Source of the DNA: Palleronia pontilimi
GTDB lineage: Bacteria > Pseudomonadota > Alphaproteobacteria > Rhodobacterales > Rhodobacteraceae
Reading direction: 5' to 3'
DNA length: 64,000 bases
Assembly (NCBI RefSeq): GCF_016412875.1
Contig: NZ_JAEKPD010000007.1
Location: forward strand, 1 to 64,000
Shown: positions 1 through 64,000 of the stretch, one piece after another
Layout of the letters: each line of letters opens with the position of its first letter
Numbering within the stretch: position 1 is the first letter of the stretch
Made by a program: the position numbers and the translations under genes
Notes under the pieces: model-generated
What the model was told of the DNA's origin: nothing
The model's database searches: none
What the model saw: only the letters and a program-made list of their open reading frames with translations

Positions 1-45
1 AGTCCAGTTCGCAATGGCCCGGATACCGGGGAGAAGGTCATACGG

Positions 46-1518
46 TCAAAGTTGCGAATTACACTCTTTTTGCATCACATCGTTGGGGATTTTGTGGGCT
101 TCCATAGGCTTGGACCAGGTCAAATAGTTCGAAACAGTCGGCAGGCGGAGAAGCTCATCCGCACTCAATCGAGCGAAAATCTCCCTGTAGGCGTTGACCG
201 TAGATAGAGGCTCATCTGCACGAAGGAGATCATCGAACGACACATCGGGCACGTTGGAGTAAAATGCCATGAAAGTGCGCATCCTTTCTTTCATACAAGT
301 TCTGTCAGCGCTTTCGTGATCGAGGAACGCGCCGGGGCCGTGGTCGCCGTGGATAAGCACGATCTTTGGACCCGGCGGGTAGGCATCAACCTGACGTAGA
401 AGGGCGTTCTCAATGAAAAGCGCTTTTTGGCGATAACCCGCGATGTAATCTGCGCGCCCACGAGGCATCATCGCTACCGCGTGGTTTCCATCCAAATAGC
501 TTAGGGTCGTAACTGGCCGCACGCTGCCATCTGCGTTCACGCTGAATGGCGGATGGGGGGCAAGAAGGTGCTGATAGTGGAAGTATGGCACCGCAAGATC
601 GTTCAGTAGCCCTGGTTGCATGCTGTCTTTGAGAACTTGGTTGTGTAAACTGGCGAAGGTGGTCGGCCCACCCGGGGCGAGCATCGCCTCCAGTTCCGTC
701 AAGCCTATGCGGTTGTTCCCGGCATGGGCCCAGGCACCCGTGTCGAGATAGCCGTAACCGGACCTATTGCGCGTCATCGTGTATCCCGCGTCTCGCAAAA
801 CGGTTGCAACGGGTCCATGCGAAATCGTGTGACCAAGATCACGGCGCAGCACGTTCGCCGATCCGCGCGCAGCCACGTCGACAAAGCCGCCAGACATAAT
901 CGACGCCATGGAGGGCAAGGTCTGGCTATAGGGGGTGGTCACGTTCCGCAGCACTGTGAAACCGCGCGCTTCAAGCTGGGTGAGGAACCGTTCGCTGTCG
1001 TGATCATAGATATCCGCCAAGACATCAGGCGCGCCGTATCCGTCGAGGACCACATGGATGATGGATGGCTTTTCAGACAGTGTTATCTCGCCCAGCGCAT
1101 CTTCTGACGACACAAGCTCTCGGCTTTCCAGCGTCGCGTTCAGCGCTGGCCAAGCCGCACCTGCAAGCAGGACCAGACCAATGCTGGAGGCGGCCAGTCC
1201 GATATTCCGATACGCCTGTGCACGATCAACCAAGCCCGCCACAGCGAAAATTCCGGCCAGCATCAAAATAACCCCGATATTGAGGTAGAGCGTCAAAACA
1301 GAGCAGACGATCATTGTGACGACAAACGATGCCTTAGGCAGCGACTTGAGCATCCAGTTGAAGACGGCAATGGCCAGAAGGACCGCGATCCCGAGAAGCA
1401 ATGCCGCGCGGACCGCTTGCCATGACGCATAAGTCCCGTTGTAATTGCTCCAGAGCGAAAACGGCACTATTGCGATCAGGGCAAGCGGACCGATCAGCGT
1501 CGAAGCACGCGAAATCAT
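46..1518 (-). CDS. Membrane-anchored sulfatase-like (alkaline phosphatase superfamily) protein
   Basis: Protein of 490 residues. The N-terminal ~125 residues contain four or so hydrophobic segments, then a soluble domain opens with IIHVVLDGYGAPD, the metal-binding start of the sulfatase/phosphoethanolamine-transferase fold. A distal IHGDHGPGAFLD segment supplies the second metal-ligand cluster. It probably hydrolyses or transfers a sulfate, phosphate or phosphoethanolamine group at the outer face of the inner membrane; the substrate cannot be told. It is the last gene of a three-gene operon and its ATG overlaps the upstream methyltransferase stop by four bases. Codon use looks less G+C-rich than the rest of the window. 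The fold is secure, the exact enzyme class is not. Confidence 0.82.
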   Translation of the reverse strand: MISRASTLIGPLALIAIVPFSLWSNYNGTYASWQAVRAALLLGIAVLLAIAVFNWMLKSLPKASFVVTMIVCSVLTLYLNIGVILMLAGIFAVAGLVDRAQAYRNIGLAASSIGLVLLAGAAWPALNATLESRELVSSEDALGEITLSEKPSIIHVVLDGYGAPDVLADIYDHDSERFLTQLEARGFTVLRNVTTPYSQTLPSMASIMSGGFVDVAARGSANVLRRDLGHTISHGPVATVLRDAGYTMTRNRSGYGYLDTGAWAHAGNNRIGLTELEAMLAPGGPTTFASLHNQVLKDSMQPGLLNDLAVPYFHYQHLLAPHPPFSVNADGSVRPVTTLSYLDGNHAVAMMPRGRADYIAGYRQKALFIENALLRQVDAYPPGPKIVLIHGDHGPGAFLDHESADRTCMKERMRTFMAFYSNVPDVSFDDLLRADEPLSTVNAYREIFARLSADELLRLPTVSNYLTWSKPMEAHKIPNDVMQKECNSQL

Positions 1519-2918
1519 TCCGTGAGTGTCCGGTATTCGAAGATGATGCGTCCGGTGCTACTGACTTCGGTTTCGTTCTCGATAGTCGCGATTTCCTTGA
1601 GATGGGCGCGGAAGGCGTCGACGGTGTAGGTGCTGAAGATATCTTCACGGTCTGACAGCATCGCCTGAACGGTTGGATCGCTTTTCGGCACGAACTCGAT
1701 CATGCCGGTATAGGCGCGGTCGACGATCCAGGAAATCGCCTGACGCAAACCGATGTTCTTGCCGATTGCCAAATGGTGGATGAAAGCAAGTGCGATCACC
1801 GCATCCCCTTTGGCGCGGGCTTCGAACCCTTGTCGTTCCTGCTGTGACCAACCCTGCGCAGGGCTTGGGTTTGCGGCATCGAGGAACAGCGGAAGGAATG
1901 GAAGGTTTCCGGCCCGCGCGCGCCGCCATGCAGCTGTCAGTGCGCCTTGGTCGAAATCGTATCCGATCACGCGTTTTGCGCCTGCATCGATGGCAGCGTG
2001 ACTGAAGTCGCCGCTGTTGCAGCCAAGGTCAATCAGCGCGGATGGACGCGTTCGCGATGCAAAGTCCCGAACCAGGTTACGCTTGGCGTCTCGCTCAGCC
2101 TTGGCATAGGTATTGCCATCGGCATAGTCGCTCCAGATAGTCGTGTTGGAGTCCTTGGGTGTCAGCGAAGCAATCCAGTTGCGCAGTTGCCGCAGAAGTC
2201 CTTCATACCCCATGCGGCTGAGCGAAGCCTTCCGCTTCTTACCGCTACGGGCCACAGCGTCGCTTTGGTTACCTCTGCCCAACATTTCGGGAAGGAATAT
2301 ATGGGCGTTCATTCGGAATGAGAGACGGGATCGCACTGGGAGAAGCTTCGCCAAGGCCGAAGTCGGAATGCCTTCGAGACGGCCGCGATACCATTCGTTG
2401 TAAGAGATACCGCACACGGCGCTCAGCAACAGCGGATTGAGGAATTGTTCGCAGAACTGATTGTGCGCCAGCCACATTTCACCCTTTTTATAAGGGCGGA
2501 GGGAAAGGTGATCGATGAAAACCGGCTTCGATCCAACGAACTGAATGTTGTAGGCTGTGGCATCGGACAGCGTCAGGTCTGCTGCCAAGGCATCAAGCGA
2601 CAGGTCCAAGTGATGCATCGCGGCATCTTTCAGCTGCTGAAAACACCATTCGTAAGGATAAGAGATATCCTTGAGACGGGGATGTTCGAGCACATGCACT
2701 GCGTCGGGAAAAGCGCCGAGGATCGCGGGTGATCGTACTTCTCGCATACCGACGACCCGTCCCTGCTCGATCATACGGTCAAGGAACCCGGTTTTTCGGA
2801 CGGCTTCGTAGGCTTTAGCGCCGTGCAGACTGACAGTGCGATATATTTTGCCGTCCCAGTCATGCACGCAACCCGAGGGATCGCGAAAGGAGCCCGGGAT
2901 CGGCGTCGCGAAGGTCAT
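1515..2918 (-). CDS. Class I SAM-dependent methyltransferase (NoeA-like)
   Basis: Protein of 467 residues. The first ~250 residues resemble the N-terminal part of nodulation-protein-NoeA-like methyltransferases (FRDPSGCVHDWDGKIYRTV, later YNEWYRGRLEGIP). The C-terminal half is a Rossmann methyltransferase with SAM motif I ALIDLGCNSGDFSHAA and an acidic post-motif strand VIGYDFD. It probably methylates a polysaccharide or lipid precursor in the cytoplasm. It overlaps the genes on both sides by four bases (ATGA), so the three are very likely co-translated. The small membrane protein upstream and the sulfatase-like enzyme downstream suggest a joint role in cell-surface polymer modification; that role is inferred from context. 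Confidence 0.82.
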   Translation of the reverse strand: MTFATPIPGSFRDPSGCVHDWDGKIYRTVSLHGAKAYEAVRKTGFLDRMIEQGRVVGMREVRSPAILGAFPDAVHVLEHPRLKDISYPYEWCFQQLKDAAMHHLDLSLDALAADLTLSDATAYNIQFVGSKPVFIDHLSLRPYKKGEMWLAHNQFCEQFLNPLLLSAVCGISYNEWYRGRLEGIPTSALAKLLPVRSRLSFRMNAHIFLPEMLGRGNQSDAVARSGKKRKASLSRMGYEGLLRQLRNWIASLTPKDSNTTIWSDYADGNTYAKAERDAKRNLVRDFASRTRPSALIDLGCNSGDFSHAAIDAGAKRVIGYDFDQGALTAAWRRARAGNLPFLPLFLDAANPSPAQGWSQQERQGFEARAKGDAVIALAFIHHLAIGKNIGLRQAISWIVDRAYTGMIEFVPKSDPTVQAMLSDREDIFSTYTVDAFRAHLKEIATIENETEVSSTGRIIFEYRTLTE

Positions 2919-3142
2919 TCCGGCTCACCGCTCTCAGAGCTTTCGGTCTTGCCGAACACACGGGCAACAGCACTCCGGATTCGTTGTAAGTATAGCCCGC
3001 CGACGGTGGCGATCGCTACAAAACTACCTATGAGACCTTGAACGATAAGCGTGCCGGTGCCCGGGTCGATGTAAGCGTGCGCCGGGGCAGACCATGCTAC
3101 GAACGATATTCCGGTGGCGAGAAGGCGAACTGTGTATTTCAT
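2915..3142 (-). CDS. Small AYIDPGTG-motif membrane protein
   Basis: Protein of 75 residues from the ATG at 3142, chosen because GGAAAACACC precedes it on the minus strand; an upstream in-frame start at 3193 lacks this. It has a signal peptide ending ...APAHA, then the motif AYIDPGTGTLIVQ directly after the predicted cleavage site, one transmembrane segment and a short basic tail. AYIDPGTG proteins recur beside surface-polysaccharide genes but their function is unknown to me. It overlaps the methyltransferase start by four bases and is the first gene of the operon. A membrane scaffold or assembly role is a guess from context. Confidence 0.8.
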   Translation of the reverse strand: MKYTVRLLATGISFVAWSAPAHAYIDPGTGTLIVQGLIGSFVAIATVGGLYLQRIRSAVARVFGKTESSESGEPE

Positions 3143-3366
3143 GGTGTTTTCCAATGTTTCTGTTGGTCTCCGTATCGTTGATCTCGGAGGCAATCGTTGG
3201 GTGCGAAAATGGAAACAATGTGGCGCTACTGCAAAGTCTCAGTTCAGTTAAGTAACGTATCCTCAGTTCCGAACTTCTGGTGGGCTTTAGTAGCCTTGAG
3301 TCCTTCAAGTCGCAGGAACGCTTTCTCCGCTACTTGACAGGTTGTGCGATTTCCTCTGGTTCAGTG

Positions 3367-4209
3367 TCACCGGACAAAGCTTAGTTGAAATCTCGGTGGG
3401 TTCAGGCCCCCGCAACCAGCTTCCGCGAAAATCGCATCACTACTGACCTGCTCCCCTGAATGTCCTCGATCAAAGAGAAAGTCCGTTCCGTGTTTGGTCC
3501 TGTCTTGGCCGTTGGTGATATTCCCACAGGGTGAGCCAGTCGAGGCTCGTGTGCTCCCGCCGCGGATCGTGGAGGCGTACCAGATGCCGCCCTGCGGTGC
3601 CGGGATGCCGACCCGGTTCAGCCCGCGGGCAATGTCGTCGCCGGACCGGCCATCTGCGGCCTCCTGGAAGATGCTCAGCACGATCGGCGCCGTCTCGCGG
3701 TCGATCTCGCGCACACCCATCTGCCCTTCGACCTTGCGGTAGCCGTAGGCGAGGCTGTGCATGCGTCCCTCGCGCTCGAGCGCGCCGACGAGGCCGGGAC
3801 GGGTATGGTCGGCGATCTTCTCGGAAAACATCTGCGCGCCGAGCGCATTCAGCATGACGTTCAAGAAGTTCTGCTCGCCCTCGCTCACGGAGACCAACTT
3901 CACACCGCTGAAGGTCAGGAGTTCCCGTTGCTGCAGGCTGTCGACCACACGGCGGCTGAACCGCTTCACGGCCTCGACGATCACGACATCGAACACCGTG
4001 TCAGCCGCGTCCTTGCGAATGCGGTTGAACTCGGGCCGGTTCGCCGTCCGGCCGGTCATCGCCGCGTCGGCATAGATCTCGTTTACAGGCCAGCCCTGGG
4101 CCTCTGCGTCCTTCCGGCATAACGAGACCTGATCCTCGATGGAGCAGGGGTTCTGAATCTCGTCGGAATAAGGCGCGTAGACCGCCGCTCTAAGGGTCAT
4201 CGTATCCAC
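3367..4209 (-). pseudogene. Decayed serine site-specific recombinase (resolvase family)
   Basis: The 280-codon frame matches the large serine recombinase family from SIEDQV (residue ~23) to about residue 215 (GLNRVGIPAPQGG, WYASTIRGG). The expected continuation with the RGTGIL-type motif and zinc-ribbon/coiled-coil domain is missing and replaced by unrelated sequence. The usual catalytic Y-x-R-x-S is Y11-A-P13-Y-S15, so the Arg is Pro although the Ser nucleophile remains. The usual D-R-L-S-R-D helix reads K82-R-F-S-R-R87, losing both Asp. Truncated and missing catalytic residues, it is almost certainly an inactive remnant of a mobile element. It sits at the edge of the less G+C-rich first 5 kb. 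Confidence 0.8.
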
Positions 4210-4583
4210 TTTCTCTTCGATATTGTGCTTGGGGTTCCGGTCCGCGGGGTGGTCACCGACCGCCGGTGAAGACGGGCCCCGCGGATACTCCGCCGCCGCA
4301 AAAATTTCGCAGGTGTTCGAGAATCCGGGAGTCGAGGGTCGGTTCCTCGCTCTGATCGAGCCCGGAAGCTTCCTGCCTTTCGATCGGCCGGTCCCTTGTC
4401 ATATTGAGGGACGGCCCCTCGAGGCGGAACTTGCGGAGTCCGATGGTTCGCCAATAAAGAGCGGAGCATACAACTTGCGGTGCGCCGTCTGACGGAGGCA
4501 GACTTCGCGGGGATCGTGGACCTCGGTCTCCTATGTCGAGGACCAGACTACCTCAAAGCAGGAACATTTCAGGGGAGCAGGTC

Positions 4584-4697
4584 ATGGCCACTGACGATCC
4601 CGAGAGAGAGAGAGAGAGAGAGAGACGACCAGCCCGGTCACAACTGAAAAAAACCGTCGTTGTGCAACGGTCGAGCACTGCATGGCCCCGTCATTGA
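4584..4697 (+). CDS. Possible 37-residue ORF with Glu-Arg repeat
   Basis: ATG at 4584 follows aggggagcaggtc, a plausible ribosome-binding site. The frame encodes MATDDPERERERER..., with the Glu-Arg run translated from the (GA)12 microsatellite, then a basic tail and TGA at 4695-4697. It may be the shortened start of a former element gene. A strong Shine-Dalgarno is the only support; coding status is uncertain. Confidence 0.25.
   Translation: MATDDPERERERERRPARSQLKKTVVVQRSSTAWPRH
4602..4625. repeat. (GA)12 dinucleotide microsatellite
   Basis: Twenty-four consecutive bases of alternating G and A. Such perfect dinucleotide runs are unusual in a G+C-rich bacterial genome and are prone to slippage. 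It lies between a dead recombinase and an outer-membrane protein gene. Confidence 0.95.
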
Positions 4698-4704
4698 TGG
4701 GCGC

Positions 4705-4718
4705 TTGACTTGCATCAA
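4705..4718 (+). promoter_or_regulatory. FNR-type box upstream of PagL-like gene
   Basis: TTGACTTGCATCAA fits the alphaproteobacterial FNR/FnrL/Dnr pattern TTGA(C/T)-N4-(A/G)TCAA with no deviation in the half-sites. It ends about 97 bases before the PagL-like ATG, a distance compatible with activation of a promoter downstream of it. Binding is inferred from the pattern only. Confidence 0.6.
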
Positions 4719-4814
4719 CTGCGGGCTCTCACAGCGCCTCTAGCTTCGTCTTTCCATCAGACGAACTGTTTTCCTAAGGCAAGGAACCAGGCTGATCAGG
4801 GAAGGCTCCGATAG

Positions 4815-5423
4815 ATGGCGATGCTCGTAAACGGCGGCACCCCGGGCCGATCCTTCGGAAAGGGATCATTCCTGGCTGCCGTGACCACGTTTTGGGCCGC
4901 GAGTGCATCGGCGCAGGTGGTCGAAGGCCCCTCGCTCGTCTTGTTCGGCGGGCAGATGACAGACAATCACTGGGAAGAGACGCTTACGCCGTGGGATATC
5001 GATTTTCTCGGCTCGCATTTCGTCGGACTCGGGATCGGATACGAGTGGCCGTCGAGACTTCCGCGCACGGGGATCGGTATCGAGGCGCAGATGGTCGCGC
5101 ATTTCGGCCGACAGGATCACCTGGAACTCAACCTGCCGCTCGTCATTCGATATTACCCTGACCAGCCGCTTCTGCCCGGGCTGGAAAGCCTTGCCTTCGG
5201 GATCGGGCTGTCGAGAACGACGAAGGATCCCCAGACGGAAATCGACCGGGACGGGGAGACCAGCAAGACGCTCGTGTATTGGATGGGCGAATTGGCGTTC
5301 AATCTGCCGAGCGACAACACGGATCTGATCCTCCGTCTTCACCATCGGTCCGATGCATACGGGCTGATGGATACGGATAGCGGATCGAATGCGCTGGCCC
5401 TGGGGGTCAGGCGTCGGTTCTGA
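4815..5423 (+). CDS. PagL-like acyloxyacyl hydrolase / outer-membrane beta-barrel
   Basis: Protein of 202 residues with an N-terminal signal peptide ending ASASAQ and alternating hydrophobic strands ending in ...LGVRRRF, a typical C-terminal aromatic of outer-membrane barrels. The LRLHHRSDAYGL segment carries the His-x-Ser pair seen in lipid A 3-O-deacylase PagL-like proteins. The third catalytic Glu of PagL is not obvious in the following GSNALALG strand, so hydrolase activity is likely but not proven. It would act on lipid A in the outer membrane. A Shine-Dalgarno-like agggaagg precedes the ATG and an FNR-type box lies upstream, suggesting oxygen- or NO-responsive expression. It stands alone between the element remnant and the nit cluster. 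Confidence 0.7.
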   Translation: MAMLVNGGTPGRSFGKGSFLAAVTTFWAASASAQVVEGPSLVLFGGQMTDNHWEETLTPWDIDFLGSHFVGLGIGYEWPSRLPRTGIGIEAQMVAHFGRQDHLELNLPLVIRYYPDQPLLPGLESLAFGIGLSRTTKDPQTEIDRDGETSKTLVYWMGELAFNLPSDNTDLILRLHHRSDAYGLMDTDSGSNALALGVRRRF

Positions 5424-5512
5424 TGTCTGCGCTTTCAGATACCCTTGTCATGTCGATCCGGTCTTTCGAGGTGAAATAGACGGCGACGGGCCTTGGCGGG
5501 GCCGAGATCGGA

Positions 5513-6802
5513 TCACGCGTTGCGCCGAAGTTTCTCCGGATCTGCAAGGCGTTGGATGATCCGGTCGGTCACGAAGGCCGCGTCCTCGCCCACCGACAGG
5601 AACCGGCCGGAGCCCCAGGTGTGCAGCCAGCCGAGGCCCAGGAAATACATCCCGAAGGTGTCGCAGACCCCGCGACGGTGCACGGGGCGGCCGGTCGCGT
5701 CCAGGCAGTCCACCTGCAGCCAGCCGTAATCGGGGCGGAAGCCGATGCACCAGAGGACCGAGGTGATCCCGTGGTCGCGCGCGTCGATCTCGGTGATTTC
5801 CTCGTCGGGTCGCCAGACCTTGCGGAACGGCTCGGCCTCGGGCGCGTCGATCCCGTTCTCGGCGATGTAGGTGTCGATCATGTCGCGGATGCCCAGGTAG
5901 CTTTTGTCGGCATCGTCGAGATTCTTCTCGAGGTCGGGGGCGAAGCGGATCGTGGTCCCCTCCATCCCCGTCACCGAGCCGTATAGCGGCAGCCCGTCGC
6001 GGGCGAAGGCGCGCAGGTCGATCTCGTGCCCGCCATCGCGTCCCGACAAGTAGTGGTTGGTCTTGGCCTCGGTCGCCTTGGGGTCGGGCTGCTCTTCGAT
6101 GGTGCGGTCGTAATACCCCATCTCGAACAGCCAGTCGGTGGCATCGCGGCCGCGATAGATGCGCGGGCTGCGCGGGGCGGGCCCCACGGCGAGCGACACG
6201 TCTCGGCCCGCGATGCGCAGATCCTCCATCAGTTGAACGCCGGATTGCCCGGTGCCCACGACGAGGCAGCGGCCCTCGGGCACGTCCTCGGGGCGAAAGT
6301 AGTCGCGGGTGTGCAGCTGGGCGATGGACGGGTCGAGATCCGCGGCGTAGGGCGGCGTCACGGGGCGGTCGTAGCCGCCAGAGGCGACGATGACGTGATC
6401 CGCCGACCAGAGGCCCGCATCGGTATCGACCTCGAAGTGGCCGCTGCCCGCGCGCCCGACGCGGGTGACTGTCACGCCTTCGCGCAGGGGGGCGTCGAAG
6501 CTGTCGGCGAAGGCTTCGACATAGTCGACGATCTGGTCCTTCAGCATGAAGCCGTCGGGGTCGTCACCGGGGTAAGGATGGCCCGGCAGGCGGCACTGCC
6601 AGTTCGGCGTGACCAGGCAGAACGAGTCCCAGCGCTGGTTCTTCCACGCGTGGAACCGGACGTTCCTTTCCAGCACGACGTGCGCGATGCCCGCGCGGCA
6701 GAGGTGGAAGGACGCCGACATCCCGGCCTGCCCCGCGCCGATTACGACGACCGGCAGGTGGGTGCGCGCCGCGTCGGGCGCCTTCAGGTCATGGACAGGC
6801 AT
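5513..6802 (-). CDS. nitH: MSMEG_0569-family flavin-dependent oxidoreductase (Nit1C)
   Basis: Protein of 429 residues with an FAD-binding GxGxxG at the N-terminus (VVVIGAGQAGMSA, Gly22/24/27) and a second dinucleotide motif CLVVGTGQSGVQL (Gly183/185/188), the layout of flavin monooxygenases. It is the last gene of the Nit1C cluster; in characterised clusters the flavoprotein is called NitH. Its start overlaps nitG by 19 bases, which indicates translational coupling. Nit1C is needed for growth on cyanide as nitrogen source in Pseudomonas and responds to nitrogen starvation in cyanobacteria; the substrate of this flavoprotein is not known. The nit letter follows gene order and is less certain than the family. 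Confidence 0.9.
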   Translation of the reverse strand: MPVHDLKAPDAARTHLPVVVIGAGQAGMSASFHLCRAGIAHVVLERNVRFHAWKNQRWDSFCLVTPNWQCRLPGHPYPGDDPDGFMLKDQIVDYVEAFADSFDAPLREGVTVTRVGRAGSGHFEVDTDAGLWSADHVIVASGGYDRPVTPPYAADLDPSIAQLHTRDYFRPEDVPEGRCLVVGTGQSGVQLMEDLRIAGRDVSLAVGPAPRSPRIYRGRDATDWLFEMGYYDRTIEEQPDPKATEAKTNHYLSGRDGGHEIDLRAFARDGLPLYGSVTGMEGTTIRFAPDLEKNLDDADKSYLGIRDMIDTYIAENGIDAPEAEPFRKVWRPDEEITEIDARDHGITSVLWCIGFRPDYGWLQVDCLDATGRPVHRRGVCDTFGMYFLGLGWLHTWGSGRFLSVGEDAAFVTDRIIQRLADPEKLRRNA

Positions 6803-7062
6803 GTGATCGTCTCCTCGGGGGAAAAGGCCGCCGCGCGGGCGGTCAGGCGCGCGGCCTGCGCGTCGGCAGAGGTGCAGCGGAAGCCGTATTTCGCCTCGAC
6901 CCGCCGGGCGGCCAGGTCCAGTCCGGCAAGGCTGCGGTCCATGAAGTCGCGTAGCGCGTAGGTCTTTCCGGCGCTCAGGTAGGTGCGGATCGCGGTGGAC
7001 GGGGAATAGCAGCTTTCTTCCGACCCGTCGGGCCAGCGTATGCGGAAATCGACTTCAGGCAT
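6784..7062 (-). CDS. nitG: MSMEG_0570-family nitrogen starvation response protein (Nit1C)
   Basis: Protein of 92 residues from the ATG at 7062 (MPEVDFRIRWPDGSEE), preferred over an in-frame upstream start at 7086 because the family begins here. It is a small soluble protein with a conserved WPDG(S/T)xExCYSPS-type start and no catalytic signature that I recognise. It overlaps nitF by 8 bases and nitH by 19. It occurs only in Nit1C clusters, where it may serve as an assembly or regulatory partner; no biochemical role is established. Confidence 0.85.
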   Translation of the reverse strand: MPEVDFRIRWPDGSEESCYSPSTAIRTYLSAGKTYALRDFMDRSLAGLDLAARRVEAKYGFRCTSADAQAARLTARAAAFSPEETITCLSMT

Positions 7063-8032
7063 GGGCGGGCTCCGGGTCGGGGGCAAGGCCCAGGTAGCGC
7101 CGTTCGGCGTGATCCCAGAACGTTGCGCGGGCCCCGTTCGCGTTCAGCGACACGGCGCTGCCCTGCACGATCCGGCCGATGGCGGCGGCGGCGATGTCGC
7201 GGGCGGCGAAGCGGGCGCAGATCGTGGGGGCGTCGGCGGGTCGTGCCGCCAGCAGGAAGCCGAAGCTCGGGAAGGTGACCATCCAGCGCGCGAGGTCGGT
7301 GCCCTCGGGGCGCGGGATGGCGTCGATGTCGATCTCGATCCCCACGCCCGAGCATTCGGCCAGCATCACCGCCGTGCCCGCGATCCCGCCCTGGCTGATA
7401 TCCTTGCCCGCCCGGACCAGGCCTGCCTCGGCCAGTTGGGGCAGCAGCTCCAGGTCGCCGCGGAGCCGGTCGTGCGGGGCGTTGAGAAAGGCGGGGAAGG
7501 TGTCGGCCGCGCCCGGGTAGTGGCCGCGCAGGTCCGTCGCCGCGATCAGAACGTCGCCGGGCCGCGCGTCGAAACTGGTGATGATCGCGTTGGCCCGGCC
7601 CCAGATCGACGCCGCCAGTTGCGGCCGGTCGGTCCTGAGGTTCGAATGACCGCCGACGATGGGCACGCCGTAGGCCACGCTCGCATCGCGCATGCCGCGC
7701 AGGATTTCGCCCGCGAGCTCGGCATCGGGCGCCCAGAGCGCGTTGGTCAAAGCCGTGGCGCGCCCGCCCATGGCGGCGATGTCCGACACGTTGACCATCA
7801 CCGCGCACCAGCCTGCGAACCACGGTGCCTCGGCCACGAAGTCGTTCAGGAAGCCCTCGGTCGCCATCAGCTGCCAGCCTGCGCCGTCGACCCAAGCGGC
7901 GGCATCGTCGCCGGGGCGGCCGGGGCTGTCTTGCCCCAGCCCCAGCGCGGCGCAGACCGCGTCAATGTCGCGTTTGCCCGTCACGTTGGGATGCGCGGCC
8001 AGCGTCGCCGCAAGGGCCGCGAGATCGCTCAT
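7055..8032 (-). CDS. nitF: Sll0787-family AIR synthase-like protein (Nit1C)
   Basis: Protein of 325 residues related to PurM/SelD/ThiL ATP-dependent enzymes: an Asp-rich nucleotide/metal region (RPGDDAAAW), a central VNVSDIAAMGGRATALTNALWAP segment and the glycine-rich KDISQGGIAGTAVMLAE. These enzymes phosphorylate or activate amide oxygens, so it may activate a carbonyl of the Nit1C substrate; that is inference. The ATG overlaps the nitE stop by four bases. The length is usual for the family. Confidence 0.88.
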   Translation of the reverse strand: MSDLAALAATLAAHPNVTGKRDIDAVCAALGLGQDSPGRPGDDAAAWVDGAGWQLMATEGFLNDFVAEAPWFAGWCAVMVNVSDIAAMGGRATALTNALWAPDAELAGEILRGMRDASVAYGVPIVGGHSNLRTDRPQLAASIWGRANAIITSFDARPGDVLIAATDLRGHYPGAADTFPAFLNAPHDRLRGDLELLPQLAEAGLVRAGKDISQGGIAGTAVMLAECSGVGIEIDIDAIPRPEGTDLARWMVTFPSFGFLLAARPADAPTICARFAARDIAAAAIGRIVQGSAVSLNANGARATFWDHAERRYLGLAPDPEPAHA

Positions 8033-8574
8033 GCGGCGCGCTTCCGGGTCAGCGCCGTCCAGCCGCGGGCGGGATCGATGATGGGCGGATAGGCGGAAAG
8101 GTCAGCGCGCATCTTCATGTGCGGATGGCCGTGCAGGTCCCGCGCGCCCAGCGACTGCCAGTGCAGCTTCTCGAACAGCGGCACGTTTTGCGCCTGCACG
8201 TAGGCCAGGAACAGCTTCGCCCCCTGCGCGTGGGCCGTGCCCACGGCCAGCCGGATAAGCTCGGCCCCCAGCCGCCCCACCCGCCGGTAGCTTGGCGCCA
8301 CGGCAAGGCGCGAGCCCCACCAGACATCGGGATCGGCCTCGTGGATGCGGACGGTGCCGACCACCTCGTCGGCCTCGGACGCCATGGTCGAGATCGCGAC
8401 GAGCGGCAGCGCCAGCTTGTCCACCGCGTCGCGGTCGTGGTCGGGAAAGATGCCTTGCTCGGTCACGAAGGTGCGGTGGCGCAGGGATGCCGCGCCGCCG
8501 ATCTCCCAAGGCTGCGTCGCCTGGCGGATCAGGAATTCCGGCGTGACGAAAATCTCGGGCTTTTCGATGATCAT
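8029..8574 (-). CDS. nitE: MSMEG_0567/Sll0786-family GNAT N-acetyltransferase (Nit1C)
   Basis: Protein of 181 residues from the ATG at 8574 (MIIEKPEIFVTPEF), which overlaps the nitD stop by four bases; a longer in-frame start at 8646 would extend into nitD and is disfavoured. The GNAT acetyl-CoA-binding region is visible as LAVAPSYRRVGRLGAELIRLAV, with FLAYVQAQNVPLFEKLHW later. It probably acylates an amine intermediate in the cyanide/nitrile pathway. Both neighbours overlap it, so it is co-translated within the operon. Confidence 0.88.
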   Translation of the reverse strand: MIIEKPEIFVTPEFLIRQATQPWEIGGAASLRHRTFVTEQGIFPDHDRDAVDKLALPLVAISTMASEADEVVGTVRIHEADPDVWWGSRLAVAPSYRRVGRLGAELIRLAVGTAHAQGAKLFLAYVQAQNVPLFEKLHWQSLGARDLHGHPHMKMRADLSAYPPIIDPARGWTALTRKRAA

Positions 8575-9689
8575 GCGGGGATCCTTTCCTTGGGCGCGAA
8601 TTTCTCGAAGGCCGACAGGGCCGAGCAGGCGCCGCAGCGCCCGCAACCGGCCTTGATGTCGCCCGCGCTCATGCCCGCCGCGTGGATCATCCGCGCCAGC
8701 GGCGGCAGGACGCTGTGCATGAAGGCAGGCGTGGGCGCGGGATGGCTTTCCAGCGGCGTGCCCGAGACCGGCACGAAGGGCACGACGAAGGGATAGACCC
8801 CCATCGCCGTCAGCCTTTCCGAGATCGCGAGGATCGCCTCGGCGGTGTCACCCAGCCCGGCCAAGATGTAGGTCGAGACCTGCCCGTGGCCGAAGACCTC
8901 GACCGCGGCGGCGAAGCTGTCGAAGTATTTCTCCAGCGGGACTTGCGCCTTTCCGGGCATGATCTCGGCCCTCAGCGCGGGGGTCACGACCTCGAGATGC
9001 ATGCCCAGGCTGTCGATCCCAGCCTCCTTCATGCGGCGGTGCCACGCGTTATCCTCGGGCGGCTCGCACTGGCCCTGCAGGGGCAGGTCCACGGCGGCGC
9101 GGATCGCCGCGGCGCTGTCGGCCAGCACCTTGGCGCCGCGATCCTTGCCCGCGGGCGTGCCGGTGGTCATCACCATGTGCTTCACGCCGTCCAACCGCAC
9201 GGCGGCGGCGGCGACCTCGGCCAGTTGCGCGGGGGTCTTGTGGGCGATGGTGCGCCCGGCGGCAAGGCTCTGGCCGATGGCGCAGAACTTGCAGGTCTTC
9301 TTGCGGCTTTCGTAGCGGATGCAGGTCTGCAGCACCGTCGTGGCCAGCACGTCCTTGGCGTGGAGCTGCGCGATATGGCCGTAGGGCACGCCGTCGGCGG
9401 TGGCGAGATCGAGGAAACTGGCGCGTTTCGGGAAGCTCACCTCGGCGAAGAATGCGCCGTCCTTGGTCACCCGCGCGCGGCCCTCGCCGTCGGGCGCATC
9501 CACCAGGTAGGGGCTGTCGAAGGCCGCGTGGGTGTGGACCGGGATCATCACCGTCATCCCGTCGATCGTCACCGCCTTGTGGTCGGTCGGCCCGGCCCCG
9601 CCGCGGCGGCTGTCGGCGCCCGCGCGCGGGTCGATCATGCGCATGCCGCGGGTCTGCAGGTCGGTGATGATGCTGCCTGTCTGTGGCAC
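8571..9689 (-). CDS. nitD: MSMEG_0568-family radical SAM protein (Nit1C)
   Basis: Protein of 372 residues starting with GTG at 9689, preceded by GGAGG on the minus strand. The radical SAM cluster ligands appear as C123, C133 and C136 (CIRYESRKKTCKFCAIG); the spacing between the first two is longer than the canonical CxxxCxxC. Near the C-terminus C349-x2-C352-x2-C355 could bind an auxiliary Fe-S cluster. It follows nitC with a four-base gap. It presumably performs a radical step on the product of the nitrilase or on a cofactor; the chemistry is not known. Confidence 0.9.
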   Translation of the reverse strand: MPQTGSIITDLQTRGMRMIDPRAGADSRRGGAGPTDHKAVTIDGMTVMIPVHTHAAFDSPYLVDAPDGEGRARVTKDGAFFAEVSFPKRASFLDLATADGVPYGHIAQLHAKDVLATTVLQTCIRYESRKKTCKFCAIGQSLAAGRTIAHKTPAQLAEVAAAAVRLDGVKHMVMTTGTPAGKDRGAKVLADSAAAIRAAVDLPLQGQCEPPEDNAWHRRMKEAGIDSLGMHLEVVTPALRAEIMPGKAQVPLEKYFDSFAAAVEVFGHGQVSTYILAGLGDTAEAILAISERLTAMGVYPFVVPFVPVSGTPLESHPAPTPAFMHSVLPPLARMIHAAGMSAGDIKAGCGRCGACSALSAFEKFAPKERIPA

Positions 9690-9693
9690 GGGA

Positions 9694-10659
9694 TCAATCC
9701 TCCAGCGGAATGGGTTGGAACGGGGTTTCGGGCGCGCTGACCTGGCGGGTGGCCACAGGGGTCGGGTCGTGGCGCAGCGACAGAAGCTCGGGCCGGGCGT
9801 AGTGGCCGACGGAATCCATCATGCGCTTGCGCTTGGTGACCAGCGCCATGTCGAGATCGGCGTAAAGGATGCCCTCGCCGTCGGTCAGGGGCGGCACGGC
9901 GTGGCGGCCCTCGGGCGTGATGATGCAGGTCATGCAGCCGCCGCGCAGTCCTTTTTGCAGGGTTTCGTCCGGCGTCACGCTGGCGATCTGGTCTTCGGTC
10001 AGCCAGCCCGTGGCGTTCACCACGAAACAGCCCGATTCCAGCGCGTGGTGGCGCATCGTCACCTCGATCTGTTCGGCGAAGATCGGTCCGACCAGGCTGC
10101 CGGGAAATTGCGCCACGTGGATTTCCTCGTGCTGGGTCATCAGCGCGTAGCGGGCCAGCGGGTTGTAATGCTCCCAGCAGGCCAGCGCGCCGATCCGGCC
10201 CGCGCGGGTCTGGACCACCTGCAGGCCCGCGCCGTCGCCCTGACCCCAGACCATGCGCTCGTGGTAGGTGGGGGTGATCTTGCGCCGCTTCAGGCGCAGC
10301 GTGCCGTCGGCGTCGAAGATCAGCTGCGCGTTGTAGAGCGAGCCGTGATCGCGCTCGTTCACGCCCAGCACCACGACGACACCGTGATGGGCGCAGCGTT
10401 CGGCCACGCGGCGCGTCTCGTCCGAGGGCACCGTCACGGCCTGCTCGTAGAGCGCCAGGTGCGGCTTGCCCTGCTGCACCGGCGGCAGGACGAACGAGAA
10501 ATAGGGATAGTAGGGGACGAAGGTTTCGGGAAAGACGACGATGTCGGCGCCGTTCCCGGCGGCCTCGTCGATGGCGTCGAGCACCCGGGCAAGGGTCTTT
10601 TCGCGACTGGTCAGATCGGGCGCGATCTGCACGGCGGCGGCTTTGACGATGCGCGACAT
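9694..10659 (-). CDS. nitC: Nit6803-family nitrilase (Nit1C)
   Basis: Protein of 321 residues with the complete nitrilase catalytic triad: Glu45 ([16 protein letters not shown]), Lys127 ([16 protein letters not shown]) and Cys161 ([11 protein letters not shown]). It belongs to the branch of Synechocystis Sll0784 (Nit6803). In Pseudomonas fluorescens NitC is required for growth on cyanide, so the likely role is hydrolysis or transformation of a nitrile or cyanide adduct in the cytoplasm. It lies second in the operon, 52 bases after nitB, with a G+C-rich hairpin in the gap. Confidence 0.93.
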
Positions 10660-10678
10660 GACACCTCCAGCGGGTGGG

Positions 10679-10702
10679 GCCGGGGCCTGCGACGGCCCCG
10701 GC
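10679..10702 (-). terminator. Intercistronic GC hairpin between nitB and nitC
   Basis: A perfect 9-bp inverted repeat GCCGGGGCC/GGCCCCGGC with a six-base loop occupies the nitB-nitC gap. There is no U-run, so it more probably tunes transcript ends or stability than acts as a full terminator, given that the nit genes continue downstream. Confidence 0.4.
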
Positions 10703-10711
10703 GGGGAGCGG

Positions 10712-11194
10712 TCAGACCGTCCAGGTATCGACGATCACCGCATTGTCGCGGACGTGGATCAGCTTCAGGTCCAGCACGTCCTGCGGGGCGATGGGGATGA
10801 TGCCGTCCAAGAGCGACGGCTCGCCGTGGCCATAGAGCGCCTGCAGCGCGAACCGGCAGGCATAGACCTTGCCGCCCTCGGACATGAATTTCTTCAGGTT
10901 ATCGGCGAAGTTCTGGTGACCGGGGAAGGCCGCGTCGCCCAGCGTGGGGAAGCCGCGCTGGATGCCCAGCGTCACGCCGGGACCGTAAAGCAGGATCGAG
11001 GTCTCGTAACCCTTCCGGTTCAGCCGGATGGCGTTGAGGATGTTCACAAGCCCGATCGACCCCTCGAAGGCCACGGTATGGAAGGTGACGAGCGCCTTCT
11101 GCCCTTCTTCCGCCTGAACGTCTTCAAAGACCTTGTCTTCGTAGTCGACGAAGAAATCTCCGTCCTTGTGCTTTTCCATGGTGACTGCGGGCAT
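10712..11194 (-). CDS. nitB: MSMEG_0572/Sll0783-family nitrogen starvation response protein (Nit1C)
   Basis: Protein of 160 residues. The ATG at 11194 is chosen because GGAGGAAGCGC precedes it on the minus strand; longer in-frame starts lack such a site. Conserved features include [38 protein letters not shown], resembling DsrE-like sulfurtransferase folds, and ending VIVDTWTV. It is the first gene of the Nit1C operon and, with the nitrilase, its most constant member. In cyanobacteria sll0783 is strongly induced by nitrogen starvation. The molecular function is unknown. Confidence 0.88.
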
Positions 11195-11449
11195 GCGCTT
11201 CCTCCGGGTGTTGGGCGACTGCGTGAATGTGTTGCCCCTCGACCCTCCCCACGCCAAAGACTGCAATCAATATTATAAACAATTATCCATACAATTAATC
11301 TTGTCCGGCCGCCGTCTTCGCCCGTTTTTCCATCGAATTTCGTCCGAACAGCCGCGAGAACCCGCAGCAGGTCGGCGACGGACCGGAGCGATTTCCGGAA
11401 ATCCATACAAAGTGCTTCAATTCCCGGGAATCGCCGGTATCGTGGCCAT
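11195..11449. promoter_or_regulatory. nit/mocR divergent promoter region with direct repeat
   Basis: This 255-bp region separates the divergent nitB and MocR genes. The decamer ATCCATACAA occurs twice in the same orientation, at 11285-11294 and 11401-11410, the second about 40 bases before the MocR ATG. The first copy lies in a markedly A+T-rich patch (about 11263-11302). MocR regulators commonly bind direct repeats in such divergent regions, so the decamers are good operator candidates. Confidence 0.6.
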
Positions 11450-12811
11450 ATGCAGTCCTGGACACCCGCCCTGCGCCGTGACGGCGCCGCCCGCTACCTG
11501 CAACTGGCCGACGCCATCGCCGAGGGCATCGACGACGGCGTGCTGGGCCTTGGGGATCGCCTGCCGCCGCAAAGGCGGCTCGCCGACCGGCTGGGGATCG
11601 ACTTCACCACCGTTTCGCGCGGCTATGCCGAAGCGCAGCGCCGGGGGCTGGTCACAAGCCATGTCGGCCGCGGTACCTTCGTCGCCCGCGACCGCTCGGG
11701 CGACGACAAGCGCGAGTCGCGCCGCCGCGCCGATGTCGACCTGACCATGAACCTGCCGCCCGAGCCGCAGGATCCGGAGCTGCTGGCCCGCATGCAGGAC
11801 GGCTTGCAGACCGTGTCGGCGAACCTGATCGACCTTCTGCGCTACCAGTCGGTGACGGGCGGGCAGATCGACAAGGAGGCCGCGTCGACCTGGCTGTCGC
11901 TCAGGGGGCTGGTGCCTTCGCTCGACCGGATCGCGGTCACACCGGGCGCCCATCCCACGATGATGGCGATCCTGATGGGACTGACCGCGCCCGGCGACTG
12001 CGTGCTCTGCGAGGACGTGACCTATCCCGGCTTCCGCGCCATCGCGGGCCGACTGGGCCTGCGCGTGGTCGGCCTGCCCGGCGATGGCGCGGGGATTGAT
12101 CCCGACGCCCTGACCGACGCCATCCACCGCCATGCGCCCAAGGCGCTTTACCTGAACCCGACGCTGCAGAACCCGACGACGCGGACGATCACACCCGCGC
12201 GGCGCGAGCGGATCGCCGAGATCATCACCGCCCACCACCTGCCGCTGATCGAGGACGACGCATACGGCTTCATTCCCCCGCATCCGCCCGCGCCGCTGGC
12301 GGCCTTCGCCCCCGACCTGGTCTGGCATATCGGTGGCCTCGCGAAATGCATCGGCGCGGGCCTTCGCCTGGCCTATACCGTCGCCCCAAGCAGCCACGCC
12401 GCCCGCGACCTGGCGCACCAGTTGAAGACGATCTCGGTCATGCCGTCGCCCCTGATGATGGCGCTGGCCACGCGCTGGATCACCGACGGCACCGCCGACC
12501 GGATCCGCCGTTTCGTCCGCGAGGAAACGCAGGCCCGCCAGGCCATCGCGGCGAAGGTGCTGGCCACCGCCACCTACGAATCCGAGCCCCACGCTTTCAA
12601 CGTCTGGATGCAGCTGCCCGAGGGCCTGAGCCGGGCGGACGTGATCGGGCGCATGGCGGGCACCGGCGTCGGCATCATGCCCGCAGACGCCTTCACGGTG
12701 TCGGGCGAGCCGTCGGAAAGCCTGCGCGTCTGCCTCGGCGGCCAGATCTCGCGCAGCGAGTTGCACGATGCCCTGGGATTGCTGGCCTATATCACGTCCA
12801 GTCTGCCGTGA
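11450..12811 (+). CDS. MocR-type PLP-dependent transcriptional regulator
   Basis: Protein of 453 residues. The first ~80 residues form a GntR winged helix (LGDRLPPQRRLADRLGID, FTTVSRGYAEAQRRGLV); the rest is a fold-type I aminotransferase domain with the substrate Asn (LQNPTT, Asn241), PLP-contacting IEDDAYG (Asp270) and the Schiff-base Lys299 (GGLAKCIGAGLRLAY). Such proteins sense an amino compound and PLP and usually control the divergent operon, here nitB-H. Known Nit1C clusters in Pseudomonas use a different activator (NitA), so this regulatory arrangement differs. It ends convergently with the TAXI gene. Confidence 0.88.
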   Translation: MQSWTPALRRDGAARYLQLADAIAEGIDDGVLGLGDRLPPQRRLADRLGIDFTTVSRGYAEAQRRGLVTSHVGRGTFVARDRSGDDKRESRRRADVDLTMNLPPEPQDPELLARMQDGLQTVSANLIDLLRYQSVTGGQIDKEAASTWLSLRGLVPSLDRIAVTPGAHPTMMAILMGLTAPGDCVLCEDVTYPGFRAIAGRLGLRVVGLPGDGAGIDPDALTDAIHRHAPKALYLNPTLQNPTTRTITPARRERIAEIITAHHLPLIEDDAYGFIPPHPPAPLAAFAPDLVWHIGGLAKCIGAGLRLAYTVAPSSHAARDLAHQLKTISVMPSPLMMALATRWITDGTADRIRRFVREETQARQAIAAKVLATATYESEPHAFNVWMQLPEGLSRADVIGRMAGTGVGIMPADAFTVSGEPSESLRVCLGGQISRSELHDALGLLAYITSSLP

Positions 12812-12871
12812 GCGGAGGGAAACCGGTGTGCGCAGCAGGGGTGGCCAGTGCTGCCGACGCCCCTGGCCAGG

Positions 12872-13852
12872 TCAGTCGGCGTCGGACTGCAAGTCCAGAT
12901 ACCCCGTCACCTGGAAATACCGGCGCGCGGCGGGGTGGAGCGGCACCGACGAGGTCAGCCGCACCATGGGTTCGGGGGTCAGCGCCGCAAGGCTGGGATG
13001 CGCGGATGTCAGGCGATCGAGATCGCGCATGACGGACGCCACCATGTGATCGACCGTGTCGTCCATGGTCGCGGCCGTCGTGAACAGGGACGCGCGGACG
13101 CCCAAGGTGGCAACCGGGTCCGGCGCCTGAGGATAGGTCTCGGCGGGGATCTCGGTCAGGTCGAACTCGTCGCGGCTGTCCACCAGCGCGGCGATATCCG
13201 CGTCATCCGCGGCAACGAAGACCAGATCGCAGGCCGCCAGCGCCGCCGCGATCACGCCGGCCGGATGGCCGACGATATAGATCCCGGCATCCAGGTCGCC
13301 CGCGCACAATTCCGCTGTCTGGTCGCTGGCCGAAAGCTCTGACACCAGCTCGAAATCCTCCAGCGACCAGCCCTTCGCGTCCAGGATCGCATCGGTCGTC
13401 GCCCTTTGGCCGGACCCGACATTGCCCAGGTTGACCCTGCGCCCCCGCAGGTCGTCGAAAGTCGTGATCCCGCTATCGCCGCGCGCCAGGATCGTCAGCG
13501 TTTCGTTGTGCAGCGAGAACACCGTGCGCAGCGTGTCGAAGGGCGCGGCACCGTCGAACAGGCCGCGGCCGCCATGGGCCTGCGTGGCGATATCGTTCTG
13601 CGCGATGGCGAACCTGGCCTGGTTCGTGCGCAAGGCCTCGAGATTTGCGACCGAGCCGTCGGACGTGATCGTGCGGCAGGGCGGACGGGTCTGGGCCGCG
13701 CGGTTGACCAGCGAACAGATCGCGCCGGCAACGGGATAATAGACGCCGCCGGGATCGCCGGTGGTGATCCGATAGCTTTCCTGCGCCGCCAGCGGCATCG
13801 TTGCAGGTCCGGCAAGGGCGATGGCCAGACAGGTCGCGCGGATGAACGTCAT
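12872..13852 (-). CDS. TAXI-family TRAP transporter solute-binding protein
   Basis: Protein of 326 residues from the ATG at 13852, preceded by GAGGAGTAATCC; a longer in-frame extension to 14086 has no family similarity. It has a signal peptide ending PLAAQ, then YRITTGDPGGVYYPVAGAIC and later LNHRGRRVNLG-like FDDLRGRRVNLGNVGSGQR, typical of TAXI periplasmic binding proteins that bind glutamate-like or other organic acids. No TRAP membrane component lies next to it, so its permease must be encoded elsewhere. It diverges from the retropepsin cassette. Confidence 0.85.
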   Translation of the reverse strand: MTFIRATCLAIALAGPATMPLAAQESYRITTGDPGGVYYPVAGAICSLVNRAAQTRPPCRTITSDGSVANLEALRTNQARFAIAQNDIATQAHGGRGLFDGAAPFDTLRTVFSLHNETLTILARGDSGITTFDDLRGRRVNLGNVGSGQRATTDAILDAKGWSLEDFELVSELSASDQTAELCAGDLDAGIYIVGHPAGVIAAALAACDLVFVAADDADIAALVDSRDEFDLTEIPAETYPQAPDPVATLGVRASLFTTAATMDDTVDHMVASVMRDLDRLTSAHPSLAALTPEPMVRLTSSVPLHPAARRYFQVTGYLDLQSDAD

Positions 13853-13976
13853 ATGGATTACTCCTCGGGGGGGACTATGTGATTTGCCGTAGTCGTAAGG
13901 CAAACCGATAATTCTTTGCTCTGACGGGTGGTCGGCCAAAAAGAAGTCGGATCGGAACACGAGGGCAAGGGGCACC

Positions 13977-14519
13977 ATGCGAAAACTATTCAAGGCAACG
14001 CTGCGTGCCGTTGCCGGAGCCGCTGTCGCGCTGTCGATGGCTCCGGTCGCGCAGGCACAGGACGACGAGAACCGCATCCGGATCATCGGCAGCTATGCGC
14101 GTGTCGGCCTCAGCACCGACGACCATGATTTCCAGCTTCTCGGAAAGGTCGATACCGGCGCCGACAGCACGTCGATCGACGCGCGCGAGATCGAGGAATT
14201 CGAGCGCGACGACCAGGAATGGGTGCGTTTCCAGGTGCCTTTGGGCGAGGACGACGAGCGGATGGAGCTCGAGCTGCCGGTGGTCGACACCGTCACGATC
14301 GTGGGCGCGGGCGACGAGGACAGCGAACGGCTCGTGGTCGAGATGGACTTGTGCGTGGGCGATGTCAGGCTTCCGACCGAGGTCAACCTGGTCAGCCGCG
14401 ACGGGCTGGACTACCGCCTGCTGGTCGGCCGCGAATACCTCGTGCGGGGCGGTTTCCTGGTCAACCCGGCCCAAAGTGACGATGTCCGGCCGCTCTGCGG
14501 TGCCGACGGGGAAGACTGA
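13977..14519 (+). CDS. Periplasmic retropepsin-like protease (RimB/DUF785 family)
   Basis: Protein of 180 residues with a signal peptide ending APVAQAQ, so it is exported. The core LLGKVDTGADSTSID holds the D59-T-G-A-D63 aspartyl-protease motif of the single-domain retropepsin family annotated as ATP-dependent zinc protease; DYRLLVGREYL is the conserved second element. Its stop overlaps the next ATG (TGATG), and the order protease, 7TM protein, ATP-grasp ligase recurs in bacteria. Iyer and colleagues predicted that such neighbourhoods make or trim peptide modifications. The substrate is unknown. Confidence 0.87.
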   Translation: MRKLFKATLRAVAGAAVALSMAPVAQAQDDENRIRIIGSYARVGLSTDDHDFQLLGKVDTGADSTSIDAREIEEFERDDQEWVRFQVPLGEDDERMELELPVVDTVTIVGAGDEDSERLVVEMDLCVGDVRLPTEVNLVSRDGLDYRLLVGREYLVRGGFLVNPAQSDDVRPLCGADGED

Positions 14520-16054
14520 TGCTGCGGCTTCTCTGCGCGACGCTGATCGCCTTGGGCCTGGGTCTGTTCGCCTATCGCGCGTTCGTGCTGGACTTCCCTC
14601 TGACCCCCGACACCAATTCGCCGGTCTGGGCGTTCGAGATCCAGGCCGACCTGCCGCAATCGGACAACGGGGCGCGGGTGTCCATGTACGTGCCCCCCGA
14701 ATTCGGCCGCTACCAGCCGCTGCGCGAGCAATTCCTGTCGGAACGGATGTCGCTGTCCATTCGCAGCGATCCCGATGGAAGCCGCCGGGCGATCTGGACC
14801 ACGGCCGAACTTGAGACGGCGACCAGCGTTTACTACCGCGCGACCTTCTTCATGAAGCCGGTGCTGTCCGCGGACAGGCCCCAGACCAAGCCGCCGCGCG
14901 ACCTGCCCAGCGATTTCGACCTGGTGTCCGAGCGGTCGCTCGAGCAACGCACGCTGGCGAACCGCATGATGGCCGATCTCGAGCGTCAGGCCTATGACGA
15001 CGACACGCTGACCAGCTTGCTGATCGACCGGCTGCGCGATGGCAGCGACGACCTGGCGCGGCAGCTGCTGGACGGGCGCGTGGGCACGACGCCGGTGGCG
15101 GAAACGGCGGCTTACGTGCTGAACCAGCAGGGCCGTGCCGCCCGCGCCGTCCACGGCATCCCGCTGCGCGAGACGGTGCGCGAGGCCACGCCGATCGCGT
15201 GGCTCGAGCTTTGGACGGGCAGCGAATGGCGCACCTACGACATCGCCAGCGGCGATCCGTTCAACCCCGAGGACCGCATGACCCTGTGGCGCGGGGACGG
15301 CGATATCGTCAGCGCCGAGGGCGCCACCCTGTCGGGCGTGCGCATCGCCCTGACGCGCCGTGACGTGGGGGCCGTCCAGGCCCTGGCGCAGCGGCAGGGC
15401 GACGCCGAGAGGCCGCTGGCGCTGGCGACTTTGCTGGACCTGCCGGTCAACACCCAGCTGGTGCTCCAGTCGCTTCTGGTGATCCCGTTGGGCGTGCTCG
15501 TCCTGGTGTTCCTGCGCCAGTTCGTCGGCGTGCCCACCTTCGGGACCTTCATGCCGGTGCTGATCGCCCTGGCGTTTCGCAGCGCCACGCTGACCACGGG
15601 GCTGATTATCCTGGCGATCATCCTGGGCGTCGGCATGGCGTTCCGGCTGGCCTTTTCCAAGATGAACCTGCTTCTGGTTCCGCGATTGGCGTCGATGCTG
15701 ACGGTCATCATCATGGTCATGATCGGCGTCAGCGTCGGCGCCGACAGCTACGCGCTGGGCACCGGGTTCTCGGTCACGCTGTTCCCGATCGTGATCCTGA
15801 CCATGACGATCGAGCGGCTGTCGGTGACGTTGGAAGAAAGCGGCGCGCTGGATGCCAGCAAGGAATTCGTGGGAAGCGTCGTCGTCGCCGTCCTGTCCTA
15901 CCTGGTGATGGCGATCCCGCTCTTGCAGCACCTGTTCTTTCTTTTCCCCGAACTGCTGCTCGTGATCCTCGCGATTCTGTTGATGATGGGCCGCTACTCC
16001 GGCTTCCGACTGTCCGAGCTGCGGCGGTTCCACGAACTCGACATGCGGGGCTGA
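14519..16054 (+). CDS. Inactive transglutaminase domain fused to seven transmembrane helices
   Basis: Protein of 511 residues. One N-terminal transmembrane segment is followed by a periplasmic domain of about 270 residues that matches inactive transglutaminase-like modules, then six or seven hydrophobic helices from about residue 310 onward (for example LQSLLVIPLGVLVLVFLRQF and HLFFLFPELLLVILAILLMM). It is probably a sensor or scaffold that couples the exported retropepsin to the cytoplasmic ligase. Start and stop are tightly packed: overlap upstream and three bases to the ligase ATG. Confidence 0.88.
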   Translation: MLRLLCATLIALGLGLFAYRAFVLDFPLTPDTNSPVWAFEIQADLPQSDNGARVSMYVPPEFGRYQPLREQFLSERMSLSIRSDPDGSRRAIWTTAELETATSVYYRATFFMKPVLSADRPQTKPPRDLPSDFDLVSERSLEQRTLANRMMADLERQAYDDDTLTSLLIDRLRDGSDDLARQLLDGRVGTTPVAETAAYVLNQQGRAARAVHGIPLRETVREATPIAWLELWTGSEWRTYDIASGDPFNPEDRMTLWRGDGDIVSAEGATLSGVRIALTRRDVGAVQALAQRQGDAERPLALATLLDLPVNTQLVLQSLLVIPLGVLVLVFLRQFVGVPTFGTFMPVLIALAFRSATLTTGLIILAIILGVGMAFRLAFSKMNLLLVPRLASMLTVIIMVMIGVSVGADSYALGTGFSVTLFPIVILTMTIERLSVTLEESGALDASKEFVGSVVVAVLSYLVMAIPLLQHLFFLFPELLLVILAILLMMGRYSGFRLSELRRFHELDMRG

Positions 16055-16057
16055 GCC

Positions 16058-16993
16058 ATGCTGACCACACCCTGGGCGCTGCGCCGCAACGGCATTCTCG
16101 GCATCAACGGGCGCAACGTGAACTACGTCGCCGACGGAAATCCCACGCACCTGATCCCCGCCGTCAACGACAAGATCGAGACGAAGGAACTGGCCAGGAA
16201 GGCGGGTGTGCCGACGCCCGAGCTCTACGGCGTGATCGAGATCCAGGCCCAGGTGCGCCATCTCGACCGGATCCTGGAGGGCCGTGAAAGTTTCGTCATC
16301 AAGCCCGCGCGCGGCGCCCAAGGGGACGGGATCCTGGTGGTCGATGGGCGCAACAGGAAGGGCCGCAAGCTGGCGTCGGGCAAGGTGATGAGCGACCGCG
16401 CGCTCGCCCATTACATTTCGAACGTGCTCAGCGGGATGTACAGCCTGCAAGGACAGCAGGACCGCGCCATGCTGGAAGAGGTCGTGCGCTTTGCCGACGT
16501 GTTCGACGACGTGGCCGAGGCCGGTGTTCCCGATCTGCGCATCATCGTCTATCGCGGCGTGCCCACCATGGCGATGGCCCGGGTGCCCACCCGCGAAAGC
16601 GACGGCAAGGCCAACCTGCACAAGGGCGGCATCGGCCTGGGTATCGACATCGCCACCGGCGTCACGATCCAGGGGGTCTATCACAATCGCATCATCCACG
16701 AGCATCCCGAATCCGGCGCGCCGCTGTCGGGCATCGAGCTGCCCGAATGGGACAAGATCGTCGAGATGTCGGCGCGCTGTTCCGAGCCGACGGGATTGGA
16801 CTATCTTGGCGTCGACATCGTCTTCGACCAGGAGCGCGGGCCGCTGCTGCTCGAGCTGAACGCACGGCCCGGACTGTCGGTGCAGCTGTCCAACGGGATC
16901 GGCCTTGAAACACGGCTGAGCCAGATCACCGACTGGGTGCGCCCCGAGCATACGCTGGAAGAGCGCATCGCCTTCGGCAAATCCCTGCAATAG
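16058..16993 (+). CDS. RimK-like ATP-grasp ligase (alpha-L-glutamate ligase-like)
   Basis: Protein of 311 residues of the ATP-grasp fold. Visible elements are NDKIETKELARKAGVPTPELYGVI, the nucleotide-binding SFVIKPARGAQGDGILVV, and the metal-binding DYLGVDIVFDQERGPLLLELNARPGLSVQL. The TIGR family of RimK-related ligases is predicted to add glutamate or similar amino acids to a protein or peptide acceptor. It is the last gene of the three-gene cassette; a hairpin lies after it. The cytoplasmic acceptor is unknown. Confidence 0.88.
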   Translation: MLTTPWALRRNGILGINGRNVNYVADGNPTHLIPAVNDKIETKELARKAGVPTPELYGVIEIQAQVRHLDRILEGRESFVIKPARGAQGDGILVVDGRNRKGRKLASGKVMSDRALAHYISNVLSGMYSLQGQQDRAMLEEVVRFADVFDDVAEAGVPDLRIIVYRGVPTMAMARVPTRESDGKANLHKGGIGLGIDIATGVTIQGVYHNRIIHEHPESGAPLSGIELPEWDKIVEMSARCSEPTGLDYLGVDIVFDQERGPLLLELNARPGLSVQLSNGIGLETRLSQITDWVRPEHTLEERIAFGKSLQ

Positions 16994-17064
16994 GGATCGC
17001 CCGCGACCCCGGTCAGAACCCGGAACCCGCCGCCATCCGGCAGCGGTCCGACCCGCAAGACCGT

Positions 17065-17095
17065 GCCGCCCGCGGAACGCGTGGCGGCGTTCTTT
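17065..17095 (+). terminator. Strong hairpin after the ATP-grasp cassette
   Basis: GCCGCC-CGCG-GAA-CGCG-T-GGCGGC folds into a long G+C stem with a three-base loop and a single bulge, followed by GTTCTTTG. Position 70-100 bases after the ligase stop and before polX fits a rho-independent terminator with a weak U-tract. Confidence 0.55.
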
Positions 17096-17203
17096 GTCGG
17101 GCGGCGCGACCGCGAAAACCGATTGCGGTATCATTGGGGCCGAAGGCGTGAAGACGCTGGCGAGGCCGCGTTCGAAGACTTGCTGAATCGAAGGAGGGGC
17201 GGG

Positions 17204-18925
17204 ATGCCGGTCCACAACAGCGAAATCGCGGCGATGTTCGATCATGTCGCGGACCTTCTGGAAATCCAGGACGCCAACCCCTTTCGCGTGCGGGCCTACC
17301 GCAACGCGGCAGACACGGTGCGCGACCAGAGCCGATCGGTGGCCGCCATGCTGGACGAGGGCGCAGACCTGGCGGAGCTGCCCGATATCGGTGACGACCT
17401 CGCCGGAAAGATCGCCGTAATCGTGCGGACGGGCCATCTGGCCCTTCTGGACGAGATCTCGGACGATGTCCCCGAGGCGATCGTCGCGGCCACCCGTATT
17501 CCGGGCATCGGACCCAAACGGGCGCGCAAGCTGTTCGACGCGCTGGATCTGACGTCCCTGGACGATCTGGAAAAGGCGGCCGAGGACGGGCGCATCGCCC
17601 GTATCGCGGGCTTTGGCGAAAAGACCCAAGCCAGGATCCGCGACGAGCTGGCAAGAGGCGACATCACCGAGCGCCGCCTTCGCATCGACACCGCCGAGGA
17701 GTTCGGCGAGCCGCTTCTGGCGTGGATCCGCGGCATCGACGGGATGGAAAAGGCCGAGATCGCGGGCAGTTACCGTCGCCGCAAGGAAACGGTGGGCGAT
17801 CTGGACATCCTGGTCGCGGGACGGGACGGCGGCAAGATCATCGAGCGTTTCACTGCCTATGACGAGGTCGAAGATATCGCGTCGAAGGGAAAGACCCGCT
17901 CGACGGTCACGCTGCGCTCTGGCTTGCAGGTCGACCTGCGTGTCATCCCAAGCTTGAGCTGGGGCGCCGCGCTGCATTATTTCACCGGGTCGAAAGCGCA
18001 CAACATCGCGGGGCGACGCCGGGCGCAGGACCGCGGCCTGAAGCTGAACGAATACGGGCTCTTCAAGGGCGACGAACAGATCGCGGGTGCGAACGAGACC
18101 CAGATCTACGACGGCATCGGACTGCCCTGGATCGACCCGGTGCTGCGCGAGAACCGCGGCGAAATCGAAGCGGCCGAGAACGGCCAGTTGCCCGACCTCG
18201 TCGAGCTTGGCGATGTGAAGGGCGATCTGCACGCGCACACCACGGCGTCCGACGGCAAGAACACGCTGTGCGAGATGGCCGCGGCAGCGAAACGGCAAGG
18301 CTACGAATACCTGGCGATCACGGATCATTCGAAAAGCCAGACCCAGGCCGGGGGACTTGGCGCGGACGAGCTGGCCGCGCAGATCGACGCCATCGCGGAG
18401 CTGAATGAAAAGATCGACGGGATCCGCCTGTTGGCCGGGTGCGAGGTGGATATCCTGAAAGACGGAGGCCTGGATTTCCACGACTCCCTGCTCGAACGGC
18501 TCGACCTGGTCGTCGCGTCGGTCCATTCCAACTTCGCGTTGGACGAGGATGCGCAGACCGAGCGCATCATCCGGGCGATGGACAACCCGCTGGTCCACAT
18601 CATCGGTCACCCGACCGGGCGGCTGATCGGCCAGCGTCGGGCCTATGCGCTGGATATCGAGCGCCTTGTCGGGGCCGCCAGGACGCGCGGCTGCGCGCTG
18701 GAACTCAACGCCAACCCGATCCGGCTCGACCTGAAGGACGTGCATTGCCGCCTTGCGGCCGAACACGGGGTCCGGATCGCGATCTCGACCGATGCGCATT
18801 CCACGGGCGGTCTGGACCACATGCGTTACGGCATCGACCAGGCGCGGCGCGGCTGGCTTGAACGGGGCGATGTGCTGAACACGCTCGGCCTGGACGATCT
18901 GGTGAAGGCGCTAAAGCGGAATTGA
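17204..18925 (+). CDS. polX: DNA polymerase X family protein with PHP domain
   Basis: Protein of 573 residues. The start at 17204 follows aaggagg closely; an in-frame upstream extension to 17063 lacks family similarity. Domains in order: an 8-kDa-like and helix-hairpin-helix region (residues ~1-150, RIPGIGPKRARKLFDAL and AGFGEKTQARI), the nucleotidyltransferase palm with GSY188-190 and G-D-L-D 198-201, and a C-terminal PHP phosphoesterase from ~338 with D-L-H343-A-H345. Bacterial PolX fills short gaps and has 3'-5' exonuclease activity in DNA repair. It ends convergently with the glucosidase gene. Confidence 0.92.
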   Translation: MPVHNSEIAAMFDHVADLLEIQDANPFRVRAYRNAADTVRDQSRSVAAMLDEGADLAELPDIGDDLAGKIAVIVRTGHLALLDEISDDVPEAIVAATRIPGIGPKRARKLFDALDLTSLDDLEKAAEDGRIARIAGFGEKTQARIRDELARGDITERRLRIDTAEEFGEPLLAWIRGIDGMEKAEIAGSYRRRKETVGDLDILVAGRDGGKIIERFTAYDEVEDIASKGKTRSTVTLRSGLQVDLRVIPSLSWGAALHYFTGSKAHNIAGRRRAQDRGLKLNEYGLFKGDEQIAGANETQIYDGIGLPWIDPVLRENRGEIEAAENGQLPDLVELGDVKGDLHAHTTASDGKNTLCEMAAAAKRQGYEYLAITDHSKSQTQAGGLGADELAAQIDAIAELNEKIDGIRLLAGCEVDILKDGGLDFHDSLLERLDLVVASVHSNFALDEDAQTERIIRAMDNPLVHIIGHPTGRLIGQRRAYALDIERLVGAARTRGCALELNANPIRLDLKDVHCRLAAEHGVRIAISTDAHSTGGLDHMRYGIDQARRGWLERGDVLNTLGLDDLVKALKRN

Positions 18926-18950
18926 CCACGCGCAGGCGGCTTCCGGGGTG

Positions 18951-21197
18951 TCACGCCGTTGTCGCCGTCGCTATCGCGGTCGGCTCGTCGATCACGATTT
19001 CGACGCCTGCATCGGCATGGGTGACCTCGACCTCGGCCTGGCCGGACCCGCGTTTTCGAAAGACAAGATCGGCGTGAGCGCCCGCAACCTGCAGGCCCGA
19101 CACTTCAAGCCAATCGATATCGGCCGGCAGGACAGGGTTCGAAATCGTGATCCGGGCGGCCGTGGCATCGATGCTGATCCCCAGGCAGGCCCGCAGGCAC
19201 AGAAATGCCGACCCGGCTGCCCAGGCTTGCGGGGCGCAAGCCGACGGAAAGGCCACCGGCCGCGCCGTTTCGTCCCTTGGCAATCCGCACCAAAGCTCGG
19301 GCAGTCGGTGCTCGGCGAAGAAACAACTGGCTTCGAAAAGCTCTTCGGTGATGCTTCGGGCCAGCTCTGCGTGGCCGACCGCGGCGGCACCGGCGGCGAT
19401 CAGGCTGTTGTCATGCGGCCAGACGCTGCCGTTGTGGTAGCCCATGGGATTGTATCGCGCGGCATCGGTCGAAACCGTTCGGACGCCCCAGCCCGACCGC
19501 AACTTCGGACCGCACAGGGTGTCAAAAAGCCTGTCGAGCCGTTCGGGTAGCGCCGCGCCGAACAGGGGCAGATGGCCCGCATTCGACGCCGACACGCGCA
19601 CGGGCCGGTTGTCCGCGTCGAGCGCGATGCAATAGGTGCCGAGCGCGTCGTCCCAGAAAGCTTTGTCGATCTGCTTCACCAGCGCGTCGGCCCGGTGGCG
19701 TAACGCCAAGGCATCGTCCCGTGCGTCGAGGGCGTCGAAGATCCCGGCCGCAGCCCTGAGTGCGGCGACATGGTAGCCCTGCACCTCTATCAGGGCGACC
19801 GGACTGACGCAAAGCGTCCCATCTTCATGGAAGACGGCATCCTCGGAATCCTTCCATCCCTGGTTGCGCAGGCCAGTTTCCGCGGACCGTTCGTATTCGA
19901 TGAACCCGTCGCCGTCGCAATCGCCGTAGGTCTTGGCCCAATCCAGTGCCGCCCGGATCGCGGGTTCCAGCCGTTTCAGGTGGTCGCGGTCGGCGGTCCG
20001 CAGCCAATGGGCATGGGCCAGCACGACGAACAGCAACGTCTGGTCGATGCCCCCGTAGTAGTGGTGAAACGGGACGGCATTGCTGCGGGCCAGCTCGCCA
20101 TTGCGGTGTTCGTGCAGGATCTTGCCGGGCTCGGCATCGCAGAACGCGTTGTTCTCCGCCGCCTGTGTGGCGGCAAGGAAATCGAGCACGCCCCGGGCAA
20201 GATCGGCGTCGAGCCAAAGCGTCTGCAGCGCCGTGATCAGCCCGTCTCGTCCGAATGGCACCGAAAACCAAGGGATCCCCGCATAGGGGTAGGGGCCGGT
20301 GGGCATGTCGGAGGTCAGCACGGCAAGATCCGCCGACGACCGCGAAAGCCAGGCGTTGAAGGATGGTCGCGATGTCCGGATGCGGGCCGTGCGTCCGATC
20401 CGTCCGGCCATCCGCCCGGCGACGGCGTCCCGGGCTTCGTCGAAAGTCGGCGGCGGCCCGGAACCGGCGGCCCCGTGCCGCGCCACGGTCGGGTCGTCGT
20501 CGGCCGACCCGTTCGTGGTCCGCTCGGCGATCCGGACAGTGCAAGTGATCTCGGCTCGCGCCTTTTGCGCCATGCTGAGCCTGATATGCGCGCGTCCGGC
20601 TTCGAATTGCGGCTCGGGGGTGATCCGGACCTCGGTGGTCAGCCGTCGTCCATCGGCCGTGTCATAGGCGAACCGGATCATCCCGTTGCCGAATTCCGGC
20701 GGCATGAGATCGCCGCGACGCGTGGTATGCATGCCGCGAACTTCGAAGATGTCGCGGAAGTCGGCCCAGCATTCCAGCACGACGTCCAGCTCGGCGGGGC
20801 AGGTGCCGTAATTCCTGAATTGCAACCGGTCGAAAAGCCCGTCGGACAGAATCCGGTCGCGTTGGATGTGGATCTCGTAATCCTGGAACTCGGTGCCTTG
20901 GCAATCGATCAGCTGCGAATTGGCAAGGTCGCTGCGAAACGCGACATCGTCGGTCCGGGCATCGTGGCCGATCTCGATCAGGCCGGTGCCGTTGATCGTC
21001 GCCGAAAGCCGCGAAAGATAGCGCGTGTCCCGAAAGAAAAGCCCGTGTTTCGACTGCGCTTCGCCAAAGCCCGCGTCCCGCGCGTTGAGATTGCCGTCCG
21101 CCGGGAAAACCGCGAACAGATCTCCATCCTTCAGAACGTGGAAATCGTGCCGCGTGTCCGGCCCGAAACGGTTGGGAACAAGATCACCATCTTCCAT
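18951..21197 (-). CDS. Amylo-alpha-1,6-glucosidase-like protein
   Basis: Protein of 748 residues. The N-terminal ~300 residues are the glycogen-debranching N-terminal beta domain (HGLFFRDTRYLSRLSATING); the C-terminal part is an (alpha/alpha)6 barrel with GIPWFSVPFGRDGLITALQ, CDGDGFIEYER, LRNQGWKDSEDAV and YHNGSVWPHDNSLIA. It likely hydrolyses alpha-1,6 branches or another glucan. It follows a family 4 glycosyltransferase by 29 bases in the same direction, which suggests a joint role in a storage or stress glucan. The C-terminal end QVAGAHADLVFRKRG is intact. Confidence 0.88.
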   Translation of the reverse strand: MEDGDLVPNRFGPDTRHDFHVLKDGDLFAVFPADGNLNARDAGFGEAQSKHGLFFRDTRYLSRLSATINGTGLIEIGHDARTDDVAFRSDLANSQLIDCQGTEFQDYEIHIQRDRILSDGLFDRLQFRNYGTCPAELDVVLECWADFRDIFEVRGMHTTRRGDLMPPEFGNGMIRFAYDTADGRRLTTEVRITPEPQFEAGRAHIRLSMAQKARAEITCTVRIAERTTNGSADDDPTVARHGAAGSGPPPTFDEARDAVAGRMAGRIGRTARIRTSRPSFNAWLSRSSADLAVLTSDMPTGPYPYAGIPWFSVPFGRDGLITALQTLWLDADLARGVLDFLAATQAAENNAFCDAEPGKILHEHRNGELARSNAVPFHHYYGGIDQTLLFVVLAHAHWLRTADRDHLKRLEPAIRAALDWAKTYGDCDGDGFIEYERSAETGLRNQGWKDSEDAVFHEDGTLCVSPVALIEVQGYHVAALRAAAGIFDALDARDDALALRHRADALVKQIDKAFWDDALGTYCIALDADNRPVRVSASNAGHLPLFGAALPERLDRLFDTLCGPKLRSGWGVRTVSTDAARYNPMGYHNGSVWPHDNSLIAAGAAAVGHAELARSITEELFEASCFFAEHRLPELWCGLPRDETARPVAFPSACAPQAWAAGSAFLCLRACLGISIDATAARITISNPVLPADIDWLEVSGLQVAGAHADLVFRKRGSGQAEVEVTHADAGVEIVIDEPTAIATATTA

Positions 21198-21226
21198 CGG
21201 CTACCCGGGCGGCCCCGATCGGGCCG

Positions 21227-22399
21227 CTACGTCCTTTCCTTGGGGAATGATCGGCCCGGACTTGCGCTCGGGAAAGCCGGGGGCAGGCGTGTCGGCCTTC
21301 GGCCCGTTGCGTCGCCCTCGGCCAGTCGACGCCGGACCGCTTCGCCGGGAGCAACGCCCGGTCTGGTCTCGAGCAGGTGCCGATAGACGTCCAGATAGGC
21401 CTCGGCCATCGTGTCGCTGGAAAAGCGATCCTCGAAGCGCCGACGGATTTGCGCCCGATCCAGGTGGGCGATGTCTGCGACGGCCGCCACAGCGTCGTCC
21501 ACGGTCTCGACGATGCGCCCGGTCACTCCATCTTCGATCACCTCGGGGACCGCGCCGCAAGGACAGGCGATCACCGGGGTTCCGCAGGCCATCGCCTCGA
21601 TCATCACCAGGCCAAACGGCTCAGGCCAGCGGATCGGGAACAGCAGGGCGCGCGCCCCGTTCAGGAACGCTGTCTTTTCGGCATCCCCGATCTCTCCGAC
21701 ATACTCGATCTGCTTGCCGTCCACCTGGGGTTTGATCACCTGCTCCCAGTAGGGCCGATCGAAGGAGTTGATGCGCGCGGCGATCTTGAGCCTCGATTTT
21801 GAGCGCCGAGCGATCTTGATCGCCGTGTCGACACCCTTTTCCGCCGAGATGCGACCCAGAAAGGCAAGGTATCCGTCGCCCGTGTCCGCACCGTTCGGGA
21901 CGCGCCTGAACAGGTCACGCGGATACCCGTGCGGAATCGTTGCGATCCAGTTGGCGTGGGGCAGGGGGCGCCGCTGCGCGTCCGAAATCGAGACCAGCGG
22001 GAATTTCCGGTATCGTCGGAAGAACCGGGACAACCCGACATGGTCCAGCCGCGAATGGCAGGTGGTCACGGTCTTGGCGGCAATATCCTCGAACATCGGG
22101 AAGTGCAGAAATTCGGTGTGGAAATGCAGGACGTCGAAACGGGCGGCCATCTTGAGCACGCGGTCCAGCATCAGGATGTGATCGGCGACACCTTGGGTGA
22201 GCCGCTCGTCCGTGAGCAGCGACCGGTCGCGGCACACGATCAGCTCGCCCGTCACCCGGCTTTCGGCGTTGGCGAAGACAGTCACCCGGTGGCCCAAGGC
22301 GCTGAGCCTTTCGCACAGGCTTGCAACGACCCGCTCGGTCCCGCCGTAAGCCTTGGGGGGCACGGCTTCCATCAACGGCGAAACCAGAGCGATGCGCAT
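21227..22399 (-). CDS. Glycosyltransferase family 4
   Basis: Protein of 390 residues from the ATG at 22399, preceded by GGGAGACTGAT; a longer in-frame start at 22462 is less likely. It begins MRIALVSPLMEAVPPKAYGGTERVVASLCERL, the nucleotide-sugar GT-B N-domain, and has the FLGRISAEKGVDTAIKIARRS and EPFGLVMIEAMACGTPVIACPCGAVPEV motifs of GT4. It transfers a hexose from a nucleotide donor to an acceptor that cannot be identified here. It forms a two-gene unit with the glucosidase downstream. Confidence 0.88.
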   Translation of the reverse strand: MRIALVSPLMEAVPPKAYGGTERVVASLCERLSALGHRVTVFANAESRVTGELIVCRDRSLLTDERLTQGVADHILMLDRVLKMAARFDVLHFHTEFLHFPMFEDIAAKTVTTCHSRLDHVGLSRFFRRYRKFPLVSISDAQRRPLPHANWIATIPHGYPRDLFRRVPNGADTGDGYLAFLGRISAEKGVDTAIKIARRSKSRLKIAARINSFDRPYWEQVIKPQVDGKQIEYVGEIGDAEKTAFLNGARALLFPIRWPEPFGLVMIEAMACGTPVIACPCGAVPEVIEDGVTGRIVETVDDAVAAVADIAHLDRAQIRRRFEDRFSSDTMAEAYLDVYRHLLETRPGVAPGEAVRRRLAEGDATGRRPTRLPPAFPSASPGRSFPKERT

Positions 22400-22609
22400 A
22401 TCAGTCTCCCGGTGCAAATACCAGCACTGACAGAGTCTCCCGAAGATCGGCGCGAGGCGCATTAACCGGGGATAATGCGACGCCCTGCGCTATGGGGATA
22501 GGGGTGCAGCCACCGCCATGAAGTCCCGTTTCAGCCGTCGCGAGCCAGGCGGCTTCGGCGCGCAGGTGTTCCCGCGCGCCGAAGGTCTTGAACGGCATCA
22601 TAGGAGGAA

Positions 22610-23152
22610 ATGATAACCGATACCGAAACGCGGACCCCCGCACCCACTGGCAAGACGCCCTCAGTCCCCGTCCATGAACGCGCCTGGGCACCGTTCTGGT
22701 CTTTGCGTAATGAAAACGACGGCTTGTTCGATAACTTCTTCGGCGATGGATGCGGCGTCTCCGCACCCCGGCGACCCCGCTCCGGTGTCGCCGCGTCGCG
22801 TCCCCTGGCGACCGTTCCGACGCTCGACGTGATCGACAAGGAAAACGAGGTCAAGCTGATCGCCGATCTGCCGGGCATGACCGAAAAGGACATCAACGTG
22901 GAAGTCACGGACAGCCTGCTGACCATCAGCGGAGAGAAGCATGAGGAGATCGAGGAAGGCGACGAAGAGGGCCAACGCTAAGTCTCGGAACGTCGATTCG
23001 GCAGCATCATGCGCCAGGTTTCCCTGCCCGACGGCATCGACCAGGACAAGATCGACGTTTCGTTCAAGAACGGGGTGCTGACGGTGCACCTGCCGAAAAA
23101 GCCCGAAGCGCAGCATCCCGCTCGAAAGATCGAGGTCAAGTCCGCCGCATAG
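22610..23152 (+). pseudogene. Hsp20/alpha-crystallin small heat-shock protein with in-frame TAA
   Basis: A strong taggaggaa site precedes the ATG. Codons 1-123 give an Hsp20 N-domain and the first half of the crystallin domain (VKLIADLPGMTEKDINVEV). Codon 124 is TAA (22979-22981), and the same frame then continues VSERRFGSIMRQVSLP...FKNGVLTVHLPKKPE to TAG at 23150-23152. The family has Tyr at the stop position (usually YVSERxYG or similar), so one TAC/TAT to TAA change explains it without frameshift. The full protein would be 180 residues. As written the product lacks the second half of the crystallin domain and should not fold; readthrough or a base-call error are alternatives. Its 3' end overlaps the ATPase gene. 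Confidence 0.88.
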
Positions 23153-25849
23153 GCAAGTTGGCGCGACGTGCCACGGTGATCCAGATCTGTCCCAGAACAA
23201 GCGGTCTCACGCTTGCGATCGCCGCCAGCGTGAGACCGGCTTGCCCGGGGGGCGCGAGCTTCAGCAGCCCGGAGAGTCCCGGCAGCCAGAGAGCCAGCGC
23301 GATAAGCGCCAGGCACACCACGATTGCGCCCCAGACATGCTTGTTGCGCGACACGTCGTTCAGGATCGGCCCCAGCCCCGGGTCGCGCAGGTTGAACACG
23401 TTCCAGAGATGGCCCAGCGACAGGGTCAGGAAGGCCACGGTAAGGGCTGCGCCGTTGTCCAGATCCAGCCAGTGGAGCGCGAGGGCAAAGGCCCCGAAAA
23501 TCGCGATGGTCAGGATCGCCCCGAGCACGGCCGTCTGGATCCAGCCGTCGCGACTGACGATCGCCTCGTCCGGGTCGCGGGGGGCGTCGTTCAGCACTGT
23601 TTCGCTTCCGGGCCCGAGGCCAAGGGCCAGGGCAGGAAAGACCCCGTCACGACGTTGAGATACAGGATTTGCAAAGGCAAAAGTGGCGTCGGGAGACCCG
23701 CGCCGACGGCCAGGCCCACGACCAGGATCTGACTGACATTGCACGACATCATGTAGATGGCGAAGTTGCGGATATTGCCGAAGATCACCCGGCCTTCGCG
23801 CATGGCCGCGACGATCGTGGGAAACCGGTCATCCTGTAGGACCATCCGTGCGGCTTCCTTGGCCACCTCGGTTCCGCGCTGACCCATGGCGATCCCGATA
23901 TCCGCCTTTTTGAGCGCCGGTGCATCGTTCACGCCGTCCCCCGTCATCGCCACCACTTGACCGGCCTTCTGAAAGAGCGAAACGAGCGTCAGCTTGGTTT
24001 CGGGCGCCACGCGAGCGAAGACATCGGTCTGCATTACCTGGGCAAGATCGTCCTCTGACATCGTCTCGACATCCAGCTTGCCCAGGTCGGGGCCTTCCAG
24101 CACCTTCAATTCGCCGTCACCAAGGCCCGCCTTCTTCGCGATCGTTCTGGCGGTATCGGCGTGGTCGCCCGTCAGCATGACGACTCGCACCCAGGCGTTC
24201 TGACGGGCGGCGATCGCTTCGGGCACGTCGTCGCGGATCGGGTCGATAAGGCAGACCAGACCGATGAGATCCAGATCATCGTAAGGGTCCGTTTCGCCAT
24301 CGGACACGCGCTTCTGGGCAAGCGCCAAGACCCGCAGGCCGTCCTGCGCCGCATTTGCATTTCGGTCCAACCAACTTGACCGGGTGTCGTCATCGAGCTG
24401 ACCGGTCTCTCCACAACTCTTCAGAACGCGCGAACACGCCTGCAAATCCTCTTCGGGCGCGCCTTTGACGGCGACGAGGTAGGCGCCATCGTCCTCGTGC
24501 ACGGTTGCCATCATCTTCACGTCGGGGTCGAACGCGTGCTCGCGTATCTCGGGAAGGTCGGACACGAGGTCTTCCTGCGCCAACGACGCCGTCTTCGCCA
24601 CGGCGAGCAGGGCGATCTCCATGGGATCGCCTGCATGGTCCCGGTCGGTTTCGTCACCGGTCTCGGCGGCGGAACACAGCGCCCCGATCCGCAGCGCCGC
24701 GGCGAGACGCGTGTCTTCATCCGGCGAGACCGGGTCGCCAGCCGTGTTGCGAAATCCATGATCGCCGTCGGCATCGACCTCGACCTCTGCGTCTTCGAAG
24801 ATGTACTTGGCGACCGTCATCCGGTTTTCGGTCAGCGTTCCGGTCTTGTCGGTCAGGATCACGGTCGTGGCGCCCAGGGTCTCGACGGAAGACAATTGCG
24901 TGATCAGCGCGTTGCGGGCGCTCATGCGCCACATGCCGCGGGCCAGGCTGAGCGTCGCAACGATGGGCAGCCCTTCGGGCACCGATGCCACGGCCAGCGC
25001 GACGCCGGTCTGGATCATTGCCATGATGTCCGATCCGCGCAGGATCCCGGCGCCGATCGCAAGGGCGGCCAGGCCCAGCGACAGCCAGACAAGGCGGTGA
25101 CCAAGACGGTCAAGGCGCTGTTCGAGCGGCGTGACATCGGCTTCGGCGCTTTGCGCCAGATAGCTGATGCGCCCGATCTCGGTGTCCATTCCGGTGGCGA
25201 CGACCAGGCCTTCGCCGGACCCCTGGGTGACCGCGGTGCCCTTGAAGGCCATGTCGGCCCGGTCGCCGACCGCGGTGTCCTTTGCGACGGGCTCGGTCGC
25301 CTTTTCGACCGGTGTGGATTCACCCGTCAGGACCGCTTCGTCCATCTGCAATTTGGCCGCTTCGATCAGCCGGAGATCCGCTGTCACCATGTCGCCGACC
25401 TCGAGCACCACGATGTCGCCGGGGACGATATCGCGCGCGTCGATCATCCTGCTTTCGCCGCCGCGGCGCACACGGGTGCGCACGTCGGCGATCTGCATCA
25501 ACGCTTCCATCGACCGGGCGGCGCGAAGCTCGGTGAAAAAGCCGATCCCGGCGTTGACGAGCAGCAGCGCGACGATCGCGACGCCCTCGGCGAATTCTCC
25601 GAAGACAAAGGAAAGACCGGCGGCGAATGTCAGAAGCCAGACGATGGCGCTCTGGAACAGGTTGCCCAGGATGGCCAGAAGGCTCTTGCGTTTCTGCCGT
25701 CGCAGCCTGTTGGCGCAATAAGATCCGAGCCGCGCTTCGGCTTCGCCGGGATCAAGGCCGTTGTCCGCGTCCGTCTTGAGCTTCCGGATCACGTCCTCGA
25801 CGGAAAGGGAAAAGGGGTGTTCGAGACTATGGTCCGGCACGACGGCCAT
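23136..25849 (-). pseudogene. Cation-transporting P-type ATPase, interrupted by a frameshift
   Basis: Two overlapping frames together encode one P-type ATPase of about 900 residues. The first frame has TGES (residues 175-178), the membrane motif PEGLP (291-295), the phosphorylation site D334-K-T-G-T and TGDGVNDAPALKKADIGIAMG. It is normal through LQILYLNVVTG, then runs into an early stop at 23591. Sequence resumes in the next frame as VFPALALGLGPGSETVLND and the last membrane helices to 23136. One missing base in the G-run at 23642-23647 accounts for it; a -1 slip there would also restore the frame. PEGLP and the N-terminal domain suggest Ca2+-, Mg2+- or Na+-type transport. Confidence 0.88.
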
Positions 25850-26019
25850 CCTCGGCGGCGGATGCCCATCGGCCTCTCAGCCGCCAGGGGAACGGAACCG
25901 ATTGCACCACCCCTTGCCCCGCTTTCCCACGGAGCGGGATCGCCATGTGCGGCCGGATGCGTCGTCCTGCGCCCGTCTGTGGCGACGCTTTCTCGCAGTT
26001 GGACGTGGCGCCTTCGCGG

Positions 26020-26415
26020 TCATGCAGCGCCATTTGGCGGATCCTTGGCTTCGATGTCTTCGCACAGACAGGCTTCTGCCATGGCTTCTTGGCCGGTGTA
26101 GAAGAACCGCATGTCGGCACGGGCGAATGGCGCCGACAGCTTGGTGCCCCACTCTTCAAGGCCGCTTTCGCCGACAACGGCAATCCGGCCCAAATTGCGC
26201 CGGTGCTTGACGTCGAACTTCAGCTCGCGCCACAGCGCGTCGATCTCCCATCCCCGGAAATCCTCAAGGCGCACCATCATTCGAAACGGTCCGGAAGACA
26301 GCTCCATGGCATGTTCCAGCTCGGGAATTGCGTGCGCGTAGTCCCGTTCGCACAGAACCCCCGACGCCCCGATGATCGTGAAGTTCCGATCCCTGTCGTG
26401 CTCGACGCTGATCAT
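26020..26415 (-). CDS. SpoIIAA/STAS-like protein
   Basis: Protein of 131 residues, preceded by GTCGGAGGCGAGCC. MISVEHDRDRNFTIIGASGVLCERDYAHAIPELEHAM and the later RIAVVGESGLEEWGTKLSAPFARADMRFF match the SpoIIAA-like (STAS/SEC14-type, DUF3478) family. Proteins of this class are small cytosolic modules, often in stress operons; the ligand is unknown. It is transcribed toward the ATPase, 170 bases away, in the same orientation. Confidence 0.75.
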   Translation of the reverse strand: MISVEHDRDRNFTIIGASGVLCERDYAHAIPELEHAMELSSGPFRMMVRLEDFRGWEIDALWRELKFDVKHRRNLGRIAVVGESGLEEWGTKLSAPFARADMRFFYTGQEAMAEACLCEDIEAKDPPNGAA

Positions 26416-26523
26416 GGCTCGCCTCCGACATATTCACTCCCGCGTCTTGGACATGCTGTTGGGATCATCGGTCCGACCGCTGGTGCGGGCGATACGCGTC
26501 CCTTATGGTGGTGCCCCCCTCTC

Positions 26524-26811
26524 TCAGCCAAAACGCTTCCTGGCCTTCTTCACCGCGGCTCCCAGGTCGTCCCAGGCCCTTTCGACGCCCTTCTTGAGGT
26601 CTTTCCAGGCCTCGCCGCTGGCGTCGTCCAGCTCCATCAGCTTCGCGCGCGCGTCTTGCTGCTGTTCGCGCAGGTTTCGCACCTGCTCGTCGTATTCCTG
26701 GCGGGCATCGGCGCTGGCTTCGGCCGCCTTGTTCTGCAGCTTGTCGATCTCGGCGCGCCATTGATCCAGGCGGGCCTCGAGCTTCCGGCGGTATGCGTTC
26801 TTTTCGTCCAT
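26524..26811 (-). CDS. Small coiled-coil protein
   Basis: Protein of 95 residues from the ATG at 26811, preceded by AGAAGGAAACAACGCC. It is highly charged and alpha-helical (YRRKLEARLDQWRAEIDKLQNKAAEAS...NLREQQQDARAKLMELD) with heptad-like spacing, so a coiled coil is likely; the tail is basic. No enzyme motif is seen. It lies between the phasin-like and STAS-like genes of the stress island. Probably an envelope- or granule-associated helix; no firmer assignment. Confidence 0.7.
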   Translation of the reverse strand: MDEKNAYRRKLEARLDQWRAEIDKLQNKAAEASADARQEYDEQVRNLREQQQDARAKLMELDDASGEAWKDLKKGVERAWDDLGAAVKKARKRFG

Positions 26812-26864
26812 GGCGTTGTTTCCTTCTGATACCGAAGGGGGTTTTCCCGTTCGAGTGGCGTAGA

Positions 26865-27296
26865 TCACACCGGCGTGGCGTGCCCTGTCTTGGCGGCGGA
26901 TTTCGCCTGCCGGGCGGCTTTTTCGACGCCTTCCTTGCCGGCTTCCAACTCGGCTTTCGTGACCTTGCCCGCGCAGCGCGCGCACAGATCGACCCAGAGC
27001 TGCACGTCCTCGGCAAGGCGCTGGACCGAGCCTTGTTGCCACGCCACGATGGCCTGCGTGACGGCGCCGGGATCGACACCGTCGCTGTGCATCTCGCGGA
27101 CGGTATCGAAGGCTGTCCTCGTGGCTTCGTGGCGCCGTTCGAACCAGTCCTGCGCGAAGGCCTCGATCTCGTTCAGGACGTCGTCCTGTGCTTCGCGAAT
27201 ATGATCCATCAGCGGGCCGATCATCGGATTGACGCCGAGCATTCCGCGCGCGCGCTTCATCGGATCGCTGGCCTTCTTCGATGATTCTGCTGCCAT
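26865..27296 (-). CDS. Phasin-like helical protein
   Basis: Protein of 143 residues from the ATG at 27296; an upstream in-frame start at 27359 falls inside the FNR-type box and is rejected. The sequence is alpha-helical with alternating hydrophobic residues (NPMIGPLMDHIREAQDDVLNEIEAFAQDWFERRHEATRTAF, WQQGSVQRLAEDVQLWVDLC), reminiscent of phasins that coat polyhydroxyalkanoate granules, with an Ala/Lys-rich tail. The promoter region carries a perfect FNR-type box 62 bases before the ATG, implying induction at low oxygen or by NO. The phasin name is by resemblance. Confidence 0.6.
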   Translation of the reverse strand: MAAESSKKASDPMKRARGMLGVNPMIGPLMDHIREAQDDVLNEIEAFAQDWFERRHEATRTAFDTVREMHSDGVDPGAVTQAIVAWQQGSVQRLAEDVQLWVDLCARCAGKVTKAELEAGKEGVEKAARQAKSAAKTGHATPV

Positions 27297-27358
27297 CGAC
27301 TTGCCCCCAGGGTTGGTGTCGTCAGGCGGCATGATCGACGGCGAAATCGCCCGCCGCA

Positions 27359-27372
27359 TTGACTTCGGTCAA
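27359..27372 (-). promoter_or_regulatory. FNR-type box, phasin-like gene
   Basis: TTGACTTCGGTCAA is a perfect inverted repeat TTGAC-N4-GTCAA. Its near edge is 62 bases before the phasin-like ATG, consistent with a -41-type activator site if the leader is about 15-25 bases. Confidence 0.65.
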
Positions 27373-27517
27373 CCGGGCAAGGCATTTGGGCGCCCGAAAC
27401 AATCTGCCTGCGCGCAAATCATTGTAATGATTTTGGAAACGGGTCCCGCGCCGCGCTGCAACGGCGTGTCAAAGAGGTCTGGGACGTCCTTCACCCGCGC
27501 AGCCATGCGATCCGGGA

Positions 27518-27531
27518 TTGATGCCGATCAA
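27518..27531 (+). promoter_or_regulatory. FNR-type box, Crp/Fnr gene
   Basis: TTGATGCCGATCAA equals the FNR/Anr consensus TTGAT-N4-ATCAA at all ten half-site positions. It lies about 210 bases before the proposed TTG start of the regulator gene, or about 70 bases before the longer in-frame start at 27602. Confidence 0.65.
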
Positions 27532-27742
27532 TCGGTCAAGCCCCACGGCGTTCATACCCTGAGCCCGTCAGAGCGGAGGCGTCGCCTTCGATTTCACCGC
27601 GATGGGCAGGCCGATGGTCCGCATCGCTGCGAAGAAAGATGGTGCGTTTAGATGTAACCATCACGGGAAAGTCCGCAACCGCGCGCTGCCACGGGGCGGA
27701 GTGCCGGAAGGCAGATCATACCGGCAGAACAAGGATGAAGCG

Positions 27743-28483
27743 TTGGACAGTATTAGCGATACCGTGCCGGAGCTGCCGCTTTCTGGGATGGTGCAGAAGG
27801 GAACGGTCGCCCACAGGGAATTGAGCGCCCTGATCGCCGCGCACCGGTTCAGTCGTCCCGCCGCCGCAATCCTGAAACTCGAAGGTGAGATCAGCACCTC
27901 CTCCTATTTCCTGATCTCGGGATGGATGGCCCTGTCGAAGACAACGGAAGACGGCAGCCGCCAGATCATCGACATCGTGCTGCCCGGCGAAATCCTCGGC
28001 CCCTGGGCCGCCGACGCCAAGGCGCGCGCCGTCCAGATCGAAGCGCTTTGCCCTGTGAAATACGCGGCGATCCCCCGCGAGAAGTGGCTGAAGTTGCGCC
28101 AGACTCACATCAAAATCAGAGCGGCGGTCGACCGCATGATCGCGGCCGCGCTGTCACGTCTGTCCGAGCGCATGTTGCGGTTGGGTAAGGGCAGCGCGGA
28201 AAGCATCATCGCGTTCGCACTGTTCGAGTTGTGTCTCAGGTCGACGCGGGGCGGCGTCGCAGGTGGCGAGGCGTTCCATATCCCGATGACCCAGCAGCAA
28301 TTGGGGGATTTCTGCGGCCTCTCGGCTGTCCATGTCTGTCGCACCCTGCGCCGGTTCGAGCGCAACGGCTTTCTCGCCGTGGCCAATCACATGGACATCA
28401 CGCTGAGGGACGTCGATGCGCTGGCCGAAATCGCCGGGATCGACCCCGATACGCTGCAGCAGGAGATCATTCCGGCGGCCTGA
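27743..28483 (+). CDS. Crp/Fnr-family transcriptional regulator
   Basis: Protein of 246 residues if the TTG at 27743 is used; aaggatgaag precedes it. A longer frame opens at 27602 but its first 47 residues do not look like protein. An N-terminal cyclic-nucleotide-binding-type beta-roll (residues ~20-140, FLISGWMALSKTTEDGSRQIIDIVLPGEILG) precedes a winged helix (IPMTQQQLGDFCGLSAVHVCRTLRRFERNGFL). N-terminal Fe-S cysteines of true FNR are absent. The recognition helix has Val and Cys where FNR has the Glu and Ser that read TTGAT, so it may not bind the FNR-type boxes near it. It ends convergently with the CBS gene. Confidence 0.82.
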   Translation: MDSISDTVPELPLSGMVQKGTVAHRELSALIAAHRFSRPAAAILKLEGEISTSSYFLISGWMALSKTTEDGSRQIIDIVLPGEILGPWAADAKARAVQIEALCPVKYAAIPREKWLKLRQTHIKIRAAVDRMIAAALSRLSERMLRLGKGSAESIIAFALFELCLRSTRGGVAGGEAFHIPMTQQQLGDFCGLSAVHVCRTLRRFERNGFLAVANHMDITLRDVDALAEIAGIDPDTLQQEIIPAA

Positions 28484-28952
28484 CCGGGAAGCTTCGCCGA
28501 CATGGCGCGCGCGCTTCGCTGATTTCCCCAAGCGCCTGTCCGGCCAGCACTTCCGACACGTTCTCGGCGATGTCGCCGAGCGACAACAGGCCCACAAGCC
28601 TGTCGGACCGGTCCACGACCAGAACGCGCTTGATCTGCCGGTTGCCCATCATGGCCGCTGCGTCGCTGACATCCTGATCCGCGAAGCATGAGATCGGGTT
28701 GGGCGACATGGCGTCGCGCAGCGGCGCCTGGCCAGCATCCTTGCCCCGCGCGATGACCCGGACGATGATATCGCGGTCGGTTGCGATGCCGACGGGACGA
28801 TTCCTTTCGGTGACCACGATCGCGCCGACGGCAAATTCCTGCATCAGGGCCGAGGCCTTGCGCACCGTCGTGTCCGGCGCGGCGGAAATGATCGGCGACG
28901 ACATGACCTTGCGCACCTGCACCCCTGCGGATTCTGGTTGGTTCAGGAACAT
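28467..28952 (-). CDS. CBS-domain protein
   Basis: Protein of 161 residues from the ATG at 28952; an in-frame TTG at 29018 is possible but has no Shine-Dalgarno. It consists of a tandem CBS pair: VRKVMSSPIISAAPDTTVRKASALM...GIATDRDII and LRDAMSPNPISCFADQDVSDAAAMM...GLLSLGDIAENV. Such stand-alone pairs bind adenosine nucleotides and modulate partner proteins. It belongs to the stress island and overlaps the 3' end of the Crp/Fnr gene by 17 bases. A degenerate FNR-like site (8 of 10) lies near 29077-29090, too weak to claim. Confidence 0.82.
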   Translation of the reverse strand: MFLNQPESAGVQVRKVMSSPIISAAPDTTVRKASALMQEFAVGAIVVTERNRPVGIATDRDIIVRVIARGKDAGQAPLRDAMSPNPISCFADQDVSDAAAMMGNRQIKRVLVVDRSDRLVGLLSLGDIAENVSEVLAGQALGEISEARAPCRRSFPVRPPE

Positions 28953-29213
28953 CGCTTGCTCGGGCTCCGGTTCTGACGGCCAAACGCTCTTTTCGACGCG
29001 ACGATGCGTGTTCAACAAACCCGGTTTCGGCGGATTATCCGCGCCTTCCGACGAGATGCCTTAACTTCGGTAAAGGATGCTGCCGATCAATAGCGCCACG
29101 GCAAATTCGGTCCGCGGGCATGACGCAGATCGGCGCGCGGGCGCACGATCAGGCATTCAGCGCGATAGGCCCGGTCAGGCGCTTGCAAAGCAGTTCGGCG
29201 TCCGAGACGTGCC

Positions 29214-29792
29214 CTAACCGCCGAACCCCGTCCGGACGCCGGTCCCGCCGAAGCCGCCGCGCGAGGCGGCGGTGGCGCGGGTCATCGGTGTCTTGCCGAC
29301 CGTCGAGGTGGGGCGCGCGAACTGGGCCGTGCTCAGCTTCGCCGCTCCGCGGTTGGTCGAGAACGTGCTGGTGCGCGCGGCGTTGGTGAACCGCCCGTCC
29401 GACGTCTTGTAAAGCGGTTGCGCCGCGGACAAGCCCGCGCGTCCGCTCATCATGTTGCCGATCAGGTAGCCCGCCAGAAGCGGCATGAAGATGTTGCCGG
29501 ACCCGCCCTGCGTCGCCGCGGCTTCGCTGCCGCAGGCGCCTTCGCCGTGCTGGTCTTCGCAGACCTGCAGGCTGTCGTAGCGGGGGGCGGCTTCCACGTG
29601 CAGGGTTTCGGCCTGCGCGAACGCCGTTTGGCAATCCTCGACCGTGAAGAGCCCGCCCTGCGTCGCCTCGTCCGTGCAGCTTTGCAGATCGGGGAACGCG
29701 GCCGCGTCCACCTGCTCTTGGCGGCAACCCGCAAGGGAAAAGGCCGCGGCGCCGACGATCGCGATGGCAACTCGTCTGGATCGTTTGGTCAT
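29214..29792 (-). CDS. DUF1190 lipoprotein (YgiB-like)
   Basis: Protein of 192 residues with a lipoprotein signal (AFSLAGC, Cys at ~23), a Cys-containing domain (FPDLQSCTDEATQGGLFTVEDCQTAF, LQVCEDQHGEGACGSEA), a hydrophobic FMPLLAGYLIGNMMSG and a low-complexity Ser/Thr/Gly C-terminus. This matches DUF1190 (E. coli YgiB). Its position directly downstream of a YgiC-like ATP-grasp gene reproduces the ygiB-ygiC pairing, in reversed order. The function of the family is not established. Confidence 0.8.
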   Translation of the reverse strand: MTKRSRRVAIAIVGAAAFSLAGCRQEQVDAAAFPDLQSCTDEATQGGLFTVEDCQTAFAQAETLHVEAAPRYDSLQVCEDQHGEGACGSEAAATQGGSGNIFMPLLAGYLIGNMMSGRAGLSAAQPLYKTSDGRFTNAARTSTFSTNRGAAKLSTAQFARPTSTVGKTPMTRATAASRGGFGGTGVRTGFGG

Positions 29793-29834
29793 GACACTGG
29801 TGCTTTCTGCCCGGATGGCTGTGGTTCGTTCGAT

Positions 29835-31049
29835 TTACGCGATGATATAGTGAGGCTTGAAGCGGGACAAATCCTGCGTGATGCGGGACCGGTCCTCGCG
29901 GATGCCGATGCCCGCGCAAGCCTGCCCGATGATCCACGCGCCGACCACCGGGCGGAACCCGTCGAATTCCGGCAGGGGCGCGTAGGCCTGGATGATGTGG
30001 GGGTGGTGGGCGTAGTCGGTATTCGTCGACTGCTCGATCACCTCGCCCGACTTGTGGATCGAGACCGACGCGCCTTCGCGCGACAGAATCGGCTTGCGGA
30101 CGTGGCCCGCTTCCAGCTGCGCCTCGGCGCGCGCCAAGGCCGCCGACGGCGCGCTGCGACCGGTCCGGACATCCGCGATGTCCGCGTCGAAGAAGGCGGG
30201 CAGCAGGTTTGGGTGGCCCTCGAACATCTGCCAGAGCACGGGCAACAGGCCCTTGTTGGACAGGAGCGCCTTCCACGCAGGCTCAAGGAACAAACACCCC
30301 GACCCGGCGATGTGGTCGGCATAGTCGTCCCGCAGCAGGTCTTCCCACGGATAGAGCTTGAACAGCACCGCGATGCGGCGATCTTCGTCATCCAGGAACT
30401 GGCCGTCGTCGCTGAGCGCGATCTTGTCGAGGTCGCAGTAATGCGCCCCGAGCCCGGCTTCGCGCGCGGCCCAGCCCATGGCTTCGACCGTTCCGTAATC
30501 TTCGGGGTTGTTCGCCACGGCGGTGAAGTGCAGGTCGCTCGCCGTCTCGAACACCTCGCCGAAGCGCGCGACCAGCGCTTCGTGGATCCCGTTAAACTGG
30601 TCGCTTCCCTCGTCCAGCACGCCCGCTGCCAACTGGTCCTCGAGCCACTGCCACTGGAACGCCGCGCTTTCGTAAAGCGAGGTCGGCGTGTCGGCGTTGT
30701 ATTCCAGAAGCTTGGCGGGACCCTGGCCGTCAAAGGCGAAGTCAAACCGCCCGTAGATCTCCGGGTCCGCGCACTTCCAGCTGTCGGCGATGAGGTCGCG
30801 ATGCGCTTCGGGGATCGCCAGCCGGTCCAGCAGGCTTTCGTCGCCGATGATATTCGCGACGGCCTCGCGGCACATGGCGTGCAGCGCGGTGGCGGGGTCT
30901 TCCAACCCGGTTTCGATCTGCTCGAGCGTAAATGCGTAAGCCGAGGTTTCGTCCCAGTAGGGCTCGCCATGCATGTCGGCGAAGGTGAACCCGACCTCTT
31001 GGGCATGGTCGCGCCAATGGGGCCGTTCGGGCAGAGTGATCTTTTGCAT
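29835..31049 (-). CDS. Glutathionylspermidine synthase-family ATP-grasp protein (YgiC-like)
   Basis: Protein of 404 residues from the ATG at 31049. The ATP-grasp core is visible: GRFDFAFDGQGPAKLLEYNADTPTSLYESAAFQWQWLED, LFLEPAWKALLSNKGLLPVLW and KPILSREGASVSI, ending AGIGIREDRSRITQDLSRFKPHYIIA. It lacks the amidase domain of E. coli Gsp, as do YgiC and YjfC. Substrates are unknown; a peptide-like ligation is expected for the family. It precedes the DUF1190 gene by 42 bases in one unit. Confidence 0.88.
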   Translation of the reverse strand: MQKITLPERPHWRDHAQEVGFTFADMHGEPYWDETSAYAFTLEQIETGLEDPATALHAMCREAVANIIGDESLLDRLAIPEAHRDLIADSWKCADPEIYGRFDFAFDGQGPAKLLEYNADTPTSLYESAAFQWQWLEDQLAAGVLDEGSDQFNGIHEALVARFGEVFETASDLHFTAVANNPEDYGTVEAMGWAAREAGLGAHYCDLDKIALSDDGQFLDDEDRRIAVLFKLYPWEDLLRDDYADHIAGSGCLFLEPAWKALLSNKGLLPVLWQMFEGHPNLLPAFFDADIADVRTGRSAPSAALARAEAQLEAGHVRKPILSREGASVSIHKSGEVIEQSTNTDYAHHPHIIQAYAPLPEFDGFRPVVGAWIIGQACAGIGIREDRSRITQDLSRFKPHYIIA

Positions 31050-31167
31050 GTGGCGGCTCCCGATCCTGCCAATTGCATCTAGGTGGTTTTGATTTCCGCT
31101 GCCAGACACGCTTTGTCGCGGGTGTCCGCAGGTGGGGTCAGTGCCGGTCGCGCGGCGCAGGCCGACC

Positions 31168-32592
31168 CTACCTGCCCGCGGCCAGCAGGTCGTCGCGCAA
31201 CCCATCGAGCGCGGCGCGGTCCAACAGGCGACCACCGGCCACCACGGCGTATGGATTGCGCAACGTCCGAAGGTCCTGCAGCGGGTTGGCGTCGACCAGC
31301 GCCAGGTCGGCGCGATGTCCCGCCGCGAGCGTGCCGTCCTGGTCGGCGATGCCGAAGAAGCGGGGCGGCGCGACCGTGGCGGTGAAAAGCGCCTCGCGCG
31401 GGGACAGGCCAGCCGCGACGTAGAGATCCAGCTCGTCCAGCAGCGAAAACCCGTGGAACAGGTAGGGGTTCGCGAAAGAGGCGTCCGATGACGCAAGGAT
31501 CGGCACACCGGCCGCGTGCGCCATCGCGAAGGTCCGCCGGTCGAGCGCGATGCTGTCCTGCGCCAGCGATCGAAGCTCATCGGTCATGGCGTCGAGCCGG
31601 AAATCGGGTTGCGTCCAGGCGTCGCGTGTCTCCGCCGGGATCATCTTCATCCGCGGGGCATCCGGGGCGGGCAGGGTGCCGGTGTAGAAATCCGCGACGA
31701 CCAGGGTCGGGCTTACGTGCAGTCCAGCCTCGGCCATCTGCGCAAGCGTCTCGTCGCACAGCTGCTGGTCCCAGGTCTCGAGGATGATCCGGTTGCGTTT
31801 GGCCATGACCGCAAGGATGGCCTGTTGATCCGCACCCGCGTCCATCGCGCGGCGCAGGTCGTCCAGCATCCGCTCCTCGGCCGTCGCGCAGGCCATGGTG
31901 ACGCGTCCGAAATGCTCCATCCCGTCCTGTCCCGCCGAAATGGCCGTCTTCAGCGCCACGCGCTCGGGGATGTGCCCGACCAGCGGAAGACCTGCCTTGG
32001 TCGCGGCTTCGGCAAGGGCGAGATAGGTCCGCTGATCCAGCATCGAGTAGGATTTGACGGCGGCCCAGCCCTGCTGGGCGATCCGGTCCACGACGGCGCG
32101 TGCCTCGTCCGGCGTGTCGGCAAGGAACATGCCGGGCCAGGACCCGGGCGCGGCGTCGACCCATGCGCCCGACAGGACCAGGCGCGGCCCGAGCACGTCG
32201 CCGCTTTCGATCCGCGCTTGCAGCGCCTTCTGCGCGGCAAAGGGCCAAAGGCCGCCCATGTCCCGGATGCCCGTCACCCCGTTGAGCAGGTAAAGCGCAA
32301 GGGCCGTGTCGGGCTCGGTCGGCGTCGAGAAGACATGCACGTGGCTGTCCCACAGACCTGGGATCAGGTAGCGCCCCCCGCCATCGAGCCGCGGGACGCT
32401 GTCCGGCGCCGTCACGTCGGGTCCGATGGCGGCGATGGTCGCGCCCTCGATCAGGACATCCTGTCCCTCGGTCAACGTGCCGGTCGCCACATCGACCAGC
32501 GTGACGTCGGTCAGAAGGGCGTCGGCTGTCGCGGGGACCGGAGAGCTGATTGTGAAAACCGCAGCGGCGCACAGGCTTCGAATGTGTTGCAT
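31168..32592 (-). CDS. Exported amidohydrolase family protein
   Basis: Protein of 474 residues. The ATG at 32592 follows GGAGCATCCC and is preferred to the ATG twelve bases upstream. A signal peptide (SLCAAAVFTISSPVPATADA) leads into an amidohydrolase: metal-binding LIPGLWDSHVHVF, later LPLVGHIPER and GQDGMEHFGR, and SSDASFANPY near the C-terminus. Likely substrates are cyclic amides, imidazolonepropionate-like or prolyl compounds, in the periplasm. It lies four genes into a minus-strand group and follows the DUF6544 gene by 15 bases. Confidence 0.85.
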   Translation of the reverse strand: MQHIRSLCAAAVFTISSPVPATADALLTDVTLVDVATGTLTEGQDVLIEGATIAAIGPDVTAPDSVPRLDGGGRYLIPGLWDSHVHVFSTPTEPDTALALYLLNGVTGIRDMGGLWPFAAQKALQARIESGDVLGPRLVLSGAWVDAAPGSWPGMFLADTPDEARAVVDRIAQQGWAAVKSYSMLDQRTYLALAEAATKAGLPLVGHIPERVALKTAISAGQDGMEHFGRVTMACATAEERMLDDLRRAMDAGADQQAILAVMAKRNRIILETWDQQLCDETLAQMAEAGLHVSPTLVVADFYTGTLPAPDAPRMKMIPAETRDAWTQPDFRLDAMTDELRSLAQDSIALDRRTFAMAHAAGVPILASSDASFANPYLFHGFSLLDELDLYVAAGLSPREALFTATVAPPRFFGIADQDGTLAAGHRADLALVDANPLQDLRTLRNPYAVVAGGRLLDRAALDGLRDDLLAAGR

Positions 32593-32607
32593 GGGATGCT
32601 CCATCGT

Positions 32608-33435
32608 TCAGCGGGCTTCGTAATGGGTCAGGCGCAGGTGGCCGTAGCGGAACGGGCCCTCGGGCAGGTGCCATATCGCGTCGCCTTCGCTGGCCAGCCG
32701 CCAGCCGCCGAAGTCACGGTAATCGCCCAGGGGCGTCGTCCAGCGCAGGATGCGCAAGCTGCCGTCCTTGTCCAACATGCCGCGGTCCTCGGACACGAAG
32801 TCGATCAATTCGTCCGCGTCGTTGAAGATCAGCTCGGCCGAAACGGTATTGGGGCCAAGCGTGAAGTAGACAGCGGCGCGACGGTCGTCGATCTCGGTCC
32901 AGGTCAGGCGGGGATCGGTCAGGCGCGAGGGGGCGAAAAAGGCAAGATCGTTCAGGATCGTGACCGTCTCGGTGCGCGTCAGATCCGGTCCGCCAAGATC
33001 CACGACGTCGAACAAACCGCCAAGGCGGACCCGCATGGTCGCTTCGCCCCGGTCGAAATGGTGAAGCACCTTGACTGGCAGACCTTTCATGCGGGTCGAC
33101 ATCAGGAACAGGCGCGTGGGCCAGTCGAAACGCTCGTATTGCACCACAGGCCCGGTCATGCCGACAGCACCGGGCGCCGCGAACATGGTGCCGTCGAAAC
33201 GCATGACGATTTCCGTGACGACGGGTCGGCCGACCGAGCCTGTCAGCGCCAGGTACCGCCGGACGGGCGGTGGCAGATGCGCGATGGCGTCTTCCGTCAG
33301 CGTGGCTTCCTTGGCAAGCGGTTGTGCCGACGCCTCGGCCCGCAGCGCTTCGAACCTGCGCGACAGGTCCGTCGCCCGGATATGGGCCGTGACCCCAGCG
33401 GCGAGAACGGCGAAGATCGCGAGGCCCCAGATCAT
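32608..33435 (-). CDS. DUF6544-family protein
   Basis: Protein of 275 residues with an N-terminal transmembrane helix (MIWGLAIFAVLAAGVTAHI) and a mostly beta soluble domain including LPPPVRRYLALTGSVGRPVV, MRFDGTMF and GGWRLASEGDAIWHLPEGPFRYGHLRL. This matches the DUF6544 family. No catalytic motif is apparent. It probably sits on the periplasmic side of the inner membrane. The amidohydrolase follows it closely. Confidence 0.75.
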   Translation of the reverse strand: MIWGLAIFAVLAAGVTAHIRATDLSRRFEALRAEASAQPLAKEATLTEDAIAHLPPPVRRYLALTGSVGRPVVTEIVMRFDGTMFAAPGAVGMTGPVVQYERFDWPTRLFLMSTRMKGLPVKVLHHFDRGEATMRVRLGGLFDVVDLGGPDLTRTETVTILNDLAFFAPSRLTDPRLTWTEIDDRRAAVYFTLGPNTVSAELIFNDADELIDFVSEDRGMLDKDGSLRILRWTTPLGDYRDFGGWRLASEGDAIWHLPEGPFRYGHLRLTHYEAR

Positions 33436-33558
33436 CGGTCGTCACCCGATTTCCGCACGTCCGGTTCACGCGACACCGGCGCAAACCGCTGCGCAATGCA
33501 AGCAAAGGCGCGGCGGTCCGTCATCGGGGCAACTTGCCGGAACGGGCCGGGCGGACCG

Positions 33559-34650
33559 TCACGCCAGCACCTCGCCCACGGGCCGCCGAAGCGACATGGG
33601 CATGGCGTTCGCGCGTCCGAAGCGGATCACCAGGTCGGGCCGCGCGCCGGGCATCCCTATCCACGCGGCGAAATCCGGGCGCAGTGCCAGGTGCTCTGTC
33701 GGCTGGTTGACATGCGCGTTGCGGATGCCCAGCGCGGTCGCCTGCAACGAGAAGCGCTCGAAGCTGCGACCGACCTTGATCCAATGGGCGGGGTCGTCGC
33801 GGTCCCCCACGAACACGGCAATCCCGGCGGACGAGCGGATCTGGTCGGCATATTTCCGGTTCTCGGCGTCCTTCCTGAAGAATGCGCGGAACAGGTGCGG
33901 GCCGAGCCAATCCGGCGTGACCGGATTGCCGGAACAGGCCGAAAAGAGCCCGTCGCCTTTCGCCACCGCCTGCCGCGGACTGAAGCGGATCCAGTCGAGC
34001 AATTCCTGGACGAAGGCGGGATCATCCATCTGTGCGCTGTTGCCCGCGACGACGAAATCCAGGACTTCATCGCGCTGGGCCGCGTCGGTGAAGAACAGGA
34101 CCGACACGCCGTCCTGCCGGGCCGCGGCTTCGAGCAGCCGAATCTCCGCCGCCGGGATCGGCTGCCCGTCATAGACGCAGCGCGTGGACTGCCGCAGGGG
34201 AATCGCCCCGTAAAGCGGCCCCGGCGCGGGTTTCGTGGCCGACAGCGCGATGTCGATCCGTGTCTCTGGACCGTCGGCAATCGCGACATCGGCCCCGCGA
34301 CCGGCCGCGGCGGCGGCAATGACCAGGTTCTCGGCCGCGCAGCCAAGGCTCACGTAAAGGTGGTGGTCGTCCGGATCGACGACAGCGGTCCGGCGGCCCA
34401 GGTCGGGCAGGATGCCGATGCGCTGATCTTCCAGCCGAAACCGCCACGGCTGGGTGTTGTGCCCGTTGGCCGCAAGCGTCGCCATGCGGACCAGGTCGCC
34501 AAGCTCGGGATCGGCCGACAGAAGCCGCCGCTGGCGCTCGACCTCGTCGCGATAAGCGTCCATGCGTGGCCAGATCCCGTAGCCGATCCCGCCGATTGCA
34601 GCGAGCGACAGGCCAGCCCCGATGAGTGTTCTGCGTGACATGGGCACCAT
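33559..34650 (-). CDS. Tat-exported nitroreductase-fold (Acg-like) protein
   Basis: Protein of 363 residues. MVPMSRRTLIGAGLSLAAIGGIGYG is a twin-arginine-type signal (SRRTLIG). The body has the nitroreductase pattern of Acg-type proteins: MATLAANGHNTQPWRFRLED, IPLRQSTRCVYDG and a distal SFERFSLQATALGIRNAHVNQP, which form an FMN site. Acg-type proteins may sequester FMN rather than reduce a substrate. An FNR-like site (9 of 10) lies 57 bases before the ATG at 34650; an in-frame ATG at 34641 is also possible. Confidence 0.78.
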   Translation of the reverse strand: MVPMSRRTLIGAGLSLAAIGGIGYGIWPRMDAYRDEVERQRRLLSADPELGDLVRMATLAANGHNTQPWRFRLEDQRIGILPDLGRRTAVVDPDDHHLYVSLGCAAENLVIAAAAAGRGADVAIADGPETRIDIALSATKPAPGPLYGAIPLRQSTRCVYDGQPIPAAEIRLLEAAARQDGVSVLFFTDAAQRDEVLDFVVAGNSAQMDDPAFVQELLDWIRFSPRQAVAKGDGLFSACSGNPVTPDWLGPHLFRAFFRKDAENRKYADQIRSSAGIAVFVGDRDDPAHWIKVGRSFERFSLQATALGIRNAHVNQPTEHLALRPDFAAWIGMPGARPDLVIRFGRANAMPMSLRRPVGEVLA

Positions 34651-34707
34651 TTTTCATTTCCGACGAAAGGGTCGGCGGCCAAGGTGAGCCGATCAGCGAC
34701 ACCCGCA

Positions 34708-34721
34708 TTGATCGAAAGCAA
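34708..34721 (-). promoter_or_regulatory. FNR-like box, nitroreductase gene
   Basis: TTGATCGAAAGCAA matches TTGAT-N4-ATCAA at nine of ten half-site positions and starts 58 bases before the Tat-exported nitroreductase ATG. Confidence 0.45.
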
Positions 34722-34865
34722 TCGCGCAGCCGGATTGGCGAAATTTGGCCCTGACTGACGATGCACCCCGGTCCTTGCGCCGGGCATTCAATTCGCGGTC
34801 CCGCTCGAAAAGCCTCGGAGAGATGCAAATGGCGCGGGGGAGCGGGGCTTTCGCCAACACGCTCC

Positions 34866-34915
34866 GATTATTCTGCGGCGGTCGCGACCGGTGCGGCCGA
34901 AGGGAAAGAATAATC
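34866..34915. other. Nested inverted repeat, possible structured RNA or terminator
   Basis: GATTATTCT (34866-34874) pairs perfectly with AGAATAATC (34907-34915); between them lies the palindrome CGGTCGCGACCG. A transcript could form an A+U-rich outer stem around a G+C hairpin. Role unknown. Confidence 0.35.
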
Positions 34916-35235
34916 AGACATCTGCGATCACTTTCCATGCTCCGCGGCGCATTCCGAAGATTTTTCCGGAGTCGGGTGCAGATCCCTGTCCATTCTGCCG
35001 GATGCTGCGCACGGCACCGATCCCGGCTTCCGCGTAAGCCATCGAATAAGTCGGCACGACCCACGGAAAAGCACCGCCGGTCACCGCAGTATCGGGGCGG
35101 GAATGCCCCAATTCCAAGCCCTTTCGAAGATTTCGCCGCCCAAGGTCTCCGATACTGTCCGCGGTTCAGCCGACTTGCCGCAACGCTGAATTAACCCGCA
35201 GGGCCTATCACCGGTCGATAGCTTAGAGGCGTGTG

Positions 35236-36279
35236 ATGTCAGTCCATATTTCCGAGGTAAGCTACTCCAGCGGGGTGTCCACGGACTTCGTGGAAATCGC
35301 GGCCGATAACGGTACGGACCTGTCCGGCTATTCGATCTACGTCTACACGGACGGCGGATTGGTCCTGGAAGGCCCTTATTCCCTGGGCAACGTGCAAGCC
35401 ACGATCGCGGGCACCGATGTTTACGTGCTGGACGACGAAACACCCGACTTTGGCGGCATCACGAAGTCCTATGGCGTCGCCCTGGTGGACGGTTCGGGCG
35501 ATGTCGTCCAGTTCATCTCGTTCGATGGCAACACGATCACGGCGAGCGAGGGCCCCGCAAACGGGCAGAGCAGCACCAACATCGGGGCCGCGACCCTCGG
35601 TCGAAGCCTGCAATCGGACGACGGCGGCAATTCGTACTACACGCAGGATGCACCCAACAGGGGCACCGTGCCCTGCTATGCCGCCGGAACGCTGATCGAC
35701 ACGCTGGGCGGCGCTGTCCCGATCGAGACACTGAAGCCCGGCGATCTGGTCTTGACGCGCGACCGTGGCCCGCGACCGATCCTGTGGACGCGCAGCGAAG
35801 ACTATCCGTTGGAAAACACCGCACGGTACGATCGGCCCGTGCTGATCAAGGCGGGCGCCGTGGGGCCGAACCTGCCCGCGCGGGATATGGTCGTCTCGCC
35901 GCAGCACCGGGTGCTTGTCGGCAGTGGCGGCCAGTTCGAAACGATCTTCGACGAAGAGGCGCTCGCCCCCGCCAAGGCGCTGGTGGGCCTGCTGGGGATC
36001 CGGCACATGATGGGGAAGAAGTCGATCAGGTGGATCCATTTCGCCTGCGCGCGACACGAAGTCGTGCGCGCCAACGGGTGCTGGGCCGAAACGCTTCTGC
36101 TAGGGCGGATGGTGGTCGATTGCCTGACCCCGCACGAGCGCCGCGCCCTTCGTGCCCTGTTCCCGAAGTCGGGCGTGGGGCACGCCTGGAATGGCAGATC
36201 GGTGCGCCCGTGCCTGTCGGTGGGCGATGCGCGCCGGGCGATCGCGGAGATCAAGCCCGACCTACCCATATTTGCCTGA
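35236..36279 (+). CDS. Hint-domain protein with lamin-tail-like N-terminus
   Basis: Protein of 347 residues from the ATG at 35236 (AGAGGCGTGTG precedes; a GTG three bases upstream is also open). Residues 1-~145 look like a lamin-tail-type beta domain (ISEVSYSSGVSTDFVEIAADNGTDLSGYSIYVY). From residue ~150 a Hint module follows: PCYAAGTLIDTLGGAVPIETLKPGDLVLTRDRGPRPILW and VSPQHRVLVGSG. Rhodobacterales carry many such secreted Hint proteins; the Cys after Pro may be the autoprocessing nucleophile. No signal peptide is evident, so export, if any, may use a type I route. Function unknown. Confidence 0.85.
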   Translation: MSVHISEVSYSSGVSTDFVEIAADNGTDLSGYSIYVYTDGGLVLEGPYSLGNVQATIAGTDVYVLDDETPDFGGITKSYGVALVDGSGDVVQFISFDGNTITASEGPANGQSSTNIGAATLGRSLQSDDGGNSYYTQDAPNRGTVPCYAAGTLIDTLGGAVPIETLKPGDLVLTRDRGPRPILWTRSEDYPLENTARYDRPVLIKAGAVGPNLPARDMVVSPQHRVLVGSGGQFETIFDEEALAPAKALVGLLGIRHMMGKKSIRWIHFACARHEVVRANGCWAETLLLGRMVVDCLTPHERRALRALFPKSGVGHAWNGRSVRPCLSVGDARRAIAEIKPDLPIFA

Positions 36280-36429
36280 AGAGGTCGGGCCTGTTCTTCG
36301 GAGCAGACTTTCGGTCGGATCGCAGCGAAAGCCCGGTTGCCTGGCCGTCCCTCGGTTCGGATGACGCTGCAGTAGCGAACGACAGCGAGGTGGTCCGTGA
36401 CGCAGCGAGTGGTGTCTAAGCCTGACCGG

Positions 36430-36446
36430 CCCGTAGCGGGGTTTTT
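36430..36446 (+). terminator. Rho-independent terminator-like hairpin
   Basis: CCCG-TAG-CGGG followed by GTTTTTC gives a short G+C stem with a T-run about 150 bases after the Hint gene stop; an overlapping CGTAGC...GCTACG inverted repeat (36432-36454) extends it. The surrounding 285 bases hold no recognised gene. Confidence 0.45.
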
Positions 36447-36564
36447 CTGCTACGCGATCCGTCCCGCTCCCCAGGATTTGGTCAAGGTAGCGATCAGCGA
36501 CGTCCCGGCGGTGTGCTCCGGTGCAGCCAACTCGGATCGTGCAACCCCGTTTCGAGCGTCCACG

Positions 36565-37101
36565 CTACTTCGGCGTTCCACCCATGCGGCGTCTCTTGGC
36601 CCTTTCCCGGTAAAGCGCAGCGGGCGTGACGCCGATCGCGTCGGCGACTTCGGCCCAGCCGCCGGGCCCGGGTGGCCCCTGCAGCGCCAGCCAGGCGTCG
36701 AGCCGGTCGGAAAGGCGCTTCATGCGCAGGATCTCGACACGCGCGCGCTGCGCCCGCACCTCCGTCGCCGATGCCGCAAACAAGGCCATAAGCGTGTCGG
36801 GGTGGCCCGCAAGCGCCGCCAGAAACGCGCCCTTCCGGATGCGGCGCAGCTCCGCATCCGTACGGACGACGGCATCGCAGTGATAGCGCTCGGCGAAGAG
36901 CGACGCCTCGGCAAGAAGCGCGCCGCCCTCGGCGATCTGCAGCGTCAGCGTTGCGCCTTCGGACAGGACGCGCCTGAGCGCGACGGCACCGGACTGCACG
37001 AAAATGACGTCGCGGACCCGGTCGCCGCAATGGAAGACGGGCTTTCCCGTGCCGAGACGGGCGACGGGCGCGGCGGCGAAGAGCGCGGCAAGATCGGACA
37101 T
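36565..37101 (-). CDS. Crp/Fnr-type cyclic-nucleotide-binding regulator
   Basis: Protein of 178 residues from the ATG at 37101 (MSDLAALFAAAPVARLG); an ATG at 37113 is equally open. It has an effector beta-roll (GDRVRDVIFVQSGAVALRRVLSEGATLTLQIAEGGALLAEASLF) and a short C-terminal helix-turn-helix (GGWAEVADAIGVTPAALYRERAKRR). It is shorter than usual Crp proteins. It diverges from a set of exported metal-related proteins 68 bases away and is probably their regulator. Confidence 0.78.
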   Translation of the reverse strand: MSDLAALFAAAPVARLGTGKPVFHCGDRVRDVIFVQSGAVALRRVLSEGATLTLQIAEGGALLAEASLFAERYHCDAVVRTDAELRRIRKGAFLAALAGHPDTLMALFAASATEVRAQRARVEILRMKRLSDRLDAWLALQGPPGPGGWAEVADAIGVTPAALYRERAKRRRMGGTPK

Positions 37102-37169
37102 GATCGCGATCATATGCCGGGATTGCCAGCATGGGTAGGGTGATCGCGACACAGAAACAGGAGCTTTGC

Positions 37170-37733
37170 ATGATCCGTCTCGCCGCCGCCTCGACCCTTG
37201 CCGTTGCCCTTGCCCTGCCGACGGCACCTTATGCCCAGAATGCCGTCCACAGCGAAGGGATGATCCACGGAGCCCCTTCCGCGACCCTGCGCGAGCCCGG
37301 CCAAGGTGCCTTCGCAGCCCTTTCCGAAGTCGTCCGCGTGCTGGAAGCGGACCCGAAGACCGACTGGCCGCGCGTCGACCTGGACGGTTTGCGGGCCCAT
37401 CTGGTCGATATGGACCTGCTGGCGACAGAAGCTGTCGCCGAGACCACCGAGATCGCGGGCGGCCTTACGGCGCGTGCGACCGGCGGGCCAGAGGTCCTGG
37501 CGGCGCTGAGCCGCATGGTCCCGGCTCATGCAGATCAGCTGCGCGGCCAGACCGACTGGACCGTCTCGGCCAAGGTGGGCGACGACCATGTCGCGCTGAC
37601 CGTCACCAGCGACGATCCCGGCACGACCGCTCGGATCAGGGCGCTTGGCTTCTTCGGGCTCATGGCAAGCCAGGATCACCACCGGATGCACCATCTGTCG
37701 ATCGCCCGCGGCGAGATGCCCCACGGCGGGTGA
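37170..37733 (+). CDS. Exported protein of unknown function
   Basis: Protein of 187 residues. The ATG at 37170 follows aggagctttgc. A signal peptide (LAAASTLAVALALPTAPYAQ) is followed by a helical domain (GQGAFAALSEVVRVLEADPKTDWPRVDLDGLRAHLVDMDLLA) and ends with His-rich ASQDHHRMHHLSIARGEMPHGG, a possible metal site. I do not recognise the family. Context (DUF411 protein, His/Cys-rich protein, permease) suggests metal handling in the periplasm. Confidence 0.65.
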   Translation: MIRLAAASTLAVALALPTAPYAQNAVHSEGMIHGAPSATLREPGQGAFAALSEVVRVLEADPKTDWPRVDLDGLRAHLVDMDLLATEAVAETTEIAGGLTARATGGPEVLAALSRMVPAHADQLRGQTDWTVSAKVGDDHVALTVTSDDPGTTARIRALGFFGLMASQDHHRMHHLSIARGEMPHGG

Positions 37734-37775
37734 TCCGGTTGTGGGACGCGGCTGGCATCGCTATCTTTCCGCACG

Positions 37776-38090
37776 ATGAAGCTATTTCTCTCTGCCCTTC
37801 TGTCCCTGGCGCTGCTGTTCGTCGCCAGCCTGGACGCGGCCCACGCCGCGCCGCAGGGCAGCGCCGTGGCGATGACCGAGATGCCGCACGATGACCATGG
37901 CACGTCGGAAATGTCCTGCTGCGACGGTCTGTCGAGCCGCGCGGCCCCCTGCCTGGGGGACGTCTTTGCCGAGACGCCCGATGCGGCACCGGCCACATCG
38001 GCGCCGACGCGGCTTCGGCTCGCACCGGCGGCGACGGTGATGGCGGTCCAGCACCTGCCCGAGACGCCCATCGGTCCCCCGAAAGCCTGA
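37776..38090 (+). CDS. Small exported protein with His/Cys segment
   Basis: Protein of 104 residues with a clear signal peptide (LSALLSLALLFVASLDAAHA) and the segment MPHDDHGTSEMSCCDG, whose His, Met and Cys residues could bind a soft metal such as copper. The rest is Ala/Pro-rich and low complexity. No family assigned. It lies between two other exported proteins in the same direction. Confidence 0.6.
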   Translation: MKLFLSALLSLALLFVASLDAAHAAPQGSAVAMTEMPHDDHGTSEMSCCDGLSSRAAPCLGDVFAETPDAAPATSAPTRLRLAPAATVMAVQHLPETPIGPPKA

Positions 38091-38154
38091 CGGCGCCATA
38101 TCCGTCAGACAGCGCGCAACATCGCGCCTTTCCATTCGTTCAAGGACCACACCC

Positions 38155-38631
38155 ATGACCAACCGTCGAAACTTTCTCTTTGGCCTCGGGGGCTTTGCCC
38201 TTGTGGCTGCCACCGGGCCCGTTCGCGCCGCCGCGCCGACCGCCCTGCATGTCCTGTCCACGCCCGGCTGCGGCTGCTGCCATGCCTGGGCCGACCTGGC
38301 GCGGGCGCTCGGCTACGCCGTCACCGTCGAGGACCTGAGCGACCCGGACGCGCAGAAGGCGGCGCTGGGCGTGCCCGCGGACCTCGTGTCCTGCCATACG
38401 GTCAAGGGCGATGGCTACGTCTTCGAGGGCCACGTGCCCTTCGAGGCGGTGGAGGCGGTCTTGCGCGACCGGCCCGACATCACCGGTCTGGCCGTGCCCG
38501 GCATGCCCATGGGCTCGCCCGGCATGGGCGACGACCCCACCGCGCGGTTCGACGTGATCGCCTTCGGCGGCGCGGCGGGTGCGGGGGCGGTCTTCTACCG
38601 CGCGGGCACGCCGCGGCCCTTCGCCGTCTGA
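38155..38631 (+). CDS. DUF411 metal-binding protein
   Basis: Protein of 158 residues with a Tat-like signal (MTNRRNFLFGLGGFALVAA) and the DUF411 core: LHVLSTPGCGCCHAWADLARALGYAVTVED, VPADLVSCHTVKGDGYVFEGHVPFEAVEAVL and GLAVPGMPMGSPGM. DUF411 proteins occur in copper and silver resistance loci; the C-x-C-C cluster and Met-rich end are candidate ligands. It acts in the periplasm. The following 222 bases to the next gene contain no convincing gene. Confidence 0.85.
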   Translation: MTNRRNFLFGLGGFALVAATGPVRAAAPTALHVLSTPGCGCCHAWADLARALGYAVTVEDLSDPDAQKAALGVPADLVSCHTVKGDGYVFEGHVPFEAVEAVLRDRPDITGLAVPGMPMGSPGMGDDPTARFDVIAFGGAAGAGAVFYRAGTPRPFAV

Positions 38632-38853
38632 GCCATGCACCGTCGGCCCATGGCCCTGGCCGGTCGCGCCCGCGTGGCGGGATCGGTCGTGATGCCGTGC
38701 GCCCCGGTCGGCGCGGGTCCTGAGAACCTGCGCCGGGCGGCGCGCTACGGGGCGCGTCCGCGTCCGGCCCGCGTCGGCGCCGCGATCCTGCGTGCCCCGG
38801 TCGCGACCGGGACAATCGAGACGCTGCCCGCCCATACCTGACGGACCACCACG

Positions 38854-39258
38854 ATGCTGCTGCCCCTGTTCCTTGGTGTCGCGTTCGCGCTTCTGGCCAT
38901 CGCATTGTTTCACCTGAGCGGCATGTCCCGCGACAGGGCCGCGGGGCCCGTGACGCTGGTGGCAATCGCGCTGTTCTACCCGGTCTTCGCGGTCGAGAAC
39001 GGGGACCTGGTCCAGGTCCTGTTCCACGCCGCCATCGCGTCGCTTTTCACCGGGATCGCGATCTTGGGATACCGGACGCGGTTCGTCTGGATCGGGCTCG
39101 GGCTGATCGGCCATGGGGTGTTCGACGCCATCGCCCATGCCAGCCTCGACGGACCGGCGCCCGACTGGTGGGGGCCGTTCTGTATCGGGGTCGATGTGGT
39201 GCTCGGGGCCTGGCTGCTCACAATCCGCCCGGAACAATTCCGAGGGGGCAGTCGCTAA
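38854..39258 (+). CDS. Four-helix membrane protein
   Basis: Protein of 134 residues with four hydrophobic helices (LFLGVAFALLAIALFHL, VTLVAIALFYPVFAV, LFHAAIASLFTGIAILGY and WGPFCIGVDVVLGAWLL) and a loop GLGLIGHGVFDAIAHASLDG. It resembles small DUF6010-type membrane proteins but no function can be given. The permease gene starts 30 bases downstream. Confidence 0.65.
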   Translation: MLLPLFLGVAFALLAIALFHLSGMSRDRAAGPVTLVAIALFYPVFAVENGDLVQVLFHAAIASLFTGIAILGYRTRFVWIGLGLIGHGVFDAIAHASLDGPAPDWWGPFCIGVDVVLGAWLLTIRPEQFRGGSR

Positions 39259-39288
39259 CCCAGTCGAAACCCGAATTAGGCGAGCAAC

Positions 39289-40491
39289 ATGACGCAGAGC
39301 TTTCTCGACACCTGGCATTCCGCCGCAACGACCACGCTTGGCCTGTTCTGGACGGCGTTCTGGGCCTTCGGGCTCGGCTACCTGATCTCGTCCATGATCC
39401 AGGTCTTCGTCACCCGCCAGACCATGCAGGAGAAAATGGGAGAGGCCGGTCCGCGTTCGGTCGCCATGGGCACGTTCTTCGGCTTCGTCAGCTCGTCTTG
39501 CAGCTTCGCGGCGCTGTCGGGGACGCGGGCGCTGTTTGCAAAGGGGGCGGGTCTGGTGCCGTCGCTGGCCTTCCTGCTCGCGTCGACCAACCTGGTGGTC
39601 GAGCTTGGCATCATCATCGCGATCTTCCTGGGCTGGCAATTCGTCGTCGGCGAATACGTGGGCGGATTGCTCCTGATCGGGCTGATGTGGCTCGTCATCC
39701 GGCTGACGCGCCCCATCGCCCCGATCGACGAGGCGCGGCGCAAGGCGCAGGAAAGCCAGGGAGACGACGACGAGGCCGAGGGATCGGACGCCTCGTGGCG
39801 CGACAAGCTGAGCTCGCGCGACAGCTGGGCCATGGTCGCGCAGCGTTACGTCATGGAATGGATGATGGTCTGGAAGGACGTGACCGTAGGTTTCACCGTC
39901 GCGGGCATCATCGCCGCCTTTGTCCCGCGTTCCTTCTTCGAATGGCTGTTCATCGGCGGCGACGATCCGAATTTCTTCGAGCTGCTGGCGCAGGCGCTGG
40001 TCGGCCCGGTGGCGGCGTTCTTCACCTTCATCGGGTCCATGGGCAACATCCCCCTGGCCGCCGTGCTCTATGGCAACGGCGTCGCCTTCGCGGGCATCAT
40101 GGCGTTCATCTTCTCGGACCTGGTGGTGATCCCGGTGCTGCGGGTCAACGCCCAGTATTACGGATGGAGAATGGCGCTGTATATCCTGGGCGTCTTCCTG
40201 GTCGTGCTCGTGGCGACGGCGATGATCCTGCATTACGGCTTCGCGGCCTTCGGCCTGTTGCCGTCGGCCGAGCAGGTGCGAACGGTGACGGACCGCGAAT
40301 TCTTCGCCATCGACTACACGTTCTGGCTGAACCTGCTTTTCGGCGCGCTGTGCCTCGGGTTCCTGGCCTGGAAGATCGCCCGCTCGGGCTGGAGCTTCGC
40401 CATCGGTGCGGGCGTGGTGGAAAAGGCGCTCTTCGTCCTTGCCATCCTGTCCTACGCCTGGCTTGCCATCGGACTTGCCGTCGGCGGGTGA
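39289..40491 (+). CDS. Predicted permease (COG0701-like)
   Basis: Protein of 400 residues with about eight to ten transmembrane helices in two groups around a charged cytoplasmic loop (EARRKAQESQGDDDEAEGSD). The first group has FGFVSSSCSFAALSGTRALFAKGAG, in place of the C-S-C-G element of ArsP-type permeases, and the second FIGSMGNIPLAAVLYGNG. COG0701 permeases move metals or organoarsenicals; the cargo here is unknown but the DUF411 neighbour points to a metal. It ends convergently with the methyltransferase operon. Confidence 0.82.
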   Translation: MTQSFLDTWHSAATTTLGLFWTAFWAFGLGYLISSMIQVFVTRQTMQEKMGEAGPRSVAMGTFFGFVSSSCSFAALSGTRALFAKGAGLVPSLAFLLASTNLVVELGIIIAIFLGWQFVVGEYVGGLLLIGLMWLVIRLTRPIAPIDEARRKAQESQGDDDEAEGSDASWRDKLSSRDSWAMVAQRYVMEWMMVWKDVTVGFTVAGIIAAFVPRSFFEWLFIGGDDPNFFELLAQALVGPVAAFFTFIGSMGNIPLAAVLYGNGVAFAGIMAFIFSDLVVIPVLRVNAQYYGWRMALYILGVFLVVLVATAMILHYGFAAFGLLPSAEQVRTVTDREFFAIDYTFWLNLLFGALCLGFLAWKIARSGWSFAIGAGVVEKALFVLAILSYAWLAIGLAVGG

Positions 40492-40530
40492 CGCCGTGAC
40501 CGGCACGTCACCCGCGGGCGGAAGGCCCGA

Positions 40531-41685
40531 TCAGCTTGCCGCCGCCAGCGACTTCTTCGGATCGAAGAACGGGATCGGGACCACCGTGCAGGCGCGAGTC
40601 TCGCTCAGCTTGTCGACGGTCAGTTCGGTGCCCGGCTCGGCCTGGTCCGACGCGATCATGGCCAGCGCGATGTTCTTTTCCAGTCGCGGTGAATAGATCG
40701 CGGACGTGACCGTGCCCACCTGTTTGCCGTCGGCCAGGATCGGCCAGAAGAAATCGTTCGAGCCCACGAAAGGCTCGCCCTCGATCTCGACGCCCACGAG
40801 CTTTTGCTTCACGCCCTTCTCGCTGATCCGGCGCAGCGCGTCCTTGCTGACGAAATCCGCCTCCATGTCCAGATCGACCAGGCGCCCGAGCCCCAGCTCG
40901 TAGGGGTTGTTGGCCAGGTTCATGTCGGCGTGGTAGGACAGCATCCCCGCCTCGATCCGGCGGATGCTCGAGGTGTGGCCGGGCTTCAGGCCCAGGGGCG
41001 CGCCCACCTTCATCAGGTGTTCCCACAGCCGGTCGCCCGCGCTGCTGTCGCGCAGGAAGATCTCGTATCCCAGCTCGCTCGACCAGCCGGTGCGCGAGAT
41101 GATGAGCGGCACGCCGTCCCAGTCGTATTCCATGAACCGGTAGTATTTCAGATCGGGCGGCCCTTCGCCGAAAGCCGCGCGCAACACGTCGCGGGACTTG
41201 GGGCCCTGCAATTGCAGCGGCGAGACATCGGGTTCCGAGATCTCGACATCCATGCCGGAATTGACCGCAAGACCGCGGGCCCAGAGCAGCACGTCGCTGT
41301 CGGCGATGGACAGCCAGAAATGGTCTTCCGCCAGCTTCAGCAGGATCGGGTCGTTGATGATGCCGCCGTGCTGATCGGTGATCAGGATATACTTGCACTG
41401 GCCGACCTCGGTTTTCGACAGGTCGCGGCAGCTGAGATACTGGGTGAACTTCGCGGCGTCAGGGCCCTTGATCTCGACCTGGCGTTCCACCGACACGTCG
41501 CACAGGATCGCGTCGTTGACGAGGTTCCAGAAGTTCTGGGCCGGGTCGCCGAAATCGCGCGGGATATACATGTGGTTATAGACCGAGAAGCCCTTGGCCC
41601 CCCAACGCAGCGCCGCATCCGAGTAGGGCGACTTGCGCACCTGCGTGCCGAAGCTGAACTGGGCGAATTCGAGTTCGTGTGCCAT
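40531..41685 (-). CDS. DmdA/GcvT-like folate-dependent methyltransferase
   Basis: Protein of 384 residues from the ATG at 41685 (ACTGGAAA precedes). It follows the plan of DMSP demethylase DmdA and other aminomethyltransferase-fold enzymes: FSVYNHMYIPRDFGDPAQNFWNLVNDAILCDVSVERQVEIKGPDAAKF, LWLS-type SIADSDVLLWARGLAV, EPDVSPLQLQGPKSRDVL, a glycine-rich GWSSELGYEIF and a C-terminal barrel (GTVTSAIYSPRLEKNIALAMI). It should move a methyl group from a methylated amine or sulfonium to tetrahydrofolate. It diverges from true DmdA at several positions I recall, so the substrate is open. Last gene of the operon. Confidence 0.82.
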   Translation of the reverse strand: MAHELEFAQFSFGTQVRKSPYSDAALRWGAKGFSVYNHMYIPRDFGDPAQNFWNLVNDAILCDVSVERQVEIKGPDAAKFTQYLSCRDLSKTEVGQCKYILITDQHGGIINDPILLKLAEDHFWLSIADSDVLLWARGLAVNSGMDVEISEPDVSPLQLQGPKSRDVLRAAFGEGPPDLKYYRFMEYDWDGVPLIISRTGWSSELGYEIFLRDSSAGDRLWEHLMKVGAPLGLKPGHTSSIRRIEAGMLSYHADMNLANNPYELGLGRLVDLDMEADFVSKDALRRISEKGVKQKLVGVEIEGEPFVGSNDFFWPILADGKQVGTVTSAIYSPRLEKNIALAMIASDQAEPGTELTVDKLSETRACTVVPIPFFDPKKSLAAAS

Positions 41686-41714
41686 TTTCCAGTGTCCAAT
41701 CGTAGGGGGGAGTG

Positions 41715-43325
41715 TCAGCCGGTCTGGCGGACCAGGTCCCGAAGTTCGTTCTTGCGTATCTTGCCGGTGCTGGTCTTCGGAAGCTCTCCGAAGATGATCT
41801 TCTTGGGCCGCTGGAATCCCGCCAGGCGGGCCTTCGCGTGATCGAGCAATTCCTGTTCCGTAGCCTCGCCGGACAGCTCGATGAAGGCGCAGGGAACTTC
41901 GCCCCATTTCTCGTCGGGCATCGCCACGACGGCGACCATGTTGACGGCGGGGTGGGAATAGAGCGCCTTTTCCACCTCGATCGACGATATGTTCTCGCCG
42001 CCCGAGATGATGATGTCCTTCGAGCGGTCGCGGATCTCGATGTAGCCGTCGGGGTGCTGCACGGCCAGATCGCCGGACCAGAACCAGCCGTCCCGGAACG
42101 CCTTGGCGGTCTCGTCGGGGGCCTTCAGGTAGCCCTTCATCACAATGTTGCCGCGGAACACGATCTCGCCCAGCGTGTCGCCGTCCCAGGGGACCGGCTG
42201 GCCGCTTTCGGGATCCAGCACCAGCACGTCCTCTTCCAGCTCGTAGGCGACGCCCTGCCGCGCCTTCAGCTCGGCCTGTTCGGCCACGGGGCGGTCCGAC
42301 CAGTCGGGCTTTTCGGCGCAGACCACGGCCGGGCCGTAGACTTCGGTCAGCCCGTAGACATGGGTGACCGAGATGCCCATCGCCTCCATCTTGCCGATCA
42401 CGCTGGCGGGCGGCGGAGCGGCGGCGGTCATCATCTTGATCTTCTGCGGGAAGTCGCGCTTCGTCTCGGCCCCCGCGATCATCGACATGATGATCGGCGC
42501 GCCGCAGAGATGCGTGACGCCGTGATCGGCGAAGGCGTCGTAGATCGCGTCGGCGCGGGGCGCGCGCAGGAAGACATGGGTGCCCGCCAGAAGGGTGATC
42601 GTCCAGGGAAAACACCAGCCGTTGCAGTGAAACAGCGGCAAGGTCCACAGATAGACGGGATAATGCGGCATCTCCCACGTCACCACGTTGTTGACCGCGT
42701 TCATCCAGGCGCCGCGATGCGAATAGACCACGCCCTTGGGACGGCCCGTCGTGCCGGACGTGTAGTTCAGCGCCAGCGAATCCCATTCGTCGTCGGGCAG
42801 GGTGTAGGCGAAACCGGGATCGCCTTCGGCAAGAAGCGCGTCGTAGGTCAGCGCGCCGATCCGCGTGCCGCCGGGGCCTTCGGGATCCTCGATATCGACG
42901 ACCAGCAGATCGCGGCCCGACTTCTCGATGGCGTCGCGCGCAAGGTCCGAGAGTTCGGTATCGACCAGAAGCACCTTCGCCTCGCCGTGCTCCAGGATAT
43001 AGGCGATGGTATCGGCGTCGAGCCGCGTGTTGTTGGCGTTCAGCACCGCGCCCAGCATGGGGATGGCCAGCGCGCATTCCAGGGCTTCGGGGATGTTGGG
43101 CGCGATCAGCGCGACCGTGTCGCCCTTGCCCACGCCGCGCGCCGCCAGCGCCGAGGCAAGCCGCTTGCACCTTTCGGCCACCTCGCCCCAGTTGCGGCGG
43201 ATGGATCCGTGGATCTGGGCGGGCAGTTCGGGATGCACCCGCTCCACGTGCTTCAGGATCGATACCGGCGACAGGGCCGTGTGATTGGCGCCATTGCGCG
43301 CCAGTTCGGGACCGTTGAAATTCAT
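41715..43325 (-). CDS. Acyl-CoA synthetase (AMP-forming)
   Basis: Protein of 536 residues. The ATG at 43325 overlaps the crotonase stop by four bases. ANL motifs are LNYTSGTTGRPKGVVYSHRG (AMP binding), YGLTEVYGPAV, WFWSGDLAVQHPDGYIEIRDRSKDIIISGGENISSIEVE and the C-terminal lysine region KTSTGKIRKNELR. It resembles medium-chain and DmdB-like (methylmercaptopropionate) CoA ligases. With DmdA-like and SBP56-like partners it may activate a short thio- or carboxylic acid; the acid is not determined by the sequence I can read. Confidence 0.88.
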   Translation of the reverse strand: MNFNGPELARNGANHTALSPVSILKHVERVHPELPAQIHGSIRRNWGEVAERCKRLASALAARGVGKGDTVALIAPNIPEALECALAIPMLGAVLNANNTRLDADTIAYILEHGEAKVLLVDTELSDLARDAIEKSGRDLLVVDIEDPEGPGGTRIGALTYDALLAEGDPGFAYTLPDDEWDSLALNYTSGTTGRPKGVVYSHRGAWMNAVNNVVTWEMPHYPVYLWTLPLFHCNGWCFPWTITLLAGTHVFLRAPRADAIYDAFADHGVTHLCGAPIIMSMIAGAETKRDFPQKIKMMTAAAPPPASVIGKMEAMGISVTHVYGLTEVYGPAVVCAEKPDWSDRPVAEQAELKARQGVAYELEEDVLVLDPESGQPVPWDGDTLGEIVFRGNIVMKGYLKAPDETAKAFRDGWFWSGDLAVQHPDGYIEIRDRSKDIIISGGENISSIEVEKALYSHPAVNMVAVVAMPDEKWGEVPCAFIELSGEATEQELLDHAKARLAGFQRPKKIIFGELPKTSTGKIRKNELRDLVRQTG

Positions 43326-44140
43326 TCCCCGGCCCATTCCGGCATCGCTTCCTTGCGGGTGAACGCGCCGATCCCGGCCTCGGCATCGCGGGCCATCATG
43401 TTGTCGGCCATGGTGCGTCCGGCGAAGGCGTAGGCGTCTTCCAGCGGCATCTCGAGCTGCTCGTAGAAGGCGCGCTTGCCGATCTTGACGGCGGCGGGCG
43501 ACTTGTCGGCGATGGTGCGGGCCATCTGCATCGCGGCAGCTTCCAGCCCGTCCAGCGGCACGACCCGGTTCACCAGCCCCATTTCGGCCACGCGGGCGGC
43601 GGGCAGGAAGTCGCCCAGCAGCAGCATCTCCATCGCCAGCTTGCGCGGCACGTTGCGGCTGAGGGCCACCATGGGGGTCGAGCAGAACAGGCCGATATTG
43701 ACGCCCGACGTGGCGAATTTCGCATCCTCGGACGCCACGGCCAGGTCGCAGGACGCGACCAGCTGGCAGCCCGCGGCGGTGGCGATGCCGCGCACCTCGG
43801 CGATGACGGGTTGCGGCAGGCGGACCACGCGCAGCATCATCGCCGAGCACTTGGCGAAAAGATCCTGGAAATACTGGTACCCCCCGTCGGCATCGGCGCG
43901 ACGGGCGGTCATTTCCTTGAGATTGTGACCGGCGCAGAAATGCGCGCCGCCGCTGCGCAGGATCACCGCCTTGACGCTGCGATCCGCCGCGATCGTGTCG
44001 AGCGTGTCGGACAGCGCGCCCAGCATCGCCTCGGACAGGGCGTTGATGGATTTCGGGGCATTCAGCGTCAGAACCGCGATGCCGTCCGCATCGCTGCGCA
44101 GCAACAGTTCGTCGGTGATCGGGGTGCCGTCATGGCCCAT
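43322..44140 (-). CDS. ECHDC3-type crotonase-fold protein without catalytic Glu
   Basis: Protein of 272 residues of the enoyl-CoA hydratase family, with the oxyanion-hole segments HFCAGHNLKEM and GIATAAGCQLVASCDLAVAS. The two Glu that act in hydratases are replaced: Gln126 in AAGCQ and Gly146 in FATSGVNIG. The pattern GCQLVASCDLAVASxxxxFATxGVNxGLFCSTP matches the ECHDC3 branch. It may therefore bind an acyl-CoA or catalyse another reaction rather than hydrate. GGACGACAAG precedes the ATG; the next gene overlaps its stop. Confidence 0.88.
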   Translation of the reverse strand: MGHDGTPITDELLLRSDADGIAVLTLNAPKSINALSEAMLGALSDTLDTIAADRSVKAVILRSGGAHFCAGHNLKEMTARRADADGGYQYFQDLFAKCSAMMLRVVRLPQPVIAEVRGIATAAGCQLVASCDLAVASEDAKFATSGVNIGLFCSTPMVALSRNVPRKLAMEMLLLGDFLPAARVAEMGLVNRVVPLDGLEAAAMQMARTIADKSPAAVKIGKRAFYEQLEMPLEDAYAFAGRTMADNMMARDAEAGIGAFTRKEAMPEWAGE

Positions 44141-44167
44141 CTTGTCGTCCTTCTGCTGGGCGTCGCG

Positions 44168-44557
44168 TCAGATCAACGTGCCGCCGGCCTTCTTCCACGC
44201 GGCCACGCCGCCCGCCATGTTGACCACCGGCGACAGGCCCATGTCCATCGCCGATCTCGCCGCCAGGGCCGACCGTCCGCCCGAGGCGCAATAGAACACG
44301 TAGGTCTTGTCCTGGTTGAATGCCGGTTTGTGGGCCGGGCTGTCGGGGTCGATGTGAAACTCGACCATCCCGCGCGACGACGCGATGGCGCCCGCGATCA
44401 TGCCGGTTTTTTCCTGCTCGGCCCCGTCGCGCAGATCCACGAAGACGTGGTCGGGCGAGCCCTGCAGCGCCAGCGCCTCGTCGGCGGTGATGTTCTGCAC
44501 CTCGGCCATGGCCGCTTTCACGATCTCTTGCGCGCTTTTCGAAATGGTCTGGGGCAT
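44168..44557 (-). CDS. Single-domain rhodanese
   Basis: Protein of 129 residues from the ATG at 44557, chosen because AAAGGATGAAGACC precedes it; an ATG nine bases upstream is also open. One rhodanese domain with VFVDLRDGAEQEK, the persulfide-forming Cys90 in YVFYCASGGRSALAA and the C-terminal VVNMAGGVAAWKKAGG. It carries sulfane sulfur. In the operon it could pass on or detoxify sulfide or persulfide formed by the SBP56-like enzyme; that is inference. Confidence 0.88.
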   Translation of the reverse strand: MPQTISKSAQEIVKAAMAEVQNITADEALALQGSPDHVFVDLRDGAEQEKTGMIAGAIASSRGMVEFHIDPDSPAHKPAFNQDKTYVFYCASGGRSALAARSAMDMGLSPVVNMAGGVAAWKKAGGTLI

Positions 44558-44597
44558 GGTCTTCATCCTTTGCCAGGGCGGCGCGTGGCCGCCCGCG

Positions 44598-45062
44598 TCA
44601 TATGGTCAGGTCCAGTCGCGGCTTCCAGAACGGGCGGAACAGCTCGATCTTGGGGCAGCGGTTCATCACCACCTTCAATCCCGCATCCTCGGCCAGCTTC
44701 GCGGCCCGGTCGTCATAGACCCCGATCTGCGCCCACAGCACCTTCGCCCCGATGGCGATCGCCTTCTCGGCGATGCCGTAAAGCTCTTCCTTGGGGCGGA
44801 ACACTTCCACCATGTCCACGGGGCGGTCGATCGATTCCAGCGACGGATAGACGGGGATGCCGCGGATTTCGGTGACCGCCGGGTTCGGGTTCACCGGGAT
44901 CATGTCGTAGCCCGTCTCGTGCAGCACCCGCAGCACGCCGTAGCTGAACTTCGTCTTGTCGGCGCTGGCCCCCACCATGGCGATGGTCTTCACCGATTTC
45001 AGGATCTCGGCCAGGTATTTTTGGTCGTAGTCGTACAGGTCGTCGATGGCGACAGCGGGCAT
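44598..45062 (-). CDS. CoA-binding Rossmann protein
   Basis: Protein of 154 residues. The ATG at 45062 follows GGGAGGTGTGACC; a GTG six bases upstream is also open. The fold is CoA_binding_2 (YccU-like): SVKTIAMVGASADKTKFSYGVLRVLHETGYDMIPVNPN and VDMVEVFRPKEELYGIAEKAI, then LWAQIGVYDDRAAKLAEDAGLKVVMNRCPKIE. These proteins bind CoA; their physiological role is unclear. It begins two bases after the ferredoxin stop region, so the genes are tightly coupled. Confidence 0.87.
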   Translation of the reverse strand: MPAVAIDDLYDYDQKYLAEILKSVKTIAMVGASADKTKFSYGVLRVLHETGYDMIPVNPNPAVTEIRGIPVYPSLESIDRPVDMVEVFRPKEELYGIAEKAIAIGAKVLWAQIGVYDDRAAKLAEDAGLKVVMNRCPKIELFRPFWKPRLDLTI

Positions 45063-45064
45063 GG

Positions 45065-45433
45065 TCACACCTCCCTGGGGGTAGCGATATCCGCCTTCAG
45101 CTCGTGCGGCTCAAGCGGATTGAGAAACGGATTGCGGTAGAGCTTGTCGTGGCTTTCGACGCCGATCTCCAGCGTGCAGTCGGTCACGGCGCGCGCCACG
45201 CAAAGCAGCACGTAGCCGTTGTTGATCTGCCGGTTGTTCAGCGCCGTCTGGCGGCGTTGATCGACCTCGCCATCGACCAGCTTGGCCGCGCAGGTGATGC
45301 AGCCGCCGTATTTGCAGCCATAGGGCAGATCGACACCCTGTTCGCGCAGCGTGTCCAGCAGCGGGCGGCGCGCTTCGACGCGGTAGGTCGCGCCGTCGCG
45401 ATTGGCGAGCGTTATGGTCCGCGTCCCGGTCAC
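45065..45433 (-). CDS. 2Fe-2S plant-type ferredoxin
   Basis: Protein of 122 residues starting with GTG at 45433, which overlaps the SBP56 stop by four bases (GTGA). Cluster ligands are C40, C45, C48 and C78 in LPYGCKYGGCITC...YVLLC. It should carry electrons to or from the SBP56-like enzyme or the crotonase/CoA partners. A dedicated ferredoxin fused into an SBP56 operon is unusual to my knowledge. Confidence 0.87.
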   Translation of the reverse strand: MTGTRTITLANRDGATYRVEARRPLLDTLREQGVDLPYGCKYGGCITCAAKLVDGEVDQRRQTALNNRQINNGYVLLCVARAVTDCTLEIGVESHDKLYRNPFLNPLEPHELKADIATPREV

Positions 45434-46785
45434 AGCCAGATGTCGCTGGTGCAATCGCCGCCCGGATAACGCGATTCGTGGCAGCGCGAGGGGCCGTTCG
45501 GTTCCTGCCCGAAATCGACGATGAAGTCCGGGTTGATCGTCATGCCGCCGTTTTCCACGTCGCAGTCGATCATCACCATGACCCCGCCCTGGGTCCGGAT
45601 CTCGGGGTAGAACTGGTTGTCCCAGGTGGAAAACAGCGATGTGGTGACGTAAAGCCGCTTGCCGTCGAGGCTCAGCTGGTACATCTGCGGCCCGCCCGCG
45701 ACCTTGACGCCGTTGATCTCGGGCGCGCGGCCCAGCAGCCCGCCCATCCAGACCTGCCCCGTCAGCTTGGGGTTGTGCGGATCGGTGATGTCGTACTGGC
45801 GCATGTCGCCGTGCAGCCAGTTGTTGAGGTACAGGTACTTGTCGTCCATCGACACCAGCACCGCCGACATCACGCCCGGCACCGGGATCGGCCATTCGGG
45901 ATGCGGCTCGTTCTCGACGTCGATGACCTTCTCCCATTCCCATTTGCCGGCCTCGGACTTCCAGAAATGGATGACGTTGGCGCTGAGCGCCGCGCCGCAG
46001 AAGCCGTGGCTGCTGTCGGGATCGTGCAGGAATTTCACCTCGAGCGGGATCAATCCGTCCTCGCCCAGATACATGGTCTCGACCGGCTTCTTGGCCTCGA
46101 AATCCCAGATATGCAGACGGCGGCCGTATTTCAGGTGGCCCACCTCTTCCAGGTCGAAGCCAGGCATGAAGGTGTTGGGCGCGGCCCATTCCGAGCTCAC
46201 CATCACGTTGTGGCGCGGCTGGTACCAGAAATCGTAGCTGAACGGGATGTCGCCCATGGACGCTTCCCAGCGGCCCATGATCTCGAAGTCCTTGTTCAGG
46301 TGCAGATAGCCGCCCGGGGCTTCGCCCTTGGCGTCACCCAGGAACGAGATGATGATCTCGGAGCCCAGGCAATGCACCGTGTGCGGGCCGCTCAGATCCG
46401 CCTTCGACTTGATCTCGGCGCCCTCGATCACCTTGTGCAGACGCGGTGCGCGCGGGTCGGTGGCGGTGTCCACGATATGGATGTTGTTGGATCGCACGCC
46501 GGGCACCAGCAGGTATTTCCGGCTCATCCCCGCGTCGTCGTGACAGGACGAGCAGGCGTTCCAGCCCATGTGGTGCAGCTCGTCGCCGATGCCGGGCATT
46601 TCCAGCCGGTGGATGACCTGGCTGTAGGTCGGGCTGTCGGGATCCACGTCGATCGTCGCCAGGTAGTCGGGCTTCTGGATGCCCGTCCCGGTATAGATCG
46701 CGATGGTGTAAAGCAGCTTCTCGCGCGGGGCCTTGATGGCCGCTGCGGGACTTGCGTAGCCCGGTCCGCAACAGGTCTTGTCCAT
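45430..46785 (-). CDS. SBP56/methanethiol oxidase-like protein (MtoX family)
   Basis: Protein of 451 residues, the full length of selenium-binding protein 56. Conserved blocks are HHMGWNACSSCHDDAGMSRKYLLVPG (Cys78, Cys81), YDFWYQPRHNVMVSSEWAAPN, DGLIPLEVKFLHDPD, LYLNNWLHGDMRQYDI, VAGGPQMYQLSLDGKRLYVTTSLFS and the C-terminal RYPGGDCTSDIWL. Bacterial MtoX oxidises methanethiol to formaldehyde, sulfide and peroxide. It has no signal peptide, unlike periplasmic MtoX, so it is probably cytosolic. First gene of the seven-gene operon. Confidence 0.88.
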   Translation of the reverse strand: MDKTCCGPGYASPAAAIKAPREKLLYTIAIYTGTGIQKPDYLATIDVDPDSPTYSQVIHRLEMPGIGDELHHMGWNACSSCHDDAGMSRKYLLVPGVRSNNIHIVDTATDPRAPRLHKVIEGAEIKSKADLSGPHTVHCLGSEIIISFLGDAKGEAPGGYLHLNKDFEIMGRWEASMGDIPFSYDFWYQPRHNVMVSSEWAAPNTFMPGFDLEEVGHLKYGRRLHIWDFEAKKPVETMYLGEDGLIPLEVKFLHDPDSSHGFCGAALSANVIHFWKSEAGKWEWEKVIDVENEPHPEWPIPVPGVMSAVLVSMDDKYLYLNNWLHGDMRQYDITDPHNPKLTGQVWMGGLLGRAPEINGVKVAGGPQMYQLSLDGKRLYVTTSLFSTWDNQFYPEIRTQGGVMVMIDCDVENGGMTINPDFIVDFGQEPNGPSRCHESRYPGGDCTSDIWL

Positions 46786-46857
46786 CGTCGCACTCCTCCC
46801 TTGCGAGTCAGTCCTTATTCTCGTAATCCGATATTGAAGTTCTCACAAGGTGAAATC
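46786..46857. promoter_or_regulatory. Divergent promoter region, SBP56 operon and IclR gene
   Basis: Seventy-two bases separate the divergent starts. The centre is A+T-rich for this genome (TTATTCTCGTAATCCGATATTG) and TTCTC recurs twenty bases apart. I cannot define an IclR palindrome with confidence, but so short a divergent region must hold both promoters and the likely operator. Confidence 0.45.
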
Positions 46858-47619
46858 ATGCATCTGGAACGTCTGATCCGCATTCTCGAGGTCGTCGGCG
46901 ATGCGGACGACTCGACCGTGGCGGAGATCTGCGACCGCGCCGGTCTGCCGAAGCCGACCGCGTATCGGCTGGTGCAGGACCTGGCGGGTGCGGGCCTCTT
47001 GGAGCCGGTGTCGCGCGGCCGCTTCGCCATCGGCGCGCGGCTGAAGCGGATCGTGCACGGCGCGCAGTCCGACCGGGCGCTTCTGGCGGTGGTGGGGCCG
47101 GTCCTGAAGGCCGCCGCGACCGAGCATGGCGCGGCCTTCTTCCTGTCGCGCCTGCGCGGCAAGGCGGTCGAGATCATCCGGGTCGAGACCCCCGACACCG
47201 GCGTGTCCTACCTGCATCCGGGCCTTGGCAAGCGGCCCATGCATGCCTGTTCCTGCGCCAAGGCCATCGCCGCGCATTCGCCGGGGCTGTTCGCCACGGA
47301 CGACATGGCGGGCCGCCTGCGCGCCTATACCGAGTTCACGGTGACCGATGCCGATGACCTGCAGGCCGAGTTCGCGGCGATCCGCCAACGGGGCTACGCC
47401 GAATGCGTGGAGGAAATCGAGCGCGGCCTGTGTTCCGTCGCGGCGCCCCTCGCGCCGGGCGGTCCGGGGGCCACCATGTCCATCGGCGCGACCGGGTCGA
47501 CGCGGGTCTTCACCCCCGAATTCCGGGCCGAGCTCGGGCTTCGCATCACCGCGATCGCGCAGGACCTGGCGACCCGGATGGGCTGGGATACCGCTTCGGA
47601 TGCGAAGGCCGCGGGCTGA
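46858..47619 (+). CDS. IclR-family transcriptional regulator
   Basis: Protein of 253 residues; AAGGTGAAATC precedes the ATG. The N-terminal winged helix reads ERLIRILEVVGDADDSTVAEICDRAGLPKPTAYRLVQDLAGAGLL; the C-terminal effector domain contains YLHPGLGKRPMHACSCAKAIAAHSPGLF and RGYAECVEEIERGLCSVAAPLAPGG. IclR proteins sense small organic acids. It lies back to back with the SBP56 operon and ahead of the PhnD-type importer, so it may govern both. The 227 bases after it hold no gene. Confidence 0.9.
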   Translation: MHLERLIRILEVVGDADDSTVAEICDRAGLPKPTAYRLVQDLAGAGLLEPVSRGRFAIGARLKRIVHGAQSDRALLAVVGPVLKAAATEHGAAFFLSRLRGKAVEIIRVETPDTGVSYLHPGLGKRPMHACSCAKAIAAHSPGLFATDDMAGRLRAYTEFTVTDADDLQAEFAAIRQRGYAECVEEIERGLCSVAAPLAPGGPGATMSIGATGSTRVFTPEFRAELGLRITAIAQDLATRMGWDTASDAKAAG

Positions 47620-47846
47620 CGACGCGCCGCCCGCTTGACGCCTGACCCTTCGGTCCGCCATGGCGGCTTTCCGGAAGCCGGACTTTCACCGCCTTGCTAT
47701 CCCCCCTTCGGGCCAGGCCTGCCGGAGCGCATGTCGCCCGTTCTCCGGCGCTTGTTGCAAATCCCGCCGTTCGGTGTTGTCATCCCGCCGACTGCGGCGC
47801 CATGGTGGCCGCGGACAAGTTTGATCCACTGGGAGGAGGACATTCG

Positions 47847-48824
47847 ATGCCAGGACTTTCAACATACGGAACGGCGCTGCTTGCGGCGATCACCCTGACC
47901 GCGGGCGCGGCTTTCGCGCAAGACGCCGAGACCGCCGCTCTGGACAGCCAGTACACGGACGCCGATGGTGACCTGGTCGCCGACGCGCCCGAGGACGAAA
48001 GCCAGCTGCGCGATCCCGACACGCTCGTCTTCGCCTATACCCCGGTCGAGGATCCGGCGATCTACGAAGACATCTGGACCCCGTTCATCGAGCACCTGGA
48101 AGAGGTCACCGGCAAGGACGTGCAGTTCTTCGCCGTGCAGTCGAACTCGGCCGAGGTCGAGGCCATGCGCTCGGGCCGCCTGCACATCGCGGGCTTCTCC
48201 ACCGGGCCCACGCCCTTCGCGGTGAACCTTGCCGGTGCCGTGCCCTTCGCGATCATGGGATCCGAAGACGGGCAGTTCGGCTACAAGCTGCAGGTCTATA
48301 CCCAGGCCGACAGCGACATCCAGGAAGTGGCCGACATGGCGGGCAAGCGCATCGCGCACACCTCGCCCACGTCGAATTCGGGCAACCAGGCGCCGCGCGC
48401 GCTGTTCCCGGATCTGGGCGTCGTCCCGGACGAGGATTACGAGGTGACGTATTCCGGCAGCCACGACCAGTCGATGCTGGGCGTCGTCGCGGGCGATTAC
48501 GACGCGGCGCCGGTGGCGTCCGAAGTGGTCGACCGGATGGCGGAACGCGGCCTGTTCGATCCGGCGGAAGTGCGCATCGTCTGGGAAAGCGACCCGTTCC
48601 CGACCACGTCCTACACCTATGCCCACGACCTGACGCCCGAGCTGAAAGACGCCATCGAAGAAGCCTTCTTCAGCTTCGATTTCGCGGGCACCGAGCTGGG
48701 CGAGGAATTCACCGGTGTCAGCAAGTTCATCCCCATCACCTACAAGGATCAGTGGAAGGTCATCCGCCAGATCCAGCGCGCCAACGGGGTCGAATACACG
48801 CCGCAGGGACTCGCGGCGGAATAA
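47847..48824 (+). CDS. phnD: PhnD-family phosphonate-type periplasmic binding protein
   Basis: Protein of 325 residues; the ATG at 47847 follows gggaggagga. Signal peptide (TALLAAITLTAGAAFAQ), then an acidic Asp/Glu-rich linker, and the PhnD fold: LVFAYTPVEDPAIYEDIWTPFIEHLEEVTGKDVQFFAVQSNSAEVEAMRSGRLHIAGFSTGPTPFAVN, HTSPTSNSGNQAPRALF and YSGSHDQSMLGVVAGDYDAAPVASEV. The family binds phosphonates, phosphite or phosphate esters. The ligand here is not certain; the acidic N-terminal linker is somewhat unusual. Confidence 0.87.
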   Translation: MPGLSTYGTALLAAITLTAGAAFAQDAETAALDSQYTDADGDLVADAPEDESQLRDPDTLVFAYTPVEDPAIYEDIWTPFIEHLEEVTGKDVQFFAVQSNSAEVEAMRSGRLHIAGFSTGPTPFAVNLAGAVPFAIMGSEDGQFGYKLQVYTQADSDIQEVADMAGKRIAHTSPTSNSGNQAPRALFPDLGVVPDEDYEVTYSGSHDQSMLGVVAGDYDAAPVASEVVDRMAERGLFDPAEVRIVWESDPFPTTSYTYAHDLTPELKDAIEEAFFSFDFAGTELGEEFTGVSKFIPITYKDQWKVIRQIQRANGVEYTPQGLAAE

Positions 48825-48883
48825 TCCGCAACGGATCGGGGATCGGCGCCCGCGCGCCGGTCCCTCGTCGGGGGAGCACGCGG

Positions 48884-49663
48884 ATGTTGAAGATAACCGA
48901 CCTGGTCAAACGCTACGGCAGCGGCGGTGACCCGGTTCTGAAGAACCTGGACCTGACCATCGAAGGCGAAAGCGTCGTGTCGATCATCGGATCGTCCGGC
49001 GCGGGCAAGTCCACCCTGCTGCGCTGCATCAACCGGCTGGTCGAGCCGACTTCCGGCAGCATCGTGCTGAACGGGACCGAGCTGACGAAGCTCAGCGGCA
49101 GCAATCTGCGCGCGGCGCGCCGCAAGATCGGCATGGTGTTCCAGGGCTTCAACCTGGTCGAGCGGCTGACGGTGATGGAAAACGTGCAATCCGGGCGGCT
49201 TGGCTACATCTCGACCTGGGCCGCGATCACGCGCCGCTATCCCAAGCAGGACATCCGCCGCGCCTACGAGCTGATGGAGCGCGTGGGCATCGCCCATTAC
49301 GCCAACACCCGCGCCGACCAGCTGTCGGGCGGCGAGCGGCAGCGCGTGGGCGTCGTGCGCGCGCTGATGCAGGATCCCGACATCCTTCTGGCCGACGAGC
49401 CGACCGCATCGCTGGACCCCAAGACGTCCGAGCAGATCATGGGCCTGCTGCGCGATCTTGCGGGCGAGCTGAAGCTGCCGGTGCTGATCAACATCCACAA
49501 CGTGACCGAGGCCAAGGAATACACCGACCGGATCGTGGGGATGCGCTACGGGCGGATCATCTTCGACGACCTGCCCGAAAAGCTGGACCAGGACGCCATG
49601 GACCGGATCTATTCCGGCAGTCCGCACGCCGATCGCGGCGAAGATCCGGTGGCCGCCCAATGA
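48884..49663 (+). CDS. phnC: PhnC-type ABC transporter ATP-binding protein
   Basis: Protein of 259 residues from the ATG at 48884. Walker A GSSGAGKST (residues 36-44), LSGGERQRVG signature and Walker B ILLADEPTASLD are complete, with NIHNVTEAKEYTDRIVGMRYGRIIFDDLPE typical of PhnC. It powers the import complex with the binding protein and two permeases. Its stop overlaps the first permease ATG by four bases. Confidence 0.92.
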   Translation: MLKITDLVKRYGSGGDPVLKNLDLTIEGESVVSIIGSSGAGKSTLLRCINRLVEPTSGSIVLNGTELTKLSGSNLRAARRKIGMVFQGFNLVERLTVMENVQSGRLGYISTWAAITRRYPKQDIRRAYELMERVGIAHYANTRADQLSGGERQRVGVVRALMQDPDILLADEPTASLDPKTSEQIMGLLRDLAGELKLPVLINIHNVTEAKEYTDRIVGMRYGRIIFDDLPEKLDQDAMDRIYSGSPHADRGEDPVAAQ

Positions 49664-50454
49664 GCGATCATCCCGACACCTGGAGCCGCCCGCCCTTCAT
49701 CGCCAACCCGTGGCTGCGCTGGGCCGTCTATATCGGCACCACCGCCTACGTGATCTGGGTCGTCGCGACGATCCCCATCGACTGGGTGCGCGTGTCCGAC
49801 GGCATCGGGCGCGCGGGGCGCATCTTCGGCGGCGCCTTCCCGCCCAGCTTCGAGCGCAGCAGCCTGCTGATCGACGGCTTCCTGGAAAGCATCAAGATCG
49901 CCGTGCTGGCGACCGCGGGCGGCGTGGCGCTGTCCATTCCCATCGCCTTCATGGCCGCAAGGAACGTCGCCCCGCGACCGATCTTCTACCTGGGCCGCGC
50001 CATCATCATCGTCGCGCGCAGCTTCCACCCGGTGATCGTGGCGATCATCTTCGTCAAGGCCGTGGGTTTCGGCCCCTTCGCGGGTGTCCTGACGCTGATC
50101 GTCTATTCCGTGGGCTTCGTCGCCAAGATGCTGGCCGAACGCATCGAGGAAATCGACTTCGGCCAGGTCGAGGCCCTGCGCGCCGCCGGAGCGCCCTATT
50201 TCTCGACGCTGTTCTACGCGATCTTCCCGCAGATCATGCCGCGCCAGATCGGTCTGACGATCTACCAGCTCGATTCGAACCTGCGGGCCTCGGCCGTGGT
50301 CGGGATCGTCGGGGCAGGGGGCATCGGCGCGACGCTGGCCAACGCCTTCGGGCGCTACGATTACGACTTCGCGCTGGCGATCACGATCGTCATCGTGGCC
50401 GTGATCCTCGTCTCCGAAGGGGTCAGCGGCTACATCAGGAAGCGGGTGGCATGA
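49660..50454 (+). CDS. phnE: PhnE-type ABC transporter permease 1
   Basis: Protein of 264 residues with about six transmembrane helices and the PhnE motif AERIEEIDFGQVEALRAAGAPYFSTLFYAIFPQIMPR, which contacts the ATPase, followed by LDSNLRASAVVGIVGAGGIG. It overlaps the genes on both sides by four bases. With the second permease it should form a heterodimer. Confidence 0.9.
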   Translation: MSDHPDTWSRPPFIANPWLRWAVYIGTTAYVIWVVATIPIDWVRVSDGIGRAGRIFGGAFPPSFERSSLLIDGFLESIKIAVLATAGGVALSIPIAFMAARNVAPRPIFYLGRAIIIVARSFHPVIVAIIFVKAVGFGPFAGVLTLIVYSVGFVAKMLAERIEEIDFGQVEALRAAGAPYFSTLFYAIFPQIMPRQIGLTIYQLDSNLRASAVVGIVGAGGIGATLANAFGRYDYDFALAITIVIVAVILVSEGVSGYIRKRVA

Positions 50455-51260
50455 CCAGCATTTCCGAACAATTCGGGCGCGAGGACTGGTCGCGCCACAC
50501 GCCGAAGCAAAAGGCCCGCCGCTTCCTGATCTTCGCCGTCTGCGCGGCCCTTATCGCCTGGGCGTTGGGCTCGATCGAAGTGGTCTGGGCCTGGGTCTGG
50601 GATTCGCCCGCCCAGATGGGCGACCTCTTCGCGCGCATGTACCCGCCGGACGTGACCAACCTGGGCGCGATTCTGCGGATCCTTCTGGAAACCGTGAACA
50701 TCGCCACCATCGCCACCGCCATCGCGGTCATCCTGTCGCTGCCGGTGGCCTATATCGCCGCGCAGAACACCACGCCGAACCGCGCGACCCTGTGGCTGGG
50801 GCGGCTGATCCTGGTCACGTCGCGGTCGGTCAACACGATCATCTGGGCGCTGCTCTTCGTGGCGATCTTCGGCCCCGGCGTGCTGGCCGGCATCGTGGCG
50901 ATCATGTTCCGCTCCATCGGCTTCATCGGCAAACTGCTGGGCGAGGCGATCGAGGAAATCGACAAGCGCCCGGTCGAGGCGCTCGAGGCGACGGGCGCGT
51001 CCCGCTTCCAGGTCATCGCCTATGCCATCGTCCCCCAGGTGATGCCCACCTTCTGGGCGGTGTCGATCCTGCGCTGGGACATCAACCTGCGCGAGTCCAC
51101 TGTGTTGGGGCTGGTGGGCGCGGGGGGCATCGGCATCATCCTGCAAGGCGCCATCGACACGTTCAACTGGCCCGAAGCCGCGACCGTGCTGATCGCGATC
51201 CTGGCGCTGGTGATCCTGGGCGAGATCGTGTCGGCCTTCCTGCGCCGCCGCATCCTGTGA
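50451..51260 (+). CDS. phnE: PhnE-type ABC transporter permease 2
   Basis: Protein of 269 residues starting at ATG 50451. Six or so transmembrane helices and the ATPase-contact loop GEAIEEIDKRPVEALEATGASRFQVIAYAIVPQVMP, then WDINLRESTVLGLVGAGGIGIIL. It pairs with the preceding permease. Its stop overlaps the GTG start of the HAD hydrolase. Confidence 0.9.
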   Translation: MTSISEQFGREDWSRHTPKQKARRFLIFAVCAALIAWALGSIEVVWAWVWDSPAQMGDLFARMYPPDVTNLGAILRILLETVNIATIATAIAVILSLPVAYIAAQNTTPNRATLWLGRLILVTSRSVNTIIWALLFVAIFGPGVLAGIVAIMFRSIGFIGKLLGEAIEEIDKRPVEALEATGASRFQVIAYAIVPQVMPTFWAVSILRWDINLRESTVLGLVGAGGIGIILQGAIDTFNWPEAATVLIAILALVILGEIVSAFLRRRIL

Positions 51261-52159
51261 GCGGCGACGCCGCGGCGGCGTTCGAAGCCTATCTTGCCAT
51301 CCGCCATCGCCTGCCGCCCGCCGAGTTCACCGCCGACCCCGCACGCGCCGACACCCTGGCCGATGTCGCGGATCCCTACGACCTGATCCTGCTGGATGCC
51401 TATGGCGTTCTGAACGTGGGCGAGACGGCCATTCCCGGCGCGGCCGCCCGCATCGCGGCGCTCCGGGCGGCGGGCAAACGGGTGGCGGTCGTGTCGAACT
51501 CGGCGGGCTATCCGAAGCGCATGATGATGGACCGCTACGCGCGGCTGGGCTTCGATTTCGCGCCCGCCGAGGTGGTCACCAGCCGCGAGGCGCTGTTGGC
51601 CTGCCTTGCCGGGCAGCCGCCGCGCCACTGGGGCCTGATGCTGACCGACGCCCATGACATGGACGAATTCGCGGGGCTGCGCACGACCTTCCTGGGCGAC
51701 GATCCCGCCGATTACGACGCGGTCGACGGTGTGCTGATGGTCGGATCGGACGGCTGGACCGAGCACCGCCAAGCCCTGCTGGAAGACGCCATGCGGGCGC
51801 GGCCGCGCCCCGTGATCGTCGGCAATCCCGACATCGTCGCCCCGCGCGAGGACGGCCTGTCGCGCGAGCCCGGCCATTTCGCCCACGGGCTCGCCGACCG
51901 GACCGGGATCGCGCCCGTCTTCCTGGGCAAGCCGTTTCCGCAGATCTTCGAGCTGGCGCTGGCACGGCTGGATGCCCCGCCGCCGCCCGCGCGCGTGCTG
52001 ATGGTGGGCGATACGCTGCACACCGATATCCTGGGCGGGCGCCACATGGGCGTCGCCACCGCGCTGGTCACGGGGTTCGGGTCGCTGAAGGGGCTGGACG
52101 TGGACGACGCCATCGCGCGGTCCGGGATCGTGCCCGACCTGATCGTCGGACGGATCTGA
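51257..52159 (+). CDS. HAD-IIA family phosphatase
   Basis: Protein of 300 residues with a GTG start at 51257 that overlaps the permease stop (GTGA). HAD motifs: LILLDAYGVLNVGETAIPGA (DxDGV-like, here Asp-Ala-Tyr-Gly), VAVVSNSAGYPKR and RVLMVGDTLHTDILGGRHMG. HAD-IIA includes NagD and 4-nitrophenylphosphatase-like enzymes that hydrolyse small phosphate esters, such as glycerol-phosphate. Its nucleophile-plus-two position is Tyr rather than the usual Asp, which would lower phosphatase activity. Coupled translation with the importer suggests it processes the imported ester. Confidence 0.85.
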   Translation: MSGDAAAAFEAYLAIRHRLPPAEFTADPARADTLADVADPYDLILLDAYGVLNVGETAIPGAAARIAALRAAGKRVAVVSNSAGYPKRMMMDRYARLGFDFAPAEVVTSREALLACLAGQPPRHWGLMLTDAHDMDEFAGLRTTFLGDDPADYDAVDGVLMVGSDGWTEHRQALLEDAMRARPRPVIVGNPDIVAPREDGLSREPGHFAHGLADRTGIAPVFLGKPFPQIFELALARLDAPPPPARVLMVGDTLHTDILGGRHMGVATALVTGFGSLKGLDVDDAIARSGIVPDLIVGRI

Positions 52160-52160
52160 T

Positions 52161-52188
52161 CCCCGCGGCGGGCAAATCCGCCGCGGGG
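52161..52188. terminator. Perfect 11-bp hairpin between convergent genes
   Basis: CCCCGCGGCGG and CCGCCGCGGGG form a perfect stem with a six-base loop GCAAAT, between the HAD and glycerophosphodiesterase stops. It can fold on both strands and is the likely bidirectional terminator; a U-run is missing. Confidence 0.6.
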
Positions 52189-52196
52189 ACGCAGGG

Positions 52197-53432
52197 TCAC
52201 AGGTTCATGCAGTTGGCATAAAAGGTCACCGTCGCGGGCCAGTCCGAGAACACGCCGACGACGCCCACATCCTGCGCCAGCGCATCGAGCACGGTCAGGT
52301 AGTCGCTGTCATTGTCGATCGTGTCCGCCACCGACTGGTAATACCAGCCGCCGCCACCCGACAGCGGACCCGAGCGTTCCAGCGTCCAGGTGATGATGTT
52401 GAGCCCGGCGGCCTTGGCCTCGTCGGCATAGGCCGACGGCACCATCTCGCCCGCCTCGTCCAGCGTCAGCAGCATCCACAGCGGCGGCGCGATGTATTGA
52501 ACGCCCATATCCGCAAGCTCTTGCATGGTCGGCTTGAAGGTCGCGGGATCGTTGGGGTCGATCAGGCCCTCGTCTTCATCCTCGGCCTCGTAGCGGTCGT
52601 CCAGATACACGGCCTGCGCACCGAAGTCGGTGTTGTCGATCCAGTACTTGACGTCGTCCAGGTTGAAGCTTTGTGGCCAGACGTCTTCGGGCGGGACGCC
52701 CGCGGCGGTGTATTCGTCCACCATCATCTGGGCGTAGTCTTCCTGCGACATGCCGTCGAAGGGCATCTCCACCGACGGCGCTTTCAGCTCGGGCGTGAAC
52801 TTCGCGCCGAGTGACCGGAACAGCTCGATCGATTCGGCGTGGGTCATCAACTGCGCGCCATCCGAATAGAGCGTCGTGCGGAACGGCGCGACGCCGCCCA
52901 GATACGCCTCGGCCGTGGTCGCGGAAGCATCCGCCGCATCCATCTTCGGCGTCAGCGTGCGGAACTCGTCCAGCGTGATCTCGGACGTGCGGCACTCGGC
53001 CGTGGCATCGGCATCGCCCGACGCGGGCTGGAACGGCGTCACGCAGGTCGAGGCCAGGTCGGTCGTCAGGATATCCGTGGTGGTGTGCAGATCGTTCTGC
53101 GCGTGGCGGCAGACCAGCTGCTTGTCCTCGGTGAAGGTCACGTCGCATTCAAGGATGCCCGCGCCTTGCCGCGCGGCCGCGACGTTCGATTCGACCGTGT
53201 GCTCGGGGAACATCAGCGGCGCGCCGCGATGCCCGATCGAGAATTCGGTCCGCTCGGGCGTCTGTCCAAGACAGGCGCCCAGCGTGTCCTTCAGCTCGCC
53301 CTCGGGCAGCTTGTCGACCAGGTAGGCCGGGCGCTGGCCATAGCTCATGGCGGGACCGGATGCGTCGGTGTCCTGCGCGTGCCCGGCTGCGGGAATACCG
53401 GCCGCGAGCGCCAACATGATGGAATATCTCAT
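52197..53432 (-). CDS. Exported glycerophosphodiester phosphodiesterase
   Basis: Protein of 411 residues; GGAGGAAATTCAG precedes the ATG. A signal peptide ([17 protein letters not shown]) is followed by the GDPD TIM barrel: [18 protein letters not shown] (catalytic His, metal Glu), [28 protein letters not shown] and WTLERSGPL, ending [18 protein letters not shown]. It releases glycerol-phosphate and an alcohol from glycerophosphodiesters in the periplasm. Facing the PhnD-type importer and HAD phosphatase, it would supply a phosphate ester to them; that link is an inference from position. Confidence 0.9.
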
Positions 53433-53767
53433 CTGAATTTCCTCCCTTTTTCATTTGGTCGATCCAGAATTCGAACGGCCCGGACGACGGCCGGAGTGTT
53501 CCACGCGCAGGGGTCCAAGGCAACGGTCCGCGGGTCCGGTCTCATCACGTCGGCAGGTCCCGCGCGCCGTCGCAAAACCCGGGCCGCCGCGGCCATGTCC
53601 GCCCCGCCGCCCGCGATCCGGTCCTTCGCCGCGTCGGCGCTTCCGCGTCGTAAGGTCGCTCTGGGTGTTCGGGGGGCAGGGTGGTCCTAAATCGGCAAAT
53701 GTAGGGCGTTGACGCGACAAGCGGGACGCGCGCCCGGCTGGGTTTGGGGAACCTTTAGGAGCGAGCC
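53433..53767. other. 335-bp intergenic region
   Basis: It separates the divergent glycerophosphodiesterase and DoxX-like genes. Only short G+C-rich open frames without similarity are present. It must contain both promoters; no operator was recognised. Confidence 0.4.
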
Positions 53768-54832
53768 ATGAACACAAGGCTGATCTTCATCGTGACCGGG
53801 ATTGCGTCCCTGTCCGGAACGGCGGCCTTCGCGCATGTCAGGTGGTTCGTGGACAGCAGCGCCGATGTGCCGTCGAATTACGGGCTTGCGTCCCCGGCTT
53901 TCCTGTTCTGGGGGCTCGTCGCGGCCGGGCTTGTGCTTGCCTCGGTCTGGCTTGACGACAAGCTGCCGGTCCCGCGCATCCCGGGCACCAAGTGGCGGCA
54001 CGATTTCATGGAAATCCTGCGGGTCTTCACGGGGATGAGCTTCCTTCTGACGGCCTACGAGGGCGCGCTGCTCGCCCCGCACCAGGTCGCGGACGGGCCG
54101 CTGGGCATGGCGCTGCTGATCCTGCAGGCCGCCATCGGCATCATGCTGATCGCCAACCGCTGGGTGAAATACGCGGCCCTGTCGATGTTGCTGCTTCAGG
54201 TCGGCGTGGCATACGTTTTCGGCATCCTCGCGGCGCTGGAATACGCGATCATCGTGGGCATCGCCTTCTTCCTACTGTTCAACGCGATCGAGGACGAGGA
54301 TCTCAGCAACACCATGAAACCCTATTCGGTGGATATTATGCGCATCTGGACCGGGATCTCGCTGGTCGCGCTCGCGGTGGGCGAAAAGCTGGCCCCATCC
54401 GCGCTGGGGCAGGTTTTCGTGGCGCAGTACCAGTGGAACTTCATGAACAGTTTCGGGATCCCCTTGTTCGACGACCGCCTTTTCGTGCTGGCCGCGGGGA
54501 TGGTCGAGGCGGCGATCGGGATCGTGCTCATCCTTGGCACCACGACGCGGCTGGCGGTCTTCGCTTTGTCGGTGATGATGGCGCTGTCGAACATCGTGTT
54601 CATCCTTCAGGGCAACAACGAGGCCGCGATGGTCGAATTCATCGGCCACATGCCGATCATCGGGTCCGCCCTCGTGCTGCTTCTGCTCGGCTACGGCCGC
54701 CGCTTGAAGATCACGGATCACCTTCCGGTGGGCCTTGTGGCAACCGGCGACGACGCGGCTGGCCTGCGTGACCAGGGCCGCACGACGCGATCTTATCCAC
54801 AAACCCATACCCCGCAAGGCGAGACACCGTGA
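53768..54832 (+). CDS. Multi-pass membrane protein (DoxX-like)
   Basis: Protein of 354 residues; aggagcgagcc precedes the ATG. It starts with a hydrophobic export segment ending AAFAHVRWFVDSS and has about eight further helices, including VFTGMSFLLTAYEGALLAPH and the repeated-looking MRIWTGISLVALAVGEKLAPSALG...FGIPLFDDRLFVLAAGMVEAAIGIVLILG, reminiscent of two DoxX halves. A role in a membrane redox or quinone-linked process is possible for DoxX-like proteins. Its stop overlaps a small ORF. Confidence 0.7.
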   Translation: MNTRLIFIVTGIASLSGTAAFAHVRWFVDSSADVPSNYGLASPAFLFWGLVAAGLVLASVWLDDKLPVPRIPGTKWRHDFMEILRVFTGMSFLLTAYEGALLAPHQVADGPLGMALLILQAAIGIMLIANRWVKYAALSMLLLQVGVAYVFGILAALEYAIIVGIAFFLLFNAIEDEDLSNTMKPYSVDIMRIWTGISLVALAVGEKLAPSALGQVFVAQYQWNFMNSFGIPLFDDRLFVLAAGMVEAAIGIVLILGTTTRLAVFALSVMMALSNIVFILQGNNEAAMVEFIGHMPIIGSALVLLLLGYGRRLKITDHLPVGLVATGDDAAGLRDQGRTTRSYPQTHTPQGETP

Positions 54833-54969
54833 CGAATAACACCTTCGAATATCCCAGCGACACAAGGTCGACCCCGACCCGCGACGGACGGCGCGGTGAT
54901 CCGGCCGGACACGTCCGTGCCGGCGCGTCGGCCGTCCCGGATCGCGCCCGTGACCGGAGCACGTCCTGA
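54829..54969 (+). CDS. Translationally coupled 46-residue ORF
   Basis: The GTG at 54829 overlaps the DoxX-like stop (GTGA) and the TGA at 54967-54969 overlaps the next ATG (TGATG). The product VTNNTFEYPSDTRSTPTRDGRRGD... is polar, with no signal or transmembrane segment and no known family. The two exact overlaps argue for real translation, either of a small protein or as a coupling device for the downstream gene. Confidence 0.45.
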   Translation: MTNNTFEYPSDTRSTPTRDGRRGDPAGHVRAGASAVPDRARDRSTS

Positions 54970-55610
54970 TGGCGGGTCCCATCGTCATCATGGGCGCCAC
55001 CTCTGGCATCGGTGCGGCTGCCATGAAGGAAGCCGTGACGCGGGGCCTGTCCGTGCGCGCCTTCGCCCGCAGTGCCGACAAGCTGGACGCGACGGATCTT
55101 GTCGAGCCCTTCGCCGGGGATGCGCGCGATCCCGATGACGTGGCGGCGGTCCTGTCGGGCGCCAGGGCCGTGATCTACGCGCTCGGGATCAACGAACGCC
55201 TGGCCATGCTGTGGGAAAAGGAAACGCTGTTCTCGGACAGCACGCGGGTGCTGCTGGAGGCGATGAAGACCAGCGGCACACGCCGCCTTGTCGCCGTCAC
55301 CGGGTTCGGCGCAGGCCGGTCGCGCAGCGCCATGAGCAAGCTGGAAAGCCTGGGCCACAAGGCCATCCTGGGCAGGCCCTATGCCGACAAGGACCGGCAG
55401 GAAGAGCTGATCGTGCAAAGCGATCTGGACTGGACCATCGTGCGCCCGGTCATCCTGACCAACGGAGCGAAATCGGGGCGGATGAAGGTACTGCGCGACC
55501 CGTCGGACTGGCGCAACGGGCTGGTGTCGCGCGCCGACGTGGCGTCCTACCTGATCGACGCGGTCGAGGATGATCTCGACATTCGCGCGGACGTGGTCCT
55601 GTCCCGCTAG
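54969..55610 (+). CDS. NAD(P)-binding atypical SDR-like protein
   Basis: Protein of 213 residues beginning IVIMGATSGIGAAAMKEAV (Rossmann G-x2-G-x2-G), with VTGFGAGRS at the active-site strand and TIVRPVILTNGAKSGRMKVL. This fits the NAD(P)H-binding (NmrA/atypical SDR) family, which serve as reductases or redox sensors. It is the third gene of a coupled set after the DoxX-like protein. Confidence 0.82.
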   Translation: MAGPIVIMGATSGIGAAAMKEAVTRGLSVRAFARSADKLDATDLVEPFAGDARDPDDVAAVLSGARAVIYALGINERLAMLWEKETLFSDSTRVLLEAMKTSGTRRLVAVTGFGAGRSRSAMSKLESLGHKAILGRPYADKDRQEELIVQSDLDWTIVRPVILTNGAKSGRMKVLRDPSDWRNGLVSRADVASYLIDAVEDDLDIRADVVLSR

Positions 55611-55653
55611 CGATCCTTCGGCGTCGCGTGTCCGCCAAGACCGGCCGCCGGGC

Positions 55654-56073
55654 TCACCATCCGGTGCCGTCCAGGGCCGATGCCGGGCGCGGGCGCATCT
55701 TGTCCAGCGCGTCCGCGTCGACCGCGATCCGCACGCCCAGCCTGCCGGTCTTGCCAAGCACCGGCGTCTTGCAGAGCATGAGTTCCACGGCTTCGATTTG
55801 CGCGTAGCTGGCACAAGCCTCGACGATGCGGGTGATCAGCCGTTCCTGGGTCTCGTAATGGCCGTCGCGTGCCAGGCCGTCGATGTCCTTGATCAACGGG
55901 TCATAGTCGAAGACACGGTCCATCCCGTCGGTGCCGATCAGCACCAGCGCCGGATCGATGGTCAGGACCAGGTCCAGGATATGCGCCGTCGGGACCACGT
56001 CGTGCACGCCGTAGGTCCCGATCCGGGTCGTGATCTGCAGATCCTTCAGTTCGATCGCGCTGCGCAGGGGCAT
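55654..56073 (-). CDS. Dihydroneopterin aldolase family protein
   Basis: Protein of 139 residues from the ATG at 56073. It is FolB-like: LKDLQITTRIGTYGVHD, FDYDPLIKDIDGLARDGHYETQERLITRIVEAC and a lysine strand VELMLCKTPVL. Part of the active-site Glu segment after GVH differs from classic FolB (VHDVVPTAHIL), so it may be a paralogue rather than the folate enzyme. It follows the HWE kinase gene by about 50 bases on the same strand. Confidence 0.72.
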   Translation of the reverse strand: MPLRSAIELKDLQITTRIGTYGVHDVVPTAHILDLVLTIDPALVLIGTDGMDRVFDYDPLIKDIDGLARDGHYETQERLITRIVEACASYAQIEAVELMLCKTPVLGKTGRLGVRIAVDADALDKMRPRPASALDGTGW

Positions 56074-56126
56074 GTCCTTGGATTGTCCTTTCACGGTCCG
56101 CCCGGACCAAGCGACGGGGCGCGCCT

Positions 56127-57692
56127 TCAGTTCCGCAGGTTCTGCATCGGGATCCTGAGCGTCGCGGAAAGCCCCGCGGGGGTCCAATCCCGGTGCCACG
56201 CCCCATCCATCTGGGACGTGACCGTCACGTCGATCAGGGTCGAGCCGAAGCCTTCGATCGGGGGCGTGGTGTCGCGTTCGTCCGGGCAAGTCTCGATCCA
56301 TTTCAGCACCAGCGTTTCGGACGGCGCCGCGGGCGCGTCGATGTCCCAGCTGACCGAGAGCAATCCGCACTCGGTCGCAAGGGCGCCGTACTTGACCGCG
56401 TTCGTCGCCAGCTCGTGCAGAACCAGCGCCAGGCTCGACGCGGCCCTGGGGCTCAGATCGGTCAGCGGCCCGGTGATCTTCAGCGTCGCGTCGTGTCCCT
56501 GGTGGGGCGACAGGATCGCGCCGACCAGCGCGTCCAGCGTCGTCGCTTCCGCCGCATCCGGCGTGCCGACGATCGCGGGCCGGATCAGTTCGTGGGCGGT
56601 CGCCAGCGCGTGGACCCGTCCCCGAAGCACGGCCGCCATCGCCTGGGGCGTCTCGCTGCTTTTGGCCGTGAGCGCGATCATGCCGGCCGTGATGGCGAAC
56701 AGGTTCTTGACCCGGTGGTTCAACTCCTGCGCCAGCAGGGCGTTCTGAAGCTCGACCTTGCGGCGGGCGGTCACGTCCCGCGCCATGCCGACCACCCGCA
56801 CGGGCTGGTCCGCCTCGAACGACACGGCCCCGTCGATATGCAGCCAGCGGATGTCGCCGCTGTCCGGGTGCACGATCCTGAGCTCGATCTGCTGCTGTCC
56901 GTCACCGGCAGGGTCGAGCGCGGCCTTGCGCGCGGCCTCGTCGGCGGCGCGGTCGTCGGGGTGAACCCGTGTCCCCGCGACGGAAAACGGGTGGTCTTCA
57001 TCGCGCTCGATCCACCACAGATCGTACATCGCCGCATCCCAATTGGCCGTGCCGGTGCGCGGATCGAAGTCGAACGTGCCAAGACGCCCCGCGCGCAGGG
57101 CAAGCCTCAGCCGCTCCTCGGCCTGCTGGATCGCCCGTTCCGCTTCCTTCCGCCGTTTCAGCTCGGCCCGCAAGGCGATCTCGCTTTCGACGCCGACGGC
57201 GATCGTTTCCAGCACCTGCCTTTCGTGATCGGTCCAGTCGCGCGGCTTGGTGTCGATCGCGCAGAACGATCCAAGGACATGGCCCCTGTCGCCGTGGACC
57301 GGCACCCCGAGATAGGCGATCACGTTCAGGTCCGGGATCGCGCCGCTGGTCTTCAGCAGCGGATCCAGGCGGGCATCGCGCACCACGAGCGGGGCATCCA
57401 GGCCCACCACGAACTTGCAGAACGAATGGCTGAGCGGCGTTTCCCGCGCGGCGGCATAGGGCTCTGGCAGGCCGGTCTGCGCCTTGAAGAACTGGCGATG
57501 CCCGTCCACCAGCGACAGCAGGCCCACCGGCGTTCCGAGCACGTGGGTGGCCAGCTCGACAGCCCGATCGAAGACGGCTTCGGGCGGGGAATCCAGCAAT
57601 TGGCTGGCGGCAAGCGCCCGCAGCCGATCCTCCGAGGTGACGGCTTGCGCGTCCAGGTCGGACAGGTGCGAAAGGTCGGTGCGGCTGCTCAT
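56127..57692 (-). CDS. GAF-PAS HWE-family sensor histidine kinase
   Basis: Protein of 521 residues from the ATG at 57692; a TTG 18 bases upstream is also open. Domains: GAF (residues ~25-175, FGTPVGLLSLVDGHRQFFKAQTG-type core), PAS (~190-305, RLGTFDFDPRTGTANWD) and HWE kinase (~320-521), with H326 in ELNHRVKNLFAI, the N-box LHELATNAVKYGAL and the W-x-E of LKWIET. No response regulator is nearby, so the partner is encoded elsewhere. HWE kinases often feed general-stress or light signalling in alphaproteobacteria. Confidence 0.88.
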   Translation of the reverse strand: MSSRTDLSHLSDLDAQAVTSEDRLRALAASQLLDSPPEAVFDRAVELATHVLGTPVGLLSLVDGHRQFFKAQTGLPEPYAAARETPLSHSFCKFVVGLDAPLVVRDARLDPLLKTSGAIPDLNVIAYLGVPVHGDRGHVLGSFCAIDTKPRDWTDHERQVLETIAVGVESEIALRAELKRRKEAERAIQQAEERLRLALRAGRLGTFDFDPRTGTANWDAAMYDLWWIERDEDHPFSVAGTRVHPDDRAADEAARKAALDPAGDGQQQIELRIVHPDSGDIRWLHIDGAVSFEADQPVRVVGMARDVTARRKVELQNALLAQELNHRVKNLFAITAGMIALTAKSSETPQAMAAVLRGRVHALATAHELIRPAIVGTPDAAEATTLDALVGAILSPHQGHDATLKITGPLTDLSPRAASSLALVLHELATNAVKYGALATECGLLSVSWDIDAPAAPSETLVLKWIETCPDERDTTPPIEGFGSTLIDVTVTSQMDGAWHRDWTPAGLSATLRIPMQNLRN

Positions 57693-57993
57693 GGGGGGAT
57701 ACTGCGTCAATCGGACAGGGCGTGCAAATTACGAATACGATTAGGTCTTTTTCGGAAATGCCCGGCTTTCCCCGGGGCCGCTTCAGTCGTAGAAACGTCC
57801 GACCGGGGTGGGATCTGGACACGGGCTCGGATAGCCTTAATCGGATGGAACGTCAGCGCATGACCGTCGGACACAATTCAACCGGACGCAAGACGGGATC
57901 AGCCCCGCGCGCCCGCGTCCGTGCGCCTTTGCACATGGCCGCAGGGGGCACGGGGCCGGAACCGATCGGTGGCGCACCAAGGGGAGCGATCGA
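57693..57993. other. 301-bp intergenic region
   Basis: Between the divergent kinase and IolB genes. Only short open frames without similarity are seen, and no clear hairpin or operator. It must hold two promoters. Confidence 0.4.
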
Positions 57994-58803
57994 ATGAAAT
58001 TGCTGGTCAAGCCGTCCGGAACCCGCGGAAAGGTCCACCGGATCACGCCCGAAAGCGCCGAATGGGGCTATGTGGGCTTCACCCTTTACAGCCTGGCGCC
58101 CGGCGACACCGCGGCCGAAGCCACCGGCAACCGCGAGGCGATCCTGGTTCTGGTCGAGGGCCGCGCCGAAATCGTCGCGGGCGGCACCGCGCTGGGCGAG
58201 ATGGGCCAGCGCATGACCCCGTTCGAGCGCACGCCACCCCACTGCCTCTACGTGCCCGGCGACAGCGATTGGAGCGCCACCGCGACCACAGATTGCACGC
58301 TGGCCGTCTGCACCGCGCCGTGGGACGCCGACAGTGGCCACGCCATGCGCCGCCTCGGGCCCGAGGGGATCGAGCTGACGCCGCGCGGCAAGGGGCAGAA
58401 CCAGCGCTTCATCCACAGCATCGCCATGGAAGACCGCGACGTGGCGTCGTCGCTGCTGGTCTGCGAAGCATTCACGCCGCCGGGCAACTGGTCGTCCTAT
58501 CCCAGCCACCGTCACGACGAGAACGATTTTCCCCGCATGACCTACCTGGAAGAAACCTATTACCACCGTCTCGACCCCGCCCAGGGCTTCGGGATGCAGC
58601 GCGTCTATACCGAGGACGGCGCGCTGGACGAGATGATGGCCGTCAAGGACGGCGACGTGGTGCTCGTGCCGCGCGGCCACCATCCCTGCGCCGCGCCCTA
58701 TGGCTACGAGATGTATTACCTGAACGTCATGGCGGGCCCGCTGCGCAAATGGCGGTTCCAACCCGATCCCGACCACGCCTGGATCATGGAACGCGACGGC
58801 TGA
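57994..58803 (+). CDS. iolB: 5-deoxy-glucuronate isomerase
   Basis: Protein of 269 residues; aggggagcgatcga precedes the ATG. Two cupin-like domains of IolB are seen: EWGYVGFTLYSLAPGDTAAE and the metal-binding SSYPSHRHDENDFPRMTYLEETYYHRL, then YLNVMAGPLRKWRF. It converts 5-deoxy-glucuronate to 5-dehydro-2-deoxy-gluconate in inositol catabolism. No other iol gene is in the window, so it is an orphan here. The CoA-transferase follows after 73 bases. Confidence 0.9.
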   Translation: MKLLVKPSGTRGKVHRITPESAEWGYVGFTLYSLAPGDTAAEATGNREAILVLVEGRAEIVAGGTALGEMGQRMTPFERTPPHCLYVPGDSDWSATATTDCTLAVCTAPWDADSGHAMRRLGPEGIELTPRGKGQNQRFIHSIAMEDRDVASSLLVCEAFTPPGNWSSYPSHRHDENDFPRMTYLEETYYHRLDPAQGFGMQRVYTEDGALDEMMAVKDGDVVLVPRGHHPCAAPYGYEMYYLNVMAGPLRKWRFQPDPDHAWIMERDG

Positions 58804-58876
58804 TCCAGCGGACCGGCGGGCTGGGACCATCCGCGATCCGCCCTAGATGCAGGCTTCAGGGTGACAGGAGACGGAC

Positions 58877-60055
58877 ATGGCAGGCGCGCTTGACGGGATA
58901 AAGGTTCTGGATCTCACCCGGGTGCTGGCGGGTCCGACCTGCACGCAGCTTCTGGGCGACATGGGCGCCGAGGTCTGGAAGATCGAGAACCCCAAGACCG
59001 GCGGCGACGACACCCGCCATTGGGGGCCGGTCAGCGTCAAGGACGAACACGGCGCCGAGACGGACCTGTCGGGCTATTTCCTGTCCGCCAACCGCAACAA
59101 GTACTCGGTCCTCGTCGATCTTTCGACCGGTGACGGCCAGGCCGCGATCCGCGCCATGGCGGCCGAGGCGGACGTCCTGGTGGAAAATTTCAAACCCGGC
59201 GGCATGGCGAAATTCGGTCTGGACGCGCCCGCCTTGCTGAAGCTCAACCCGGGGCTGATCTATTGCTCTATCTCGGGCTACGGGCAGACCGGGCCCAACG
59301 CGGACCGGCCCGGCTACGACCTGATGGCGCAGGCCTATGGCGGGATCATGTCGCTGACCGGCGAGCCCGACCGCCAGCCCGTGAAGGTGGGCGTGGCCGT
59401 GGCCGACGTGATCTGCGGGCTCTACGCGTCGAACGGCATCCTCGCCGCGCTGCGCCACCGCGACCGCACGGGGCAGGGGCAGCATATCGACATCGGGCTT
59501 GTGGACTCGCAGCTCGCCTGGCTCATCAACGTGGGCACCACCTACCTGGAAACCGAAACCGAGCCCGAGCGCCACGGCAACGCCCATCCCGCCATCGTGC
59601 CCTACCAGCTGTTCGACGCCGCCGACGGGCACGTGGTGGTCGCGGTGGGCAACGACGCGCAATTCGTGCGGTTCTGCGACTTCCTGGGCCTGGCCGACCT
59701 GGCACAAGACGACCGCTTCGCCACCAACCGCGCCCGCACCCGCAACCGCGACGCGCTGATGGACGTGCTGATCCCCGCCCTCGCGAAACGCCCGGTGGCC
59801 GAGATCGTCGCCGGTCTCGAAGCGCGCTCGGTCACCGCGTCGGCGGTGCAGACGGTGGGCCAGGCGCTGAACAGCGAGCAGGCGAAGGCCCGCGACATGG
59901 TGATCGAGATGGCCAAACCCGGCACGGCGAAAGGCGCCGTGCGCCTGCTGGGCAACCCCCTGAAATTCAGCGCCACACCCGTCCGCTACGACCGCGCCCC
60001 GCCGCATCTGGGCGAGGACACCGAAGAAATCCTGTCGCGCTTCCGCGACACCTGA
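58877..60055 (+). CDS. CaiB/BaiF-type CoA-transferase
   Basis: Protein of 392 residues; AGGAGACGGAC precedes the ATG. Class III CoA-transferase features: GIKVLDLTRVLAGPTCTQLLGDMGAEVWKIENP, ENFKPGGMAKFGLD, YCSISGYGQTGPNADRPGYDLMAQAYGGIMSLTG (with the catalytic Asp of PGYD) and QHIDIGLVDSQLAW. It exchanges CoA between an acyl-CoA and a free acid. The acid is not identified. Confidence 0.9.
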   Translation: MAGALDGIKVLDLTRVLAGPTCTQLLGDMGAEVWKIENPKTGGDDTRHWGPVSVKDEHGAETDLSGYFLSANRNKYSVLVDLSTGDGQAAIRAMAAEADVLVENFKPGGMAKFGLDAPALLKLNPGLIYCSISGYGQTGPNADRPGYDLMAQAYGGIMSLTGEPDRQPVKVGVAVADVICGLYASNGILAALRHRDRTGQGQHIDIGLVDSQLAWLINVGTTYLETETEPERHGNAHPAIVPYQLFDAADGHVVVAVGNDAQFVRFCDFLGLADLAQDDRFATNRARTRNRDALMDVLIPALAKRPVAEIVAGLEARSVTASAVQTVGQALNSEQAKARDMVIEMAKPGTAKGAVRLLGNPLKFSATPVRYDRAPPHLGEDTEEILSRFRDT

Positions 60056-60194
60056 AGACCGTGATCCGGGCGATTGCGGAACTTTCCCCGAAGCTCTGCG
60101 CAATGCCCATGGTGGAGATTGCGCCGGGTGTCATCGCTGGCCGTATCGGATATGTAGGTAGAATAGCGATGGTCCAAATCAGCAGGGGATGGAC

Positions 60195-60683
60195 ATGGCG
60201 CTTGGACTGAGTGGCCGCTGCCTTTGCGGCACGATCAGCTACGATACCGGCAGCCAACCGCTTTGGGTAACGGTCTGCTATTGCGCGTTCTGTCAACGTG
60301 CAACTGGTTCGGACCGAATGATTGAACCCATATTCGAACGCGCGGACTTTGCGTTTACCCAAGGCAGTCCGTCTGTGTTCAAACTCACGTCCAAAGGCAG
60401 TGGGAAGGAAGTTCAAGTTCACTTCTGTCCGGCATGCGGGACCAAACTCGCCCTGACGTTCGAGCGCTGGCCCGACAGACTGGGCCTCTATATCGGCACA
60501 CTCGATGATCCGGCGGCTATCGAGATCACGCCTGAGAACAGCAAACACATCTTTGTTTCAGAAGCGCGCCCAGGAACGATCCTTCCGGCCGACGCCAAGA
60601 CGTTTGCCCGCCATGCCGCCCAGATCGACGGTACTCCAATCGAACCAAGCGTTCATGCAGCACCATATCTGGTCGAGCGATAG
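60195..60683 (+). CDS. GFA-family (glutathione-dependent formaldehyde-activating-like) protein
   Basis: Protein of 162 residues if the ATG at 60195 is used, with aggggat upstream; an ATG six bases earlier is also open. Zinc ligands are CLCGTISYD, CYCAFCQRATGS and HFCPACGTKL, the CENP-V/GFA fold. Despite the name, most family members have unknown substrates. Its base composition is visibly less G+C-rich than its neighbours, hinting at recent acquisition. Confidence 0.85.
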   Translation: MALGLSGRCLCGTISYDTGSQPLWVTVCYCAFCQRATGSDRMIEPIFERADFAFTQGSPSVFKLTSKGSGKEVQVHFCPACGTKLALTFERWPDRLGLYIGTLDDPAAIEITPENSKHIFVSEARPGTILPADAKTFARHAAQIDGTPIEPSVHAAPYLVER

Positions 60684-60783
60684 TTTGACTTGGGGCTAAA
60701 CCCAACTGCCCGCTTCACCCCGCAAAAAACGGCATGCGGCGCACCTGTCCCGGCTGTCCGCCAACCTTCCACCGCGCGCCGTC

Positions 60784-61803
60784 TTACTCGGCGGTGTAGA
60801 GCCCCTCGTAGATCGGGCCCAGCGTTTCGGGGTCGAACAGCGAGCTGACCGACGTGCCGTGCCAGATGTTCAGGATCGCCTGCGCGAACATGGGCGCGGT
60901 GGGCACGATGCGGATGTTTGGGCAGGCTTTGACGGCCTCGGTCGGCTCGATGCTATCGGAAATCACCAGCGATTTCATGACCGAATTGGTCACCCGCTCG
61001 ACCGCCGGGCCGGACAGCACGCCGTGGGTGATATAGGCATGCGCTTCCTTCGCGCCCGCCGCGATCAGCGTCTCGGCCGCCTTGCACAGGGTGCCCGCGG
61101 TGTCCACGATATCGTCGACCACGATGCAGGTCTTGCCGGTCACGTCACCGATCACCGTCATCTCGGCCACTTCGCCGTGCCGTTCGCGCCGCTTGTCGAC
61201 GATGGCCAGCGGGGCGCCGATCCGCTTGGCCAGTTCGCGCGCGCGCGCCACGCCGCCCACGTCGGGCGAGATGACCATCACGTCGTCCATCTGGTCCTTG
61301 AACGCGTGGGCGATATCCAGCGCGAAGACCGGGCTGGCGTAAAGGTTGTCCACCGGGATGTCGAAGAAGCCCTGGATCTGGGCCGCGTGCAGGTCCATGG
61401 TCAGCACCCGCTCGATGCCCGCCTCGACGATCATGTTGGCCACCAGCTTGGCGGTGATGGGCGTGCGGGCCTTGGTGCGCCGGTCCTGGCGCGCGTAGCC
61501 GAAATAGGGGATCACGGCGGTGATCCGCGCCGCCGACGACCGGCGCAGCGCGTCCGACATGATGAGCAATTCCATCAGGTTGTCGTTCGCGGGGTTGGAC
61601 GTGGGCTGGATGATGAACATGTCCTCGCCGCGCACGTTCTCGTAGACCTCGACGAAGATCTCGGCGTCGTTGAACCGCTCGACCCGCGTATCCACCAGCC
61701 CGATATTCAGGCCCCGGTGCATGGACATCCGCCGGGAAATCGCCTTCGCCAGGGTTCGGTTCGCATTGCCGGAAATCAGTTTCGGCTCGGTGGTCGTCGG
61801 CAT
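60784..61803 (-). CDS. prs: Ribose-phosphate pyrophosphokinase
   Basis: Protein of 339 residues from the ATG at 61803 (AAGGAACCGCTGCCC precedes); the in-frame GTG at 61845 is rejected. Prs motifs are complete: [62 protein letters not shown], a metal-binding [11 protein letters not shown], and the PRPP loop [14 protein letters not shown]. It makes PRPP for nucleotide and amino-acid synthesis. Housekeeping gene, transcribed alone. Confidence 0.95.
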
Positions 61804-61899
61804 GGGCAGCGGTTCCTTGGGCGGCGCGATTCGCGGAATTGACACCGCCTATCACGGGCCTAGGCTCTCGCAAACCTGACCGGACAGAGAGGTGCCGCA

Positions 61900-62496
61900 G
61901 TGGCGCATATCGATTACTATTTCGCGACCATCTCGCCCTTCACCTACCTGGCGGGCACGCGGCTCGAGCAGATCGCCGACGCCCACGGGGCGACGATCAC
62001 CTACAAGCCGCTCGACATCATGGGGCTTTTCGCCCGCACCGGGGGCGTGCCGCCGAAGGACCGTCACCCCAATCGGCAGGCATATCGACTGCAGGATCTG
62101 CGGCGGACGGCCGATATGTCCGGTATGCCGCTGAACATCAAGCCGATGTTCTGGCCCACCAACCCCGCGCCATCGTCCTACGCGATCATCGCGGCGCAGA
62201 ACGCGGGCGGCGGCGACCTGGCCGCGCTGGTGCACGGCTTCGCGCGCGCCTGCTGGGCCGAGGACAAGAACGTCGCCGAGGACGACGTGATCCGCGCGGG
62301 TCTGGAGGCTGCGGGGTTCGACCCGGCCCTGGCCGATAGCGGCCTGCTCAGCGGCGCGGACACCTACGCGCGCAACCTGGAAGACGCGGTGATGGCCGGG
62401 GCCTTCGGTGCGCCCTTCTACATCACCGACGACGACCAGCGGTTCTGGGGGCAGGATCGGCTGGACCAGCTGGACTGGCACCTGGGCCGCGCGTGA
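61900..62496 (+). CDS. DsbA-family 2-hydroxychromene-2-carboxylate isomerase-like protein
   Basis: Protein of 198 residues with a GTG start at 61900. IDYYFATISPFTYLAGTRLEQIADAHGATITYKPL and GAFGAPFYITDDDQRFWGQDRLDQLDWHLGR are the family ends; Ser of SPF replaces the thiol nucleophile, as in the kappa-class GST relatives. It isomerises an aromatic or uses glutathione; the true substrate is unknown. The next gene overlaps its stop. Confidence 0.87.
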   Translation: MAHIDYYFATISPFTYLAGTRLEQIADAHGATITYKPLDIMGLFARTGGVPPKDRHPNRQAYRLQDLRRTADMSGMPLNIKPMFWPTNPAPSSYAIIAAQNAGGGDLAALVHGFARACWAEDKNVAEDDVIRAGLEAAGFDPALADSGLLSGADTYARNLEDAVMAGAFGAPFYITDDDQRFWGQDRLDQLDWHLGRA

Positions 62497-63293
62497 CGCG
62501 CGAGCTCCGGGCAGGCTTTCCGACGGCGCACGCCCGGTACGGATCCGGCGCGCGCAAGGCCTTGTTCCTGCACTGCTCGCTGGCCTCGCACCGCGCCTGG
62601 ATGCCGGTCATCAAGCTTCTGCACGACGACCTGGACATGACCGCCTTCGATCTGCCCGGACACGGACGCAGCGGCGACTGGACCGAGGACGACGGCGATA
62701 TCCACGGGCTGTCGGCGCGGATCGCGGCCAGCTTCTGCGACGGACCGACCGATATCGTCGGCCATTCCTTCGGGGCCGCGGTGGGGTTGCGCCTGGCCGT
62801 CGAGCGCCCGGACCTGGTGCGCCGCATGGTCCTGGTCGAGCCGGTGTTCTTCGCCGCCGCGCGCGGCACCGGGGCCCACGCGCGGCATCGCGAGCAGTTC
62901 GAACCCGTCACCGACGCGCTGGCGCGCGGCGACCGCGAGCAGGCGACGCGCGTGTTTTCCAACATGTGGGGCGGCGCGCGGGATTTCGACGATCTGCCGA
63001 CCGCCCAGCGAAGGGCGATGATCGACCGGATCCACCTGATCGCCGCAAGTTCGCCCGGGATCGAGGGCGACAGCGGTGATCTCATGGCCGACGGACGGCT
63101 GGCGGCGACCCATGTGCCGACCTTGCTGGTGTCGGGCACCGGATCGGCGCCGATCATCCACGCGATCCATGACAGCCTGCGGACGCGGATGCCGCAAGCC
63201 GCCACGCAGCGGATCGACGGGGCCGGGCACATGGCGCCGCTGACCCACCCGGAAACCGTGGCCGACCTGATCCGCGCCCACCTGCTGGATTGA
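62493..63293 (+). CDS. Alpha/beta hydrolase
   Basis: Protein of 266 residues with a GTG start at 62493 that overlaps the preceding stop (GTGA). It shows LFLHCSLASHRAWMPVIKLL, the oxyanion turn FDLPGHGRSGD, the nucleophile elbow IVGHSFGAAVGLRLA and a late catalytic His in DGAGHMAPLTHPE. Substrate unknown; esters, lactones and C-C bonds are common for the family. It is co-translated with the isomerase-like protein. Confidence 0.9.
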   Translation: MTRELRAGFPTAHARYGSGARKALFLHCSLASHRAWMPVIKLLHDDLDMTAFDLPGHGRSGDWTEDDGDIHGLSARIAASFCDGPTDIVGHSFGAAVGLRLAVERPDLVRRMVLVEPVFFAAARGTGAHARHREQFEPVTDALARGDREQATRVFSNMWGGARDFDDLPTAQRRAMIDRIHLIAASSPGIEGDSGDLMADGRLAATHVPTLLVSGTGSAPIIHAIHDSLRTRMPQAATQRIDGAGHMAPLTHPETVADLIRAHLLD

Positions 63294-63362
63294 TCGAAAA
63301 GGGATAGGTCGGGGGCCGTTCACCCGCCCCTCACCGGCGCAAAGGTTCGAAGAAGGAAAGCC

Positions 63363-64000
63363 CTAGCCCGCCAGGATGTCCAGGAAGCGGTCGGTATCCG
63401 TGTCGCTGGCCGACCAGTCGCAGACCAGGCGCGCGCGCACCATCTGGGCGCCGTCGCCGTCGAGCGTGTCCATGGAATAGAACTGCGCGCCCGCATCCTT
63501 CAGCGCCACGTGGGCGGCGCGCGGAAAGCTGCAATAGACGATATTCGCGTGGCTGGGGTGATCGAGCCGCACGTGATCGATCTTCGCCAGCCCGTCGCGC
63601 AGCCGCGCGCAGGCCGCGTTGGCCGCCCGCGCCATGTCCAGCCACAGATCGTCCTGCAGATAGGCCAGCATCTGCGCGCTCAGGTAGCGGTGCTTGGAAA
63701 ACAGGTGCCCCGAGCGCTTGCGCCGCAGCTCGAACTCCCACGCATGGGCGGGGTTGAAGAAGATCGCCGCCTCGACCCCCAGCAGCCCGTTCTTGGTGCC
63801 CCCGAAGCTGACCGCGTCCACGCCCGCGCGCCAGGTCATGTCGGCGGGGCTGTGATTGCCCACGACCAGCGCATTGGCGAAGCGCGCGCCGTCCAGATGC
63901 ACCGGCAGCCCGTAATCCTTGGCGACCCCGCAGAGCGCCTGGATCTGGTCCAGGCCATAGACCGTGCCCCGCTCGGTCACCGTGGTCAGCGACACCGGCC
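63363..64000 (-). CDS. Low-specificity L-threonine aldolase, 5' part beyond the window
   Basis: The frame is open to the window end, so about 210 C-terminal residues are seen. SLTTVTERGTVYGLDQIQALCGVAKDYGLPVHLDGARFANALV and the PLP Schiff-base region AVSFGGTKNGLLGVEAAIFF place it in the threonine/beta-eliminating aldolase family. It cleaves threonine or related beta-hydroxy amino acids to glycine. Truncation is due to the window edge, not decay. Confidence 0.9.
   Translation of the reverse strand, partial: PVSLTTVTERGTVYGLDQIQALCGVAKDYGLPVHLDGARFANALVVGNHSPADMTWRAGVDAVSFGGTKNGLLGVEAAIFFNPAHAWEFELRRKRSGHLFSKHRYLSAQMLAYLQDDLWLDMARAANAACARLRDGLAKIDHVRLDHPSHANIVYCSFPRAAHVALKDAGAQFYSMDTLDGDGAQMVRARLVCDWSASDTDTDRFLDILAG

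Follow-up and report, generated by a model that had tools for sequence, protein, structure and literature searches.

Organization of the locus

The window analysed here, a stretch of 64,000 nucleotides from Palleronia pontilimi, contains seven minus-strand genes at positions 40531-46785, arranged in the order S-F-C-R-E-A-D, with a divergently oriented regulatory gene (I) beside them:

S, 45430..46785, minus strand: SBP56-family protein of the cytosolic type, candidate methanethiol oxidase (PF05694, 685 bits)
F, 45065..45433, minus strand: 2Fe-2S ferredoxin (PF00111, 60 bits; cysteine motif identified by eye)
C, 44598..45062, minus strand: small CoA-binding protein, CoA_binding_2 (PF13380, 129.5 bits)
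R, 44168..44566, minus strand: single-domain rhodanese (PF00581, 59.6 bits; CASGGRS active-site loop identified by eye)
E, 43322..44140, minus strand: ECHDC3-type crotonase without both hydratase glutamates (NF006008, 391 bits; PDB 3myb, 2vx2)
A, 41715..43325, minus strand: acyl-CoA synthetase of the PRK08162 subfamily (NF006020, 822 bits, cut-off 677)
D, 40531..41685, minus strand: GcvT/DmdA-like tetrahydrofolate-dependent methyltransferase (PF01571 and PF08669; nearest PDB entry 3tfh)
I, 46858..47619, plus strand: divergent IclR-family regulator (PF01614 and PF09339, scored on a version 7 residues shorter)

Neighbouring genes of the operon either overlap by 4 bases or are separated by gaps of at most 31 bases. 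S and F overlap by 4 bases, the GTG start of F overlapping the stop of S; gaps of 2, 31 and 27 bases follow at F-C, C-R and R-E and, in the 3' half, E and A overlap by 4 bases (ATGA) while A and D lie 29 bases apart. For F, C, A and D the start positions are our own choice, the listed open reading frames opening further upstream. The ferredoxin scored 77.4 with TIGR02008, slightly below the cut-off of 81.15. An earlier note on this DNA had named the same seven near-contiguous genes, and its coordinates and names proved accurate.

The IclR-family gene starts at 46858, 72 bases from S, and its product is probably the operon's regulator. A scan of the operon for promoters and terminators returned nothing above chance. 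Phosphonate-type ABC genes lying beyond the IclR gene were considered as a transporter for the operon and dropped, because other loci show no close match beside the operon. No transporter of sulfonium compounds was seen as a conserved member of the operon loci.

Conservation and distribution of the gene set

The seven-gene set is conserved and common to many marine bacteria. Named carriers are Roseovarius albus CECT 7450, Cribrihabitans marinus DSM 29340 and Phaeobacter inhibens P30, whose plasmid pP30_b, typed as conjugative, bears the operon together with a Blh-type sulfur-dioxygenase-like gene, so that, on the example of this one strain, the trait may move. No repeats of at least 100 bases were found around the type II cassette of pP30_b.

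Loci related to D were found with peptide patterns from the window's own D, which over-represents near relatives, and the best 80 of 125 were retained; removal of 7 with a D identity below 60% left 73 loci (D at least 60%). Among these 73, drawn from the best 80 of 125, S and D share one co-directional run in 20, and S lies within 8 kb of D in 24 and beyond that distance or absent in 49; E, A and an IclR gene occur within 8 kb of D in 40, 37 and 25 loci, respectively, and in 24 loci the run of D includes no listed partner. The earlier note had made its reading depend on the genes occurring together elsewhere, and they do, both in these loci and on pP30_b. Full-length matches across the 20 S+D runs displayed identities of 87-94% for S, 80-92% for F, 81-92% for C and 79-88% for D (20 loci each), and of 69-79% for R (12 loci), 80-87% for E (18 loci) and 84-88% for A (16 loci).

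The conservation of these runs exceeds chance, and rearranged versions exist elsewhere. Locus L143 reads S-F-C-R-SDO-Lrp-D-OsmC-E-A in a single direction, with SDO split over two frames; L144 has the order Lrp-D-OsmC-E-A with a gene of a second SBP56 type (S2) after it, and L146 reads S-F-C-R-D, without E and A. Members linked to S fall in several separate places of the D tree. Among 149 genomes of the family, S was found in 21 and a close D in 24, with both in 11 against 3.4 expected (p 2.5e-5); S or S2 was found in 49, with D in 19 against 7.9 expected (p 4.7e-7), these p values coming from Fisher tests that ignore relatedness and include fragmentary matches (e.g. G037, G056 and G014).

D, E and A form a separable core. 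The order D-OsmC-E-A recurs in other, mostly alphaproteobacterial loci, and D-C-E-A is the order in Porticoccaceae (read in 7 genomes). An SBP56 gene was absent from 14 of the 15 Porticoccaceae genomes tested (completeness not given), a subset of the 23 carrying D at 54-68%, and from 5 of the 24 D-bearing genomes of the family. Methanethiol oxidation is thus not obligatory for D-E-A, and this part of the operon need not make methanethiol.

Two juxtaposed modules, an explanation we consider somewhat unlikely, would divide the operon into S-F-C(-R), serving the general clean-up of methanethiol and sulfide, and E-A-D, serving the breakdown of an N-methylated or other non-sulfur acid, with D making 5-methyl-THF or methylene-THF from an amine like its GcvT-fold relatives. 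The Porticoccaceae arrangement without SBP56 favours such a division, as do 13 of 16 S-type stretches in which S stands with F and/or C and without close E, A or D, a count that ignores crotonase and synthetase matches below 35% and a 50% DmdA-like fragment in L149. The Tdm-like motif of D (see below) and the SAR11 relatives of D (50-52%), which adjoin a DMGDH-like FAD-GcvT fusion, point the same way. However, the modules are joined in several arrangements, also via S2, and C occurs on both the S-F-C-R and the D-E-A side. A sulfur context is also apparent in L105 and L094, where D is preceded, with one open reading frame in between, by genes for a homocysteine S-methyltransferase and a MetE-like protein.

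The DmdA-like methyltransferase

The description of D as DmdA-like in the earlier note holds for its fold and nearest structure and otherwise needs qualifying. The closest PDB entry by sequence is DmdA 3tfh. The predicted structure (pLDDT 89.8, built on 24 alignment rows, one of them a true DmdA) has the three-domain GcvT/DmdA fold, with 3tfh as best PDB match (TM 0.91/0.94) and GcvT structures behind it (TM 0.85-0.87/0.90-0.92). This modelled fold favours kinship of D with DmdA and no particular substrate. With the NCBIfam DmdA model NF009133, D scored 382, below the cut-off of 410, as did other members of its clade (374-378). The controls scored 656 for the genome's own DmdA and 638 for the canonical DmdA of G066, past whose match an S2 match starts after 114 bases.

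Removal of duplicates and of rows containing stops reduced the compared set of sequences from 137 to 130. In a quick tree with long branches flagged, a 65-row D clade (support 99) was separate from a 10-row DmdA clade comprising 3tfh (support 100). D therefore lies outside the clade of the solved DmdA; a member proven to use some other substrate was not encountered either. The DmdA motif R-S-G-[YW]-S-K-Q-G-G-[FY]-E (3tfh 194-204), seen in 23 DmdA rows, is absent from D, and the D clade has R-T-G-W-S-S-E-L-G-Y-E at this site, without KQG. Alignment of the two groups gave 70 group-specific and 109 shared columns, some columns being missing from 3tfh.

The SSELGYE motif of D resembles the TMAO demethylase domain more than DmdA, and the Tdm model scored 238 with D versus 155 with DmdA; an N-methyl substrate is thus possible for D. 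An operon for homarine or another N-methyl betaine was considered and was unsupported. A D homologue (55%) adjoins MTHFR, folD and purU, which fits 5-methyl-THF as the product of D. Porticoccaceae have two groups of D-like genes, at 54-68% and 44-47% to D; no dmdA-acuH-dmdB-dmdC cluster, sought to locate the proven SAR92 DmdA, was found in the Porticoccaceae stretches inspected.

The SBP56-family protein and sulfur oxidation

With the MtoX model NF052453, S scored 157, against a cut-off of 650 and 751 for a classical MtoX (L195). Judged from its sequence, S is not MtoX. Four of its histidines, H71, H72, H135 and H436, are nevertheless common to MtoX L195 and PDB 2ece, and occur in every row that covers them among 42 S-type sequences and in 13 of 13 S2-type sequences. 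PMC5739008 names His89, His90, His140 and His412 as copper ligands of MTO, which the four histidines of S fit when paired by order rather than by alignment to that protein. S can be regarded as a candidate methanethiol oxidase.

No signal peptide was detected in S by eye. S is of the cytosolic type, like the SELENBP1-type SBP56 proteins, and presumably resembles human SELENBP1; unlike these, it belongs to a bacterial operon with CoA enzymes and has a candidate function. The MtoX operon (IclR, mtoX, SCO1/SenC, mauG) of Ruegeria pomeroyi and Hyphomicrobium likewise encodes an SBP56 enzyme that has these four histidines, next to an IclR gene. In contrast, S is 27-32% identical to the classical MtoX of G075, whose operon (L195) showed a signal peptide and SCO1/SenC and MauG neighbours by eye, and a ferredoxin, a CoA-binding protein and a rhodanese replace SCO1/MauG, neither SCO1/SenC nor MauG being a neighbour of S in the window.

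A Blh-type dioxygenase-like gene follows R in L063, L066, L067, L086, L143 (in two frames) and plasmid pP30_b, an arrangement reminiscent of Blh/rhodanese sulfide oxidation, whereas the window's own operon has the rhodanese without a dioxygenase gene. The L066 gene matched 293 positions of the fused Blh model with 365 bits, the full-length cut-off being 625, and the others were identified by tblastn (79-100% identical); in L070 and L093, the SDO label is based on 33 residues and was excluded as a gene. The presence of this gene beside the rhodanese in relatives fits oxidation of released thiol and sulfide. Thiol oxidation, as put forward in the earlier note, thus gains from this gene and from the linkage of SBP56 to DmdA-like genes, and is weakened by the Porticoccaceae that have D without SBP56.

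The MTO reaction leads one to expect formaldehyde among the products of S, according to PMC5739008. D might then be a sink for this formaldehyde, condensing it with tetrahydrofolate in the manner of the GcvT domains found in demethylating oxidases; E and A would serve an unrelated acid. The partial sharing of SSELGYE between D and the TMAO demethylase domain agrees with this explanation, but D accompanies E and A without S, and the 49 of 73 loci (from the best 80 of 125) without S within 8 kb also count against it; we consider it highly improbable.

The crotonase and the acyl-CoA synthetase

E passes the ECHDC3/PRK08139 model NF006008 (391, cut-off 313) and carries the signature ATAAGCQLVA...GLFCSTP, also present in human ECHDC3 2vx2 and in 3myb. 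To our knowledge, the human ECHDC3 member is uncharacterised. Q126 and G146 of E align opposite glutamates of 4k29 that we take to be the catalytic positions of the hydratase, and H72, Q126, G146 and C153 are invariant at at least 97% in 49 E-like sequences. With the DmdB model NF005426, A scored 286, below the cut-off of 822. A reading of A and E as DmdB and DmdD with DmdC left out does not follow, since A fails the DmdB model and E lacks the hydratase glutamates. None of the 13 matches to NF005426 in the P. pontilimi genome reaches the cut-off, so this model may not cover roseobacter DmdB.

The operon parallels the DMSP pathway of marine bacteria (DmdA, DmdB, DmdC, DmdD/AcuH) in that a THF-methyltransferase with the DmdA/GcvT fold is combined with an acyl-CoA synthetase and with a crotonase. 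It differs in that D stands outside the solved-DmdA clade, A belongs to the PRK08162 subfamily and E is of the ECHDC3 type. The operon also contains no acyl-CoA dehydrogenase, and DmdC was rightly described as missing from it. The genome has two matches to PF12806, presumably the DmdC-type domain, one of them an acyl-CoA dehydrogenase on the same contig.

This last gene would suit the view that D is a genuine DMSP demethylase from a clade not yet recognised, with the DmdB, DmdC and DmdD/AcuH steps encoded elsewhere and S acting as the methanethiol oxidase of strains lacking MtoX. The position of 3tfh as nearest relative of D by sequence and predicted fold supports this possibility. SAR92 DmdAs 37.9-40.2% and 34.6-39.0% identical to two ratified DmdAs, a distance similar to that of D, complement a dmdA mutant (PMC10746254), and R. 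lacuscaerulensis is without mtoX and has two other SBP56-family genes (PMC7157515). Yet P. pontilimi already has a separate canonical DmdA, encoded next to two BCCT transporters, the KQG motif is missing from D, and an ECHDC3-type E is unfit for the DmdD/AcuH role, which makes this explanation distinctly unlikely.

Proposed function

We propose, at about even chances, that the enzymes of the operon demethylate a small methylated sulfur acid and degrade it in a CoA-dependent manner, with cytosolic oxidation of the released methanethiol, a foul-smelling gas. The acid would be DMSP or a closely related sulfonium or methylthio compound, one made by algae. The proposal builds on the gene content, its tight linkage and conservation, on the histidines found in S, on a folate-binding fold in D and on the missing glutamates of E; from these we infer the substrate, the step order, which products result and what F and C do. 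D would transfer a methyl group to tetrahydrofolate, A would form the CoA thioester, and E would act on this thioester via its oxyanion hole, releasing methanethiol. S would convert methanethiol to formaldehyde, sulfide and peroxide by the MTO reaction, with F as a possible electron carrier, and R, plus the neighbouring dioxygenase where present, would process sulfide onward under operon control by the divergent IclR protein. Counting against the proposal are the lack of a sulfonium transporter among the conserved members, the D-bearing genomes without SBP56 (14 of 15 Porticoccaceae, 5 of 24 in the family), the partnerless D loci (24 of 73) and those without S within 8 kb (49 of 73, both from the best 80 of 125), and the Tdm-like character of D.

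A more specific version, which we hold to be unlikely, would dispense with DmdC: after demethylation by D and thioester formation by A, E would eliminate methanethiol directly, using its invariant His72 and Cys153 and no hydratase glutamates, to yield acryloyl-CoA or the matching enoyl-CoA, and S would oxidise the methanethiol on site. The idea is akin to that of DddX, the ATP-dependent DMSP lyase, in which a CoA thioester is made first, the sulfur group leaves and acryloyl-CoA forms. DddX, however, is an ADP-forming synthetase releasing DMS, whereas the operon has a separate ligase and crotonase, with demethylation first.

No description of this gene set was found in the open-licence PubMed Central literature, in line with the earlier remark that no described pathway has this exact set. 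Wirth et al. suggest that other SBP56-family genes oxidise methanethiol in roseobacters without MtoX (PMC7157515). The operon provides a concrete candidate for this activity in named strains, tying a candidate SBP56 gene to genes for a demethylase-like protein, a CoA ligase and a crotonase of the ECHDC3 type, and offers a test of ECHDC3-type protein function. If the proposal is true, surveys built on dmdABCD and mtoX would overlook genes that carry part of the methanethiol and DMSP flux in the sea; if the DmdC-free route is true, it would be a shortcut new to marine sulfur breakdown and would give the ECHDC3 family its first function.

Organization of the operon and its surroundings

Reading of the ORFs in the window placed seven minus-strand genes at 40531-46785 in a single unit, ordered S-F-C-R-E-A-D, with 4-base overlaps at the S/F and E/A junctions and 2 to 31 bases between the genes at the remaining ones. 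This bears out the gene content, strand, and tight junctions claimed in an earlier note. Pfam and NCBIfam assigned the genes to the following families:

S, minus strand, SBP56 protein
F, minus strand, 2Fe-2S ferredoxin
C, minus strand, CoA-binding protein
R, minus strand, rhodanese
E, minus strand, crotonase
A, minus strand, acyl-CoA synthetase
D, minus strand, GcvT/DmdA-like protein

On the upstream side of S, an IclR-family gene begins 72 bases away and reads divergently, and an ArsP_1-type permease gene ends convergently downstream of the operon. Phosphonate-type ABC transporter genes are found directly past the IclR gene (47694-51260; the binding protein, PF12974, and one permease, PF00528, were scored, the ATPase and second permease recognized by eye), with no close match next to the operon in the other loci compared. 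DUF411 genes occur both close to the operon (38155-38631) and near a type II operon (defined below) of the Phaeobacter plasmid pP51_d (L204:3630-4124; L numbers designate loci from relatives), perhaps by chance.

Conservation and gene orders

Searches of genome contigs with D retrieved 135 stretches from 125 relatives, the best 80 of the 125 being used, and linkage was counted over the 73 loci with D at 60% identity or more. S belonged to the co-directional run of D in 20 of these and lay within 8 kb of D in 24; the corresponding 8-kb counts were 40 for E, 37 for A, 26 for C, 25 for IclR, 24 for F, and 14 for R. D had no listed partner in its own run at 24 loci, 4 of which had one within 8 kb. 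The genes do recur together in other genomes, and the set is a real operon found repeatedly in marine Alphaproteobacteria.

The commonest full order, type I, is S-F-C-(R)-E-A-D, several loci being devoid of R and four (L063, L066, L067, and L086) having a full-length Blh-type dioxygenase-like gene between R and E. Plasmid pP30_b of Phaeobacter inhibens P30, typed as conjugative (PLSDB), carries IclR and S-F-C-R-MBL-E-A-D, with S and D 92.7% and 87.8% identical to those of the window and an MBL (Blh-type) gene that shares 99.7% identity with its L066 counterpart. About 9 kb from this operon is a second cassette of the type II order, Lrp-D-OsmC-E-A, which occurs in Leisingera, Maritimibacter, Salibaculum, Fodinicurvata, and others, with all five genes at 8 loci. 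The pP30_b type II operon (L209:3247-9975) lies between two tyrosine recombinase genes of 633 bases each on opposite strands; no repeats of at least 100 bases were found around it. L143 combines S-F-C-R-dioxygenase-Lrp-D-OsmC-E-A in one direction, its dioxygenase split over two frames, and in L144 the type II genes are followed by S2, a second SBP56 type. In Porticoccaceae, all seven D-clade loci inspected (L116, L235-L239, and L246) read D-C-E-A, C being a CoA_binding_2 protein where scored (L239). Because type I, type II, and Porticoccaceae orders all contain D, E, and A, these genes are the most widely shared core. In 16 S-type stretches, S was accompanied by F in 15 and by C in 14; C goes with both halves, and S-F is attached to the core in Rhodobacterales and a few others.

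Two further S loci have distinct neighbors. In L148 (3430-10816), S-F-C-R follows genes for a histidinol-dehydrogenase-like protein, an SDR, and a zinc alcohol dehydrogenase, a set that we take to resemble dihydroxypropanesulfonate breakdown. In L149 (1-3765), the genes immediately upstream of S-F-C encode a GcvT-like protein, truncated where the contig ends, and an HpcH/HpaI-type lyase.

Among 149 family genomes (S counted at 67% or more, D at 61% or more), S occurred in 21, D in 24, and both in 11 (3.4 expected, p 2.5e-5, relatedness ignored). S or S2 was present in 49, including 19 with D (7.9 expected, p 4.7e-7, again ignoring relatedness). Another DmdA-like gene, under 50%, was present in 20 of the 21 S genomes. 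S is rare across the phylum: at E 1e-150 or better it turned up in 5 of 398 genomes, one being that of Palleronia pontilimi itself.

The SBP56 protein

S belongs to the SBP56 family, as the note had proposed, and shares four histidines with S2, a classical MtoX, and PDB 2ece; taken in order, these four fit the residues that PMC5739008 gives as copper ligands. The MtoX model (NF052453) ruled out MtoX itself, with 157 bits for S where the cut-off is 650; a control MtoX in an apparent textbook IclR-mtoX-SCO1-mauG operon (L195) reached 751. Together with the lack of a signal peptide by eye, the histidines and the sub-cut-off score suggest that S is a candidate cytosolic methanethiol oxidase of a non-MtoX subfamily. 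The S2 of the Palleronia pontilimi genome (L160; G000:C64:224941-226293) is also below the cut-off, at 116; genes for a GSDH-family protein and a cytochrome c lie next to it, along with one for a small protein that matches no Pfam family. A table in PMC10203303 gives, as more expressed in one NAC11-7 species, a ferredoxin and a selenium-binding protein whose genes are numbered consecutively; our guess is that they are F and S.

The demethylase-like protein and its substrate

Pelagibacter DmdA (3tfh) is the solved protein nearest to D by sequence, and the predicted structure of D is also closest to it (TM 0.91/0.94), ahead of GcvT. The DmdA-like label thus holds for overall likeness but not for membership: D scores 382 against the DmdA cut-off of 410 (NF009133), its clade (65 rows) is distinct from DmdA (10 rows) in a quickly built tree that has some long branches, and the DmdA motif SKQGG-F/Y-E is SSELGYE in D. 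Their alignment has 70 group-specific and 109 common columns, some of these being only columns absent from 3tfh. The genome's own canonical DmdA scores 656 and adjoins two BCCT transporters. Low identity alone leaves DMSP possible for D, since PMC10746254 describes SAR92 DmdAs that complement a dmdA mutant while sharing about 38-40% identity with the R. pomeroyi enzyme.

On a Lichenihabitans plasmid, a D homologue (55%) adjoins methylenetetrahydrofolate reductase, folD, and purU, as expected if 5-methyl-THF were the product of D. Upstream of D, and separated from it by one ORF in each case, are a homocysteine S-methyltransferase gene in L105 and a MetE-like gene (52 bits) in L094, which count in favor of a sulfur substrate. 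An amine is a possible substrate, given that the TMAO demethylase domain has a motif similar to that of D and that SAR11-type relatives (50-52%; L136-L142) adjoin a dimethylglycine-dehydrogenase-like FAD-GcvT fusion (Pfam-scored for that of L138). The fusion gene precedes the D relative in 6 of these 7 loci, and a permease-like gene, by eye, follows it in 5. In another Porticoccaceae DmdA-like group (43-44% to D; L248, L250, and L255), the genes that come next encode a synthetase, 51% identical to A at L248 and L250, and a crotonase of a different kind.

Crotonase, synthetase, and overall reading

E is of the ECHDC3 type, closest to 3myb and human ECHDC3 (2vx2), and A falls in the PRK08162 subfamily of NCBIfam. 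Of 49 E-like sequences, at least 97% keep each of H72, C125, Q126, G146, and C153. In the alignment, Gln126 and Gly146 replace two glutamates of the canonical relative 4k29, so E should be neither an ordinary hydratase nor DmdD, an enzyme for which PMC5395565 mentions an E121A mutant. The boldest reading, a speculative one, is that E would perform an elimination from a CoA thioester in the manner of DddX (PMC8163506).

The operon is neither a DmdABCD nor an MtoX operon, and no description of the seven-gene set was found in searches of open-licence PubMed Central papers, in agreement with the note, whose author knew of no described pathway with this exact set. Release of methanethiol by E-A-D has to be weighed against genomes that carry D and lack an SBP56 gene, namely 14 of the 15 such Porticoccaceae tested (out of 23, genome completeness not given) and 5 of 24 in the family: such genomes would have to assimilate their methanethiol, unless E-A-D produces none. 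These genomes count against the proposed demethylation of a methylated sulfur compound, CoA activation, and thiol oxidation. This is the best reading available, about equally likely to be right or wrong.
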